Below are positions 1-46,988 of a DNA stretch of 46,988 nt, piece by piece; within the stretch, counting starts at the first letter, position 1; the number at the start of each line of letters is the position of its first letter. Source of the stretch: a virus. The stretch is from IMG/VR virus record IMGVR_UViG_3300026518_000002, positions 1-46,988 of that record. The stretch is one strand, 5' to 3'. Made by a program: the position numbers and the translations under genes. The notes under the pieces are model-generated. The model ran no database searches, had not been told where the DNA came from, and saw only the letters and a list, made by a program, of their open reading frames with translations.

Positions 1-126
1 ACATTTGTACAGAACAAGTGTATGTCTTACCTGCTTGTGTTGGTATCATTTGAGTAGTATACCCAGATGCTAAGCTACTGTTCTTGATGTATATCTTCTC
101 ATCTCTAACTGATAGTATAGCACCTC
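1..126. repeat. Direct terminal repeat, left copy
   Basis: Bases 1-126 are identical to 46863-46988, the last bases of the window. The repeat lies within one continuous minus-strand reading frame, so it is best explained as the overlap left when an assembler closes a circular or circularly permuted genome. The unique length would be about 46,862 bp. A genuine short terminal repeat is less likely because it would sit in the middle of a coding sequence. Confidence 0.93.
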
Positions 127-2299
127 TCCCAATACCCCACCCAGCAGTTCCATCACTAAAATCTCCATTAGTAACTAACTCATCTCCAAGTGTATCTACT
201 AAACCATCAGTTAATCTGACACTATCGCCTACAGTATCAAGTATAAGATTTGGGGTATCAGTCTCTTTAAATCTATCAGTATTGTCTACTCTTTCAGTAT
301 TTCCATATCCTGAGAATACAGCATCATTTTGTAGCTCGTTTTTAATGGCAGCCTTGTCTACTGTTTCAAACTTACCAGGATTTATAACAGGATATCCACT
401 ATCGAGTAGAACATCACCTGCCCCAAAGATAGGAGTATTACCTGTAACGGCGCTTGGAACTTTATCATACTTACTTGCTAAACTGTCGGCTAACCCAGCA
501 ATATCATTCTCTACATGTGTATGAACCAATGGAGCAGCACCTACATCTGCATAAGTTGTATTGTGAGGATTAGAAGCAGCTTCGTGTGTATCGAATGTCG
601 TCTTAAGCGTATAAGTGCTAGCTAACCCGTTCATCTGACCTTGGTTAACAGCATCCGTATCATTAACACTGCTAGCGACTTTAAATGTTTCTGTAGCGGT
701 ACCGTTCTTTAGAGCAAGGTCGCCTATCTTAAGACTACCTTTCTTAGAGTTACCAGCTGTGTCCATAACGACTATGTTATCTAGTGTAGGAGAAGCAATC
801 TTATCCATCTTACCTGTAACAGTCGTTTCATCTATACTACTATCAACAAGGTTACCATTACTATCGAATTTAGCGATCTTGTCAGTTGTGGGGTTAATAG
901 ATTCAGCTTTAGTATCTAACTCAGTTTGTAAACCTTGTATATCAGATATAGTATGAACACCGTTAGCAGCTCCGGTTCCTGTCAAGTCTGAGTGATCTAT
1001 AGTAGATCCGCTAACAACTAAACTTCCTGCTGGTTTACCATGCCATACTGCATTAGCTGATTCGATAATAGCATCTGCTGCGCTGTCAAGGTTAGTAAGC
1101 ATAAATGATAGAGTAGCTTCAGTAGGGGCAGTATTAACACCCGATATATTTAATCCAGTTATGAACTGAGTTATAGTTAAGGTTTTAGACCCTCTTACAG
1201 CTTCACCTTTCAGCACACCATCAACAGCTAGATTAATAGCAAAGTTTTCTGTATTAGATAAGACTACGGTAACTGTATAAGTTCCTTCCACAAGTTTGTT
1301 AGGTCTAACATTGTCAGGATACTTTATCTTAAACTCTGCGTTAGAGTTGTTAGTAGCATTCTTGTTACCTTGTATCAATGGCATAGGCATCAATACTTTA
1401 GTAGGTGTATTTTGAGCAACTATAGGTTGAGTATACTGTGTCTGGGATAACGCAGTTATGTAAGTAGCTTCAGCTACATTTATACTTGACACTCTACCAG
1501 ATAGCTCTGTAATAGCACCTTGAGTAGTAGATGAAGATATACCTGTATTAGAGTTATCATAGTTTATCTTACTTGCAGGGTGGCCATGAGTTCCTCTAGG
1601 AACTTCATCTGCTAAAGGATTAACACTATCCACAACAAAGTTTTTATTGTAAGCTGTATTAATAGTTGTTATAGGCATATAATCACTGTCGAAGTTCTTA
1701 TCACCCTCCATAACTGTACCTGAAGTTGTGCCAAAGTCTTTGTTAAAAGCAGTACCATAAACTTGTATCTTAGGTTCATAGTCACCTGTATGTAAATGAT
1801 CTGCTCTAGCCACTACACCTGATGACCCATTAACACCTGAAGGTGTAGAGAAACTTTTATTGAAAGCTGAATTCTTATTTATTACCGGTTCATATATACC
1901 ATCATGTCTATGAGTTATATTTGATTTATCAGCTAACTGATCTGTTATCTTTTGTGAAGACCATGTGTATGTAGTAGAAACTAAAGCATCATTTATTACT
2001 GCTAGTCTACCAGCTTCAGAGTTGATGCTACTTTCTACTGACCAGTGGTAAGATGAAAATTCTGCATCTATCCCTGCTGTCCCAGTGATAGGATTGTTAT
2101 GTCCTTTAGAAGACCATTCGTGTGCTAGGTTTTCGCTATCCTTTGCATTAAGCTCACTTTCTAATGCTTTTTCCGAAGCCCTAACAGCTTCATCTCTAGC
2201 TGTCTGTGTATCTTCAACAATATCGCCAGTTGCAAGAGATGAAGCATTCGCTAGAGCATTTACATTCTCTATAAAACTTTTTACATTACTATCTACCAT
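1..2299 (-). CDS. Giant tail fibre / receptor-binding protein, N-terminal part (split by contig ends)
   Basis: The frame opens at ATG 2299 (AAGGA lies upstream) and runs without a stop off the left edge. It continues in frame at the right edge to the stop at 44260, giving one protein of about 1,633 residues; about 766 are encoded here. HxH-type motifs (HRH near residue 128, then HLH, HGH, HTH) and short repeats containing AFNK resemble the metal-binding fibre segments known from T4 long tail fibres. At about residue 706 a segment beginning ELVTNGDF with a later GW starts a jelly-roll, carbohydrate-binding-like module that recurs near residue 882. The role as host-recognition fibre is inferred from length, repeats and position among tail and lysis genes. 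Confidence 0.8.
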   Translation of the reverse strand, partial: MVDSNVKSFIENVNALANASSLATGDIVEDTQTARDEAVRASEKALESELNAKDSENLAHEWSSKGHNNPITGTAGIDAEFSSYHWSVESSINSEAGRLAVINDALVSTTYTWSSQKITDQLADKSNITHRHDGIYEPVINKNSAFNKSFSTPSGVNGSSGVVARADHLHTGDYEPKIQVYGTAFNKDFGTTSGTVMEGDKNFDSDYMPITTINTAYNKNFVVDSVNPLADEVPRGTHGHPASKINYDNSNTGISSSTTQGAITELSGRVSSINVAEATYITALSQTQYTQPIVAQNTPTKVLMPMPLIQGNKNATNNSNAEFKIKYPDNVRPNKLVEGTYTVTVVLSNTENFAINLAVDGVLKGEAVRGSKTLTITQFITGLNISGVNTAPTEATLSFMLTNLDSAADAIIESANAVWHGKPAGSLVVSGSTIDHSDLTGTGAANGVHTISDIQGLQTELDTKAESINPTTDKIAKFDSNGNLVDSSIDETTVTGKMDKIASPTLDNIVVMDTAGNSKKGSLKIGDLALKNGTATETFKVASSVNDTDAVNQGQMNGLASTYTLKTTFDTHEAASNPHNTTYADVGAAPLVHTHVENDIAGLADSLASKYDKVPSAVTGNTPIFGAGDVLLDSGYPVINPGKFETVDKAAIKNELQNDAVFSGYGNTERVDNTDRFKETDTPNLILDTVGDSVRLTDGLVDTLGDELVTNGDFSDGTAGWGIGRGAILSVRDEKIYIKNSSLASGYTTQMIPTQAGKTYTCSVQM

Positions 2300-2309
2300 T
2301 ATATTTTCC

Positions 2310-2762
2310 TTACCTTGTGTATACTACTAGAACTTCTGCTCCGTTATTAGTAGTTAAATATGTATTATCTGATTTATCAATCAATATTCTATGCTCAGTT
2401 TGTGAGTCTATATCTAGCCAAACTTCTTGATTGTACGTATCCTGGCTAAAGGGATATACTTCTGTGTCCCCTAAAGTTCCTAGATACTCGTCAAGCGCTA
2501 CAACATCAGGTGTAGGTATAGGTTTATTAACTGCTAGTAAAGGGTAATATTTATGAAGATGCAGATTATTCATATCAAGTAACCATCTATTGAAGTCAGT
2601 TGTAGGCAAAACCGGTTCAACTAATGATTTGTTATCGGTGATAGATCCAATGCGTCTATATATAAGTCTATCTAATGAAAGTTCTTTATTAGCAGATACA
2701 TCAACCGTTTGTTCCTGGTCAGATGCACCTTGACCATAGTCACGTCTCTTAATGTAAATCAT
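2310..2762 (-). CDS. Unknown late protein (150 aa)
   Basis: This gene ends 10 bases before the fibre start, and its start codon overlaps the last base of the preceding 196-residue gene, so it belongs to the late transcription unit. The protein is acidic and soluble, with no membrane segment or catalytic motif that I recognise. Its place between the adaptor-like protein and the giant fibre suggests a structural role, for example a head-tail or fibre-attachment component, but nothing in the sequence proves this. Confidence 0.7.
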   Translation of the reverse strand: MIYIKRRDYGQGASDQEQTVDVSANKELSLDRLIYRRIGSITDNKSLVEPVLPTTDFNRWLLDMNNLHLHKYYPLLAVNKPIPTPDVVALDEYLGTLGDTEVYPFSQDTYNQEVWLDIDSQTEHRILIDKSDNTYLTTNNGAEVLVVYTR

Positions 2763-3352
2763 TAGACTATCCAGTTACTCTTACGAACTGATTCACCATC
2801 ATAGTCAAGCGCATTAACCATAGTTCTTGCATTGTAATCAAGCTGAGCATCAAAGTTATCTCTTCTTTCATAATCATGTAATGCATCATATACACTAGAA
2901 GCTATACCATGACGTACCATGTGATAAACATCTGTTGACATATATTGATCACCTGTTTTTGTATGTGGGAAGTAATAGAACTGAAATGTTATGAGGTTCT
3001 CATCATTAGGTGATAAACTGTTTGTATCTAAGTCTATCATAGTTTTATTGTCAGGAGTAGTTACCCATCTGATAGCATTAGCTCGAGGGGAAGTAGCAAA
3101 TACTTGTTTCCATCCAGCTACATCTTCTGCCATCTCAGCTTCAAACTTATCAGTTCCATCTATAATGTATGGGTTAAGATCTAATACTTCTTCTTTAAAA
3201 AATGGTTGTCTCTTAGTAGCCACAAGTTCGTAACCAGCATTAATCTTACTGTCTATCCAACTGTCTGGATACTTATTCTTATCACGTACTCTTTCATCAA
3301 GCGATCTAGCATAAGATCTGAGAGAATCAAGTGTTACTAATACTTGTGCCAT
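2762..3352 (-). CDS. Putative head-tail adaptor-like protein (196 aa)
   Basis: The ATG follows a good ribosome-binding site (AAGGAATT). The N-terminus reads like the helical start of podovirus adaptor or head-completion proteins: a leucine-rich helix, then a YPDSWIDSKINAGYEL segment near residues 28-43. It lies just downstream of the terminase pair and upstream of the fibre. The adaptor assignment rests on this N-terminal pattern and on position; the middle and C-terminal parts show no motif I can name. Confidence 0.5.
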   Translation of the reverse strand: MAQVLVTLDSLRSYARSLDERVRDKNKYPDSWIDSKINAGYELVATKRQPFFKEEVLDLNPYIIDGTDKFEAEMAEDVAGWKQVFATSPRANAIRWVTTPDNKTMIDLDTNSLSPNDENLITFQFYYFPHTKTGDQYMSTDVYHMVRHGIASSVYDALHDYERRDNFDAQLDYNARTMVNALDYDGESVRKSNWIV

Positions 3353-3387
3353 AATAATTCCTTTTAAGAATTATAACACAAGATTCG

Positions 3388-4941
3388 TTAAAATACTGTC
3401 GAATCCCTTCCATAGGAGTATGGGTCTTCTTCAAAAACTCCGTCCTCATGTGAGTATGCAACTGTGTCTTGCTTGCCAGGAGCGATCATACCTAGCTGTG
3501 TGAAGTTAGATAAACAGTCTATTACATCATCACGTCTTGCTTTACATTCTTTACGAGTAGTCATCTTCATTTCGTGGATAAGCTCGTCTATAAGAGTTTT
3601 GCAATGGTCATCTGGCAATTGTATTTTCTTGAGATGATGTCGTGGTGCAAGCGTAGCTATACGACTAATTTTCTTCTTACTCTTGTTATCTTTCATCTCA
3701 ACAAAGTTAAAATATAAGTTACGTCTAATCATTTCTTTACGTATCCACTCATTCATACTACTTTGAAAAGCTATCTGCTCAGCACCTACTTCTAGCGGTT
3801 CATACCTTCTGACAAATTCAAACAGTGTATCGATCCATCCTGACGAGTCTAACTCTCTAGAATGTATACCGTCAACTACCATCCAATCATTATTATTAGT
3901 AACACCGACAACAAGTATAACACCAAAATCTGAGTTCTTAGTAGCACTTGCATTAAAGTCAGTTGATATATAGTAGTTCATATTGTTCAAGTTCTTTTTA
4001 ACTTCTTTATAACTGAAAGTCATAAAGTCTTCATCTTTAAACATACGATCACTCTCATCCATAAGCTCTAACATATACTCTTGCATAAATCCGGAAGCAT
4101 CACCATCTTCTTTGTACTGCGAGTAAATATCCTTTACTACTTTAAACGGGAATCTATCTTCCCAAGCCCCAACAAACTCGTTCTCAGTTATGTTTGCCCT
4201 CCATGTAGATGCTATTGGCAGCTTAACTCTATTCCATGTATTGTTACGCATCTTTGTCAATACTATATCATCTTCATGCTGAGGAGTACCAATAAGTATA
4301 ACTTTATTAAACCCTGGTTCTAATGCAGGTAGAAAAGCTCTATTGAATCTTGTCTTAATCTCTTCACGCTCTATTTCTGATTTAGCATCATCTTCATTGG
4401 TAACGTCATCTGCGATTAGTAGTTGAGGTCTAATGTCTTTCTTCGGTCCACGTTTAGTACCACGAGGTGATTGCTTAGCTCCACGACCTACTAACCAAAA
4501 TGTTCTATCACCTATGGTTACTACGAGTTCATTCTTAACTTTCTTCTCTATGTTTATAAGTGCATCAATCTTAGGATTATTAATGATCTTAAGATAAACT
4601 GCGTCTACAAACTGTTTGACACCATTATCTTCAGAATCGCCTAGGAATAAGCAGTAGTTTACTTCTCCATCCATTCCAGGGAAAGTACCCATCATCATTG
4701 CATAGATAACTGCTAGTTCACTAGTAGTTGTTTTACCAACTCCACGAGAACATTGCAAAACATTTAAAGGACTATCTGCAAACAAACTGTCTAACATAAG
4801 GTAATGTATAATGTCACTCTTATTCTTTTCTGGGGCAAACACTTTCTGCCATTCAATAAACTTAATACTTTCTAGACTTGGTTTATATCCATCAGACAAA
4901 AGCTTATCATAGTCGGGATTTATTACATTTATTCTTGACAT
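3388..4941 (-). CDS. terL: Terminase large subunit
   Basis: This is the DNA-packaging motor and nuclease. At 517 residues it has normal TerL length. The ATPase half has a Walker A-like CSRGVGKTT (64-72), a Walker B LLIADD (173-178) and a coupling motif around ILIGTP (214-219). The nuclease half has an RNase H-like acidic motif, YISTDFNAS (D327), a second acidic strand VVDG (354-357) and a C-terminal RRDDVIDCLSNF with the last acidic residues. The start overlaps the end of the small-subunit gene by 13 bases. The Walker A lacks the usual second glycine position but is typical of phage terminases. Confidence 0.95.
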   Translation of the reverse strand: MSRINVINPDYDKLLSDGYKPSLESIKFIEWQKVFAPEKNKSDIIHYLMLDSLFADSPLNVLQCSRGVGKTTTSELAVIYAMMMGTFPGMDGEVNYCLFLGDSEDNGVKQFVDAVYLKIINNPKIDALINIEKKVKNELVVTIGDRTFWLVGRGAKQSPRGTKRGPKKDIRPQLLIADDVTNEDDAKSEIEREEIKTRFNRAFLPALEPGFNKVILIGTPQHEDDIVLTKMRNNTWNRVKLPIASTWRANITENEFVGAWEDRFPFKVVKDIYSQYKEDGDASGFMQEYMLELMDESDRMFKDEDFMTFSYKEVKKNLNNMNYYISTDFNASATKNSDFGVILVVGVTNNNDWMVVDGIHSRELDSSGWIDTLFEFVRRYEPLEVGAEQIAFQSSMNEWIRKEMIRRNLYFNFVEMKDNKSKKKISRIATLAPRHHLKKIQLPDDHCKTLIDELIHEMKMTTRKECKARRDDVIDCLSNFTQLGMIAPGKQDTVAYSHEDGVFEEDPYSYGRDSTVF

Positions 4942-5621
4942 GATGGTTGCTTTTGTATTAGAGTCTTAGCATCAAGATCACCACTGTTTAGTTTTCCCAT
5001 AGCAGTATTAGCTATATTATCTAGAGCTCTAGTAAACTCTGAGATGACAGCTGCAGTCCCCTCTCCTATATCTTCTACGACAGTTTGATCTTTCTTAGGC
5101 ATTATGTGCCCTAGCAACTTATCAGCAGATTCCATCTGTATTCTTTCGTTATCTGAATGTGCAACCAATTCGCTAAGCTTTCTAATGGATTGATGGACTT
5201 CTCGCATATATAGTAGTTCGAGTGGAACTTCTGCTCTTGCCATAAACTTCATAACTAATTTACCATGAGCATAGATACTAGCTTTACCTGTTATTGCTCC
5301 ATCCGTTTTGCCAACACATCTTTCCGGAAATGTTTTCCGATAAGCTGCTGACTGTGTGTCTCCAGCCATTCTATATCTTGTAAACTCTAAAGCCGCTAGA
5401 TACTCAGGTACAGTATACTTGCCTGTCTCTAATATCGATTTAGTATCTACTATACCTACAAGTATATCTTCTTCATCTAAATAACCCTTATCAGATATAC
5501 CTTCTATTATCCTATCTATATCTGGATTATCAAATCTGCTATGTATCTCTTTAAGTGGTTTATTACCTATCTTCTTATATATCTTCATTACTTGCTCTTT
5601 AGGTCTTTCTTTTATTATCAT
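4929..5621 (-). CDS. terS: Putative terminase small subunit
   Basis: This 230-residue protein is encoded immediately upstream of TerL and overlaps it, the classic TerS position. Residues from about 90 to 125 resemble the helix-turn-helix region of small terminases: the AGDTQSAAYRKTFPE stretch followed by a GKASIYAHGK segment. A helical oligomerisation region follows. Small subunits recognise the packaging site and activate TerL. The start at 5621 is preceded by AAAGGACA. The assignment rests mainly on position and the HTH-like pattern, because small terminases diverge strongly. Confidence 0.72.
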   Translation of the reverse strand: MIIKERPKEQVMKIYKKIGNKPLKEIHSRFDNPDIDRIIEGISDKGYLDEEDILVGIVDTKSILETGKYTVPEYLAALEFTRYRMAGDTQSAAYRKTFPERCVGKTDGAITGKASIYAHGKLVMKFMARAEVPLELLYMREVHQSIRKLSELVAHSDNERIQMESADKLLGHIMPKKDQTVVEDIGEGTAAVISEFTRALDNIANTAMGKLNSGDLDAKTLIQKQPSCQE

Positions 5622-5877
5622 AGTTGTCCTTTAACTGTTTTTATCATTGTAACATATATTAGTATATTTATTAAATTTATAAATTCTTTCTTATATCTGT
5701 TGATATTACTTTATATATTAGTAATATTTGGATATACTTTAACAAATGATTCTGTTTATACTACTTTTAATAATGGTTAGTTCCTGCTACGTCACTAATC
5801 ATTATTAAGAGTATACGTTTGGAGTAAGACGTAGCAATCTCCCTCCTCTAATCTTAAATCAAAACTGCTGTACTAAA
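5622..5877. promoter_or_regulatory. Divergent control region between late and early blocks
   Basis: This non-coding stretch is very AT-rich and separates the terminase operon (minus) from the early block (plus). A plausible plus-strand sigma70-type promoter is TTGATA (5700-5705), a 16-base spacer, then TAATAT (5722-5727). Further TATACT-like hexamers occur on both strands. The 3' half (5772-5836) holds a hairpin and two copies of a CTACGTC motif, annotated separately. I see no convincing gene on either strand. Confidence 0.5.
5772..5836 (+). promoter_or_regulatory. Hairpin with loop complementary to downstream sequence (pseudoknot/operator candidate)
   Basis: AATGGTTAGT (5772-5781) pairs with ACTAATCATT (5794-5803), ten pairs including one G-T. 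The 12-base loop contains TGCTACGTC (5785-5793), which is exactly complementary to GACGTAGCA (5828-5836). In RNA this allows an H-type pseudoknot in the early leader. In DNA it gives two inverted CTACGTC half-sites, and a third related site lies at 6264-6270. It may be either an RNA element or a repressor operator. Confidence 0.45.
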
Positions 5878-6099
5878 ATGACAACTGAAGAAATGATAGC
5901 TGCCTATCTTTCTACAAACGAAGTAACTGCCGTAGACTCACTAGATGAGAAGAAAGCACTAACTGGGGGTAGAGATACAATAAAACAAGATTACTATGGA
6001 AATATAACTGGTCGTGAAGAAACAAACAAAGTGAAGTATCTTAAAGCGAAAGCTGAGATGAAACAGCTATCTGCTCTGATCAAAAGCAAAGCTCACTAA
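5878..6099 (+). CDS. Small unknown early protein (73 aa)
   Basis: This is the first plus-strand frame after the divergent control region. The protein is charged and helical, with no membrane segment and no recognised domain. There is no clear ribosome-binding site ahead of the ATG, so the start is uncertain; a later ATG at 5893 is possible. Its last 20 bases overlap the 3' end of a convincing minus-strand small gene (6080-6226), so the two could interfere or regulate one another. Confidence 0.5.
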   Translation: MTTEEMIAAYLSTNEVTAVDSLDEKKALTGGRDTIKQDYYGNITGREETNKVKYLKAKAEMKQLSALIKSKAH

Positions 6100-6226
6100 C
6101 ATCAGCTTCACTTGGAGGGTGTAGAAATAACTGCATGTAATCCCATATCTCTAAATCACAAGACATCCTACCAGACATATATTCACGGCACTCATCCACC
6201 GACTGAGGTAATTCAATAAACTCCAT
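6080..6226 (-). CDS. Small unknown protein with its own strong promoter (48 aa)
   Basis: The frame starts MEFIELPQSVDECREYMSG and ends ADVSELCF. The ATG at 6226 follows a near-perfect ribosome-binding site, AAGGAGATCTT, and a consensus-like promoter lies just upstream at 6244-6273. The protein is acidic and cysteine-containing, with no known motif. It is antisense to the end of the 73-residue plus-strand gene and points toward the terminase operon. Its signals are better than those of many larger genes here. Confidence 0.65.
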   Translation of the reverse strand: MEFIELPQSVDECREYMSGRMSCDLEIWDYMQLFLHPPSEADVSELCF

Positions 6227-6479
6227 AAGATCTCCTTCATTAAATTATATCATTAAATTACTGACGTAGTCAAGTAATGATAATGAACGAAATTTAATGA
6301 GTATATAAAATAATAATATTATGTAAGGTAGTAGTACCTACCCTTCACACATTGATTTACCCCTCCCCCCTACCCATTATGAGTGTTTTAGTCTATACAT
6401 TATATATAGGGTTTGGTTTTAGCGTCGTTTGGTGTATGAGATCGTCGTTCAAGAGATGATGGTCATCAAGGAGTTTGTC
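6227..6479. other. Non-coding control region with inverted repeat and C-rich tract; possible replication origin
   Basis: TCATTAAATT (6250-6259) and AATTTAATGA (6291-6300) form a perfect 10-base inverted repeat around the minus-strand promoter. An AT-only stretch follows (about 6300-6325). A small hairpin follows (GGTAG/CTACC around 6327-6342), then a striking tract of 13 C in 16 bases (6360-6375), very unlike the AT-rich surroundings. Two GTCGTT copies lie at 6424-6429 and 6445-6450. Easily melted DNA beside a biased tract at the strand switch could be an origin; that is inference only. Confidence 0.35.
6244..6273 (-). promoter_or_regulatory. Consensus-like sigma70 promoter reading toward the late block
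   Basis: Read on the minus strand: TTGACT (6273-6268), an 18-base spacer, then a perfect TATAAT (6249-6244). Initiation would fall near 6237, about 11 bases before the ATG of the 48-residue gene. The spacer carries the CTACGTC motif and a dyad (ATTACT-GAC / GTC-AGTAAT), so a repressor could bind over the promoter. This is the best promoter match I found in the window. Confidence 0.75.
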
Positions 6480-6608
6480 ATGGTAGACATAGCGGTTATG
6501 AGTATAAGTGTGTTAGTTGGATTAATTGGAATTATAAATTCTATATTTTCAGTATTCAGCAAAAAGAACATGAAAGTTGCGAAGAAGATTCGTAAACAAT
6601 TAGATTAA
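6480..6608 (+). CDS. Mini membrane protein, family copy 1 (42 aa)
   Basis: The ATG follows AAGGAG with correct spacing. One transmembrane helix (about residues 5-26, starting AVMSISVLVGLIG) precedes a short lysine-rich cytosolic tail ending KVAKKIRKQLD. Two further plus-strand mini-proteins at the far end of the early block (21190-21318 and 21318-21434) share the layout of one N-terminal helix and a tail of the form K-x-x-K-K-I-x-K-x-hydrophobic. Function unknown; membrane interference or superinfection roles are only possibilities. Confidence 0.7.
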   Translation: MVDIAVMSISVLVGLIGIINSIFSVFSKKNMKVAKKIRKQLD

Positions 6609-6622
6609 TTAAAGGATAAACA

Positions 6623-6847
6623 ATGAGTTTAAAAGATTTTAAAGCAATGGTAGCATCAGAAGTTAAAGTAAGTAAAGAGTATAAGTCTTACTTAAGTGTA
6701 GCACAAGAAGAAGGCATGTCATGGTATGCAGCTTCTAAGATGGTTATGGAGTATCTTAACGATGGTAAGAAACTTACAGCTAATGATTACAAAGAAATCA
6801 ATAAGTTACGTAAGTGGTACAATGAGTTATCAGAGGAAGAAGCATAA
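6623..6847 (+). CDS. Small unknown early protein (74 aa)
   Basis: The ATG follows AAAGGAT and starts 14 bases after the preceding mini-protein, so the two are probably co-transcribed. The protein is lysine- and glutamate-rich and predicted helical, with aromatic residues in the middle (MSWYAASKMVMEYL) and no recognised domain. Its stop codon sits inside a stable hairpin followed by a T-rich stretch, so it probably ends a short transcription unit. Confidence 0.72.
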   Translation: MSLKDFKAMVASEVKVSKEYKSYLSVAQEEGMSWYAASKMVMEYLNDGKKLTANDYKEINKLRKWYNELSEEEA

Positions 6848-6870
6848 GCTTCTTTCTTTATATTTTTAAA
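6835..6870 (+). terminator. Probable rho-independent terminator
   Basis: GGAAGAAGC (6835-6843) pairs with GCTTCTTTC (6848-6856) around an ATAA loop, with one G-T pair. The run TTTATATTTTT follows directly. The stem includes the end of the 74-residue gene. The U-tract is interrupted by two A residues, so termination may be partial. Confidence 0.6.
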
Positions 6871-6890
6871 TTTTAAGTAATAGTATAGGT

Positions 6891-6918
6891 TGTTTCTAAC
6901 AGAAACAGGCAGAAACAA
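6891..6918 (+). promoter_or_regulatory. TGTTTCT/AGAAACA dyad plus third half-site (operator or RNA switch candidate)
   Basis: TGTTTCT (6891-6897) is followed after 3 bases by its reverse complement AGAAACA (6901-6907). A second AGAAACA follows at 6911-6917. The first arm can pair with either copy, so this could be a 17-base operator with an extra half-site or a two-state leader hairpin ahead of the 238-residue gene at 6939. Confidence 0.45.
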
Positions 6919-6938
6919 GATTATAAAGGATAATAGAG

Positions 6939-7655
6939 ATGAAAACAGAAATTAAGACAGACGGTATAAGTAACTTCGCAGTTAGTAATGACTATAGTAA
7001 TTACACAGAGTTAGGTGGCAGAATGGTTCAGCGAACACCGGTTGAGAATCATCATGACTTAATGGTAATAGAGAAAGAGCTATCAGCAGTTGACAATGAT
7101 CAGTTCAGAAAGAGTTTGTATGCAGTACAAGGAGACAGAACAGAGTTCTACTCAGGAGATGATAAGATCAAGCTATCAGTTAGCAGTCAAGGTAAAGTGA
7201 AAGCAAAGTTAAAAGGTGTTGAGATCAGCGGAGTAAAGCGCACAGCAGTTTATATGTTGATATTAGAAACATGTCATGTATTAGATACTAATGCAAATGG
7301 AGATTGGAATATGTATGTATTCAGTCTTAATGGTAAATTCTACAATATAGGTTTTCTAGATGAAAATATAAATGCAAACTTCATGTCAAAGTATAATGAG
7401 TTCTACGACAACATAAACAATGAAGAGTATTATAAAGAGCTATTCAAGCAAAGAACAAAGCACTCGACAGATAAAGTAGCAACTGAGTTACATTCAGATG
7501 TATACGGTGATGCAGTGTCAGGGCTAGGTAGTATAGTAGAAGATCAGATAGAAGAGGATCTACTACAAGCATTAGAGATGCTAAGAGCATATAAGGATAC
7601 ACCACAGTTTACAGATATAAAAGCAGATTTAGAGGAGATAGTATGCAGCGCATAA
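6939..7655 (+). CDS. Unknown early protein (238 aa)
   Basis: The ATG follows AAAGGATAATAGAG. It opens a new transcript after the terminator and dyad at 6835-6918. The protein is soluble, acidic toward the C-terminus, and likely mixed alpha/beta; no catalytic or DNA-binding motif is visible. It is the largest gene at the front of the early block and is followed by a chain of tiny coupled genes, so it may be an early takeover protein, but this is inference from position only. Confidence 0.78.
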   Translation: MKTEIKTDGISNFAVSNDYSNYTELGGRMVQRTPVENHHDLMVIEKELSAVDNDQFRKSLYAVQGDRTEFYSGDDKIKLSVSSQGKVKAKLKGVEISGVKRTAVYMLILETCHVLDTNANGDWNMYVFSLNGKFYNIGFLDENINANFMSKYNEFYDNINNEEYYKELFKQRTKHSTDKVATELHSDVYGDAVSGLGSIVEDQIEEDLLQALEMLRAYKDTPQFTDIKADLEEIVCSA

Positions 7656-7714
7656 AAAGATTCATAGATAAGATAGAGCATAAGTTCTATCTTCTATCTA
7701 TAAAAATATTTTAG
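7643..7714 (+). CDS. Tiny basic peptide (23 aa)
   Basis: This frame starts inside the end of the 238-residue gene, with AGGAGATAGT upstream. The peptide begins MQRIKRFIDKIEHKF, a basic amphipathic helix ending in hydrophobic residues. It is the first of a chain of tiny genes with overlapping or touching stop and start codons. It might be a coding mini-protein or a translational coupling leader. Confidence 0.4.
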   Translation: MQRIKRFIDKIEHKFYLLSIKIF

Positions 7715-7723
7715 GAGTTATCC

Positions 7724-7840
7724 ATGACTAGAGAAGAAGTATTCACAGCATTACATGATGTACTAAGCAAAACAGGTTTAGAGTTTAAAGAAAGACATGA
7801 CTTACTAGTTAAGTTCATGTCATTAATATATAAGGATTAA
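7724..7840 (+). CDS. Small unknown protein (38 aa)
   Basis: The ATG at 7724 follows TTAGGAGTTATCC, a strong ribosome-binding site. The product is a short helical peptide (MTREEVFTALHDVLSKTG at the start) without a recognised domain. It begins nine bases after the previous tiny frame and ends one base before the HTH gene at 7842. Confidence 0.6.
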   Translation: MTREEVFTALHDVLSKTGLEFKERHDLLVKFMSLIYKD

Positions 7841-7841
7841 C

Positions 7842-8081
7842 ATGAAAATAAATATATTCGGGTATACCCTCAGTTTAACAGAAACTGTAGTGCCAAAGAA
7901 GAAACACGTTAGAGTTGGCTATTCAAGTAAGCCTTGGTCGAATGAAGACACAGCTAAACTTATTGCTATGCATAAAGATGGTAAGAGTAATGTAGGCTGT
8001 GCCCGTATGATAGGTAGAACAACAAATAGCATAAATGCTAAGCTATGGAAACTAAGAAAAGAAGGAATTATAGATGCTTAA
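7842..8081 (+). CDS. Small helix-turn-helix DNA-binding protein (79 aa)
   Basis: Residues about 32-75 form a homeodomain-like/SANT-GcrA-type HTH: a tryptophan-led first helix (WSNEDTAKLIAMHKDG), then CARMIGRTTNSINAKLWKLRKEG as turn and recognition helix. Such small proteins are frequent phage regulators. It starts one base after the preceding stop. It is a candidate to bind the CTACGTC or TGTTTCT sites upstream, but no direct evidence links them. Confidence 0.72.
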   Translation: MKINIFGYTLSLTETVVPKKKHVRVGYSSKPWSNEDTAKLIAMHKDGKSNVGCARMIGRTTNSINAKLWKLRKEGIIDA

Positions 8082-8250
8082 AGGTAAAACACCAACAGAA
8101 ATATACGGTATTAAGATGACTGGTTACAGTACACATAACAGTCCTACTATCAGTTTAGAGTTATGGCTAGCAGCAAGAGATTGGTGTAGCAGTAATAAAG
8201 TGGCAGTAAGCAAACTGCTTATCAACAAACCTAAATCAGATAATGTCTAA
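8074..8250 (+). CDS. Small unknown protein (58 aa)
   Basis: The start overlaps the end of the HTH gene by eight bases (ATG at 8074). Sequence begins MLKGKTPTEIYGIKMTG and has a tryptophan-rich centre (ELWLAARDWCSS). A short helix-loop with positive charges (NKVAVSKLLINKPKS) suggests possible nucleic-acid contact, but I recognise no family. It belongs to the coupled chain of tiny genes. Confidence 0.55.
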   Translation: MLKGKTPTEIYGIKMTGYSTHNSPTISLELWLAARDWCSSNKVAVSKLLINKPKSDNV

Positions 8251-8395
8251 TGAAGCTGAACTGAAACTGTTTAAGTTATACCAAGGTATGACTATAAAGC
8301 AGATACAGCACAGGTTAGATATAGCTAACACGTTCATCAATCAAAGACAAGCTGAGCTTAGGGTAAAATTATGTAACTTAAATATAAGGACATAA
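8243..8395 (+). CDS. Small HTH-like protein (50 aa)
   Basis: The ATG at 8243 overlaps the previous gene by eight bases; the ribosome-binding site is weak, so coupling is likely. The pattern GMTIKQIQHRLDIANTFINQ resembles a sigma-region-4 or LuxR-type helix-turn-helix (x-I-x-x-x-L, turn, then a polar helix with R residues). It is too short for certainty, but another DNA-binding mini-protein next to the 7842 HTH gene is plausible. Confidence 0.5.
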   Translation: MSNEAELKLFKLYQGMTIKQIQHRLDIANTFINQRQAELRVKLCNLNIRT

Positions 8396-8396
8396 G

Positions 8397-8567
8397 ATGC
8401 CACTGCACCAAGTAATATCAGACTTGCAAAAGAGAATAGCACTACTAGAGATTGAAAAACTTGACTGTGACTTACAACTAGATAAGTGCTTAGAGAGTAT
8501 GATAAGTATAGTTGATAAACTAGAAGAGCTAGAGTCTAAAGTAGACATAGCATTAAAGGATAAATAA
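8397..8567 (+). CDS. Small coiled-coil protein (56 aa)
   Basis: Starts one base after the preceding stop, preceded by AAGGACATAAG. The sequence is almost entirely heptad-like, with leucine and isoleucine at regular spacing (IALLEIEKLDCDLQL, later VDKLEELESKVDIAL), so it should form a coiled coil. No known domain. It could oligomerise or bind a host protein. Confidence 0.58.
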   Translation: MPLHQVISDLQKRIALLEIEKLDCDLQLDKCLESMISIVDKLEELESKVDIALKDK

Positions 8568-8629
8568 TGACAAGACAAGAACTTAAAGATAACTGGGGGT
8601 TATTAGAGCACTGGAAGGAAGTAGAATGA
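8567..8629 (+). CDS. Tiny peptide (20 aa)
   Basis: ATG shares one base with the stop of the coiled-coil gene (TAATG arrangement), and AAAGGAT lies just upstream. The 20-residue product starts MTRQELKDNWG. It overlaps the next gene by four bases (ATGA). Whether the peptide has a function or only couples translation is unknown. Confidence 0.35.
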   Translation: MTRQELKDNWGLLEHWKEVE

Positions 8630-8748
8630 GCCTGCAAGAACTAGCTAATGAGCACAAGAGACTACATAAGGTACTAAATGACTTCCTATGCAGTATGAAT
8701 AAGAAACATCATGGCTATATAGAGGCTAATAGGAGGGGGTGGATTTAA
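8626..8748 (+). CDS. Small unknown protein (40 aa)
   Basis: ATGA overlap with the preceding tiny gene and GGAAGGAAGT upstream. The protein is helical and basic at the end (RRGWI). No recognised family. Its 3' end supplies the AGGAGGGGG ribosome-binding site for the next gene. Confidence 0.5.
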   Translation: MSLQELANEHKRLHKVLNDFLCSMNKKHHGYIEANRRGWI

Positions 8749-8752
8749 AGTC

Positions 8753-8896
8753 ATGTGCAATATGTCAGTTGATGGGTATGGAGACACACAGTGGATACAT
8801 ATTAACGAGGAGTGGAAAGCAATAGAAGATAAGTCAAATCTTAGCAGCTCAGAGGTTCGACAGTTAATTGAGCATATAAAGGAGCTACTAGAATGA
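8753..8896 (+). CDS. Small unknown acidic protein (47 aa)
   Basis: ATG lies four bases after the previous stop, with AGGAGGGGG located about 15 bases ahead. The product starts MCNMSVDGYGDTQWIH and ends in an amphipathic helix (EVRQLIEHIKELLE). No known family. It overlaps the next gene by four bases. Confidence 0.52.
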   Translation: MCNMSVDGYGDTQWIHINEEWKAIEDKSNLSSSEVRQLIEHIKELLE

Positions 8897-9036
8897 AAAG
8901 ATTTAAAGAAAGAGTGTCAGACTATTGGAGAAACATTAAGTTTAGCCTATGGTTCTATCAGTCTGAGATAATGTTATTTGTAATGGTACTTATCATAGCA
9001 CTGTTTACAGCAATGCTAGTGAGTATAGCAAGATGA
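8893..9036 (+). CDS. Small single-pass membrane protein (47 aa)
   Basis: ATGA overlap with the previous gene and AAAGGAG upstream. A basic, tryptophan-containing N-terminus (about 20 residues) precedes one hydrophobic helix from about 27 to 45 (MLFVMVLIIALFTAML). Unlike copy 1 at 6480, the charged part comes first. Function unknown; probably inner membrane. Confidence 0.58.
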   Translation: MKRFKERVSDYWRNIKFSLWFYQSEIMLFVMVLIIALFTAMLVSIAR

Positions 9037-9119
9037 CACTTAACTTATTAGCAGGTATAGCTATTATGGTTATGTTATTAGCAATCACAGTATTTATATT
9101 AGATAATGAGGATGATTAA
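9033..9119 (+). CDS. Tiny membrane protein (28 aa)
   Basis: ATGA overlap with the previous gene. Almost the whole peptide is one transmembrane helix (LLAGIAIMVMLLAITVFIL), followed by a short acidic tail DNEDD. The next gene starts on the base after its stop. Could act with the adjacent membrane mini-protein. Confidence 0.5.
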   Translation: MTLNLLAGIAIMVMLLAITVFILDNEDD

Positions 9120-9380
9120 ATGAGAGCAGTATTAGAAACACACTTCAGTTGTTCAAAATGTGGACAAGAGTTAGAGTTAGTATACGAAGACAGTATAAAT
9201 AAAGAAGATTGGAAGAAGCATAGTAAATCAAGACCTACATCAATTAGAAGTACAAATACATCTGGTGGATATAAAGTAGAGTCAAGAATATTTATAGAAC
9301 CTTGTGAAACTTGTTTGGAACCATCTAGGGAAATACTAGATATGCTTAAGCAGTTGTCACTATTCGCAAAGGATGACTAA
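9120..9380 (+). CDS. Small zinc-ribbon protein (86 aa)
   Basis: Two cysteine pairs, CSKC (residues 11-14) and CETC (62-65), are spaced like a zinc ribbon. The intervening stretch is polar with many serines and lysines. Zinc-ribbon mini-proteins often bind nucleic acid or act as adaptors in phage takeover. The start abuts the previous stop, and its stop shares one base with the next ATG. Confidence 0.65.
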   Translation: MRAVLETHFSCSKCGQELELVYEDSINKEDWKKHSKSRPTSIRSTNTSGGYKVESRIFIEPCETCLEPSREILDMLKQLSLFAKDD

Positions 9381-9472
9381 TGAAAGGCATAGAAAGATTT
9401 ATATTCAATGTAATAGCTGTAGCTATTATACTTATAGTAATAGTGCTGAATATGGTTAGGATTAACTTCTAA
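9380..9472 (+). CDS. Tiny membrane protein (30 aa)
   Basis: TAATG overlap with the zinc-ribbon gene. The sequence starts MKGIERFIFNVIAV and forms one hydrophobic helix with a short basic start and end. Third membrane mini-protein in this chain; function unknown. Confidence 0.5.
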   Translation: MKGIERFIFNVIAVAIILIVIVLNMVRINF

Positions 9473-9690
9473 TGAAAGAGAGAAATGGAAGAGAGCACAA
9501 AAAGTACCCTAGTTATAGATTGATACTAGAGAAGTATAAAAACAATAGGAGAGTAACATGCCAGTGTGCAGAACATGTCTCAAAGACGAGAATGAAACAA
9601 GATTCTCAAAAGATCAAAGATACGATAGATGGAACAACATGTGTAACAAATGTTTGTACAAGCAGAAGCAAGATCCCACAAGACCTGTGA
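9472..9690 (+). CDS. Doubtful small basic frame (72 aa)
   Basis: This frame continues the TAATG coupling pattern, but from 9558 onward it overlaps the much more convincing zinc-finger gene in another frame, and its C-terminal half looks like a shadow reading. Perhaps only the first part (28 residues, lysine- and arginine-rich) is translated, or the frame only couples translation into 9558. Confidence 0.25.
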   Translation: MKERNGREHKKYPSYRLILEKYKNNRRVTCQCAEHVSKTRMKQDSQKIKDTIDGTTCVTNVCTSRSKIPQDL

Positions 9691-9776
9691 TACACCGAAG
9701 TGGTAACAAAGCATTGAAGAAAGCTTTGTTCCTCATCTATTGGCACAGAAACAAACATAAAATAATCTGGGGTTAA
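9558..9776 (+). CDS. Small zinc-finger protein (72 aa)
   Basis: The ATG follows ATAGGAGAGTAAC. Residues 4-32 hold a clear CRTC ... CNKC treble-clef or ribbon pattern, with aromatic and basic residues between; the C-terminal half is basic (KALKKALFLIYWHRNKHK). Such proteins resemble HNH-nuclease-associated zinc domains but lack the HNH residues. Probably nucleic-acid binding. Confidence 0.65.
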   Translation: MPVCRTCLKDENETRFSKDQRYDRWNNMCNKCLYKQKQDPTRPVIHRSGNKALKKALFLIYWHRNKHKIIWG

Positions 9777-9777
9777 C

Positions 9778-10110
9778 ATGGTAGATAAATTCACAGTTCA
9801 TAACATGATTGAAGTACTGGGTCCAAAGGTTGCAAAGCAATTAGGTTCAGCTTTAGCTAGAACATCACTAGGGACTCATACTCCTATGTATATACCTTCT
9901 TCTAATAGACATGGTAGTCATACCACTCTAAAGAGTGTATTAGTATATGATGCAGGTAACTGTATCAGATGGTTTACGTACAAGAAGAAGAAAGCAAGAA
10001 GTGAACGTCTAGTTCGCTTTGCACAAGAGACGATCGATAAGATCATAAAAGTAAAGGTAACAGCTAAAGAATGTTACAAAGGAGTAGATATATGCGAGAA
10101 CTCGCAATAG
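9778..10110 (+). CDS. Unknown protein (110 aa)
   Basis: Starts one base after the zinc-finger gene. The protein is basic, with a KKKKARSER run near the middle and no membrane helix. The pattern of short strands and a positive patch would suit nucleic-acid binding, but no family is recognised. It overlaps the start of the next gene by 19 bases. Confidence 0.65.
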   Translation: MVDKFTVHNMIEVLGPKVAKQLGSALARTSLGTHTPMYIPSSNRHGSHTTLKSVLVYDAGNCIRWFTYKKKKARSERLVRFAQETIDKIIKVKVTAKECYKGVDICENSQ

Positions 10111-10511
10111 GATTATTTGTAGATAGTATCTTCGCACAGATACCATCACAGATACTTAATTCACCTTCAGGTCAAAAAGTAAATAGATCTCTTACTAAAA
10201 CTAATCTAAATATCATGAGTAAGAACAAAGTTATATTCGATGATGTAATAATGATTGTTACTAACAGTTGGAAAGAGATACAAGGGTCAACACACATGGA
10301 AGTGTCAGTTGCACTAATAGCTGAGACACTAATAGAAAGAGAACCTTGGTTGATTAAAAAGTATAAACTTAACACTAAACATCTGAATAAGGTATTTAGT
10401 AGATTCAACAAGAAAGGTAATATCTTTCAGAGTAAGAAAGCAGTTACTCTCATGCTTAATAAGATTGATGAGAACATAGCTCAATATAACTATAGGAATA
10501 AACATGTCTAA
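10092..10511 (+). CDS. Unknown protein upstream of helicase (139 aa)
   Basis: I chose ATG 10092 because AAAGGAGTAGATAT precedes it; an ATG 21 bases earlier lacks a ribosome-binding site. The protein is basic and mostly helical (WLIKKYKLNTKHLNKVFSRF in the C-terminal half), which could be a nucleic-acid-binding domain. It overlaps the helicase start by eight bases, so the products are likely made together. No family recognised. Confidence 0.68.
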   Translation: MRELAIGLFVDSIFAQIPSQILNSPSGQKVNRSLTKTNLNIMSKNKVIFDDVIMIVTNSWKEIQGSTHMEVSVALIAETLIEREPWLIKKYKLNTKHLNKVFSRFNKKGNIFQSKKAVTLMLNKIDENIAQYNYRNKHV

Positions 10512-11715
10512 ACTATATCCAGAACAAGAAGAAGTAGCACAAGAAGCTGAAGTCTTACTTCGTAACTACGGTATGGTGTATATAGCTGCAGAACCGAGAT
10601 TCGGAAAATCATATATAACAGCATCACTAATTACTACCAACAGTTTAATACTAACTGTGAAGAGTGCATTAGCTGGTTGGGAAGAAACGTGTAGATATTT
10701 CGATATTGAACCCGTATTAATTAATTACGAGTCATTGCATAAAGTAGACTACGAGAAGTTCGACTATATAGTTATAGATGAAGCACCTAAGATCTCCTCA
10801 TTTCCTAAGAAGAATAAAGCTCGTAAAGAGATTGATAGATTTATACATAAAGATATTAAAGTAGTGTTCTTAAGTGGAACACCTAATATTGAGAGTCAAG
10901 CACAGCTGTTCCATCAACTGAGTATAAGTCCAAATCACTCATTCAGTAAATACTATGAGAAAGGTAACTCAACTGCGTTTAGTCATTGGTACTTCGGTGG
11001 GGATAACTTTGTATCTAGAGACGACAATCTAAAAGGTTATGGTAACAGAACTAAAAAGATTGTAGGATATAACAAAGAAGCATGGAATCATGCAGATGTA
11101 TCAGTTCCTAAGAGCAAGTATGAACCTATCATGATTAAGAGATTCCACACAGATGAAAATATGTCTTCTAAAGTAGTTTTAAGGCCTATTAAAGCACCTA
11201 AATCAGTTGAAGAAGTATATCATACTCTTAAGACAAATAAGTGTTTCATGGGCTTAAATGGAATAGGCGAGATTGAACCTATTGGTAAAGCTCAGTTACT
11301 CATTAAACTACATCAGATAGCACAAGGCAATTACATATCAACTGATGGCACAACAGTTCATATATCTAGCTTTAAAGCTAGAGTATGTTTTGAAGAACAC
11401 CCAGATGCAATTGTATTTTATAAATATCAAGCAGATCTATCTTTATTAAGAATAGCTGGGTATACTGCTGAACAACTAAAACAAGTCGATAGTTCCATAA
11501 TGGGCATAGACTTCTCAAACTATGAAGAAGCAATAATATATTCGTTAACATGGTCAGGCCAAAATTATGTGCAGTGTCTAAGCAGACTTAACAACGTAAA
11601 TAAAAATATAAAGCCTACCTTTTACGTTTATATAACGAAAGGGACTGTAGATGAGAAGATATTCAAGGCCGTAAGTAATAAGCGTGATTTCAACACCCAG
11701 TTCATAAGGAGCTAA
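10504..11715 (+). CDS. SF2 DEAD/SNF2-like helicase
   Basis: This is an ATP-dependent DNA helicase or translocase of superfamily 2. Motif I is PRFGKS (about 37-42), motif II DEAP (about 92-95), motif III SGTP (about 123-126) and motif VI QCLSRLNNVN near residue 355, where the second arginine finger is replaced by Asn. At 403 residues it is a compact two-domain enzyme. The SNF2-like helicases of phages serve in replication and recombination; here it precedes nucleases and the Sak4/SSB group. The altered motif VI may change its ATP coupling. Confidence 0.85.
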   Translation: MSKLYPEQEEVAQEAEVLLRNYGMVYIAAEPRFGKSYITASLITTNSLILTVKSALAGWEETCRYFDIEPVLINYESLHKVDYEKFDYIVIDEAPKISSFPKKNKARKEIDRFIHKDIKVVFLSGTPNIESQAQLFHQLSISPNHSFSKYYEKGNSTAFSHWYFGGDNFVSRDDNLKGYGNRTKKIVGYNKEAWNHADVSVPKSKYEPIMIKRFHTDENMSSKVVLRPIKAPKSVEEVYHTLKTNKCFMGLNGIGEIEPIGKAQLLIKLHQIAQGNYISTDGTTVHISSFKARVCFEEHPDAIVFYKYQADLSLLRIAGYTAEQLKQVDSSIMGIDFSNYEEAIIYSLTWSGQNYVQCLSRLNNVNKNIKPTFYVYITKGTVDEKIFKAVSNKRDFNTQFIRS

Positions 11716-11716
11716 T

Positions 11717-12244
11717 ATGGAAAGAAATGTTAAGCTAAAACCTCTACTCCAGAGTGATTACAAGATACCGTTGTTAGAAGACCTTGGCATGTTCGGAAAC
11801 AAACCGACAAGGACAAGATATGCAATGTTCAGGTGCCCTTACTGCGAGATTGCCTTTAGATCTGCGACGGCTAGCGCTAAGCATAAAGGTTTATCTTCGT
11901 GTAAAAGTTGTAACAAATACGTAATATCTACACACAACATGACAGGCACAAAAATTTATAACAAATGGGTTGCTATGAGATTCAGATGCAATAATGTTGA
12001 TGGTCCTTGGTATGAATATTATGGAGGAAGAGGAATAACAGTGTGCGAAGAGTGGGAAGACGATTTTGTATCTTTCCTAAATTATGTATCTTCTTTAACT
12101 AATTACGGGGTAAGTGGTTATACCATTGATAGAATAGATAACGATGGTAATTACGAGCCTGGCAATGTAAGATGGGCAGATGCTAAAACACAAAGTAATA
12201 ATAGGAGAAAACATGGCAAAGAAAGAGCAAGCTCTAGAGTCTAA
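11717..12244 (+). CDS. HNH-family endonuclease (175 aa)
   Basis: The N-terminal half has a zinc-binding pair CPYC (40-43) and CKSC (62-65). The C-terminal half carries the common phage pattern YNKWVAMRFRC, then YYGGRGITVCEEW, and ends GYTIDRIDNDGNYEPGNVRWA. This is the conserved signature of a large free-standing HNH endonuclease family. It lies between the helicase and VRR-NUC genes and overlaps the latter by 32 bases, so it is probably a mobile nuclease that has been captured in the operon. Confidence 0.82.
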   Translation: MERNVKLKPLLQSDYKIPLLEDLGMFGNKPTRTRYAMFRCPYCEIAFRSATASAKHKGLSSCKSCNKYVISTHNMTGTKIYNKWVAMRFRCNNVDGPWYEYYGGRGITVCEEWEDDFVSFLNYVSSLTNYGVSGYTIDRIDNDGNYEPGNVRWADAKTQSNNRRKHGKERASSRV

Positions 12245-12500
12245 GATACAAGCATCAATAATACAGTGGCTTAAAGAAAATAAACACATGGTATTTAGAA
12301 TGTTAGAGGTAACACCTAATGGTACACCTGATCTACTAATTATAACTATGCATGGTAATGTATGGTTAGAGATAAAGCAACCAGGTGGAAGACTATCGCC
12401 AGCACAAGAAATGATACACTATAAACTGAGATTAAACAATCAGAAGGTATTTACAGTGTCATCTCTAGAGATGGTAAAACAAATAATGAAGGACTTATAA
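12213..12500 (+). CDS. VRR-NUC domain nuclease (95 aa)
   Basis: ATG 12213 follows ATAGGAGAAAAC. The compact VRR-NUC (PD-(D/E)XK) core is complete: a first helix (ESKIQASIIQWL), GTPDLLI with the catalytic Asp, WLEIKQPGGRLS with E-x-K, then the glutamine and C-terminal helix (SPAQEMIHYKLR). VRR-NUC proteins act as structure-specific or Holliday-junction endonucleases. It is in the DNA-processing part of the early block. Its stop shares one base with the next start. Confidence 0.88.
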   Translation: MAKKEQALESKIQASIIQWLKENKHMVFRMLEVTPNGTPDLLIITMHGNVWLEIKQPGGRLSPAQEMIHYKLRLNNQKVFTVSSLEMVKQIMKDL

Positions 12501-12688
12501 TGGAAGCATACACAACACAGATAAAAGTATACGATGATGATAATGAGTTGATAGCAACTCTAGATCATGATGCGGATAACATATTCAAGGTAACACTGCC
12601 AGAAACTTATGTATCACCTACAGATTTAAGATTTATAGCTGATGTTTTAGATGATACAACTTTAACTGATTATATAAAAAAAGGATAG
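12500..12688 (+). CDS. Small acidic unknown protein (62 aa)
   Basis: One-base overlap with the VRR-NUC stop. The sequence is acidic (DDDNELIATLDHDADN) and likely beta-rich at the start with a helix at the end. No known domain. Acidic mini-proteins next to nucleases may mimic DNA or act as inhibitors, but this is only a possibility. Confidence 0.62.
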   Translation: MEAYTTQIKVYDDDNELIATLDHDADNIFKVTLPETYVSPTDLRFIADVLDDTTLTDYIKKG

Positions 12689-12691
12689 ATA

Positions 12692-12913
12692 ATGGAAGGT
12701 ATAGATTTAAAAGCAGAACTAAGAATGGATATGTTGCAAGAAGCTCGAGAAGAGTCAGTGCATGAGCATAGAATGTTTACAGATCAAGAGTATGCTGTAT
12801 CGCAGTTCTATAATGACATTGAGTCAGCTAAAGAAATTCTAGATAGTGTAAGTAAAAGCTTATCAGATTATGGATATGAAATGTCAATACAGGAGTTATT
12901 AGGTGAAGTATAA
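12692..12913 (+). CDS. Small unknown helical protein (73 aa)
   Basis: Follows four bases after the acidic protein, with AAAAGGATAG before the ATG. Rich in Glu, Ser and Met, predicted helical. No recognised motif. Its 3' end supplies the AGGAG and overlaps the GTG start of the dCMP-hydroxymethylase-like gene by 11 bases, so translation of the two is likely coupled. Confidence 0.62.
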   Translation: MEGIDLKAELRMDMLQEAREESVHEHRMFTDQEYAVSQFYNDIESAKEILDSVSKSLSDYGYEMSIQELLGEV

Positions 12914-13601
12914 CGAAACATATAAAAGTTTAATACGTAATGTATTAGACAATGGTAATTTACAAGAGTGTAGAAATGGTAAGAATTTAATCATACCATT
13001 TGCAAGTTTCACAATAGATCACGATGATTGGGAACTTAAACTGCGTAAGATGTGGTACAAAGGTGTTAAAGGCGAATTCGATACCCTTATGGACATAGAA
13101 AACCCTTTAACTAATGTTTCACAGTTTGAAGCTAATGGATGCCGCTACTGGTCTCTATGGAGTTCAGAAGATGGTAGTCTAGATTTAGATTATTACAACA
13201 GATTGCACCCTCAAATAGAGGACGTTATAGAGAACATCAAAACTGATAGATACTCTAGACGTCATGTCGTAGACTTATGGTCACATGATAATGTAATGTC
13301 AGGTAAACTATCACTAGCATGCTGTTGGTATAACTTAACATTATCAGTTATAGATGATACTATACATTTAGTATGGAATCAACGCAGTTGTGATCTAGCA
13401 ATTGGTTTACCGGCCGATGTATATCTAGGACATCTATTCTTAGAACATGTAGCAAAAGAAACTGGTCTTAAACCAGGTACTATGTCTTTTAACCTGTCAA
13501 ATTTACATTTATATTCTGAGCATATTGCAAATGCATCTAAACTGTTGTTAAGATCAACTGCAGATTATAATCAGCATATGTCATTTGAATTAAAGGAGTA
13601 A
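12903..13601 (+). CDS. Thymidylate-synthase-family enzyme, dCMP hydroxymethylase-like
   Basis: GTG start with CAGGAG seven bases ahead. All thymidylate-synthase landmarks are visible: the RR pair (119-120), the catalytic cysteine at 141 (ACCWYN, placed where TS has PCH), RSCD (161-164) and the H-x-Y pair near 202-204. The residue that reads the pyrimidine is Asp172 in GLPADVY; TS enzymes have Asn there (GLPFN), whereas T4 dCMP hydroxymethylase has Asp in the aligned FRND. It therefore probably acts on dCMP, hydroxymethylating or methylating it with methylene-tetrahydrofolate. The DHFR-like and MazG-like neighbours fit a nucleotide pathway. The exact product is unproven. Confidence 0.78.
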   Translation: MKYNETYKSLIRNVLDNGNLQECRNGKNLIIPFASFTIDHDDWELKLRKMWYKGVKGEFDTLMDIENPLTNVSQFEANGCRYWSLWSSEDGSLDLDYYNRLHPQIEDVIENIKTDRYSRRHVVDLWSHDNVMSGKLSLACCWYNLTLSVIDDTIHLVWNQRSCDLAIGLPADVYLGHLFLEHVAKETGLKPGTMSFNLSNLHLYSEHIANASKLLLRSTADYNQHMSFELKE

Positions 13602-13602
13602 C

Positions 13603-13965
13603 ATGAGTAAAATAACAGGAACTATCTTATTAGATAGACGGGATCACTATGTTGATGATGAAGGTAATTTACCTGAACGTCCGGTAGGTGATAAAGAATG
13701 GCTATCCGCTTTGGTAAAAGGTGCAATCATATCTATAGAAGCAGGTGAGATGCTACCACCAAGTATACGTGGATTAGCAGTAGCAATAACGTGTAGAGTA
13801 GAACCTACATGTCCAATTACTATACCAGAGATAGATGCTTTGTCAGATATCTTAATAGTAGTAAGAAGTAGCGACGTAACAATAATGTCAGGTAAGGTTT
13901 TTAAATTCCATAACTTTAACCTTATATTAACATCAAAGGAGATTGAGATATGGTGCAGAAAGTAA
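13603..13965 (+). CDS. Possible degenerate dihydrofolate-reductase-like protein (120 aa)
   Basis: The N-terminal pattern (an early strand, GNLPERPVGDKEWLSALVKGAIISIEAG, then LPPSIRGLAVAIT) follows the order of DHFR: G-x-LP-x-x-P-x-D, then the helix leading to the GRKT-like strand, then LP-x-x-x-R-x-x-V-x-T. At 120 residues it is shorter than a standard DHFR (about 160) and the glycine-rich cofactor motifs are not clear. The partner, a TS-family enzyme, lies immediately upstream, a common DHFR-TS pairing. The call is tentative. Confidence 0.4.
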   Translation: MSKITGTILLDRRDHYVDDEGNLPERPVGDKEWLSALVKGAIISIEAGEMLPPSIRGLAVAITCRVEPTCPITIPEIDALSDILIVVRSSDVTIMSGKVFKFHNFNLILTSKEIEIWCRK

Positions 13966-14078
13966 AAAAGAATTATGCCAATGAATGTTGGGATTGTGGA
14001 CTTGAATGGTTCTCAGAGTGTAAAGGTAAATGTTGTCCAGATTGTGGATCAGATAATGTATCAAGTTGTGGAGTATAA
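13950..14078 (+). CDS. Small zinc-ribbon protein (42 aa)
   Basis: AAAGGAGATTGAGAT precedes the ATG. Two pairs, CWDC (13-16) and CPDC (29-32), with a further CC, form a rubredoxin or zinc-ribbon-like knuckle. The start overlaps the end of the preceding gene by 16 bases and the stop lies one base before the MazG-like gene. Role unknown; perhaps an accessory of the nucleotide enzymes or a regulator. Confidence 0.68.
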   Translation: MVQKVKKNYANECWDCGLEWFSECKGKCCPDCGSDNVSSCGV

Positions 14079-14079
14079 A

Positions 14080-14367
14080 ATGATAGATAAGATAAGACAA
14101 TGGCATAAAGATCGTAAGATAACTGTCAATGGTAATAGCTTAACACAAACCGTAAAGCTAGGTGAAGAGTTCGGAGAGCTGTGCTCGGGCATAGTTCGTA
14201 AAGATAAAGCGGAGATACAAGATGCAATCGGAGATATGGTAGTAGTTCTAGTAGCAATAGCTGAGCTAGAAGGACTTAAATATGAAGACTGTATAGAATC
14301 AGCTTACAATGAAATTAAACATCGCACAGGCCATCTTAACGAACATGGCAATTATATAAAGGATTAA
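14080..14367 (+). CDS. MazG-like nucleotide pyrophosphatase (95 aa)
   Basis: The start at 14080 (ATAAAATG, ahead of MIDKIRQWHK) is chosen because the MazG fold begins there; a longer frame upstream merely overlaps the zinc-ribbon gene. The metal-binding motif is GEEFGEL (29-34), then QDAIGD with D48 and D52. Phage MazG-like enzymes hydrolyse dNTPs, and some act as dCTPases; here it might remove unmodified dCTP or alter the host nucleotide pool. Substrate is not visible from sequence. Confidence 0.83.
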   Translation: MIDKIRQWHKDRKITVNGNSLTQTVKLGEEFGELCSGIVRKDKAEIQDAIGDMVVVLVAIAELEGLKYEDCIESAYNEIKHRTGHLNEHGNYIKD

Positions 14368-14368
14368 T

Positions 14369-14731
14369 ATGGAACAGCAAGAAATTAAAGCGCGTATTGA
14401 AGCAATACAGTATATATTAGAAAATGATCTAATAGCAGAAGAAGCACTATCGGATGCTGAGGAAGAGCTGTACGAGCTATCGCACATGCTACCAGCAGTG
14501 GAGGGTGGAGCTAATTCTGAGGTTAAAGAAGATGTAACTCAGCCGTCACATTATAAAATAGGTATAGATGTATATGCAGCAGTTGCTAAGAATAAAGATG
14601 CGTACGATGGATTCTTACATCTTAATGCTACTAAGTATCTGCACAGATGCTATCATAAGCATGACACACCGGTTGATGATTTAGGTAAAGCTAAATGGTA
14701 TATAACTGAGTTATTAAAAGGATATGAATGA
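14369..14731 (+). CDS. DUF3310 protein (120 aa)
   Basis: Residues about 58-118 match DUF3310: PSHYKIGIDV, GFLHLNATKYLHRCYHK and DDLGKAKWYITEL. The family includes T7 gp1.7, a nucleotide kinase. The first 50 residues form an extra acidic helix pair (EAEEELYEL). Sits in the nucleotide-metabolism group. It overlaps the exonuclease gene by four bases (ATGA). Confidence 0.8.
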   Translation: MEQQEIKARIEAIQYILENDLIAEEALSDAEEELYELSHMLPAVEGGANSEVKEDVTQPSHYKIGIDVYAAVAKNKDAYDGFLHLNATKYLHRCYHKHDTPVDDLGKAKWYITELLKGYE

Positions 14732-15390
14732 GTTTAGGCATACTAAAAGATATTATGCTATTCGATGATCATCGTGATAGTACAGAGCCAAATGCGATTA
14801 GTATAACGACATTGCTTGGGCCAGCCTACAAAGCTAAACATTATCTTAACAAATCTGGTAAGTATGAGAACGACGATATTACTTTTAAAAGAAGTAGTTT
14901 CATCGGAACTGCATTTCATGCTAGAGCTGATATGATTACTAGAGATCGTGAAGATTACAAAACTGAAGAGTTCTTAGAACGTAAAGTCACAGTAGACGGT
15001 ATAGAATATACTATCTCTGGATCTTATGATGGCCTTAAACTTGTTGAAGGTAAGTGGTACATATTTGATTACAAAACTGGGTATGGTAAGACTCGTAATG
15101 AAGTAGCTTTACAAAAAGATGCAATGCAGATGTCACTATACAGATGGTTACTCGAAGAGAAGTATCCAGATATAACTATAGAAGATGAAGGATATACAAT
15201 ATTTGTATCACAATCTAATAATGTTATGGAAGAGATAGAAGTACAGCTAACTGATATACACAGTGTAGAAGACTTTATTGATGCTAAGATCTATATGATC
15301 GTGCACAATGAGAAGGTTGACTGTCACGAAGGTATCAAATATAATGGTTGTACATACTGTCCGTGGAATTGCCCAGAACGTAAGCATTAA
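14728..15390 (+). CDS. Cas4/RecB-like PD-(D/E)XK exonuclease (220 aa)
   Basis: The PD-(D/E)XK core is present: SGSYDG (Asp, about 97-102), FDYKTG with D-x-K (about 113-118) and QMSLYRWLL (the Q motif, about 134-142). The C-terminus has CTYCPWNC, probably part of an iron-sulphur cluster as in Cas4 and AddB. Such exonucleases generate 3' tails for recombination. It pairs naturally with the Sak4-like ATPase and the SSB-like protein downstream. The fourth cluster cysteine is likely C199, in DCHEG. Confidence 0.8.
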   Translation: MSLGILKDIMLFDDHRDSTEPNAISITTLLGPAYKAKHYLNKSGKYENDDITFKRSSFIGTAFHARADMITRDREDYKTEEFLERKVTVDGIEYTISGSYDGLKLVEGKWYIFDYKTGYGKTRNEVALQKDAMQMSLYRWLLEEKYPDITIEDEGYTIFVSQSNNVMEEIEVQLTDIHSVEDFIDAKIYMIVHNEKVDCHEGIKYNGCTYCPWNCPERKH

Positions 15391-15399
15391 GCCATTCTA

Positions 15400-15408
15400 T
15401 GGTATAAT
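15400..15408 (+). promoter_or_regulatory. Extended -10 promoter of the homing endonuclease
   Basis: TGGTATAAT (TG, one base, perfect TATAAT) lies 26 bases before the ATG of the HNH gene. No good -35 is visible, which extended -10 promoters do not need. It gives the homing endonuclease its own transcript. Confidence 0.6.
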
Positions 15409-15433
15409 GCTTGTAACTTAATGTAAGGACAAG

Positions 15434-15973
15434 ATGATGGATATTCCAGGATATGAAGGCCTATATACTATAGCCGAAGACGGTTTAGTATATGGGACTA
15501 AGCTAAAAACACCTTTGAAAGGTGGATGGACAAAAACTGATATAGGGTATAGGAGTGTATCTTTAACGAAGAACAAGATTAAGAAATCTTATTTGGTGCA
15601 TAGGTTAGTAGCTAAATGCTTTATACCTAATCCTTACGACTATCCAGAAGTAAACCATAAAGATGGTGATAAAACAAACAACAATGTAGAAAATTTAGAA
15701 TGGTGTTCGAAAGAACAAAACGCTAAACACTGGGTAAAAGAGTTGGGAGTTAAACCGTTTTCAAAAGAACGATTATCGCAATGTGCCGAGAATGGTAAAA
15801 GATATGGTGGAACTAACAAGGACGAAACAAGATCACTAACATTCGAGGTAGCTGAGTCTATCCGTGAACGTGTAGAATGTGGCGAGAAACAAAAAGATTT
15901 AGCAAAAGAATTTAATATTCATAAGTCTACTGTTAATGCCATTATAAAAAGAAGAACATACAATGAAGTATGA
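15434..15973 (+). CDS. HNH homing endonuclease (179 aa)
   Basis: This is an I-HmuI-like enzyme. A NUMOD4-type N-terminus (GYEGLYTIAEDGLVYG) is followed by HRLVAKCFIPNP and the HNH signature VNHKDGDKTNNNVENLEW (about 75-92). A C-terminal helix-turn-helix (QKDLAKEFNIHKSTVNAII) binds DNA. It splits the recombination gene group but has its own promoter ahead and a hairpin and TATAAT behind, typical of a free-standing mobile gene that inserted without breaking its neighbours. Confidence 0.88.
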   Translation: MMDIPGYEGLYTIAEDGLVYGTKLKTPLKGGWTKTDIGYRSVSLTKNKIKKSYLVHRLVAKCFIPNPYDYPEVNHKDGDKTNNNVENLEWCSKEQNAKHWVKELGVKPFSKERLSQCAENGKRYGGTNKDETRSLTFEVAESIRERVECGEKQKDLAKEFNIHKSTVNAIIKRRTYNEV

Positions 15974-15998
15974 CTGTGATTACAATTGTAGTGAGCGT

Positions 15999-16030
15999 AA
16001 GAGATAGATTAATCTATTTCTTTATATAAT
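15999..16030 (+). terminator. Hairpin (possible terminator) followed by TATAAT
   Basis: AAGAGATAGATT (15999-16010) and AATCTATTTCTT (16011-16022) pair along their length, with one G-T pair, leaving a minimal TTAA loop. A T-rich TTTATATAAT follows. The stem is AT-rich, so termination may be weak. The following TATAAT (16025-16030) is a perfect -10 and could restart transcription for the Sak4-like gene at 16086. Confidence 0.45.
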
Positions 16031-16085
16031 ACATCCCCATTTATGAAGGCGTACGCTGTAGATGGGTAAAAAACAAGGAGCAAAG

Positions 16086-16736
16086 ATGGCAGAAATAAAT
16101 GTACCAGTACTAATAGTATCTGAGTCAGGTTCAGGTAAAAGTAGTTCGGCAAGGACACTACCTGCAGATAAAACAGTAATCGTAAACACAGAGGCTAAGC
16201 CAATGCCGTTTAGAGAGTTTGCTAAGTTTAAGAATATAAACATTCGTAAGTATAAAGACTTCCAGAAAGTTATGAAAGAACTGCAGTCTTCAGACAAATA
16301 CGAATATGTTGTAATAGACAGTTTAACGTCTCTATTAGAGATGTGTAATAAGTATTGTAACACAGTTTACAGTGGTTATAATATATGGTCTGAGTATAAC
16401 GACATCGTATATAATACGCTTCAAGATATTAAAGACTTACCCCAACAGGTATTTGTTACAGCTATACCAGAGTATATCGAAACAGCTCCTGGTGAGAAGA
16501 CGGCCGTTGCTAAGACTAAAGGGTCTGAGTGGAAAGGTGCAATGTCTAAAGAATTTGCAATCGTTCTACACGGTCACTTAAGCGAAGATGAAGAAGGTAA
16601 TATAACTGATTACCAATTCAGAACTAAACCGTCTAAATACGACCAAACGAAGACACCTGATGGAATGTTTGAAGATAAGTTCGTGCCAAACGATATGAAG
16701 CTTATATCTGATGCAATCAGAAACTACTACAAGTAA
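16086..16736 (+). CDS. Sak4-like RecA-fold ATPase (216 aa)
   Basis: ATG 16086 is preferred (ACAAGGAGCAAAG ahead) over one 24 bases upstream. Walker A SESGSGKSS (about 12-20) and Walker B YVVIDSLTS (about 75-83) mark a RecA-core ATPase of the phage Sak4/AAA_24 type, involved in recombination and annealing. Length is normal. The following small gene and the SSB-like gene complete a recombination group with the exonuclease upstream. Distinguishing Sak4 from a RecA-like packaging or repair ATPase would require alignment. Confidence 0.78.
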   Translation: MAEINVPVLIVSESGSGKSSSARTLPADKTVIVNTEAKPMPFREFAKFKNINIRKYKDFQKVMKELQSSDKYEYVVIDSLTSLLEMCNKYCNTVYSGYNIWSEYNDIVYNTLQDIKDLPQQVFVTAIPEYIETAPGEKTAVAKTKGSEWKGAMSKEFAIVLHGHLSEDEEGNITDYQFRTKPSKYDQTKTPDGMFEDKFVPNDMKLISDAIRNYYK

Positions 16737-16968
16737 TGAGAAAAGAGTAGCTGCGCTACAACAGCAGTTACTTACATTCTTCTCCAATGATAAATCTCGT
16801 CTTAAATCTTTCGCACAGAACTGTGAGTTAATAGGGTTTAAGTTAAGAGACAACATTGACGCAATCGTTGAGTTCCCAGAACATTTTAGTTTACTAATAA
16901 GTTATGAAGATCTCGGAATTCTACCGAAATTAGCAGGTAGTCTGAATATATTAAAAGGAAAAAAGTAA
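16711..16968 (+). CDS. Unknown small protein between Sak4-like and SSB-like genes (85 aa)
   Basis: Overlaps the end of the ATPase gene by 26 bases; only this ATG opens the frame. Basic and hydrophobic helices alternate (RVAALQQQLLTFF, KSFAQNCELIGFKLRD), then a C-terminal lysine run. No known family. Its tight overlap on both sides suggests a subunit or accessory of the recombination group. Confidence 0.62.
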   Translation: MQSETTTSNEKRVAALQQQLLTFFSNDKSRLKSFAQNCELIGFKLRDNIDAIVEFPEHFSLLISYEDLGILPKLAGSLNILKGKK

Positions 16969-17589
16969 ATGTTTAAATTTAATGAAGAAGCAGCAACAGC
17001 AACAAGTGGATCAGCAGGATCAAAAGTATTAGATAGTGGGGTTCACCCAGTAACTATCAACACAGTTAGCGAGGCAATCGCAAGCACAGGAACGAAAGGC
17101 TTTGACTGGAGTTTACAAATTGGTGACTCTAAATATCCTAACATGGTTTATGGAATGTGGCATACAAAAAGTAATGGTGATGACATCAAGATGAACTCAT
17201 CAGTTATTCAGAACCTTATGGGTCTAACTGAAAAGAAGATCACTATGTATGATAAGACTATAGAAGTCAAAGATGGAACTAAAGTTGTCAAAGCTGTTAA
17301 AGAATTCGATGGTTTTAAAGGCTACGTAGCAATTGTTAAAGTGTTAGACTTCTACAATAGTGAAGTACGTGAGAAGAATGAGATTCGTGCGTTTATGAAC
17401 GAAGATAAGAAGACTTACGCAGAAACTGTTAAGAACTCTGATGCTAAGCAATTCGCTTACTACACAGCTAATCTTAAAGATACTAAAACTGAAGCATACA
17501 AGAAGGCAGAAGCTAATGGAGAAATTGGATCACAAAGCAATACAGAAACTGAAGCGGAAAGCACAGAAGAAGAAGGCAGCTTACTATAG
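16969..17589 (+). CDS. Putative single-stranded-DNA-binding/recombination accessory protein (206 aa)
   Basis: The ATG follows AAAGGAAAAAAGTAA. The protein begins with a beta-rich region (MFKFNEEAATATS, then DWSLQIGDSKYPNMVYGMWHT) and ends in a long acidic, polar tail (EAESTEEEGSLL), the hallmark of SSB proteins that recruit partners by their C-terminus. Similar proteins lie beside phage Sak4 ATPases. No exact OB-fold motif is recognised, so the assignment is moderate. Confidence 0.5.
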   Translation: MFKFNEEAATATSGSAGSKVLDSGVHPVTINTVSEAIASTGTKGFDWSLQIGDSKYPNMVYGMWHTKSNGDDIKMNSSVIQNLMGLTEKKITMYDKTIEVKDGTKVVKAVKEFDGFKGYVAIVKVLDFYNSEVREKNEIRAFMNEDKKTYAETVKNSDAKQFAYYTANLKDTKTEAYKKAEANGEIGSQSNTETEAESTEEEGSLL

Positions 17590-17872
17590 CATACCAGTAG
17601 TTAATCGTATAGGTATGCAAGTACCTAGCGATAACTTTACTATGATTGATAATGAACTATGTCTACCACTTAAGTTCAAACCTCCTAAGATACCAGCTAA
17701 GTCTAAAAAGATTTATAAAGGTGTCTTTAAACGTAGTATGAAGCCTTTTGTAGGACTTTATGATGCACAGACAGGTATTTATATCTGTTCTATACAAAAA
17801 GATCCAGATGACTGGATAGATACAAACTTACAGAAGATAAAGGAAAGAGTATATGAGTATACAACTAAATGA
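17516..17872 (+). CDS. Unknown protein overlapping the SSB-like tail (118 aa)
   Basis: Two starts are possible: 17516 (AAGGCAGAAGCTA upstream, chosen) or 17614. The first part lies over the SSB-like acidic tail in another frame and is basic (KLKRKAQKKK), so it may be a frame shadow. The downstream part (PVVNRIGMQVPSDNF to the end) reads like a real, well-folded protein. No family recognised. Overlaps the DUF932 gene by 20 bases. Confidence 0.58.
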   Translation: MEKLDHKAIQKLKRKAQKKKAAYYSIPVVNRIGMQVPSDNFTMIDNELCLPLKFKPPKIPAKSKKIYKGVFKRSMKPFVGLYDAQTGIYICSIQKDPDDWIDTNLQKIKERVYEYTTK

Positions 17873-18626
17873 AAGAGCAAAGGGATTACTAATGCAAACC
17901 GAAGGTTACCAAGTATCTGAAAGATACAACGTTATAAACAGTATGGACGTTATTGAACGATTCAGTAAATTCGGATTCGAACTAGATACTGTAGAAGCAG
18001 CTGGAGTAAGATCAGTTGAGAAGGCAATGAAGTCTTCACACATGATTAAACTTACAACTGGTGAGTCTATATTCGGTGGGGAGATGAAGCCTCAAGTTAT
18101 TATACATAACAGTTATGATGGAACAAAAGCATTAAACATTCGTGTTGGTATGTTTCGATTCATCTGTGCAAATGGTATAGTAACTGGTCATAACCTAGTA
18201 CCTAACTTACAGATATTACATAGCAATAATAGCTGGGAGACAATGATTGATGATTTCATCGATACATACGAAGTTAAATATAATGCACAGATAGAAGGTA
18301 TCTCTAATATGAAGGAACGTAAGATGTCATTCGACGAAGCTTACTATCTAGCTGAACAAGCTATTGCTTTCAGACATGCAGATCAACGTATTGTTAATGA
18401 TGCAGTTGACCCTCTAGAATTACTAGTTGCTAAACGTCGTGAAGATAGAGGTGGAGATGCTTGGTCCCGTTTCAACGTGTTACAAGAGTCACTAATCAAT
18501 GGTCATTACAGAAAGTATGGCAATGATGGTAGCATCAAGAAAGCTAAGATCATTACTAGTATTGATGAGAATATCAGAATAAATACAAGTCTATCAGACT
18601 TATTTGCGGAGGCTATCCATGCGTAG
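17853..18626 (+). CDS. DUF932 phage/plasmid-like protein (257 aa)
   Basis: AAGGAAAGAGTAT precedes the ATG. Residues about 80-110 match the DUF932 core (QVIIHNSYDGTKALNIRVG, MFRFICANGIV), and DAWSRFNVLQESLINGHY near 205-222 matches the conserved C-terminal segment of these phage/plasmid proteins. The family function is unknown; it is often linked to replication or conjugation genes. The end overlaps the Tad2-like gene by 8 bases. Confidence 0.8.
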   Translation: MSIQLNERAKGLLMQTEGYQVSERYNVINSMDVIERFSKFGFELDTVEAAGVRSVEKAMKSSHMIKLTTGESIFGGEMKPQVIIHNSYDGTKALNIRVGMFRFICANGIVTGHNLVPNLQILHSNNSWETMIDDFIDTYEVKYNAQIEGISNMKERKMSFDEAYYLAEQAIAFRHADQRIVNDAVDPLELLVAKRREDRGGDAWSRFNVLQESLINGHYRKYGNDGSIKKAKIITSIDENIRINTSLSDLFAEAIHA

Positions 18627-18873
18627 TACAAGATTATGTTTAGGGTTTGCATTGGCTGCAGCTGCAAGAGGTTACAAGGTAAGACGTAAAACAGATCCTG
18701 ACTTTACAATGAAGTTGCATCATGGTGCTATCAAAGTATTCAATAACCATACAGATAGAGAAGAAAAAGGTACACTTTTTAAATACACTAACCTAACTGA
18801 TTTTAGTGCTGATGATTTCTATATTGTCGGTGACGATCGGTCATGGATAGATGTAAACCCAATTAGGAGTTAG
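18619..18873 (+). CDS. Tad2-like (DUF2829) small protein, possible anti-Thoeris (84 aa)
   Basis: ATG 18619 follows GCGGAGGCTATCC, better than an upstream ATG. The fold pattern fits DUF2829/Tad2: an N-terminal helix (LGFALAAAARG), a V-R-R strand, alternating strands, then TDFSADDFYIV, resembling the conserved DL-x-A-x-DW ending. Tad2 proteins sequester the signalling nucleotide of Thoeris defence. Here the W of the DW motif is F. Length (84) is right. Function is inferred from pattern and needs a profile search. Confidence 0.45.
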   Translation: MRSTRLCLGFALAAAARGYKVRRKTDPDFTMKLHHGAIKVFNNHTDREEKGTLFKYTNLTDFSADDFYIVGDDRSWIDVNPIRS

Positions 18874-18874
18874 T

Positions 18875-21133
18875 ATGAACCAAAGCTTAAAGAATTCAGA
18901 GTTAGTAAGAGAACATATCGAACATTTGTTACCAACAGATGAGGTTATAGATAAAGAGAAACTGAATATAAACCTGATGTATCTAACAGATGCGTCTAAA
19001 GAGATCAATCCAGATGTGCCTATTAGTATGACAACTGTGTTCGGAATATATAGTATGTCTAACTTTGCATCACAGTTCCAATGGAAGATCAATATGAACG
19101 GTAGTAAAATACCTGTTAATGCAGTATGTTTTCTACTTAGTAAAAGTGGTAATGGTAAAGACTCTACTTTAAATGCACAACGTAAAGCAATGGATCCAGG
19201 TTATGTAGTTCTTGAACAAGAACGCGAATCTGTTGCACAAACTAAAGCAAGAGAAGCTGCAGAGCAAGCTGATGGTGATGCTAGCAACTGGCAGAAACAT
19301 TACAAACCACCAATGCCATTAGAAAATACAATATCTACTGTTGAAGGTATGGTATCTAGATTAAACGCATTTGCTCAAGCTGGACTTGGAATGCCAACTG
19401 TAATATCTACAGAGATAGGATCAGAATTAGGGTCTAATCCTAACATAGCTGATAACATTAGATTGATATCAGAACTGTATGATGTTGGTGAGTACAAAAG
19501 TAAAGCTATTAAAGACTCAGAGAGACAAGACAAACCTGTTCGTGGAATGGGAATGCCTGCAATGTTTGCTGGATCTGAAGATAATATCATACTAGATAAG
19601 AGTATATCGGCTGTGTTTAGACGAGAATTCGTTACAAAGCTAGCTAGACGTAGTTATTTTGTTTATCCAACTGTGGAAGAACATATAGAAGCGGCAGTCG
19701 ATTATACTACTTATGAAGATATGGTAGGTAAGCAAGGCTTATTCGAAAGAATGACAGCTGAGTCTAAAGCATTTATTGGTTCAGCGACTATGGACATAGC
19801 CTCTCAGCTTATAGACAACGATCATAGATTGATGGATATAGATGAAGATGCATTAAGAGCTTACAAAGATTATAAAATGTATACTAGCAGTTTAGCTAAT
19901 GGTATAGATTATGTTCACAAATCTGTTGAGTTAGAACAAATGCACAGAAGCTGGAAGATGTTAAAGTTAGCTGGTGTATTCTGCTTATGGGATCTACGTG
20001 ATAGCATCAGTATACAAGACATAGAGGAAGCTATATACGTAACAGAAATGTTAGGTAAGTATTTAGCTTACTACGAAGAGTATGCTGCTAAGGAGCTCTA
20101 TGAACTTATGGCTGATTACTTTAAACTGCATCCTGAGCATAAGTTAAGCCTACATGATTTAAAGAAAAGAGGTTTCATAACAGGAACATCTGGTCTTGAA
20201 TCTAGAGTTAAAGAATTAGTAAAGATGGCAGACAGTTTAGCTGGCTCTGAAGGTATGGTTAAGTTTGAAAATGACTTAGTATCGTTCAAAGCATTTGAAG
20301 CTGTTGGAGATCACTTTGCTAGTTACGTTCAGGTATCTGGTAGTAAACAAGAAAGAGCTACTCAGTGCCATTCAGGGTTTGTTAATAAAGCTACTAGCTT
20401 TGGTAAGTTAAAAGCTATCCTAGAGAATGATACAGCTTATACACCGTTCAAGTTTATTGATGGTAAGCGTAAGAATGAGAACATTATATCTGGTGCAACG
20501 TGGATTGCACTAGATGTGGATGACAGTGACATTACTATAAACGAAATGCATGATATTCTGCAAGATTACAACCACCATATATCTAGTACGAGTAACTCAG
20601 ATAATCCGTATAAGTTTAGAATTATACTTGAACTGAGTACTATCGTAGATATACCAGTTAGAGAATGGAAACAATTTATTGTTAACGTATCTGCTGAGTT
20701 AGGAATTGAGATGGATCCTGTGTCGTGTACGAAGTCACAGATCATGTTTGGATACAAAGGTAGTAAAGTATTAAGTACTTTAGACTCTGATCCATACGAT
20801 GTGTCTGAGGCATTGAAAAAGGCTATGAATAGTGTAAGTGAAAGTTTCAATAAGGAAACTAAGCTAACACGAACTCAAATGAGTAAAGCTTTAGACAATC
20901 CGTTAGAAACTTTTAATTATGCGTTTAATGACGATGTAACTGCTAGATCACTAACACTGTTTAGAGTTTGGAAGCAAGCTAAAGATTTAGGTGCAACTGC
21001 AGATATGTGTGAGAAGCTTATGAATGACTTAAACTATGGTTTCTGGTCAGACGGAGTTGATGACAAACGTTTTGAATCTTATGTAAAGCAGATGAGAGAA
21101 AGCTATAAAGATGAAGGAGGCTTCAGCGAATAG
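18875..21133 (+). CDS. Replicative ATPase (DUF3987-like)-primase (AEP-like) fusion (752 aa)
   Basis: The N-terminal half has a Walker A-like LLSKSGNGKDSTL (about 87-99), a Walker B-like strand (MPTVISTEIGSELG, about 173-186) and an F-A-G-S-E-D sensor region, as in DUF3987 helicase-type proteins. The C-terminal half has WIALDVDDSD (about 540-549), the hDhD metal motif of archaeo-eukaryotic primases, followed by SDNPYKFRIILEL, a strand typical of these primases. Domain order, ATPase first and primase second, is reversed compared with most primase-helicases. This is probably the main replication initiator. Confidence 0.68.
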   Translation: MNQSLKNSELVREHIEHLLPTDEVIDKEKLNINLMYLTDASKEINPDVPISMTTVFGIYSMSNFASQFQWKINMNGSKIPVNAVCFLLSKSGNGKDSTLNAQRKAMDPGYVVLEQERESVAQTKAREAAEQADGDASNWQKHYKPPMPLENTISTVEGMVSRLNAFAQAGLGMPTVISTEIGSELGSNPNIADNIRLISELYDVGEYKSKAIKDSERQDKPVRGMGMPAMFAGSEDNIILDKSISAVFRREFVTKLARRSYFVYPTVEEHIEAAVDYTTYEDMVGKQGLFERMTAESKAFIGSATMDIASQLIDNDHRLMDIDEDALRAYKDYKMYTSSLANGIDYVHKSVELEQMHRSWKMLKLAGVFCLWDLRDSISIQDIEEAIYVTEMLGKYLAYYEEYAAKELYELMADYFKLHPEHKLSLHDLKKRGFITGTSGLESRVKELVKMADSLAGSEGMVKFENDLVSFKAFEAVGDHFASYVQVSGSKQERATQCHSGFVNKATSFGKLKAILENDTAYTPFKFIDGKRKNENIISGATWIALDVDDSDITINEMHDILQDYNHHISSTSNSDNPYKFRIILELSTIVDIPVREWKQFIVNVSAELGIEMDPVSCTKSQIMFGYKGSKVLSTLDSDPYDVSEALKKAMNSVSESFNKETKLTRTQMSKALDNPLETFNYAFNDDVTARSLTLFRVWKQAKDLGATADMCEKLMNDLNYGFWSDGVDDKRFESYVKQMRESYKDEGGFSE

Positions 21134-21189
21134 TCGTGTCGCATCTGGACACAAGACATCAGTGTAAGTCGACAACAAAGGAGTCATAT

Positions 21190-21318
21190 ATGACAATATT
21201 AGGTTTATTAACAACGGCAGTAGCCATAGTTATAGTTGCTGTAAAAGCAGTAGTTAGCGGTTTCAGTATGAACAAGGTAGATAAAACTTCCAAGAAGATA
21301 CAAAAAGCGATTGACTAA
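21190..21318 (+). CDS. Mini membrane protein, family copy 2 (42 aa)
   Basis: ATG 21190 follows AAAGGAGTCATAT; an ATG at 21136 is in frame but lacks such a site. One transmembrane helix (LLTTAVAIVIVAVKAVVSG) and a basic tail KVDKTSKKIQKAID. Shares the design of the 6480 protein and of the adjacent 21318 protein (both end K-K-I-x-K-x-hydrophobic). Function unknown. Confidence 0.7.
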   Translation: MTILGLLTTAVAIVIVAVKAVVSGFSMNKVDKTSKKIQKAID

Positions 21319-21434
21319 TGGTAGGAGACGTATTAATAGCGGTTCTTATCGCTGCTTTTATAGTAGGCTTAGTACTTCCTAAAAGAAAGGAAGTAGCTAA
21401 AACCAAAAAGAAGATTGACAAAGCTTTGAAATAA
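21318..21434 (+). CDS. Mini membrane protein, family copy 3 (38 aa)
   Basis: TAATG overlap with copy 2. One hydrophobic helix (VLIAVLIAAFIVGLVL) then RKEVAKTKKKIDKALK. Its tail parallels copy 2 (K-T-S-K-K-I-Q-K-A-I), so the two are probably a tandem duplication. Last gene of the early block; its stop is followed after one base by the stop of the 2,082-residue protein on the other strand. Confidence 0.68.
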   Translation: MVGDVLIAVLIAAFIVGLVLPKRKEVAKTKKKIDKALK

Positions 21435-21435
21435 G

Positions 21436-24400
21436 CTAGTCAACCTCAGGCGTTCCGACGGGACCGCTACCGCTGCTCCATAGTTTTGGAGTGGCACCTA
21501 TACCTGTAGTATGATTTTTTAGTAGATCAGAACTTACAGTATTAGTTTCAAACATAGAAGATATATTATAATTGTTTGCTGACGATATATTTACATAAGT
21601 GTCAGGTCCAACTTTAGTCATTCCATGTTCCCTCATCCAACCATCAGACCCATTTTCAGGTAGCACATAGTATAAAGATTCTCTTGCAGCTATCATTCCA
21701 GCAAACATAGTCATAAGACCAGCTGAATTCTTATTAAGCGCATATCTTGTAATCTTAGGTATATTGTTAAAGTATTTCATGAATAGTACAACTTCATCTG
21801 CAAGTGACATCACATCAGTTAAGTTCTCTGCATAAGTAGGGAAGGCTAGCATAGTTTCTTCCATAGCTTGATCTGCAGATAACCCTTTACGTTTTTGATG
21901 TCTATAGAATGTAAGCTTTTGCTTTACTTCAGTTGAATCAAATAAAGAAGCTAAAGTATCCCCAGCTTTAGTACCTTCCATAAAGTTAGTAGACCTAATA
22001 TCATTTTCTAGTCCTGTATTAGACATACCAGCTAGCACATCAATGAATTGGTTTTGGTTAACCTTACCATTAGTTCTTACAGCATCTCTCATCATTGTAT
22101 CATGAGCACCTACCTTATACATAAACTCGTATATGTCAGGGTATTTAGATCTGGCTACTCTCATACCATCAGTTGACGCTATATTCATAAAGCTGCCTAT
22201 GTCTTTCATAGACTTGTCATTCTCAGTTAAGATCTTAGCTAGTGGCATCTTAGTAGTAAACGCAACTGTAATGTTATTAGCTACAGTGTTATTGATGTAT
22301 GATTTAAGTCTTGTAGTAAGCACTTTACTTTTAGCCATTCCTATAATACCTTGCATACTATTTACTATAGAAGCAGCATACTTATTAGTAACATCAATCC
22401 CCTTAGTACCGAATATATTGTGTGCATAACGTTTGTCTACAACATAATTAACACCGTTGTATCTAAATGTTCTTTCCCCTTTAGTAGCTTCAAATGAAGG
22501 TTTAATGATGCCTGCCCCTTTCATGCTAGCAACAAAATCATTGTTAGCTTTCTTACCAATACGGTTATGTATTAATGATCTGATGTTAGACATATATGCA
22601 TCAGCAACGTTCATCGAATAAGCATTCTGATTATTAATCATATCTGAATTCTTTAATGTAATCTCATACTTGCCTTGGCCAATCTTATTAACATTGAAGT
22701 CTTTAGTGTATCCTATGAACTCATCTTCTTTATTAGCATGTCTATAAAATAGTTTGTCATCAGATACTTTAATGTCCCTTGTATTGATCTTCATACTGTT
22801 GGTATTAGAATCAGCTATAGCTAAACCTTCTTGCTTACCAAGTGATGCTTTAGCCTCATCTATGACAACCATAAAGTCTTTTCCTATTCTATGGACTATG
22901 TTATCTTCATTCACTTCAGCATTTGTAGGAACTATCTTCAAAGGTCTATTCTTAGCTGATGCTTTATTAGCTGGGTTAAAACCAAACTGTCTAGTACTAA
23001 TACCCTCAGATTCAAGTTGTCTTGCAACCTTGCCCCATGAGCCAAGCATGTACTCAACTCCTTTAGGATTTTGTTGTATCATAGCACCGAGTTCATCTAC
23101 ATCAAGTTTACCATTTTCCATAGCAGCTTTAAGCCTTCTAGACATAACAGAACCGTCCATTTGACGTTGTAGTTTAGTCTGAACATCTAATGGAATATCA
23201 TCTATAAGATTTCTTACATCTTCAGGTTTAAGTTTTAGATCAGATATTGCTTTGTTATTAGATATAGTAGTGACAAGACCGTCTATAAAATCCTTAGTAT
23301 TAGTTGAAGAGAAGATAGCTCTTTTACCGTCTATCTGACTTATACCTTCTCTATAGAACTGCTCATCTGCAATGTGTTTAGCCTCCATGTGCATAAGTTT
23401 TTTGTCTTTGACATAAGCAGTTATCTCTTTCTTTAGCTTACCAACCTGATCAGCTTTGCTTTGTAATATACGGTTAAGTTCGTCTTCGACTTCTTTAATC
23501 TTAGTTAGGTGTTCATTTTTAACGTCTTGTTCAAGTCTACCGCCTTCACCCTCAGCGTCTATCTTATCTCTAAACTCGAGTGATTCAGAACTACCACTTG
23601 TAGTGATATCTGAAGTACCTTTACCACCACTATACTGTTTATTTTGGAATTCAATTACTCTTTTAAGTTCTTTAATACGCTTGTCATATTTAATGTCAAA
23701 CGTTTCTTCCAGCTTAGCATTAAGTTTCGAGGATATAAATCTAGTTATAAGTTCATCGCCATTAGCTTCAAATCGTTTAGGGTCGAATGTCTTTTTAAAA
23801 CTACTAGTGTCACTTCCTCTTAGAAAGTCTGCAATCTCTGATACTTTTACAATGTCAAGTAGTTGGTAACCTCCAGCATTAATGAACTCGCCCATAGATT
23901 CTAATTGTTTGTCTGACATATTGCCAGAGTTCTTTTCAAACTCAGATCTTATCTCAGCTTCCATTTGCTGCATACGTGCTTCTACAGCTTTAAGCTTATG
24001 AGAAGCTGCAATAGAAGTAAGGCGTTTAGAATCATAAGCAAACATACCATTAAGTGTTGGAGATTCCCCAACAAGATCATTAACAAAATCATCTACAGAT
24101 TTAAACAATGTATTGTGCTTAGATAAAGTATCTTTAATCTTAGTAACAGAATCTTTACCTATATTAGATGCATATACTTCGGAGATACTTCTATTAGCCC
24201 ACTTAGCAAAACCTGAGTGAGGATTGTTTAGAGTATTAACAACGTATGCTTCAAACTGTGCTGCATCTTTGTTGTCTAGTACTCTATCAGTTTGTACTTC
24301 AGATGATTTCATCTTCTTAACAAACATCTTAGGATTGCCTTCTAGCAGTCTTCTACGAACTGTGCTAGCCATAGCAGTTAGGTAACTTTCGTCTCTCGAC

Positions 24401-27400
24401 AGTTTATTCTTACCTGTTGCATCAGCAAATTGGTGAGCAAGTTCGTGGAGAACAGTAAGCATATTACTAGCATTAAGCTCACCTCCATTATTGAGGTATA
24501 TATTACCGCTTTCATCTATAAACCCACGTTTACCTTTAGCAATGTCAGATATACCTGGTATTGCATCAGTTGTATATATCTTTGTATCTTGTAAAAACCC
24601 AGATTCATTATTCATATACTTAGATGCATGCTTAGAAGGCTGGAATAATACCTGAGGTCCAACATCAGGCATTTCACCGGCAGTAGTAATAGTAGAGTCA
24701 ACGAACTTCTTCTCTACATCTGTGTATTTAGGAGTACCTTCGAGAGTATCTTTATAATTACGTAATAGAACATCATTAACGTCATGAACTGATACACCAG
24801 ATTTAGTAAGCTTATCTATATCATTACGTACAGTTACGGCTGCTCTGTCCACTAGCTGCTTAACCTTATCATCACCTATGGTTGCTCCGAACTTATCGTT
24901 AATTATATCTTTTATAGCGTTCTTATTAACCGTTATTTCCCCATCTTTAATCTGGAATAGGTTACTAGCTGCTCTACTAGAATACATATCTGTAGAAGTA
25001 ATGTGTGTAAGACCATCATCAGTTGTTATTAGTGTACTTTTTACACTACCGTGTTTTGTAAGTCCTGCTAACATATCTGCTTCTGCTGCGTCTATCTTGT
25101 AACCATTATTTATATAGTTGGTATAAGCATCTATTTGTTTATTGAATGGGTCACTGCCCTGACGGGTGCTTAGCTCTTTAACATTATTATATACCATTAC
25201 AAAGTCTTTATCAATAGCTGCTTTTGTATCGAGTGCGGCATAAGACTCTTTATAGGTAGTGCCTTTCTCAGAAGCTTTCTTTTTAATGTAAGATTCAACA
25301 TCTGCAGCTTTTTCTGCACCGGTTTTAATTCTAGTACCTTCATCTCCAGTAATATGTTCAGCGTTATATTTTTCGCCTTCTTTCTTTTTACGGTTAATAT
25401 ATTTGTGTGCTTCATCTATACTTGTAGCATCATTGCCTGTAATACGTTTGTATTCTTCAAGCACATTTTTGGTATCTATAGTATCATTAGCATAGTGCTT
25501 CTTAACAGGTTCAAGAGCATCTTTAAGCTTGCTCTGAGTATCTCTAATCTCTGATAACTCATCACCGCGCATTTTTATCTCTTCCATCTTGTCTTTACGA
25601 GCTTTGATATCCCCATAGCCCATCTTGTCAAGGTCTTCTTTAGCAGTTTTAAGTTCAGCCTCTTTAGCTGTTATATGTCCATTAAGTGCGGAATGCATCT
25701 CTCGTATATCTTTTAAACTGTTTGTACTACCAATATCCTTACCTTTTTTACTCATAAATGATTTAATAGCCTTGTTAGCTTCATCCATAAGATTTGATAC
25801 AGTACCATAAGTAATGTCAGGCTTTTTAACTTCAGCTTCTGCTTTAGCCTCTATAACAGCTTCATCGTCAACAGCTTTAGTAGTATTAGAGTTTTCTTTA
25901 TAATTTTCAAAAGAGTCTTTAGCTGTTTTACGCAGCTGTTCACCAGCTATCTCATGTAATCTTTTTTTATACTCTTTATTGAATTGTTTTTTAGACAACT
26001 TACCATTAGAAAAATCGTCTTTTAAACTATTAAGTAGCTTATCATCATAAGCGGCTTCTTTAGCTGCCTTAACTGCTTCTTCTTTAAATTGGTTAAGCAC
26101 TGCATCATCAGGCTTAGTTTTTCCGAAGTAGTCTTCTGCTAAATTACCATATCTATTAGAGTATAAAAGCTTATCTGATGGTGTATCTTTAAATATTTTA
26201 TCTAAAGTTGATTCATTAGCTTTTATAAAGTTATCTTCTGTTTTGCTAAAAGCAGATGAATCGCTTGACCTTGTAAGCTTAGATTTAGGTTTGCGTGCAC
26301 TAAAACCAGCAGTATCAATGATCTCTCTAGCGTACTCAAGTGCATTATTTTCATCTATCTTAACACCTTTATACTCTTCTTGAATCTTCATCATCATGTC
26401 ATCAATAGAATCTTTATCTGATGATATACTTTCAAGATGTTCTCTAATAGCTTTGTATGGTTTAGAATCTTTGCTAAGGTCTAAAGGTCTTCCTTCGTCC
26501 ATAGCAGTGTATAGGGATTCAACTTCAGGGCTTTCATCCATAAACTTTAAGTTCTGGTTTTTAAGATCTTTAATATCTGGTTGTGTTTCAGAAGGTTTCT
26601 TCTTTCCTTTAGCACCACCATTTAAACTGTTAACTATATAGTCTAGATCGGAATCACTGGCTTGTCCAGTTCGTTTAGCCTCTTCAAATGATATATATTC
26701 ATCAGTTCTAGCATCTCTTACTTCTATATCTTTAGGATTGAAAGTAGCTATACCATGTTTATTCTTTTTAATAGGAACTCTAGTAGCTTCTAAGTCCAGC
26801 CAGTCAACACCATTATCATCAGTATATTGCTTACCTTGATTAGCATCAATCTTTCTAGTAACATATTCAGAATCGAATCTAAGATCTTTACCTTTGTCTA
26901 TAACTTCTCTAGCACCAGATAAAGCTTCAGTTTCGTCAACAGCAGCCTTTGCAACTTTACGGTTAGCAAATTTTGCCATTGGATAACCAAAAGCTAAACC
27001 ACCACCAAGGTTCATAGCAGCAGAAGCATAAGGATTAAAACTTTCACCGTTATCTTCTACCTGAGAACGTATAGCATCGTAACCAATACCCATAGGAGTA
27101 GCTACAGTTTCTTGTGCTAAGTTTTCACCAAACACAGTTTTAGGTGAATCAAATGAAAGTTTCTTATTAGCAGTTTCTAGAGCATTAATTCTTGCTCCAT
27201 TATTAATTGGTAGGGAAGCTTCCATAGGCCCGTAAGCCATACCAGATAATCTATCCATAGCTGTTAAGTTCTCTTGAATAGCTTTTCTATTACCGATACT
27301 CTTAGCGATACTACCAGCACCCCGAACGGCCCTAGAACCTATCTTAGCAGCAGCTCCCCAAGCTGGGAGTAGTGTAGCAGCCTCACCAACGAATTGTCCT

Positions 27401-27684
27401 GTGCCACCCATTAAACCTGTATTATAATTAGTATTCTTTTCTTGCATGCCTTGTATACGTTGATCTTGTAATGATTTATCTCTCTGAAAAGCAGCAGGTA
27501 ATACTAAAGAATCTTCAGTACCTTTTTGAACACCTTGCCAGAAACCTCTACCGCCTTGCTGAGTTTGGACTTGTCCTACGTCCCACCAATTAGTATCTTC
27601 ATTACCGCCTGCCTCATAAGAATCAAGCATACCACTAGTATCTTTTAGTTGTATATCTTCTATATCTGGTAATTCTATATCCAT
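21436..27684 (-). CDS. Giant virion/polyvalent protein with zinc metalloprotease motif (2,082 aa)
   Basis: This is the longest gene. The N-terminus is glycine-rich with an amphipathic segment (LMGGTGQFVGEAATLLPAWG, about 92-111). A zincin motif, HELAH, lies at residues 1080-1084 inside MLTVLHELAHQFADATG, preceded by a GNIYLNNGG strand, as in metallopeptidase domains of phage polyvalent proteins. The C-terminal part (FPTYAENLTDVMSLADEVVLFMKYFN) resembles the large polyvalent protein-associated LPD38 type. Long stretches between are coiled coil. Probably an internal virion protein injected with the DNA. I find no RNA-polymerase motifs. Confidence 0.7.
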   Translation of the reverse strand: MDIELPDIEDIQLKDTSGMLDSYEAGGNEDTNWWDVGQVQTQQGGRGFWQGVQKGTEDSLVLPAAFQRDKSLQDQRIQGMQEKNTNYNTGLMGGTGQFVGEAATLLPAWGAAAKIGSRAVRGAGSIAKSIGNRKAIQENLTAMDRLSGMAYGPMEASLPINNGARINALETANKKLSFDSPKTVFGENLAQETVATPMGIGYDAIRSQVEDNGESFNPYASAAMNLGGGLAFGYPMAKFANRKVAKAAVDETEALSGAREVIDKGKDLRFDSEYVTRKIDANQGKQYTDDNGVDWLDLEATRVPIKKNKHGIATFNPKDIEVRDARTDEYISFEEAKRTGQASDSDLDYIVNSLNGGAKGKKKPSETQPDIKDLKNQNLKFMDESPEVESLYTAMDEGRPLDLSKDSKPYKAIREHLESISSDKDSIDDMMMKIQEEYKGVKIDENNALEYAREIIDTAGFSARKPKSKLTRSSDSSAFSKTEDNFIKANESTLDKIFKDTPSDKLLYSNRYGNLAEDYFGKTKPDDAVLNQFKEEAVKAAKEAAYDDKLLNSLKDDFSNGKLSKKQFNKEYKKRLHEIAGEQLRKTAKDSFENYKENSNTTKAVDDEAVIEAKAEAEVKKPDITYGTVSNLMDEANKAIKSFMSKKGKDIGSTNSLKDIREMHSALNGHITAKEAELKTAKEDLDKMGYGDIKARKDKMEEIKMRGDELSEIRDTQSKLKDALEPVKKHYANDTIDTKNVLEEYKRITGNDATSIDEAHKYINRKKKEGEKYNAEHITGDEGTRIKTGAEKAADVESYIKKKASEKGTTYKESYAALDTKAAIDKDFVMVYNNVKELSTRQGSDPFNKQIDAYTNYINNGYKIDAAEADMLAGLTKHGSVKSTLITTDDGLTHITSTDMYSSRAASNLFQIKDGEITVNKNAIKDIINDKFGATIGDDKVKQLVDRAAVTVRNDIDKLTKSGVSVHDVNDVLLRNYKDTLEGTPKYTDVEKKFVDSTITTAGEMPDVGPQVLFQPSKHASKYMNNESGFLQDTKIYTTDAIPGISDIAKGKRGFIDESGNIYLNNGGELNASNMLTVLHELAHQFADATGKNKLSRDESYLTAMASTVRRRLLEGNPKMFVKKMKSSEVQTDRVLDNKDAAQFEAYVVNTLNNPHSGFAKWANRSISEVYASNIGKDSVTKIKDTLSKHNTLFKSVDDFVNDLVGESPTLNGMFAYDSKRLTSIAASHKLKAVEARMQQMEAEIRSEFEKNSGNMSDKQLESMGEFINAGGYQLLDIVKVSEIADFLRGSDTSSFKKTFDPKRFEANGDELITRFISSKLNAKLEETFDIKYDKRIKELKRVIEFQNKQYSGGKGTSDITTSGSSESLEFRDKIDAEGEGGRLEQDVKNEHLTKIKEVEDELNRILQSKADQVGKLKKEITAYVKDKKLMHMEAKHIADEQFYREGISQIDGKRAIFSSTNTKDFIDGLVTTISNNKAISDLKLKPEDVRNLIDDIPLDVQTKLQRQMDGSVMSRRLKAAMENGKLDVDELGAMIQQNPKGVEYMLGSWGKVARQLESEGISTRQFGFNPANKASAKNRPLKIVPTNAEVNEDNIVHRIGKDFMVVIDEAKASLGKQEGLAIADSNTNSMKINTRDIKVSDDKLFYRHANKEDEFIGYTKDFNVNKIGQGKYEITLKNSDMINNQNAYSMNVADAYMSNIRSLIHNRIGKKANNDFVASMKGAGIIKPSFEATKGERTFRYNGVNYVVDKRYAHNIFGTKGIDVTNKYAASIVNSMQGIIGMAKSKVLTTRLKSYINNTVANNITVAFTTKMPLAKILTENDKSMKDIGSFMNIASTDGMRVARSKYPDIYEFMYKVGAHDTMMRDAVRTNGKVNQNQFIDVLAGMSNTGLENDIRSTNFMEGTKAGDTLASLFDSTEVKQKLTFYRHQKRKGLSADQAMEETMLAFPTYAENLTDVMSLADEVVLFMKYFNNIPKITRYALNKNSAGLMTMFAGMIAARESLYYVLPENGSDGWMREHGMTKVGPDTYVNISSANNYNISSMFETNTVSSDLLKNHTTGIGATPKLWSSGSGPVGTPEVD

Positions 27685-27696
27685 AATGTATCCTTA

Positions 27697-29649
27697 TTAT
27701 TCTCTTATATAGTTATCACGTAGTTGTTTCCACGGTCTTGTAAAACCACCAACTAAACCTCTATCGGTAGCAAGCTTTCTATGACCTTGCTTATCATTAA
27801 TATTATCAGCAAACCACTTATAAGTTCTTAAATAATTCTCACGCTCTGTGTCAGAATTTTGATCGTCATTCGACTTTCTCCACAACTCATTCATATACGT
27901 ATTGTATATATTATCTTTTTTGCTTGGAGAAGCAGCTGCTTTTAACAGCGACGAGAACTTAGCTTTTATGTCAGCTGAATCTTTTCCTACTAAGAAGACA
28001 TCATTCCCAACTTCGTAAGCTGTCTTACCGTCTCTACGATTCTTCTCTATAGTCATATTATCTAAATCTTTTATAATAGAGTCTAAACCTCCACCAAAAG
28101 TATTACTGTCTAAAGCTGATATAGTGTCATCACCAACTACAGATCTTATAGTAGCCTTGCCATCATCAAACGTACTATGAGGTACTAACTGATTGTTCTG
28201 ACGTTTAATCTCTTTATCATTAAATATCTTTTTAGTGTTAAAGTCTCGTTCAGCTCTAGCTGCTTGTTGCATATATTCATTGGCTTTATTTTCGGAGGCA
28301 ATTGCCATTTGCTTGAATTGTGGATTACCAGTTTTAGCGAATAACACTTTAGCTTTCTCGGCATTCTGTAATTCTTGTTGAGATGTATTCTTTAACTTTT
28401 CTATATTGCTAGCAGTTTTAGTAGACTCAAAGTTGTTAACATCAGTTGTATCGTTCAATACCTTATACTGTGCAGATGTATCTTGCATAGGTGTGAAAGA
28501 CCCAGTATTAGCATTTAGCTGAAGTAAGTCATCTTGTTTCTGCTGAACGCCACTTTGTATGTCTTGCACTTTTTGTTTGTACTCTTGAGGAACTTGTTTT
28601 AAACGATCTATCATAGTCTGAGTCTGTGCTATAGCAGCGTCTTTCTGCTGCTGAGGCATAGAGCTGTTATTTATATCAGAAATACGTTTAGTTAGTATAT
28701 CCATAGATTTAGCAATTCCTTCTTCCGTAGGAGCTGTGAGCGCATCTATTTTGCGTTGTCCATCATCTGCTGGGAAATTATTACCATACATAGATTTTAT
28801 ATCTTTGTTAGGACTAACCTCTGCATTTACATCGTAAGGATTGTCTATAGCATTCGGTTGCTGAGGTTGTGTACCAGGCTGTTGCGCAGTATTTGCATTT
28901 TGTGTAGTAACAGTCTGATTATTAGTAGAAGGTTGCTGCGTATTTTGGTTGTTTGCAGTTGGCTGTTGAACAGGTTGTTGCTGATAGTTAGGGTTAGCAG
29001 GCACATTTGTATTTATTGGGTTAACTAACTGTTGTGATGGTGAACCTTGATTACCACTGAAATATCCTAGCCTAGCTAATTGGCTAGCTGCTTGTGCTCT
29101 CTCGTTAGAGAATAAGTCTCCTACTGAGGGGGAGAATACAGGAGCTCTGTATTTACCAGCCGCGGTAAGATTATTATCGGCTTGTGATAAAGCATTTTGT
29201 GTAAGCAAAGCTGAGGAATCAGTAACCCCATAACCTTTAGCATTATTTACAAAAGTACTGTGATCTGTTACATCACCATTAGGTATTTTAGAATACCCAG
29301 CGTTCTTAGCAGTAGTGCCAGAACCACCACCAGATAATTTACCAGTATTCATGAATAGTTTAGCTATATTGCTAGTATTAATTTTATCATACGCTAGTGA
29401 TTGATTACCTTTCTGTAATTGTGCCATAGCGTTAGGATCAAGTCTTAAACCTTCAACATTGAGCTTAGGAAGCATAGTATCCATATTATACATATTTGTT
29501 TGTTGCACCATAGGTGCTATACGTTCTAACGCGTTAGCTTGAGCAAGCTTCTGTATACTTCCACCAATATCTCTTTTACCAAAATTACTAGCAGCCATAT
29601 TAGCTGCTACTAAACCTCCAGAGAAGGGGTTATTTATTTCTAGTCCCAT
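27697..29649 (-). CDS. Q/N-rich virion protein (650 aa)
   Basis: Directly upstream of the giant protein with a good ribosome-binding site (AAGGACATACT). The middle carries a low-complexity run of Gln, Asn, Pro and Thr (about 210-265, in the form QQP-T-NNQ). The rest is helical with coiled coils. Such proteins near the capsid genes of podoviruses are internal or ejection proteins. Function is inferred from position and composition. Confidence 0.6.
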   Translation of the reverse strand: MGLEINNPFSGGLVAANMAASNFGKRDIGGSIQKLAQANALERIAPMVQQTNMYNMDTMLPKLNVEGLRLDPNAMAQLQKGNQSLAYDKINTSNIAKLFMNTGKLSGGGSGTTAKNAGYSKIPNGDVTDHSTFVNNAKGYGVTDSSALLTQNALSQADNNLTAAGKYRAPVFSPSVGDLFSNERAQAASQLARLGYFSGNQGSPSQQLVNPINTNVPANPNYQQQPVQQPTANNQNTQQPSTNNQTVTTQNANTAQQPGTQPQQPNAIDNPYDVNAEVSPNKDIKSMYGNNFPADDGQRKIDALTAPTEEGIAKSMDILTKRISDINNSSMPQQQKDAAIAQTQTMIDRLKQVPQEYKQKVQDIQSGVQQKQDDLLQLNANTGSFTPMQDTSAQYKVLNDTTDVNNFESTKTASNIEKLKNTSQQELQNAEKAKVLFAKTGNPQFKQMAIASENKANEYMQQAARAERDFNTKKIFNDKEIKRQNNQLVPHSTFDDGKATIRSVVGDDTISALDSNTFGGGLDSIIKDLDNMTIEKNRRDGKTAYEVGNDVFLVGKDSADIKAKFSSLLKAAASPSKKDNIYNTYMNELWRKSNDDQNSDTERENYLRTYKWFADNINDKQGHRKLATDRGLVGGFTRPWKQLRDNYIRE

Positions 29650-29661
29650 AGTATGTCCTTA

Positions 29662-30069
29662 TTAAGCGAAAGCTTTCTGAGTTCCATTAATGAAATTCTG
29701 CTTGTTAGTTTTGTTAAAGTTGAATGCTTCTTTCTGATTAGCGATCTGATCTTTTGCTAAACCTAGATTCTGATAATCCATATACATACCACCGAGATTT
29801 TTTGCTATATCCATACCAGCTGATGCCTGTTCTAGACTTGGCATACTCATGCCACCGAATGCACTAGCATCTTGTTGAGGAGCAGCTGTACCAAATGCAC
29901 CAGGAGCTTGCTTAGAAAAATCCATAGCACCAAATTGTTGCATAGCTTGAGGGCTATTCTCTAGATAACTTGTAAAAGCTTGTGGATTGTTTTGGAACAT
30001 CTGTGATGTTGCTCCGACTGTTGGGTTGTTCATTGCTGATTGAAATGCTTGTTTGTAATCGTATGCCAT
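29662..30069 (-). CDS. Small Q/M-rich virion protein (135 aa)
   Basis: AAGGACATAC precedes the ATG. The sequence is rich in Gln, Ala, Met and Gly, with repeated QQF and QAM patterns and a C-terminal helix (DQIANQKEAFNFNKTNKQNFINGTQKAFA) seen in small internal proteins of podoviruses. Lies between the 165-residue protein and the Q/N-rich protein in the late block. Probably a structural or ejection protein. Confidence 0.58.
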   Translation of the reverse strand: MAYDYKQAFQSAMNNPTVGATSQMFQNNPQAFTSYLENSPQAMQQFGAMDFSKQAPGAFGTAAPQQDASAFGGMSMPSLEQASAGMDIAKNLGGMYMDYQNLGLAKDQIANQKEAFNFNKTNKQNFINGTQKAFA

Positions 30070-30097
30070 TGTATGTCCTTTATTTTTAAGCTAAAGG

Positions 30098-30117
30098 GAG
30101 AGATCCGTCGATCTCTC
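30098..30117 (-). promoter_or_regulatory. Intergenic stem-loop between 165-aa and 135-aa genes
   Basis: GAGAGATC (30098-30105) and GATCTCTC (30110-30117) form an eight-pair stem with a four-base CGTC loop. No U-run follows on the minus strand, so it is more likely an mRNA processing, stabilising or attenuating element than a terminator. Confidence 0.5.
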
Positions 30118-30124
30118 TATTAAC

Positions 30125-30622
30125 TTATTGTTCTCTAACGAAGTAGTCAGAAACTCTTCTACTAGTGTGTAGACCCATCTTCCCTGTAGCTGGATCAATT
30201 CTATTCTCATCATAGTAATGCTCTAAACTATAGCAACTGTTCTGAATGAACTTAGCAAACTGCTCAGGTAAATTAACAGGTTTGTTCATCTCTATACGAG
30301 CAGCAAAATGATTGTTTGCGAACGTCTCGTCTAACACAGTTGTATCTCTAGCCTCGATAACGTATGTTTTCCATTCTCCAAGAACCGGATGGTTTCTTTT
30401 ACCATTCTCAACTACGTCTACTTCGGCAGGTGCAACTAAGTCGCCTTCAGTGTCCCAAGTACAACGTACAATTTTGGTTTTGTTAATCATACGTTCTATG
30501 ATATCTTCGTTCTTACCTTTAAGATCGTGTATCTTAAGTTTTTTTGCCAGTCTATTTAGATCTGGTCTTTTAAACTCACCTAATTCTTCATACGAATATA
30601 CGGCTGATTTCATGTCATCCAT
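30125..30622 (-). CDS. SAP-like domain structural protein (165 aa)
   Basis: Start chosen at 30622 because GGAG lies seven bases ahead; an ATG 12 bases upstream lacks a site. The N-terminus (ELGEFKRPDLNRLAKKLKI, then NEDIIERMI, about 10-42) has a SAP/HeH-like helix-extension-helix pattern, usually nucleic-acid binding. The rest is beta-rich, ending in a SLEHYYDENRIDPATGK segment. Sits downstream of the capsid gene; may contact DNA inside the head. Function is inferred. Confidence 0.58.
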   Translation of the reverse strand: MDDMKSAVYSYEELGEFKRPDLNRLAKKLKIHDLKGKNEDIIERMINKTKIVRCTWDTEGDLVAPAEVDVVENGKRNHPVLGEWKTYVIEARDTTVLDETFANNHFAARIEMNKPVNLPEQFAKFIQNSCYSLEHYYDENRIDPATGKMGLHTSRRVSDYFVREQ

Positions 30623-30680
30623 TTGGATCTCCATTCGGTTCGGCTTACACTCTAGGGATGCGCTATGAAATTATAACTTA

Positions 30681-30777
30681 TTATTTATGTATAACGATAT
30701 CTGCTATACCATCTCCATTATTATCATAGATAACTGTGTCAGGTAAACCACCACCGCCCAAATCTAACTCGTCCCAT
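30681..30777 (-). pseudogene. Small ORF requiring a +1 frameshift (31 aa frame, calcium-loop-like)
   Basis: AAGGAG then ATG at 30777 opens only 12 codons before a TGA (30741-30739). Shifted by +1, from base 30776, the frame reads (W)DELDLGGGGLPDTVIYDN, then NGDGIADIVIHK, to a stop at 30681, with an EF-hand/dockerin-like loop DNNGDGIAD. Removing one G in the ATGGGAC run would give an intact 31-residue gene with a good ribosome-binding site. Could be an assembly error, a real mutation or programmed frameshifting. Confidence 0.45.
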
Positions 30778-30792
30778 AAGTACTCCTTAAAC

Positions 30793-30812
30793 GTGCCATC
30801 CTAAGATGGCAC
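30793..30812 (-). promoter_or_regulatory. Stem-loop between the basic peptide and the frameshifted ORF
   Basis: GTGCCATC (30793-30800) and GATGGCAC (30805-30812) form an exact eight-pair stem with a four-base loop. It lies between the stop of the 28-residue peptide and AAGGAG of the following ORF. No U-run follows on the minus strand. Confidence 0.55.
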
Positions 30813-30820
30813 TATAAAGA

Positions 30821-30907
30821 TTACTTACCCATCAACTTTTTCATTGCTGAGTGTTTCTTTTGCATCTTTTTTGGCATTGCCTTTTTTTCGTTTGACTTGC
30901 TTTTCAT
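30821..30907 (-). CDS. Highly basic small peptide just after capsid gene (28 aa)
   Basis: AAAGGAG lies seven bases ahead of the ATG at 30907. The product (MKSKSNEKKAMPKKM at the start, ending MKKLMGK) is nearly half lysine, suited to binding DNA or an acidic protein surface. An overlapping 45-codon frame beginning at 30962, six bases after the capsid stop, is a less supported alternative. Probably expressed strongly with the capsid. Confidence 0.5.
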   Translation of the reverse strand: MKSKSNEKKAMPKKMQKKHSAMKKLMGK

Positions 30908-30922
30908 ATTGTTTCTCCTTTG

Positions 30923-30941
30923 GGCGAGGGGTTGCCTCGCC
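30923..30941 (-). promoter_or_regulatory. GC-rich stem-loop after the capsid gene
   Basis: GGCGAGG (30923-30929) and CCTCGCC (30935-30941) form a seven-pair stem with a five-base loop, unusually GC-rich for this genome. It sits between the capsid stop and the next AAAGGAG. Possible mRNA stabiliser or cleavage site that adjusts capsid versus downstream expression. Confidence 0.55.
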
Positions 30942-30967
30942 AAATCTTGTAAAGAGTTTCATGGTTA

Positions 30968-32134
30968 CTAGTTAGTACCAGTTCCGTTAGAACCAGAAGG
31001 GTTAGACTGACCAGCAGACATATCAGATAGTGCAGTGATAGTATCAGAACCATCAATGACTGTGTTGTTCTCGTAATCACGTTTAACATCATTAAGACTT
31101 GTACCTTCGATACGTACCATATAAGTGTTGTTAAGGATCTTAGATCCAGCCATACACTTCCAACCGATAGTACCACGTTGGTTAAGTGGATCAGCAGCAC
31201 CAGCAGAACCTAATGGTTTGATGATTGTTTGAATTCCACCTTTACCTTGTACAGATACAGTTGCATAAGCATCTTTACCAAATACGATGTCAAGGTAAAC
31301 GTCTTTAGCAAGTGTATCGTCAAGAGCACCTTCATCAGTCTCTTCGAAACGGATGTCTCCCATACGGCCTACTTCATACTCGCCTGCAGCTGCCTGGTTA
31401 GGATACTGTTCGATTGAAAGGAAGTTAGGGTAGAAAAGTGTACCATCAGCATTACGTGCATAACGTAAGTCATCAGTACGGTTTGGGTCGATAAGGCATG
31501 GATAAGCTGAACGTGCACCAGCAGTACTAATATTCTTACCAGCTCCTAGCATAGCTACCGACTTCTTAGCTTTAGCTTTACGTAAACGTAGTGCGGCTTT
31601 AGCATAGTCAGCTTCAGTTGGTAGACCGGCATTAGGTGTAACTGTAGCAGCAGTAACGATAGCAGCTCTATCAGCAGCTCCGTTTGCGAATACAACGTTT
31701 GTACCACCAACGATACCATCACGGTAGATAACATCTAAAGTAGTAGCAGCTTGAACATCTTGAAGATCTAAGAACTCTGTCTTGATGTTCATAACATCAA
31801 ATAAGTCTAGTTGATCTGTGTACTCCATATAGTCACCGAACTGCTCAACTCTCATCTGTACTTTTTCACGAACAGCAGTTGATCCGCCTGGTGTGATACC
31901 TTCAGTAATTGGTGTAGTAGCTTTCGCTAAGTTCTTCCAACGGTATACGAATGTTTGTCTAGCACCTGTTCCAGATGGTACGAAACGCTTCTGTGCATAC
32001 TTATCCCACTGTGTATTATTTGGTACAGTAGTAAGTCTGATTTTGTCATAAACTTCAATTAGTTGTGGAGTTAATTGAGTTCCGCCTGTAATTCCTGATT
32101 GGTGCGTCATTGCCGCAGTAGCTGTAAAGCCCAT
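30968..32134 (-). CDS. Major capsid protein (N4-gp56 family)
   Basis: This 388-residue protein forms the icosahedral shell. The pattern AAMTHQSGITGGTQLTPQ at the start, YDKIRLTTVPNNTQWDKYA, TEGITPGG and VEQFGDYMEYTDQLDLFD (about 94-111) is characteristic of the N4-gp56-type HK97-fold capsid proteins. It lies directly downstream of the scaffolding gene and is followed by GC-rich hairpins, fitting high expression. The tail (GSNGTGTN) is flexible. Confidence 0.9.
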   Translation of the reverse strand: MGFTATAAMTHQSGITGGTQLTPQLIEVYDKIRLTTVPNNTQWDKYAQKRFVPSGTGARQTFVYRWKNLAKATTPITEGITPGGSTAVREKVQMRVEQFGDYMEYTDQLDLFDVMNIKTEFLDLQDVQAATTLDVIYRDGIVGGTNVVFANGAADRAAIVTAATVTPNAGLPTEADYAKAALRLRKAKAKKSVAMLGAGKNISTAGARSAYPCLIDPNRTDDLRYARNADGTLFYPNFLSIEQYPNQAAAGEYEVGRMGDIRFEETDEGALDDTLAKDVYLDIVFGKDAYATVSVQGKGGIQTIIKPLGSAGAADPLNQRGTIGWKCMAGSKILNNTYMVRIEGTSLNDVKRDYENNTVIDGSDTITALSDMSAGQSNPSGSNGTGTN

Positions 32135-32143
32135 AATATTTCC

Positions 32144-33139
32144 TTATTGAGGTCGTTCAAGACCACTGATGATGTCGTTAAAGTTTTCCAAAAACTCATC
32201 ATTACTCATGTCACTAATAGCTCCATAAGTTTTAGAAGGAGCAGAGCTTCTACCTCTCGGTGATGCAGCTCTTACCCTTTCCCCTCTTGTTATTGTACGT
32301 CTAGGCTCTGTAGCAGGTGTTTTAGTTCCTATTAACATTTCCTTTGCTTGGATATAAGCAGAGTTAAACTCAGCCCCATTAACACGAACATCATAATATG
32401 CCCGTTCCATAGCATCATTAAAGATACCTGATTGGATATCAGCTTGCACAGCTCTAAGTGCATTAGCATCGCTAGTTACTTGTTGCTGAACTGAGTCGGG
32501 CATTTTAGGAAGCCATGTCTGGAATTGCTTCGTGTGTTCTTCATTACTTAATATCTCACTAGCTATAGCATCAACCATAGGATCTGGTTCTTGTGCTATA
32601 TTGATAGGCTCAGGCACATAGCTATGTTCTTCAGTTATATCGTAAACGTTTATACCAGCGTTCTTAGCTAATGCACTGTAAGCATCTTTGTTACCACTCT
32701 TAATATCATTGAGCATCTGCACATCTTCCATAGATATGTTATGTTCTTCTGCATATTTAATAAATGATCTATGCTTAGCCAACTCAGTTGTTTTTCCACC
32801 GTAGTTTAATCCCATCTGAGCTAGCTGTCTTAGCTTTGCTTCATCAGTAATAGTGAGTTCTATATCACCATCTTTGATTGCAAATCCTTTACCTATACTA
32901 AAATCAGATGTAGTATCTTCTTCAGTTTTCGTGTCGATATTTTTCTGCTCTTCATTACTATCTTCAGCCGGTTCTACTTCTTCACGTAGACCATCTGCAA
33001 TAGCAGCAAAATCTTCATCAGTCTCTGCTGAGTCTAAAGCTTCATCAAAAGTTTCAACGCTTTCCGATCCAGTTTCAGCTACTTCGTCTTCGACAAGTGG
33101 TAGCTCTACTTCTGAGTCTTCTGTGTGGTCAATGCTCAT
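32144..33139 (-). CDS. Capsid scaffolding protein (331 aa)
   Basis: Placed between portal and capsid, as scaffolds usually are. The first 95 residues are very acidic (EVELPLVEDEVAETGSESVE) and disordered; the centre is helical (LRQLAQMGLNYGGKTTELAKHR) and the C-terminus is arginine-rich (TRGERVRAASPRGRSS), the part that normally contacts the capsid. Scaffolds guide procapsid assembly and are then released or cleaved. The assignment rests on position and this charge pattern. Confidence 0.75.
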   Translation of the reverse strand: MSIDHTEDSEVELPLVEDEVAETGSESVETFDEALDSAETDEDFAAIADGLREEVEPAEDSNEEQKNIDTKTEEDTTSDFSIGKGFAIKDGDIELTITDEAKLRQLAQMGLNYGGKTTELAKHRSFIKYAEEHNISMEDVQMLNDIKSGNKDAYSALAKNAGINVYDITEEHSYVPEPINIAQEPDPMVDAIASEILSNEEHTKQFQTWLPKMPDSVQQQVTSDANALRAVQADIQSGIFNDAMERAYYDVRVNGAEFNSAYIQAKEMLIGTKTPATEPRRTITRGERVRAASPRGRSSAPSKTYGAISDMSNDEFLENFNDIISGLERPQ

Positions 33140-33432
33140 TATTTATCCTTTAAAGATTTAAGGTAAGTATCATATTCCATTTCAACATGATCTTTCATAG
33201 TTCTCATACCATCTATGTAATTACGTAGACCTGATATAAAGTTCATCTGGTTGATTATAGCATCCTTACGTTCAGCTTTAATACCATTAAAATTAAAGAC
33301 TAAAGTCTTACCTAAGTCTTCTCCTATATCCATTATATCAGATTCGAATACTTTGAAATTGTCGCTATCAAATAGTGTAACCATGTCGTTATACTTTTTA
33401 ACAGCAGCTTCTAGTTCTTCTACTTCGTTCAT
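33139..33432 (-). CDS. Small helical protein between portal and scaffold (97 aa)
   Basis: One-base overlap with the scaffold start. Helical, with many Asp, Glu, Lys and Met residues (NEVEELEAAVKKYNDMVTLFD). No recognised family. Its place between portal and scaffold suggests a role in portal-scaffold contact or head assembly. Confidence 0.62.
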   Translation of the reverse strand: MNEVEELEAAVKKYNDMVTLFDSDNFKVFESDIMDIGEDLGKTLVFNFNGIKAERKDAIINQMNFISGLRNYIDGMRTMKDHVEMEYDTYLKSLKDK

Positions 33433-35556
33433 TTACTTTCCTTGTTTATCAGTTGGTTTGGGTGTTGCAGCAGCCATAGCTTTTTTATTAGCTATATCAG
33501 CTTTTGTCTTTTCCCTAGTAAGCATTATATCATTATCTGTCTTTTTAGTCGTTAAGAGCATATCTAATCCAGCTTTCTCATTAGATATTTGCATGTCTTG
33601 TTCTGCTTTTGTAGCATCAAGTTCTAATGACTGTTGTGCTTCCATCATATTGATCTGCATCTCTTGTTGCTTGCCTTGCATCTCTATCTGTTTAGCAGCC
33701 ATTTCACCTTCCATATCAGCTCCAACTACTTGTGCTTCACTCATAGTCTTTTGCGCATCTGCTTGTAACTTCTGCACTTCAGCTTGTAGTTTAGCTAGCT
33801 CTAATTGCATCTGTTGTTGTTGCATAGGATCTGGTTGAGGAGGTTGCTGATTACGTACCATCTCTGCAATAGCTGGTTCATCGAATAGATCGAAGTACTT
33901 ACCAAGTATCATATTACCTGCTTCAAACTGTGCACCTTCCCCAATGTACTGCATATTCTGTAGCATAAGGTTATACTGACCAATCTTAGTTTGTTTCATG
34001 GCATCAGTGATTAGCTCTAACTTGATATCGAAGTCTTTACCTAGTTTACCTTGTGGTTTTTCCATACCAGTTATTCTCATCCAGTCTTCATCATCAATAA
34101 ACTCAATTGAGTAAGTTAACTGTCTTCGTAATGACTTGCGCAAAAGGTTAGATATATTACGTACTGTATCTAGCATTCTACGTTGACTCATACTTGTGAG
34201 AGTACTAACTCCAGTTGCAGTCTGACTTACAGCTCCAGCATCTAGCCCTTGATTCAAACGAGTAATACCAGTGATACCTTCGTTTTGTGATTCAACCATC
34301 TCGTACATATTAAACATACTTTGTGGCATCTGATTGTATGAACCATCTTGTATAACTTCAGCCGGATTCTGGTTAGTATAAATATGCTTTTCGCCTTGAA
34401 TCATTCTTCTGAAGTTCATTTGATCCATACCACCTTTCATAATAAACTTCTGCCCATTATTAGCTAGTGCAGAGTTATCAATCATACCTCGCATAAAAGC
34501 TGTATGTATCTTCTGCCCATCATCCATAGCATCTGCTAAAGCTTTACCCCATAATGAGAAAGTCTCTTCTATATAGACTGCTCTCTCGAATGGTATCTCT
34601 TTACCAGGCATTGGATTTTCTTCTTCACGAATGATAGTCTCAGTTTGTTTATCCCATACTATGAGTACAGGTTCTTTAATACCATCACCTTTAAGATCAT
34701 AAAATCCCCAGTATTCCATAACAGTTATCTTAGCTCTTGCAGAATCTCCGAGAGTTCGGTAATTAACATTTCTACCAAACTCAATAGCTTCAGTATCTCT
34801 TAGAGTGCCTAGTGAAGTATCTAGTAGAGTTGTTTGGCGTTTAGTTTCTAGTTGGTCTAAATTCTTATACACACCAGCTGATTTAAGATCACTCATATCA
34901 GTATCATATTGGTGTATGATAAACTGCATGTCATCATCGCACTCAGCTGTAGGATCAGTAAAAATATGCTCATTACGGCATAGTCTTAGTACAGGTTCGT
35001 TCTTAGTCTCTTCAACTTGAATCACTTCTATATCAAGCATATCACCATTATCAGAGATAACTTCATATTCATCTTGGATCATTGAAAGTGCTTCACGAGG
35101 TACAGTCATTGGAGTTCTGTATTCCTCATCTTCATACTTCCATTCATTCTTAACCCAGCATGTACCTTCTTTAGCTAAGACATCTGCTAACTTATTCATA
35201 AAGCTTCTACGATCTTGTTGAGTACAGAACTGATAGTTAAGTAACTTCTCGCTAGACATAGATGAAGCCTCACCCATAGCAGTATATGGTAATGCATCTA
35301 TTATCTTAGGACTACCAATAAATGGTTCTGTTAGGTTTGGTTTTAATGCTTCAATAGTTTTATACACATCTCGTACAACTACTTTACTTCTAGCATCTTG
35401 TTCATTACCATACAGTTTACCGTTATATACATCTAACCATTTAGCAATACTTCTATTTATAGGTTCTTTAGCTGACTTAGCATACTTATAGTTGTCAAGC
35501 AACTCTTTCTTCATAGCTGCTTGTCGTTCTGATTTAGAGAGTTTTTCTTCTTCCAT
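33433..35556 (-). CDS. Portal protein (707 aa)
   Basis: This protein forms the dodecameric head vertex through which DNA enters and leaves. The N-terminal region (AKEPINRSIAKWLDVYNGK, then VVVRDVYKTIEALKPNL) and the central part (ITGITRLNQGLDA, TGVSTLTSMSQRRM near 430-460) match long podovirus (P22/N4-like) portals, and the length fits. From about residue 565 there is a long Gln/Met-rich coiled coil, probably the barrel extending into the head. Located upstream of the scaffold and capsid genes. Confidence 0.88.
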   Translation of the reverse strand: MEEEKLSKSERQAAMKKELLDNYKYAKSAKEPINRSIAKWLDVYNGKLYGNEQDARSKVVVRDVYKTIEALKPNLTEPFIGSPKIIDALPYTAMGEASSMSSEKLLNYQFCTQQDRRSFMNKLADVLAKEGTCWVKNEWKYEDEEYRTPMTVPREALSMIQDEYEVISDNGDMLDIEVIQVEETKNEPVLRLCRNEHIFTDPTAECDDDMQFIIHQYDTDMSDLKSAGVYKNLDQLETKRQTTLLDTSLGTLRDTEAIEFGRNVNYRTLGDSARAKITVMEYWGFYDLKGDGIKEPVLIVWDKQTETIIREEENPMPGKEIPFERAVYIEETFSLWGKALADAMDDGQKIHTAFMRGMIDNSALANNGQKFIMKGGMDQMNFRRMIQGEKHIYTNQNPAEVIQDGSYNQMPQSMFNMYEMVESQNEGITGITRLNQGLDAGAVSQTATGVSTLTSMSQRRMLDTVRNISNLLRKSLRRQLTYSIEFIDDEDWMRITGMEKPQGKLGKDFDIKLELITDAMKQTKIGQYNLMLQNMQYIGEGAQFEAGNMILGKYFDLFDEPAIAEMVRNQQPPQPDPMQQQQMQLELAKLQAEVQKLQADAQKTMSEAQVVGADMEGEMAAKQIEMQGKQQEMQINMMEAQQSLELDATKAEQDMQISNEKAGLDMLLTTKKTDNDIMLTREKTKADIANKKAMAAATPKPTDKQGK

Positions 35557-35581
35557 AATTAATCCTTATCTGAAATTATAT

Positions 35582-37516
35582 CTAACTGTTAACACCAGCG
35601 TACCATGAGTTAAAGTTTTTATCACCTAATAATAAACTATCCATAGTAACAGATGTGTTAGTGATAGCATCGTATGAAGCTACTCTATCTAACTCTATTT
35701 GTAGTATTAAACTACCGTCTTTGAATACGCTACTGCTAAGTGAGTCTTCCCACTCTTTCTGCTCTTTAGTAAGTGCAGCTTGTTCTTTATTGAGATCTTC
35801 CATCTCTTTATCAACCATATAGTCATTAATCTTCTTGACTATTTTTATAGCATCACCTATATAATTAACAACTTCCATTACAGTTGGATTACTTGTGAAT
35901 ACTGAGGTAACTGATTCTACAGCTTTATCAATAGCATAGTCTAATACATCACCAATAGTTACTTCACTAACTGCTTGATCTAATAAATCGCCAGTTAGTT
36001 GTTCAGCAGTAGCTCTACCTGCTTGAGCTATACCTTCTCTAATACTATTGTATATGCTAAGAACACCAGTAACAGCTGCGACATATCCAAGCACCTGAGC
36101 AACCGCACCAATTACTTTAACTAATCCATTTGTAGATAACCCTCCAACGGCTGATAACAAGGCTCCACCGACGCTTAAAGATATACTTGTTGCACCAGCG
36201 AAAGTAGCAATCCAACCAAACGTTACAGGAGCACCTGCACCTGCAGTGAATATACCAATAGCAACTGATACTATAATAGTAAGTAAAAATAACACTACTT
36301 CCCACCATTCTTTCTTTTCAACTGTATAGTCTGTATCTAACTGCGATGATAAGAACTTGACAAAGTCTCTTTTCTTTATACCAGCTAAACCATCAACTTT
36401 TATGTATGATGTATAACCCATACTTTGCTCATCTAATACTTTAAGATATATCTGATCTTCTATGTACGGATCAGTTCTACCTTCCGTACCAGTACCAACC
36501 ATAAGCTTATACATAATCTTTTTAAAGTTATTATCTATCATTGAAGTTGTTTGTGCTTCTTTAAATCTATCATTAGCAACAGGATTAAATCCAAGTATAG
36601 ATACATCTTGATGATAGTTTTTATACCATTCTAACATCTCTTTAACTATATTGGAAGTAGGGGCACAGCCTTTAAACGTATAGTTATAAGAATATCTATA
36701 CCTTAATACTTCACCACCACTACCATTAGCAGTTGTTATCTTCTCATCATATAACACTTTATTACCATCTACATCAACTTCAGGATCAAACACACTTTCA
36801 TCACCAAGCAATGCAAATATAGAAAACCTTGATTCACTACCTTCAGCTGCACCTACACTTAGTTTACGATCAGTTTGTCTAAAACCAGTTGTACCTATAA
36901 CTCCATCACCATCATAGTTCTGAAAAGGCATAGAATCTTTAGAATAGTTTATATGCCGTGTATTAACAAGATGGTACCAAGGATTAGCTTCTATTATAGA
37001 TCTGATGTCATTAGTATTTAAAGGGCCAGTTACTATTTGTCCGCCATCTGCATGCCATTCAAGCACATGCTCATTAACATATCTTTGAGTACCACCACCG
37101 TACGATACAGTAGCTTTAAACTCATCGTTGACTTTAAACGATGCATTAATAGCATCAGAGATTTCTTGAGCCGTAGGGGCTCTTAAAGTAGCTGTAGCAA
37201 TACCTTTATTAAATGTGTAAGGTAAATCACCGTTCCACTGATAGCCATCTTTAAACTCGAAGTATATTGTTTCTATTTCTTTATCAACATCTTGGGCAAT
37301 CCATTCTTCCCAATCAGTTCCTATAGACTTTATAAACTTCTTAACAACTGTATCTGAGATAAACCCATTATGATATACAAGCCTTTTAGGCTTATACACT
37401 TCTATACCGTTGATAGTTTCAGTACCCCAGAAATCTTTAAATATATTGTAAGCAGCCATAGCCTGATTGAGTCTAGCCCTAGGTACTAAGGATGCATCAC
37501 GATACAGGAAAGACAT
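35582..37516 (-). CDS. Unknown tail/ejection protein with hydrophobic centre (644 aa)
   Basis: The N-terminal two thirds look like a beta-rich structural protein. At about residues 405-490 lies a long hydrophobic, glycine-rich stretch (VVLFLLTIIVSVAIGIFTAG, later VLGYVAAVTGVLS) that could insert into the host membrane. The C-terminus is a coiled coil (KEMEDLNKEQAALTKEQKEW). Its start codon is next to the end of the 282-residue gene. The layout suggests a DNA-ejection or tail-tip protein. Confidence 0.6.
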   Translation of the reverse strand: MSFLYRDASLVPRARLNQAMAAYNIFKDFWGTETINGIEVYKPKRLVYHNGFISDTVVKKFIKSIGTDWEEWIAQDVDKEIETIYFEFKDGYQWNGDLPYTFNKGIATATLRAPTAQEISDAINASFKVNDEFKATVSYGGGTQRYVNEHVLEWHADGGQIVTGPLNTNDIRSIIEANPWYHLVNTRHINYSKDSMPFQNYDGDGVIGTTGFRQTDRKLSVGAAEGSESRFSIFALLGDESVFDPEVDVDGNKVLYDEKITTANGSGGEVLRYRYSYNYTFKGCAPTSNIVKEMLEWYKNYHQDVSILGFNPVANDRFKEAQTTSMIDNNFKKIMYKLMVGTGTEGRTDPYIEDQIYLKVLDEQSMGYTSYIKVDGLAGIKKRDFVKFLSSQLDTDYTVEKKEWWEVVLFLLTIIVSVAIGIFTAGAGAPVTFGWIATFAGATSISLSVGGALLSAVGGLSTNGLVKVIGAVAQVLGYVAAVTGVLSIYNSIREGIAQAGRATAEQLTGDLLDQAVSEVTIGDVLDYAIDKAVESVTSVFTSNPTVMEVVNYIGDAIKIVKKINDYMVDKEMEDLNKEQAALTKEQKEWEDSLSSSVFKDGSLILQIELDRVASYDAITNTSVTMDSLLLGDKNFNSWYAGVNS

Positions 37517-38364
37517 TACGGGGTATCTGTCGATGTATGTGAGGTATTGAGGAAATCAATTGATTCTCTCCATCTAGCAACGTCTTGCTCGTTAGTAGCA
37601 CTAAGTTGTTCTGATGACAGCAACTGTCCGATCATAGTAGCGGCAGAGTTAGCAGCATGATTTCTCTTACTATCTTCATAAGCTATACGTTGTCGTTCTG
37701 CATTGATAGTCTGTTGATTAGTATAACCACCAGTAATTGGATCTATCGGTCCACTTAAACCTTTAGTCATATTATCAGCTGTATCTATCCCAACCCGTAC
37801 AACACCACTCTTACGATATGAATCTGAGTAGATCTGGTATGTAGCACCTTCAACTTGTTTAGTCTGGTGATATTTAAGGCCTTCGTCTTGTATATCTGTA
37901 GGTGTACAACCATCTGCTTCGTAACCTGTAGGTTTACCATTCTCTCTATAAGTACCAGATATAGTAGCTGTGATATTAGCACATACTAACTGAGTTTGTT
38001 TTTGCACAAGGCATATCTCTTCTTCAGCTTTAAGTGAGTTAGTCATAGCTAATGTTGTATCAGCTTTTAACTTAGCTAGTGCATATACACCATCTCTTTC
38101 TTCCTTAGCCCATAGAACAGCTGTCTGCATAGCAGTAGCACTTAACTGCATAGTTATAGACGCTATATGTTCTGAGATAAGCTTAGCCTTCTCTATCTCT
38201 GTAAGTTGTAGTTCTTCGAACACTACTTTGAAAGTATCTTTAGCCCTTACATATAAACTATCTTCGCTAACGGTATCTCTCATTAGCTGTATATATTTAT
38301 CACTTATTGATAACTCACCTTTCTCACTTTGGAATGGTGGTATTGATGTATTACATGAACTCAT
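37516..38364 (-). CDS. Unknown helical virion protein (282 aa)
   Basis: Helical and polar, with repeated Ala, Gln and Thr. A cysteine-containing section lies near the middle (IQDEGLKYHQTKQVEGATYQ), and the C-terminal region (QRIAYEDSKRNHAANSAATM, then LLSSEQLSATNEQDVARW) looks like a bundle that assembles in the tail. No family recognised. Overlaps the start of the next gene by one base. Confidence 0.6.
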   Translation of the reverse strand: MSSCNTSIPPFQSEKGELSISDKYIQLMRDTVSEDSLYVRAKDTFKVVFEELQLTEIEKAKLISEHIASITMQLSATAMQTAVLWAKEERDGVYALAKLKADTTLAMTNSLKAEEEICLVQKQTQLVCANITATISGTYRENGKPTGYEADGCTPTDIQDEGLKYHQTKQVEGATYQIYSDSYRKSGVVRVGIDTADNMTKGLSGPIDPITGGYTNQQTINAERQRIAYEDSKRNHAANSAATMIGQLLSSEQLSATNEQDVARWRESIDFLNTSHTSTDTP

Positions 38365-38380
38365 ATTATTTCCTTTTAAT

Positions 38381-41287
38381 TTATATGTTTCTAATCTCTG
38401 CCAATGCTAATGACGATTCGATAATTGAATTAACAGTGCCCATACCCATAAACAATGGATCACTCCCGGTGCCAGAGATTACACTGTTTTCTCTAAATAC
38501 TCCTATAGACACAAAAGACTGTGAATAAAATGTTGTAAAGGAGTAACAAAACTTAAATCCATTTGCAGTAAAATAATAGATATTGTAAGGGTCACCGCCA
38601 AAAGAACTTTTAGATAATGAAATACTACCAAACTTCACATTGAAAGTATGAGAACTTGCTGATCCAGATGCAAAACTAGTTAAATGTATATAGCCATCGG
38701 CCGACTTATAAACACCACCACCAGAGTCGTAAGTGAAAGGGTCACCACCAGATATCGAAATTCTAGTATTGTTTGATACAGCTCTATTAATCGAACTACT
38801 TGTACTGGCATACGCATGCAAAGGGCCTACCCTTGTACTAGCGTATGTAGCTGTATTTTTACCAGCATCGTTAAGAAGTTTAAGATCCCTAAAAAGCACA
38901 GTAGATGCTTCAATAGTTGTACCTTGTATATGCCCACCTCTAATATAAGCACCATATATAGTTGGGTCAGTACTAGTACCAGCAGCATTAGTTTTAAGTC
39001 TGAATCCGTCTCCACCTATCGTCGAGAAATCACCACTGCTTAAACTACCATTTACCCATATACTATCACCCATGAATCTATCTGCATTGATAGTACCAGT
39101 AGTTATATGTCTACCATCTATGGTAGTTGTATTAGTTGTACCATTAATAGTGCCAATTACTAAGTCTTTACTTGCTGGAATAGGAACCCAAACTTTAGCA
39201 GAACTATATCTATGTATTATGTTATCTTCACTACTAATCCATATATCTCCTACACCTAAAGCTTTTACACCGTTAGAATCTTCTGGAGCATCTACATCTG
39301 CAGGCGGAGTATTTATACTCTTATAATAAGTATTTACTTTACCATCTGCAGATATACCACTCTTAAGAGCTAACTGGTAAGCTTCATCAGCTTTGCTATT
39401 AGCTATTGCAAAGAAACCATAACCTTGAGCATCAGTATCTTCATTAGGAGTTTCTACTTTAGCAAATCTGTAATCTGTAATATACTCTTTTACTGTACCT
39501 CCATTTCCATCATCTACTTCCCTATAGTGAACTACTGTATCACCAGAATGCTGAGGTCTGAGGTCACTTGATGCTATCCAATCACTATACGGTTTCTTAG
39601 TAGGATCAGGCTTAGAAGTCGTGCTGTCTATGGTTGGGCTATTAAGTGAAAAGAATGTCTCCACAACACCATCTACCTGACTCTCTAAATTAGTTATCTG
39701 TACTTGTTGAGTGTCGACTCTACCATTGACAAGATCTACATCTTGACCTACTCTATATATATCAGCTTCATTACTATTACCTAACGTTAGTGCATCATTA
39801 GCAATAGCATTAGTCGTAGCAATTTGGTTATTAGCTTCTACAATATCAATAGCATTAGCTGAAGCGTAGTATTGAGCTTGCTGAGCTAGCTGATCGTCTG
39901 TCCAGCCTGCGTCATTGTTTAGCTCAGAAGTATTTACACTTCCAAATGTAACAGCTCCAGTAAACTTTATCTTACTTGTAGTTGTATCAATTTCGAAAGG
40001 TACAGCTCCACTAGAAGCACCATTAGATATCTGGAATTTATCTGCAAAGATTCTAAATGCACTACCAGGATCATTAGGATCGTTTGTAGCAGTAGCTCTA
40101 AATCCAGATATGTTTCCATCAGCATTTACAACAAGAGAACTCTTAGCCGTAGCAACACCATCTACATCTACAGTAGCTTCATCAAGTCTTCTAACACTTG
40201 CAGAGATACTCTTGTCTTGAACTTCTGTCCATTTTAATGGAGAACCTTGATATCTATACATCTTATTATTATCATCTGAATCTAGCCATAGGTCACCTTC
40301 CCCCATTGTAGGATCAGTAACCTGGTCTGGTGGAAAGGCTTGGTAATAAGTGTTGATTTTACCATCAGCTGTAGCTTGAGCGTTAGCTGCATCTTGTAAT
40401 GCTTTGTTAGCAGTATCGTCAGTCCTTAGCAACCACTTATATGAGTTATTAGCTGAATCATTTACAAATGTCCATGAACCGATAAGATCTTCATTACCAG
40501 TTACAGGATTAGTCTCAGTCTTTACAAATGTGTCACCTGTATGTATATCAACAGTTCCAGCGGCTAACCATAGTGAGTAAGGTTCAGCTGCTGGTATTAT
40601 GTCGCCATTGCTATCTACTACATCTTGATGACCAAACCAAGTTTCAACTTTACCATCTACTTGTTTTTCTAGAACATCTATATCACCAACTATAAGTGCA
40701 AGTTGTTTTTGTTGACTTTCTAAACTAGCTGTTAATGTTGAAGCGCTCTTAGCAGCGGAGTAAGCTACATTAGATACAGTAGATACTTTGCTATCAAACC
40801 AAGCACCACCTGCACCATTCTGCCAAGCACCAATAGTAGCACTAGAGATTGCGGATGCTTCATCTCCAGTTACTTTAACTATATCAAGATGCTGTATGCC
40901 TGCAGTGTTCTGGTCATTGGATACTTTAATTACATTAAGATCATATGCTAATCTATTATCTGCATCTTTGAGATAACCTATCTCTTTAGTAATACCATCT
41001 TCAAAGTTAACAAATCTATTATCAAGATCTTGTACATCACCAGCTAATGGGCCATTGTTTATTAAGCCATTGATTTGATCTTCAAACCAAGGTTCTAGTG
41101 AAGAGGCCTTTTTGATAGTATATACATCATCTCCGACAAGAGTATAGTTTCTAGGGTGTACAGTAACTTCTCCTAATATAGAAGGTAAGTTAACTGTTAG
41201 AGTATTCTGTTTTATTGAGATAGTATCATTCGGCAATACTTCAACAGTATCAACAGATGTATCTACTTCTATGGAGCAGTCTGACAT
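38381..41287 (-). CDS. J-like host-specificity/tail fibre protein with duplicated modules (968 aa)
   Basis: The N-terminus begins MSDCSIEVDTSVDTVEVLPN. Around residues 406-430, GSAFRIFADKFQIS and VPFEIDTTTSKIKFTG match the DUF1983 region of phage host-specificity protein J. Two kinds of module occur twice: VDGKVETWF or VDGVVETFF followed by a PYS-x-W and GDT segment, and ADGKINTYY or ADGKVNTYY followed by GDLWLDS/GDIWISS. These duplications probably build a long fibre shaft. Probably the central receptor-binding fibre. Confidence 0.72.
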   Translation of the reverse strand: MSDCSIEVDTSVDTVEVLPNDTISIKQNTLTVNLPSILGEVTVHPRNYTLVGDDVYTIKKASSLEPWFEDQINGLINNGPLAGDVQDLDNRFVNFEDGITKEIGYLKDADNRLAYDLNVIKVSNDQNTAGIQHLDIVKVTGDEASAISSATIGAWQNGAGGAWFDSKVSTVSNVAYSAAKSASTLTASLESQQKQLALIVGDIDVLEKQVDGKVETWFGHQDVVDSNGDIIPAAEPYSLWLAAGTVDIHTGDTFVKTETNPVTGNEDLIGSWTFVNDSANNSYKWLLRTDDTANKALQDAANAQATADGKINTYYQAFPPDQVTDPTMGEGDLWLDSDDNNKMYRYQGSPLKWTEVQDKSISASVRRLDEATVDVDGVATAKSSLVVNADGNISGFRATATNDPNDPGSAFRIFADKFQISNGASSGAVPFEIDTTTSKIKFTGAVTFGSVNTSELNNDAGWTDDQLAQQAQYYASANAIDIVEANNQIATTNAIANDALTLGNSNEADIYRVGQDVDLVNGRVDTQQVQITNLESQVDGVVETFFSLNSPTIDSTTSKPDPTKKPYSDWIASSDLRPQHSGDTVVHYREVDDGNGGTVKEYITDYRFAKVETPNEDTDAQGYGFFAIANSKADEAYQLALKSGISADGKVNTYYKSINTPPADVDAPEDSNGVKALGVGDIWISSEDNIIHRYSSAKVWVPIPASKDLVIGTINGTTNTTTIDGRHITTGTINADRFMGDSIWVNGSLSSGDFSTIGGDGFRLKTNAAGTSTDPTIYGAYIRGGHIQGTTIEASTVLFRDLKLLNDAGKNTATYASTRVGPLHAYASTSSSINRAVSNNTRISISGGDPFTYDSGGGVYKSADGYIHLTSFASGSASSHTFNVKFGSISLSKSSFGGDPYNIYYFTANGFKFCYSFTTFYSQSFVSIGVFRENSVISGTGSDPLFMGMGTVNSIIESSLALAEIRNI

Positions 41288-41637
41288 GAGGCAACCTCTT
41301 GCACATAGATAGGTACTACAGCTGATCTAATACCAGTAGTAAGTGTAAATTCAAATACACCTATATAGTTTTGCATGCTTGGCAGTCTATCTTCTCTGAA
41401 TCCTAATCTTTCAATAAGAGTTGAAGTCTCAGCTGCTGTTAAAGATATATTGAATACCCCATTCTGAGCATCTACTATAGTCATAGGTTTAGGAGCCATA
41501 ACACAAGCTTTGTCCATACCGATAGAGTTTATCTGCATAGTACCAGTATCAGTAGAATCTAATGCTACGCCAGTAAGCCCATCACTAACAGTTATGTTTG
41601 CAGAGTATGGTAACCCTGCCAATATTTCAAACTTCAT
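41269..41637 (-). CDS. Small beta-sandwich tail protein (122 aa)
   Basis: Start overlaps the fibre gene by 19 bases. The sequence (GLPYSANITVSDGLTGVALD at the start, FEFTLTTGIRSAVVPIYVQEV at the end) suggests an all-beta immunoglobulin-like domain, similar in style to the N-terminal domain of baseplate proteins. No catalytic motif. Probably anchors a fibre. Confidence 0.58.
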   Translation of the reverse strand: MKFEILAGLPYSANITVSDGLTGVALDSTDTGTMQINSIGMDKACVMAPKPMTIVDAQNGVFNISLTAAETSTLIERLGFREDRLPSMQNYIGVFEFTLTTGIRSAVVPIYVQEVASCQTAP

Positions 41638-41655
41638 ATTTATTCCTTAATTGTA

Positions 41656-42144
41656 TTATACAGAGATCCATGACACAACACCATTAGACACATTCAGTTT
41701 GTAATTACCATCTGCTGTAGGAGCTTCTGGTAATAGCATATCTTTTGTAGCAATACTCTTATCGTTAAGAGCTACATAACCAGCATCCATTTCAACGCTA
41801 CCGTCTTTCTTTAGATCACCATACTTTAAATCACCTTCTACTTCAGAAATATAATTCTTAGTTTGTAATGTGTAGTCTAAACCTCTAGGAGTAACGAGTG
41901 AATCATTATTAGTATAATCGTTTAGCTGAAGATCCTCCGATATAGGCAACTCAATTCTAGTAACTTTGCCAGTCGGGTCTAGAGTAGCTATACCTGATGG
42001 AGAGCCTTCATCTACTTTGTCACTCTTTAAGGACAGAACAGTATTAACTCTATCCTTTTCAGAGGTATTATAATTATCTATTTCTGTCTTATCGTATATG
42101 ATTAGACTAAAATCTTTCGCAGTTGCATTTGGGTCTATTGGCAT
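41656..42144 (-). CDS. Tail fibre-like protein (162 aa)
   Basis: Repeats typical of fibre shafts (SGIATLDPTGKVTRIELP, then SLVTPRGLDYTLQTKN and KKDGSVEMDAGYVALND) resemble trimeric fibre stems. No catalytic motif. Located between the lysis genes and the J-like fibre; probably a fibre or fibre-associated chaperone-like protein. Confidence 0.55.
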   Translation of the reverse strand: MPIDPNATAKDFSLIIYDKTEIDNYNTSEKDRVNTVLSLKSDKVDEGSPSGIATLDPTGKVTRIELPISEDLQLNDYTNNDSLVTPRGLDYTLQTKNYISEVEGDLKYGDLKKDGSVEMDAGYVALNDKSIATKDMLLPEAPTADGNYKLNVSNGVVSWISV

Positions 42145-42165
42145 TATATATCCTTTTATTTTATT

Positions 42166-42465
42166 TTATTTAGGCTGGAATTCAACATGAACGTGGTCTG
42201 ATTCTATAACTACATCATATTGCTCGTTGAGCTTATCCCTAAGCACCTTAGCCATTAACTCAACATCACCTTCTTTAAAGTCTCTAGTCCGTAAGTCTAT
42301 AGCATTTCCAACATAATGTAAAGAGTTCTTGCCATGAGTTCCACCTGAACCCTCTGTCATAACACATTCGACATTAAACTTCTTATACACATCATTAGCT
42401 ATCATAAATGCTAAGAGTATCTCACTCCTTAATCCAAAGATAGAACTCCCTTTCTTTAGTTTCAT
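42166..42465 (-). CDS. Endolysin, M15 peptidase type (99 aa)
   Basis: This cleaves peptidoglycan stem peptides. The M15 zinc ligands are visible: SLHYVGNAIDLR (H50, D57) and HVHVEF (H93). The length is near the minimal catalytic domain. The start overlaps the holin-like gene by four bases, the usual lysis-cassette arrangement. It has no separate cell-wall binding domain or signal peptide. Confidence 0.85.
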   Translation of the reverse strand: MKLKKGSSIFGLRSEILLAFMIANDVYKKFNVECVMTEGSGGTHGKNSLHYVGNAIDLRTRDFKEGDVELMAKVLRDKLNEQYDVVIESDHVHVEFQPK

Positions 42466-42818
42466 TTTGTTACTCCATTTATCTTCTCTATACCCCTGCT
42501 TCCGAAGTAAGCTATAACCATAATCTCTACTAAGGACTCTATAGAATCAACATGAGGATTATCTAATGCAATGAATATAAAGTACATTACCAATGATACT
42601 AATAATGATAGTGGTCTTATATACTTAGCTACTGAATTACTATCACTTACCCATCTAGTTGTGACATTGTCATCCAGCTTCTTTTGTATCTCTGCTAGAG
42701 CTATCTTAGCCTTTGGAGGTATCTCGCCAGTAAAAGCACTAGCTACATCAGTAACCAAGTTACCTACACCATCAGATACATCCTTAACTTCTTCACCTAT
42801 ACCAAACAAACCCATCAT
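42462..42818 (-). CDS. Holin-like protein (118 aa)
   Basis: A soluble N-terminal part is followed by two to three hydrophobic helices: YIRPLSLLVSLVMYFIFIAL (about 66-85) and SLVEIMVIAYFGSRG (about 94-108). The RPLSLL pattern resembles the three-TM holin family used for gene-transfer release. Directly upstream of the endolysin. It would permeabilise the inner membrane. Confidence 0.72.
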   Translation of the reverse strand: MMGLFGIGEEVKDVSDGVGNLVTDVASAFTGEIPPKAKIALAEIQKKLDDNVTTRWVSDSNSVAKYIRPLSLLVSLVMYFIFIALDNPHVDSIESLVEIMVIAYFGSRGIEKINGVTK

Positions 42819-43306
42819 CTACCTCCTTTATGTATGTTTACACACTTCTCATTAAGTACATTTATCTCACCCTTAAGCTTCTCAACTCTAACCTTTATAT
42901 AAGTTAAATCCTTACCTATCTTCTCATTAACTAGCTTCTCATCATGTAATTGTATCCATAAGTATCCAAACAAGAATGTAGCTACTCCCATACCCATACT
43001 AAATCTTTTAAATGATATCTTATCCATATCATTTTTAGTGCCTGTAAGCTTATTATAGCATCCTTCTATATCGTCTGTATGATATACTTCTACAGCTTTC
43101 TCTAGTATTCTATGAGACTCTGCTACACCTTGTATATCTGTCTTTAGTATATCTAGCTTCATTTCATATAATGCTAACTTAGATACTGTATTACTCATTA
43201 TATTTAAACTATCTGCTACTTCACCCATCTTCTCTGCTAGTGACTCAATAGTTGATTCCATCTTAAGCACTGACATTTCTAATGCATCTACTCTATCTAT
43301 ACTCAT
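42815..43306 (-). CDS. Membrane coiled-coil protein of lysis cassette (163 aa)
   Basis: A coiled coil (about 1-95), one membrane helix (MGMGVATFLFGYLWIQL, about 103-119) and a second coiled coil follow in this order. Overlaps the holin by four bases. It could be an i-spanin-like protein, though the helix is central rather than N-terminal. Confidence 0.5.
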   Translation of the reverse strand: MSIDRVDALEMSVLKMESTIESLAEKMGEVADSLNIMSNTVSKLALYEMKLDILKTDIQGVAESHRILEKAVEVYHTDDIEGCYNKLTGTKNDMDKISFKRFSMGMGVATFLFGYLWIQLHDEKLVNEKIGKDLTYIKVRVEKLKGEINVLNEKCVNIHKGGR

Positions 43307-43521
43307 CTGATAACCTTACCCTTAGTCATATCTAATATGTTATCTTTCTCTGCATCACAGCTACACTTATATTCAAACTTAGCGCTACAGTTAGATGTTT
43401 TCTCTATTCCATAAGTTGAACTACAACCTTCAAGGATAATAGATACTCCTACGAAGATTAATAAAGCAACTATAAAGATTAAAACATCTTCCATATCTGT
43501 ATAGAAATTTTGCTTATCCAT
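43303..43521 (-). CDS. Small lipoprotein-like membrane protein (72 aa)
   Basis: The N-terminal helix (VLIFIVALLIFVGVSIIL, about 13-30) ends in LEGC (C33), a possible lipobox. The rest is cysteine-rich (SNCSAKFEYKCSCD). Overlaps both neighbours by a few bases. Possible o-spanin partner of the coiled-coil membrane protein. Confidence 0.5.
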   Translation of the reverse strand: MDKQNFYTDMEDVLIFIVALLIFVGVSIILEGCSSTYGIEKTSNCSAKFEYKCSCDAEKDNILDMTKGKVIR

Positions 43522-44260
43522 CTAGTCTCATCCATATTGCTGTTTGTGCTTCACCTGACTTTCTCTGAGCTTCAATCAACTGTGCCTTAGTCAAGCTAAC
43601 TGCCTCATTATCTGCACTCATCCACAGCGTAACTTCTGTATCATCCATCACTGAACTTGCATTATTCATTCTACCCTGTGCTAACTCATCACCATCTAGT
43701 CTTGTTCCATCAGCTAACACCACTATGATTGCATCTACTTTAGCCTGTCTCATAGTCTTGTAGTATGTTCTATATTCACTATCACTAGCCTTGAAGCCTG
43801 CTATATCATGAGCTGTATCATAATCTGGACAAGTCCAACCATCCAGCCATTGGTCAAACGTAAACGTACACCCTTCTGGCTCATAAGATTCTGGAACAAC
43901 AGGCTCATTACCTATCTGGTTACCTTCTTCAGAATATATCGGCTCGCCACCGCTCTCTGGTACATATGTACAGTAATTATACTCAATAACTACTCTTTTA
44001 TAACCATATAGTTCTGCATACTCTTCTTGACTTAACGGTTCTCCAACAGTTGAATCTATATAGTCTTGGTATTGTTCAAACTCTTCATCTACTGTTGGCT
44101 CTCTATCAAATGGATAAATAGCTTCATACTCATCTCTCTTAGCTTGTGTCTGCTTAGCACATTCTACTTCTTTATAGTGCATATCAAGTGAGGAGTCTAC
44201 TAAACTCTCCCACTTCAATCCTTTCATCTGTGCCCGTGCTCTTATTAAATGCTTACTCAT
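43514..44260 (-). CDS. Fibre-associated protein with DUF4376-like C-terminus (248 aa)
   Basis: The C-terminal segment (KVDAIIVVLADGTRLDGDEL, later EVTLWMSADNEAVSLTKAQL, about 172-230) matches DUF4376, found in phage tail-fibre assembly or tail proteins. The N-terminal half is acidic and proline-rich. The end of the giant fibre gene shares a base with its start, so it may be its chaperone or attachment protein. Confidence 0.68.
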   Translation of the reverse strand: MSKHLIRARAQMKGLKWESLVDSSLDMHYKEVECAKQTQAKRDEYEAIYPFDREPTVDEEFEQYQDYIDSTVGEPLSQEEYAELYGYKRVVIEYNYCTYVPESGGEPIYSEEGNQIGNEPVVPESYEPEGCTFTFDQWLDGWTCPDYDTAHDIAGFKASDSEYRTYYKTMRQAKVDAIIVVLADGTRLDGDELAQGRMNNASSVMDDTEVTLWMSADNEAVSLTKAQLIEAQRKSGEAQTAIWMRLDG

Positions 44261-46988
44261 TATCTATCTCCTTTGAATACACCAAGTCTCTTCATAGCTA
44301 CTGTTGTCTTGACTGTAACTCCGTTTAAATCTATAATAGTCCCGTTGGTTAATTGTTGAAACGTATTAGTAGTGCCATCATATGCTCCTGCATTAGATAC
44401 CATTTCTTCACCACTTACTGCTAAACACTTCTCATTGTTTGTGGTGTCTATACATATCATAGTGAAGTATTTAGATGCTGGTGATACTTCTGCATCTAAT
44501 ACTATTGTGTTATGTTGTGGTGTAGTAAAAACTCCTATGTGTCCAATTAATTCCCAGCTTGGCTCAACTATTGAAGACATAGCAGCTGTCCAATTAACAA
44601 GTTCTGTTACTGTGTAACACCATACCTCGTTATTTCTGGATGGTAAATATGCAATCCTTCCACTGAATAAATCACCATCATCATTAATTATTCCATCATA
44701 TCCATCGTCATAAGCTCCTAACTCAGCATTTTCTAAAACCTTACTCTCTAAACCATTACTACCATTACCTACACTTACTTTATCAGTTATAGCATTAGTT
44801 ACCATAGCACCTTTATAGATACTGTTAGAGTTATTACCTACAACTTTATTAGATATATACTCTATAAGTAGTGGTGTTGATTGGTGTAATGGTTTATTAC
44901 GAGTAGTAGGACTAAACATAATCAAATCTCCAACAGCAGGTGCTGTGCTAAATGTAGCTGTATTTGCTATAGTGTCAAATGCAGGAGCTACTATACTCCA
45001 AGTAGCTCCACTATCTGAACTTTGTAATACTTGATTAATAGCAGTTACTTTTCTACTTAGTTTAAATGTTGTCTTAGTACCGTCAGGAATATTACTTGTT
45101 CCAGACTTACCAACTAATAAAGAATTAAATGGTATTGATTTACCACTTGCTAGTCTATTTTTCCAGTCTTGAGGATAGTTTGCAGGGTCACCTACAACAT
45201 CTATACTTAGGTTACTATTTGCTGTTAGTAGAGAGTTTGATTTTTTAGTATATATAAAATCAACATCATCACCTATAGCAGTAGTATTGCTTTCAAGCAT
45301 ATCACTTGTAACTTCTTTTATATCACACCAATAATCACCTAGTTTTACTACATATCCAGTTGCATATGTATTATCAGTATTATTTAGAATATAAAATACA
45401 TCACCTATACTAATTCCTTCATCAGCAATTTTAGTAATATCAGTTGAACTACCTAGATATATCTGAATTTCTCCAACTGTAGTATTTCTATAGTACTTTG
45501 AGTCGTGTGGTGTTTTTCTCTGTATAGTCTCAACACCTCTCTCTAATCCACTATCACTCAATAGTTTAGTAGACTCTATATCTAGGTTAATATCATCTGT
45601 AGTGTATGTACCTACTCCTACTATTCCTCCATTTGATTGGTTGTAGATTTTATCGTAGAATTTACTGTCTGGTCTTCTTGTGTATGAAGGGTTGTCTACA
45701 AACCCTATCTTACCTATGTTAGGGACATAACCAACTACTGAGCTATCTGCAATGGCTCGTTCTGTACATGCCTCAAATGTTGATGTGATGTTAGACCTAT
45801 ACCATGTCTGTATGCCTGTACTGATAGGGTCATGAGGTAATGAGCATCCATGATTATTATACACTGGATGATAAGCACCAGCATTTAATCTCTGAACTAC
45901 TCTTAAAGAAGTTATCTCATCTACACCATCAGAGTATAAACCATTGTCTAGTTTACTACATCCTTGTGCATTAGCTATGTCATCTGTACTCATATTCTCA
46001 TCGAATAGTGTAATACCTTTGAATGTTTTATAACCTGTCTTTGTATACCCAATTACATCATATCTAGTAACAGCATCTAGCACTTGAAACTTATTTATAT
46101 CAGTTAGTAAGTCTCCTGCTGTAGTATCTGTAATAGCTTGGTGTATATCATCTACTACTCTTACTGATATATTATCTATATCAACTACAGCGGTATTATT
46201 ATAAAACCCAAAGTTAAACCATACTGCACCAGTTACATTCGCTTTCCATACAAAGTACTTTGGTGTGGCGTATGGGTCACCTGTGTAATAGTCATTAGAG
46301 TTACCTGCAGATGAGCCTATTCTTACATACTGGACTTGTACATTTGAGCTTATTATATAATCAATGCCTGATATAACTGAGATTTGTTGTGACGCAAACC
46401 CATATGTATTAGTTACATCAATATGCAGTTTACCTACACTAATGCTAAGTGTAGAATTACTAGCTATCCACCCACTAGTATCTACATCAAATGTACCATT
46501 AGTAACTAACTCATTCCCACTAACAACTATATCACCTTTAGTATGAGCTGTCTGAGTAGTAACTCCATTAATCTTATCGTCTAATAGCTCATCACTTGAT
46601 CCAGGAGCAAAAGGTGCTAATGGTAGTTCAGCTTGAGGTAGTTCTTTTACTGAGATGTTGTCATAGCTTTGCTCTGTCGAGTTAGTATCACCTCCATGGA
46701 TAATAAGTACAAGATAACTTGTAGTATTAATAGCTGTAAATGTAAACTCTAATGTTTCATATTCTTTTCTTAGAGTACCATTATACATATTGTATAGGTC
46801 ACCGCTATATGTGTCTGTTGAATTCACTGTTACACCAAAAGGTGTGCCATCATTAGAGGTTAACATTTGTACAGAACAAGTGTATGTCTTACCTGCTTGT
46901 GTTGGTATCATTTGAGTAGTATACCCAGATGCTAAGCTACTGTTCTTGATGTATATCTTCTCATCTCTAACTGATAGTATAGCACCTC
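44260..46988 (-). CDS. Giant tail fibre / receptor-binding protein, C-terminal part
   Basis: This is the continuation of the minus-strand frame that starts at 2299 across the contig junction; the apparent ATG at 46911 is internal (residue 751 of the wrapped protein). A second carbohydrate-binding-like module starts near residue 882 (ELVTNGTFDVDTSGW), a close copy of the one near 706. The following beta-rich region with many N, T and S residues ends in a distinct C-terminal domain at the stop, 44260, which would be the receptor-contact tip. The protein is probably the side or main fibre. Confidence 0.8.
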   Translation of the reverse strand, partial: GAILSVRDEKIYIKNSSLASGYTTQMIPTQAGKTYTCSVQMLTSNDGTPFGVTVNSTDTYSGDLYNMYNGTLRKEYETLEFTFTAINTTSYLVLIIHGGDTNSTEQSYDNISVKELPQAELPLAPFAPGSSDELLDDKINGVTTQTAHTKGDIVVSGNELVTNGTFDVDTSGWIASNSTLSISVGKLHIDVTNTYGFASQQISVISGIDYIISSNVQVQYVRIGSSAGNSNDYYTGDPYATPKYFVWKANVTGAVWFNFGFYNNTAVVDIDNISVRVVDDIHQAITDTTAGDLLTDINKFQVLDAVTRYDVIGYTKTGYKTFKGITLFDENMSTDDIANAQGCSKLDNGLYSDGVDEITSLRVVQRLNAGAYHPVYNNHGCSLPHDPISTGIQTWYRSNITSTFEACTERAIADSSVVGYVPNIGKIGFVDNPSYTRRPDSKFYDKIYNQSNGGIVGVGTYTTDDINLDIESTKLLSDSGLERGVETIQRKTPHDSKYYRNTTVGEIQIYLGSSTDITKIADEGISIGDVFYILNNTDNTYATGYVVKLGDYWCDIKEVTSDMLESNTTAIGDDVDFIYTKKSNSLLTANSNLSIDVVGDPANYPQDWKNRLASGKSIPFNSLLVGKSGTSNIPDGTKTTFKLSRKVTAINQVLQSSDSGATWSIVAPAFDTIANTATFSTAPAVGDLIMFSPTTRNKPLHQSTPLLIEYISNKVVGNNSNSIYKGAMVTNAITDKVSVGNGSNGLESKVLENAELGAYDDGYDGIINDDGDLFSGRIAYLPSRNNEVWCYTVTELVNWTAAMSSIVEPSWELIGHIGVFTTPQHNTIVLDAEVSPASKYFTMICIDTTNNEKCLAVSGEEMVSNAGAYDGTTNTFQQLTNGTIIDLNGVTVKTTVAMKRLGVFKGDR
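46863..46988. repeat. Direct terminal repeat, right copy
   Basis: This is an exact copy of bases 1-126. It lets the sequence be joined end to end; base 46862 would be followed by base 1. Confidence 0.93.

Follow-up and report, generated by a model that had tools for sequence, protein, structure and literature searches.

H-type pseudoknots, in which a hairpin loop base-pairs with nucleotides beyond the hairpin, occur in bacterial leaders such as riboswitches of the SAM-II and preQ1-II types. Two mRNAs offer the closest described parallels to the locus analyzed here. The tisB +42 mRNA carries a 5′ pseudoknot that functions in ribosome standby, with stems of nine (S1) and five (S2) pairs and a sequestered ribosome-binding site ∼100 nt away (PMC7708055). 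The leader of T4 gene 32 contains a pseudoknot operator within a phage mRNA, at which protein nucleates to bring about repression (PMC3014915).

The virus record, analyzed over its whole length of 46,988 bases (the window), is N4-like. Besides a Sak4-like protein and SSB, it encodes the genes by which Schitoviridae (N4-like phages) are recognized, namely N4-like TerL (∼31–33% identity to the best phages among the matches listed), gp69, portal, major head protein and primase. Schitoviridae have three RNA polymerases, including a virion RNA polymerase (vRNAP) of ∼3500 amino acids, a DNA polymerase and genomes of 59–80 kb (PMC7650795). Neither a vRNAP-like sequence nor a DNA_pol_A match was found in the record (46,988 bp, possibly incomplete), which may represent a 47-kb N4-like phage without polymerases of its own. 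The slot of the N4 virion RNA polymerase is occupied by a 2082-residue protein with a HELAH metalloprotease-like motif (21436–27684, minus strand), for which a phage match was absent. By eye, a long leftward frame (minus strand) apparently leaves the left end of the record (1–2300) and perhaps resumes at the right end (44260–46988); circular assembly, opened within a tail gene, may have produced the record.

The element lies between the gp69-like gene and an ORF of 73 residues, adjoining the packaging genes. As the preliminary description had proposed, this is a divergent region: the gp69-like gene on the minus strand faces away from the ORF on the plus strand, as do gp69 and gp70 of N4 near the right genome end. 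The N4 region (EF056009) likewise has gp69 opposite a small gene read rightward, close to the right end of the genome; gp70, however, is a 103-residue frame of different sequence with a Shine-Dalgarno-like AAAGGA, and the N4 leader has a fold z-score of −0.78. The features of the locus, in window coordinates, are:

3388–4941, minus strand: TerL, N4-like
4929–5621, minus strand: gp69-like gene (phrog_2109), N4-like, divergent from the ORF at 5878
5646–5674, minus strand: candidate promoter of the gp69-like gene, TTAATA-17-TACAAT, with TG preceding the −10 box
5710–5738, plus strand: candidate promoter, TTTATA-17-TATACT, weak (9/12), in an AT-rich stretch
5762–5781, plus strand: Stem 1, 5′ arm (20 nt)
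5785–5793, plus strand: predicted Stem 2, 5′ strand, TGCTACGTC, within the hairpin loop
5794–5813, plus strand: Stem 1, 3′ arm; two of its pairs with the 5′ arm are G·U on plus-strand RNA and A·C on minus-strand RNA
5814–5833, plus strand: competing nested hairpin, 5814–5820 with 5827–5833, loop GGAGUA, unable to coexist with Stem 2
5828–5836, plus strand: predicted Stem 2, 3′ strand, GACGTAGCA
5837–5877, plus strand: tract of 41 nt from the putative pseudoknot to the start codon, its last 20 nt without a Shine-Dalgarno match
5878–6099, plus strand: ORF of 73 residues at the N4 gp70 position, with coding-like codon usage, mostly helical (single-sequence prediction)
6080–6226, minus strand: ORF of 48 residues that immediately follows the best sigma-70-like promoter; good Shine-Dalgarno sequence, coding score not decisive
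6244–6273, minus strand: the window's best sigma-70-like promoter, TTGACT-18-TATAAT with TG; third CTACGTC at 6263–6269
16969–17589: SSB-like gene

The first two repeat copies are located at 5785–5793 (plus strand) and 5836–5828 (minus strand), 34 bases apart, exactly where they had been placed, and the first does sit in a hairpin loop with its complement downstream: TGCTACGTC falls inside a 12-nt loop and its exact complement occupies 5828–5836. The hairpin, initially given as ten pairs, actually comprises 20 contiguous pairs (5762–5781 with 5794–5813), 18 of them Watson-Crick and two G·U. Plus-strand RNA has the potential to form an H-type pseudoknot of 20 and nine pairs with loops L1, L2 and L3 of 3, 0 and 14 nt; at the sequence level, the hairpin loop is complementary to outside sequence, as this type demands, and the loop lengths pass a crude reach check. 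The GGAG of the nested-hairpin loop falls in pseudoknot loop 3.

There is strong support that this pairing potential is non-random, and it is far stronger than the preliminary description had suggested. The 20-pair hairpin is the longest of the entire window; the maxima of 40 dinucleotide whole-window shuffles were 11–19 pairs. H-type candidates were scored by summed stacking, with no loop or pseudoknot penalty, a measure that ranks candidates and is not a folding energy. By this score the candidate reaches −44.8 kcal/mol, the strongest value on either strand, followed by −29.0 at the next distinct place (plus strand) and −24.7 at the best place on the minus strand. The best score in 40 whole-window shuffles was −34.2, and none of 2000 regional shuffles (5745–5877) attained −44.8 (best, −25.2). 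RNA fold z-scores were −3.7 and −3.95, and we estimate the chance of an exact 9-nt complement of the 12-nt loop within 60 nt to be ∼0.002.

Interleaved inverted repeats in DNA yield the identical pairing potential, which counts against an RNA reading. The sequence nonetheless points to an element that works as plus-strand RNA, because both non-Watson-Crick pairs (n = 2) are G·U on plus-strand RNA and A·C on minus-strand RNA; the hairpin amounts to −19.4 kcal/mol on the former and −15.9 kcal/mol on the latter. A search of 4900–7900 against 4227 Rfam families, up to an E value of 5, returned no relevant match, pseudoknot riboswitches included. An intrinsic terminator was rejected, as a T-run after the stem is absent on both strands.

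The ORF at 5878 has a higher coding score than all 158 null (out-of-frame) controls. Its start, for which the codon is assumed, shows the weakest Shine-Dalgarno match of the 45 starts compared, with an anti-Shine-Dalgarno energy of +0.8 kcal/mol versus a median of −5.8 kcal/mol for the other 44; an alternative ATG at 5893 gives −1.7 kcal/mol. Because a strongly structured leader precedes the start with the poorest Shine-Dalgarno match, a translational role is suggested. We tentatively read the pseudoknot as a cis-acting translational leader of the 73-residue ORF, either a standby element for the ribosome/S1 or a protein-bound operator, an explanation that we hold to be quite possible without calling it probable. 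What was computed directly is the complementary pairing with its statistics, together with the coding-like codon usage of the ORF and the missing Shine-Dalgarno match. The candidate plus-strand promoter is a weak match (9/12), which counts against this explanation. No PHROG match to the 73-residue protein was found, and its structure prediction (one sequence; mean pLDDT of 75.8, mostly one long helix) offered no clue to function.

Could the CTACGTC copies be a DNA operator set instead? A regulator of the phage or the host would then control leftward transcription through copies over the −35 regions of the promoter at 6273–6244 and of a weak one at 5837–5810, with a third site below this weak promoter. 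In favor of such an arrangement, three exact copies fall inside 480 bp, compared with ∼2.4 expected in the entire window; each of the two leftward promoter matches has the motif 12–13 bp ahead of its −10 box; and copies 1 and 3 have in common the sequence CTACGTCASTAAT, which matches exactly nowhere else in the window. Copy 3 (GACTACGTC) sits inside the window's best promoter; it is found at 6271–6263 (minus strand), one base off the 6272–6264 originally assigned, and extends into the spacer, as had been noted, but also overlaps the −35 hexamer. The bare 7-mer count is only modestly unusual (six in the window versus 2.4 expected). The operator set nevertheless seems unlikely to us: it accounts neither for the 20-pair hairpin that encloses copy 1 nor for the G·U bias, the promoter over copy 2 (5837–5810) is just a 9/12 match of a kind found 18 times versus 14.9 expected in the scanned region, the TGAC-N3-GTCA dyad of copy 3 shows no enrichment, and other gene starts in the searched window have no cluster of exact copies. 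Of the early/late switch envisaged in the preliminary description there remains copy 3 in a convincing promoter, whereas copy 2 belongs to a weak one and copy 1 to a hairpin loop. The 7842 HTH protein that it proposed for binding tests is small, with weak profile matches; nothing ties it to CTACGTC. RNA and DNA roles could coexist.

A rather unlikely account, in our view, confines the 20-pair hairpin to a part in the stability or processing of mRNA, by protecting the 5′ end or as an RNase III site, or in pairing with antisense transcripts that run leftward, the 9-nt complement being coincidental. The hairpin by itself already beats every shuffle and leftward promoters could give transcripts across it, but a loop complement of such low chance probability, directly abutting the stem without a spacer, argues against coincidence. 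Clearly improbable is a role of the interleaved repeats in DNA replication or packaging, with, for example, the hairpin read as a single strand or the site bound by terminase: although the repeats adjoin gp69/TerL and the genome end predicted at 6318–6376 is only ∼500 bp away, the conserved N4-like end element is located elsewhere, without these repeats, ∼50 N4-like loci yielded no comparable long hairpin paired via its loop at the equivalent position, and the N4 leader has no unusual fold.

The end element itself is conserved upstream of gp69 in many N4-like loci and reads roughly GTACGAnnGCAGTAnTTAC, ∼25 nt, TACCCCCCC (alignment A3; e.g. L099:6472–6543). A sequence-only model (R1) with 18 training loci recovers it in eight held-out loci with E values of 1e-5 to 3e-11, some of these loci being perhaps close kin of the training loci. 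In the window, the best place for this model is 6318–6361 (E value of 0.075; second best, 0.19), which adjoins the sole C6 run. The N4 record starts TGGTGGGGCTACACCCC...CACCCCCCCCC, and mapped read ends of IME11 begin GTGGCTGGGGCTACACCCGG (PMC3896407). These sequences point weakly to an end element at about 6318–6376, and we infer a genome end near 6326–6345. The 48-residue ORF (6080–6226, minus strand) is ∼100 bp from the predicted end. Promoter hairpins of the N4 virion RNA polymerase are small and have a 3-nt loop; this candidate was rejected, as the element is unlike them and no vRNAP was recognized. A DnaA-box origin was likewise rejected, with no enrichment in the window.

Searches with TerL, MCP, helicase, a 238-residue protein and the 73-residue protein yielded no relatives bearing the leader region. 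Two close phages emerged with TerL (75% and 68% over the alignment), and their gp69 upstream regions (L015, L016) carry other genes; the MCP search recovered fragments belonging to these two samples as well. The only close relatives found were fragments from two samples (L015, L016, L095, L096). The helicase, 238-residue and 73-residue protein searches found no close relative, and GTDB contained distant TerL only. For 5622–6480, no similar DNA was found in the plasmid collection, and the phage collection gave only weak matches of 35–45 bp (E value of 0.9). The arrangement TGCTACGTC-N(20–50)-GACGTAGCA occurs in 10 stretches of IMG/VR, which we took as chance; the hairpins around these copies have at most seven pairs, compared with 20 here. 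By eye, positions 1–500 of L015 contain runs of a repeated, DnaA-box-like TTATTCACA and AT-rich repeats upstream of gp69, beside winged-helix-like ORFs, a possible replication origin.

If the pseudoknot is a translational leader, a plus-strand transcript would begin upstream of 5762, with the pseudoknot near its 5′ end. The loop of the 20-pair stem would pair over nine bases with 5828–5836, and as the 3′ arm of Stem 1 follows Stem 2 with no intervening nucleotide, the two stems might stack coaxially. The predicted effect in cis on translation of the 73-residue ORF might resemble that in tisB mRNA, through ribosome/S1 standby, or that in T4 gene 32 mRNA, through a site at which a protein nucleates to repress. 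The 5814–5833 hairpin rivals Stem 2 for the same 3′ strand, so that two states may be possible. It would be a considerable surprise if a bistable pseudoknot leader replaced the Shine-Dalgarno sequence altogether, with the ORF translated in one RNA state only and the same DNA motif serving the strongest leftward promoter. If true, this would be a second phage leader, unrelated to the first, in which the stems are longer and a Shine-Dalgarno sequence is missing, and it would provide a clean system for the loading or blocking of ribosomes by pseudoknots.

Riboswitches of the SAM-II and preQ1-II types share the H-type fold with this element, which differs in having no relevant Rfam match and a downstream gene that is not a known metabolic gene. 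The tisB mRNA resembles it in having an H-type pseudoknot near the 5′ end, in which the apical loop of the 5′ hairpin pairs downstream, followed by a small ORF with a ribosome site that cannot be used directly; the stems here have 20 and nine pairs instead of nine and five, and the ORF lacks a Shine-Dalgarno match instead of having a sequestered ribosome-binding site. With the T4-type gene 32 leader it has in common a phage mRNA leader with a coaxially stackable H-type pseudoknot before the start codon, followed by a weakly structured tract. In contrast to T4, the stems are much longer, the UUAA(A) repeat series is absent, and the gene below encodes the 73-residue protein and not SSB, the SSB-like gene lying elsewhere, so that this is not a gene 32 autoregulatory leader. 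Taken together, our best reading from these comparisons is that the element would function most like the tisB standby structure or the T4 gene 32 operator, while being a member of neither.

Follow-up and report, generated by a model that had tools for sequence, protein, structure and literature searches.

The locus described here raises the question of whether a viral protein of the thymidylate synthase (TS) family makes dTMP from dUMP or modifies a cytosine nucleotide and, if the latter, whether its product carries a methyl or a hydroxymethyl group. The window, meaning the whole stretch of DNA that was analysed, corresponds to a virus record 46,988 bases long, with 36.1 % G+C; it contains terminase, portal and primase genes, and its source is a virus infecting bacteria. 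The ORF in question (12903–13601, plus strand) encodes 232 amino acids from a GTG start codon, with AGGAG at 12891–12895, seven bases upstream. Downstream genes on this strand are tightly spaced, each lying a few bases from its neighbour or overlapping it.

Membership of the TS family is clear from matches to Pfam PF00303 (E 1.2e-33; 116.8 bits against a curated cut-off of 24.3) and PHROG 160 (E 1e-42). Alignment showed a complete catalytic set, consisting of Cys141 (codon 13323–13325, preceded by Cys140, which is likewise invariant), Glu58, the Arg pair R119-R120, RS.D (R161-S-C-D164) and HxY (H202-x-Y204), together with the motif G168-L-P-A-D172. All of the motifs that the first-pass annotation had listed for this 232-residue protein (RR pair, Cys141, RSCD, H-x-Y and GLPAD) were confirmed. 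An AlphaFold (AF2) model of the protein (pLDDT 96.2) could be superposed on E. coli TS (complex 4gev) with Z 28.4 and 1.5 A over 224 residues (VIA), and structure comparison identified E. coli TS as the nearest TS fold. T4 gp42 was absent among the best 50 VIA matches listed, which is no evidence against similarity; PDB chains 9iqc and 9iqu, which are short TS proteins, came up together with T4 gp42 in a search. Compared with E. coli TS, the window protein is without about 30 residues ahead of the C-terminal tail, and its scores are far under the curated cut-offs of the NCBIfam thymidylate synthase equivalogs (82.9 of 327 bits and 63.9 of 108 bits). Searches for a second TS homolog found none in the window and none in the 43 records checked, and no ThyX turned up in the window.

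Substrate preference was assessed from Asp172 (codon 13416–13418), at the pyrimidine-specificity position. The earlier claim of an Asp at this position held when residue 172 was aligned with T4 gp42 and TS: it lies unambiguously opposite D179 of gp42 and N177 of E. coli ThyA, and Asn at 177, the mark of a thymidylate synthase proper, is absent from the window protein. Asp was present in all 85 aligned clade sequences, a set comprising the window protein, cultured relatives (PH1, KF-1, VPMS1, Amaethon, Kolga and two Manatee Spring phages, with 31–38 % identity to the window protein) and environmental virus sequences. This invariance indicates that Asp172 is no accident. The claimed effect of an Asn-to-Asp change in TS is backed by published mutagenesis, as literature cited in PMC8670742 describes mutants at the 177 position whose preference shifts from dUMP to dCMP and whose product is 5-methyl-dCMP. 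The MetaGPA survey of environmental samples found Asp177 TS proteins to be associated with cytosine-modified viral contigs, and the domains tied to modified contigs include TS, PRA-PH, dCMP deaminase and DNA ligase (PMC8670742). At position 147, which MetaGPA treats as discriminating, the window protein and its nearest kin have Trp and most of the wider clade has the TS-like His. The alignment, the invariance of the Asp, the confident model, the mutagenesis and the MetaGPA data together support dCMP specificity, and dCMP is most likely the substrate of the window enzyme.

The nature of the product was approached through signature residues. Hydroxymethylases carry Asp (or Glu) at −3 from the catalytic Cys and Ser or Thr at −2 from the catalytic Tyr, and in T4 gp42 Trp83 of TS is replaced by a small residue and the C-terminal tail is missing (PMC6400193). 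The T4 D145N mutant is inactive in hydroxymethylation, and T4 Ser94, which has been equated with E. coli Val93, orders the reaction waters (PMC6400193). Asp at −3 was observed in every hydroxymethylase compared, three of them biochemically proven and two assigned by kinship: T4 gp42, SPO1 gp29 (a dUMP enzyme), YuA gp17, a Vi1-like enzyme and the CMP hydroxymethylase MilA (PDB 5b6d), for which the alignment reads NIDVAC. The same residue is Leu in E. coli TS, Asn in AXL1, DLP4 and PaMx28 of the Xp12 genus, and Leu in all 85 sequences of the window clade (Leu138 in the window, codon 13314–13316). Trp83, the water-excluding tryptophan of TS, is kept in 82 of the 85; the window protein reads Leu95-Asp96-Tyr97 where hydroxymethylases have Ser-x-Tyr; and a TS-like C-terminal tail is present, with residues 4–232 of the model aligning to residues 1–264 of E. 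coli TS (VIA). Leu at −3, Trp83, the Leu-Asp-Tyr motif and the tail all point to reductive methylation. A search for the carbamoyltransferase C-domain, a sign of 5-hydroxymethylcytosine, gave nothing in the 43 records, nor was any glycosyltransferase found among the window proteins scanned. The first-pass annotation had allowed for either 5-hydroxymethyl- or 5-methylcytosine in the phage DNA; with no hydroxymethylase signature, the T4-like half of that proposal loses ground and 5-methylcytosine is the favoured product.

Phylogenetic reconstruction gathered the clade of the window enzyme into one group (support 95/91) to which neither E. coli TS nor the SPO1-type hydroxymethylases belong; the Xp12-genus enzymes likewise stand outside it, in a separately supported group of their own (100/99). 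T4 gp42 is attached to the window clade only through a very long and weakly supported branch (87/69), which is not taken as a sign of kinship. According to the alignment, a TS-family protein of Alishewanella phage Slickus01 (L012, 1983–2888) reads GLLFA, with Ala in place of Asn or Asp at position 177.

In Xp12, 5-methylcytosine replaces all cytosine, and of 31 enzymes only 5 cut AXL1 DNA (PMC9206674). Xp12 (MT664984) is represented here by its genus mates AXL1, DLP4 and PaMx28, the residues compared being theirs. Their enzymes share with the window enzyme an Asp at 177 and a residue other than Asp at −3, and the gene setting is also alike: in the Xp12 genus TS lies near genes for a pyrophosphohydrolase, a dCMP deaminase and a DHFR, the window has DHFR-like and MazG genes, and its relatives have the deaminase. 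Unlike the window enzyme, the Xp12-genus enzymes are 298–313 amino acids long, have Asn at −3, Phe at the Trp83 position and Pro at 147, and form their own clade. T4 gp42 has the TS family, Asp at the 177 position and the catalytic Cys, Glu and paired Arg in common with the window enzyme but differs in Asp at −3, Ser-x-Tyr, Val at the Trp83 position and the lack of a C-terminal tail. E. coli TS shares the fold (Z 28.4), Leu143, Trp83 and the tail, whereas its natural Asn, the roughly 30 further residues of its C-terminal part and the Cys-Cys and Asp-Tyr motifs peculiar to the window protein set the two apart. The E. coli N177D and L. casei N229D mutants carry the single key change seen in the window and methylate dCMP. 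The TS proteins of KF-1, PH1, VPMS1, Amaethon and Kolga are clade mates with D177, L143, D93 and the Cys-Cys motif, but they are 31–38 % identical to the window protein, with a longer C-terminal part and His at 147. A polymerase gene adjoins TS in several of these phages, and literature titles on KF-1, ETP-1, VPMS1 and Kolga show no obvious restriction digestion result.

The gene after TS (13603–13965, plus strand) encodes 120 amino acids and had been noted as DHFR-like. By itself the frame gave no Pfam match and no PDB sequence match, and direct homology to phage DHFR was rejected when profile comparison with the DLP4, PaMx28 and AXL1 enzymes revealed none; the affinity to DHFR emerges only from relatives and the fold search. 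The model is weak (pLDDT 65) and its Foldseek matches are nearly all DHFR (best E 2e-3), the homologs L040 and L041 reach PF00186 (E 5e-4 and 2e-4), and L041 reaches DfrC among the NCBI profiles (0.0035). At least 13 proteins make up the family, and 12 are encoded in relatives (L002, L015, L017–L022, L024, L040, L041 and L058; 112–137 amino acids), where 11 of the 12 genes lie directly after TS and that of L002 about 0.7 kb further on. The folate-side motif GxLPxRPxxD is kept in the window protein, and the NADPH-site Gly-Gly is missing from it as from all 13 aligned members. The frame is read as a putative degenerate DHFR fold with the folate-side motif retained and the NADPH Gly-Gly lost, and the family may serve as a folate-binding partner instead of an enzyme. 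A DHFR partner would suit a methylase better than a hydroxymethylase because the former makes DHF and the latter releases THF (PMC6400193).

The next frame on the plus strand (13950–14078) encodes a Cys-rich, zinc-ribbon-like product of 42 amino acids in the slot occupied by a dCMP deaminase in most relatives. It is followed by a MazG/PRA-PH-type NTP pyrophosphatase of 95 amino acids, a possible dCTPase (14080–14367, plus strand; PF03819 E 1.8e-6, PF01503 E 1.4e-5). The MazG-like enzyme of the earlier annotation is real, but its 130-amino-acid frame (13975–14367) starts too early and overstates the gene, because the first 35 codons overlap the 42-amino-acid frame in another phase; an in-phase ATG at 14080 comes after the stop codon of that frame. 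The DUF3310 protein, resembling the C-terminal part of T7 gp1.7, was found as described (14369–14731, plus strand; PF11753 E 1.8e-9), and a PD-(D/E)XK nuclease belongs to the same operon (14728–15390, plus strand; PF12705 E 3e-11). The nucleotide-metabolism genes are flanked on one side by an HNH_3 endonuclease with HTH (15434–15973) and on the other by a second Cys-rich frame (11717–12244) that by eye resembles a similar mobile nuclease. A very long frame of 2082 amino acids lies within the structural region (21436–27684, minus strand).

The operon is conserved in the eight nearest relatives (53–59 % identity), with MazG in all eight, the DHFR-like gene in seven and a dCMP deaminase between the two in six. 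Most of these deaminases are fused to a dATP/dGTP diphosphohydrolase N-terminal domain, and fusion deaminases lie beside the TS gene in L015 (7037–7621), L018 (7027–7638), L019, L020, L021, L041 and L022; the fusion (PF00383 with PF18909) was shown for L015 and judged by eye in the other relatives. A DNA ligase gene is also found nearby in relatives of the window. Each of 41 clade records has exactly one TS homolog, and a carbamoyltransferase C-domain occurs in none. A single dCMP deaminase is encoded in 39 of the 41, and in 37 of these its gene lies no more than 3 kb from TS. A search of the window revealed no dCMP deaminase; its TS-family enzyme therefore cannot depend on a phage deaminase. 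In L016 the DHFR slot (6703–7239) is taken by a gene for a deoxynucleoside monophosphate kinase (PF21448) and in L077 by a gene, directly after TS, that is kinase-like by eye; both encode candidate 5-methyl-dCMP kinases.

The explanation that we favour, with a somewhat better than even chance of being correct, is that the window enzyme is a dCMP-specific TS-family member acting as a dCMP C5-methylase and giving virion DNA with 5-methylcytosine, as in Xp12. The phosphate would be held by Arg119/Arg120 and Arg161, Cys141 would attack C6 of dCMP, and Asp172 would recognise and protonate the cytosine ring. Methylene-THF would be activated by Glu58, and hydride transfer from THF would yield 5-methyl-dCMP and dihydrofolate. 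The 5-methyl-dCMP would be converted by kinases into its triphosphate, MazG may remove dCTP and so give dCMP back to the methylase, and incorporation of 5-methylcytosine by the phage polymerase would protect the DNA from restriction. On the sequence evidence, 5-methylcytosine probably takes the place of part or all of the cytosine in the viral DNA, which would shield the virus from bacterial defences. Several observations weigh against a methylase: the −3 rule derives from three proven hydroxymethylases and two placed by kinship, most of the wider clade has His at position 147, where the window protein and its nearest kin have Trp, the DHFR-like protein without its NADPH motif may fail to regenerate THF, and the window yielded no deoxynucleotide monophosphate kinase.

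A further observation against the methylase is Asp96 (codon 13188–13190), directly before the catalytic Tyr97, which is invariant in all 85 clade sequences and occupies the position of E. coli Val93, at or beside that of T4 Ser94, where it could activate water in another way. For this reason we retain, as unlikely but deserving weight, a dCMP hydroxymethylase like T4 gp42 in which a carboxylate other than Asp145, perhaps Asp96, activates water to give 5-hydroxymethylcytosine DNA. The short window protein and its Asp at the specificity position resemble gp42, but Leu138 stands where all hydroxymethylases compared have Asp, Trp83 and the tail are kept, and neither the carbamoyltransferase search of 43 records nor the glycosyltransferase scan of window proteins returned a candidate. 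A thymidylate synthase of the ordinary kind, tolerant of Asp and converting dUMP to dTMP during infection, would fit the fold nearest to E. coli TS and the TS-like Leu143, Trp83 and tail, and is improbable: N177D-type mutants switch preference to dCMP (literature cited in PMC8670742), the Asp is strictly invariant over 85 divergent proteins, and the scores fall far under the NCBI thymidylate synthase cut-offs.

Slightly less probable again is a methylate-first route to dTMP, in which dCMP would be converted to 5-methyl-dCMP and then to dTMP by a co-encoded dCMP deaminase, leaving the virion DNA unmodified. The frequency of deaminase genes near TS and the absence of a second TS homolog are in its favour, but the window keeps the TS-family enzyme without a deaminase, and the same deaminase occurs in the Xp12 genus, where Xp12 DNA is modified. 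The least probable of the readings considered is a widespread viral dTMP route without dUMP, formed by dCMP methylase and deaminase, with 5-methylcytosine DNA as the alternative where the deaminase is absent, for example in the window.

That phages with modified cytosine naturally carry TS proteins with Asp177 has already been published. What is new here is a sequence test that separates methylase from hydroxymethylase and its application to a large clade that includes cultured phages and is mostly annotated as thymidylate synthase. Many phage proteins that carry a thymidylate synthase annotation, those of KF-1, PH1, VPMS1, Amaethon and Kolga among them, probably act to modify cytosine. If this is true, full 5-methylcytosine genomes, best documented in Xp12, would be common among environmental phages.
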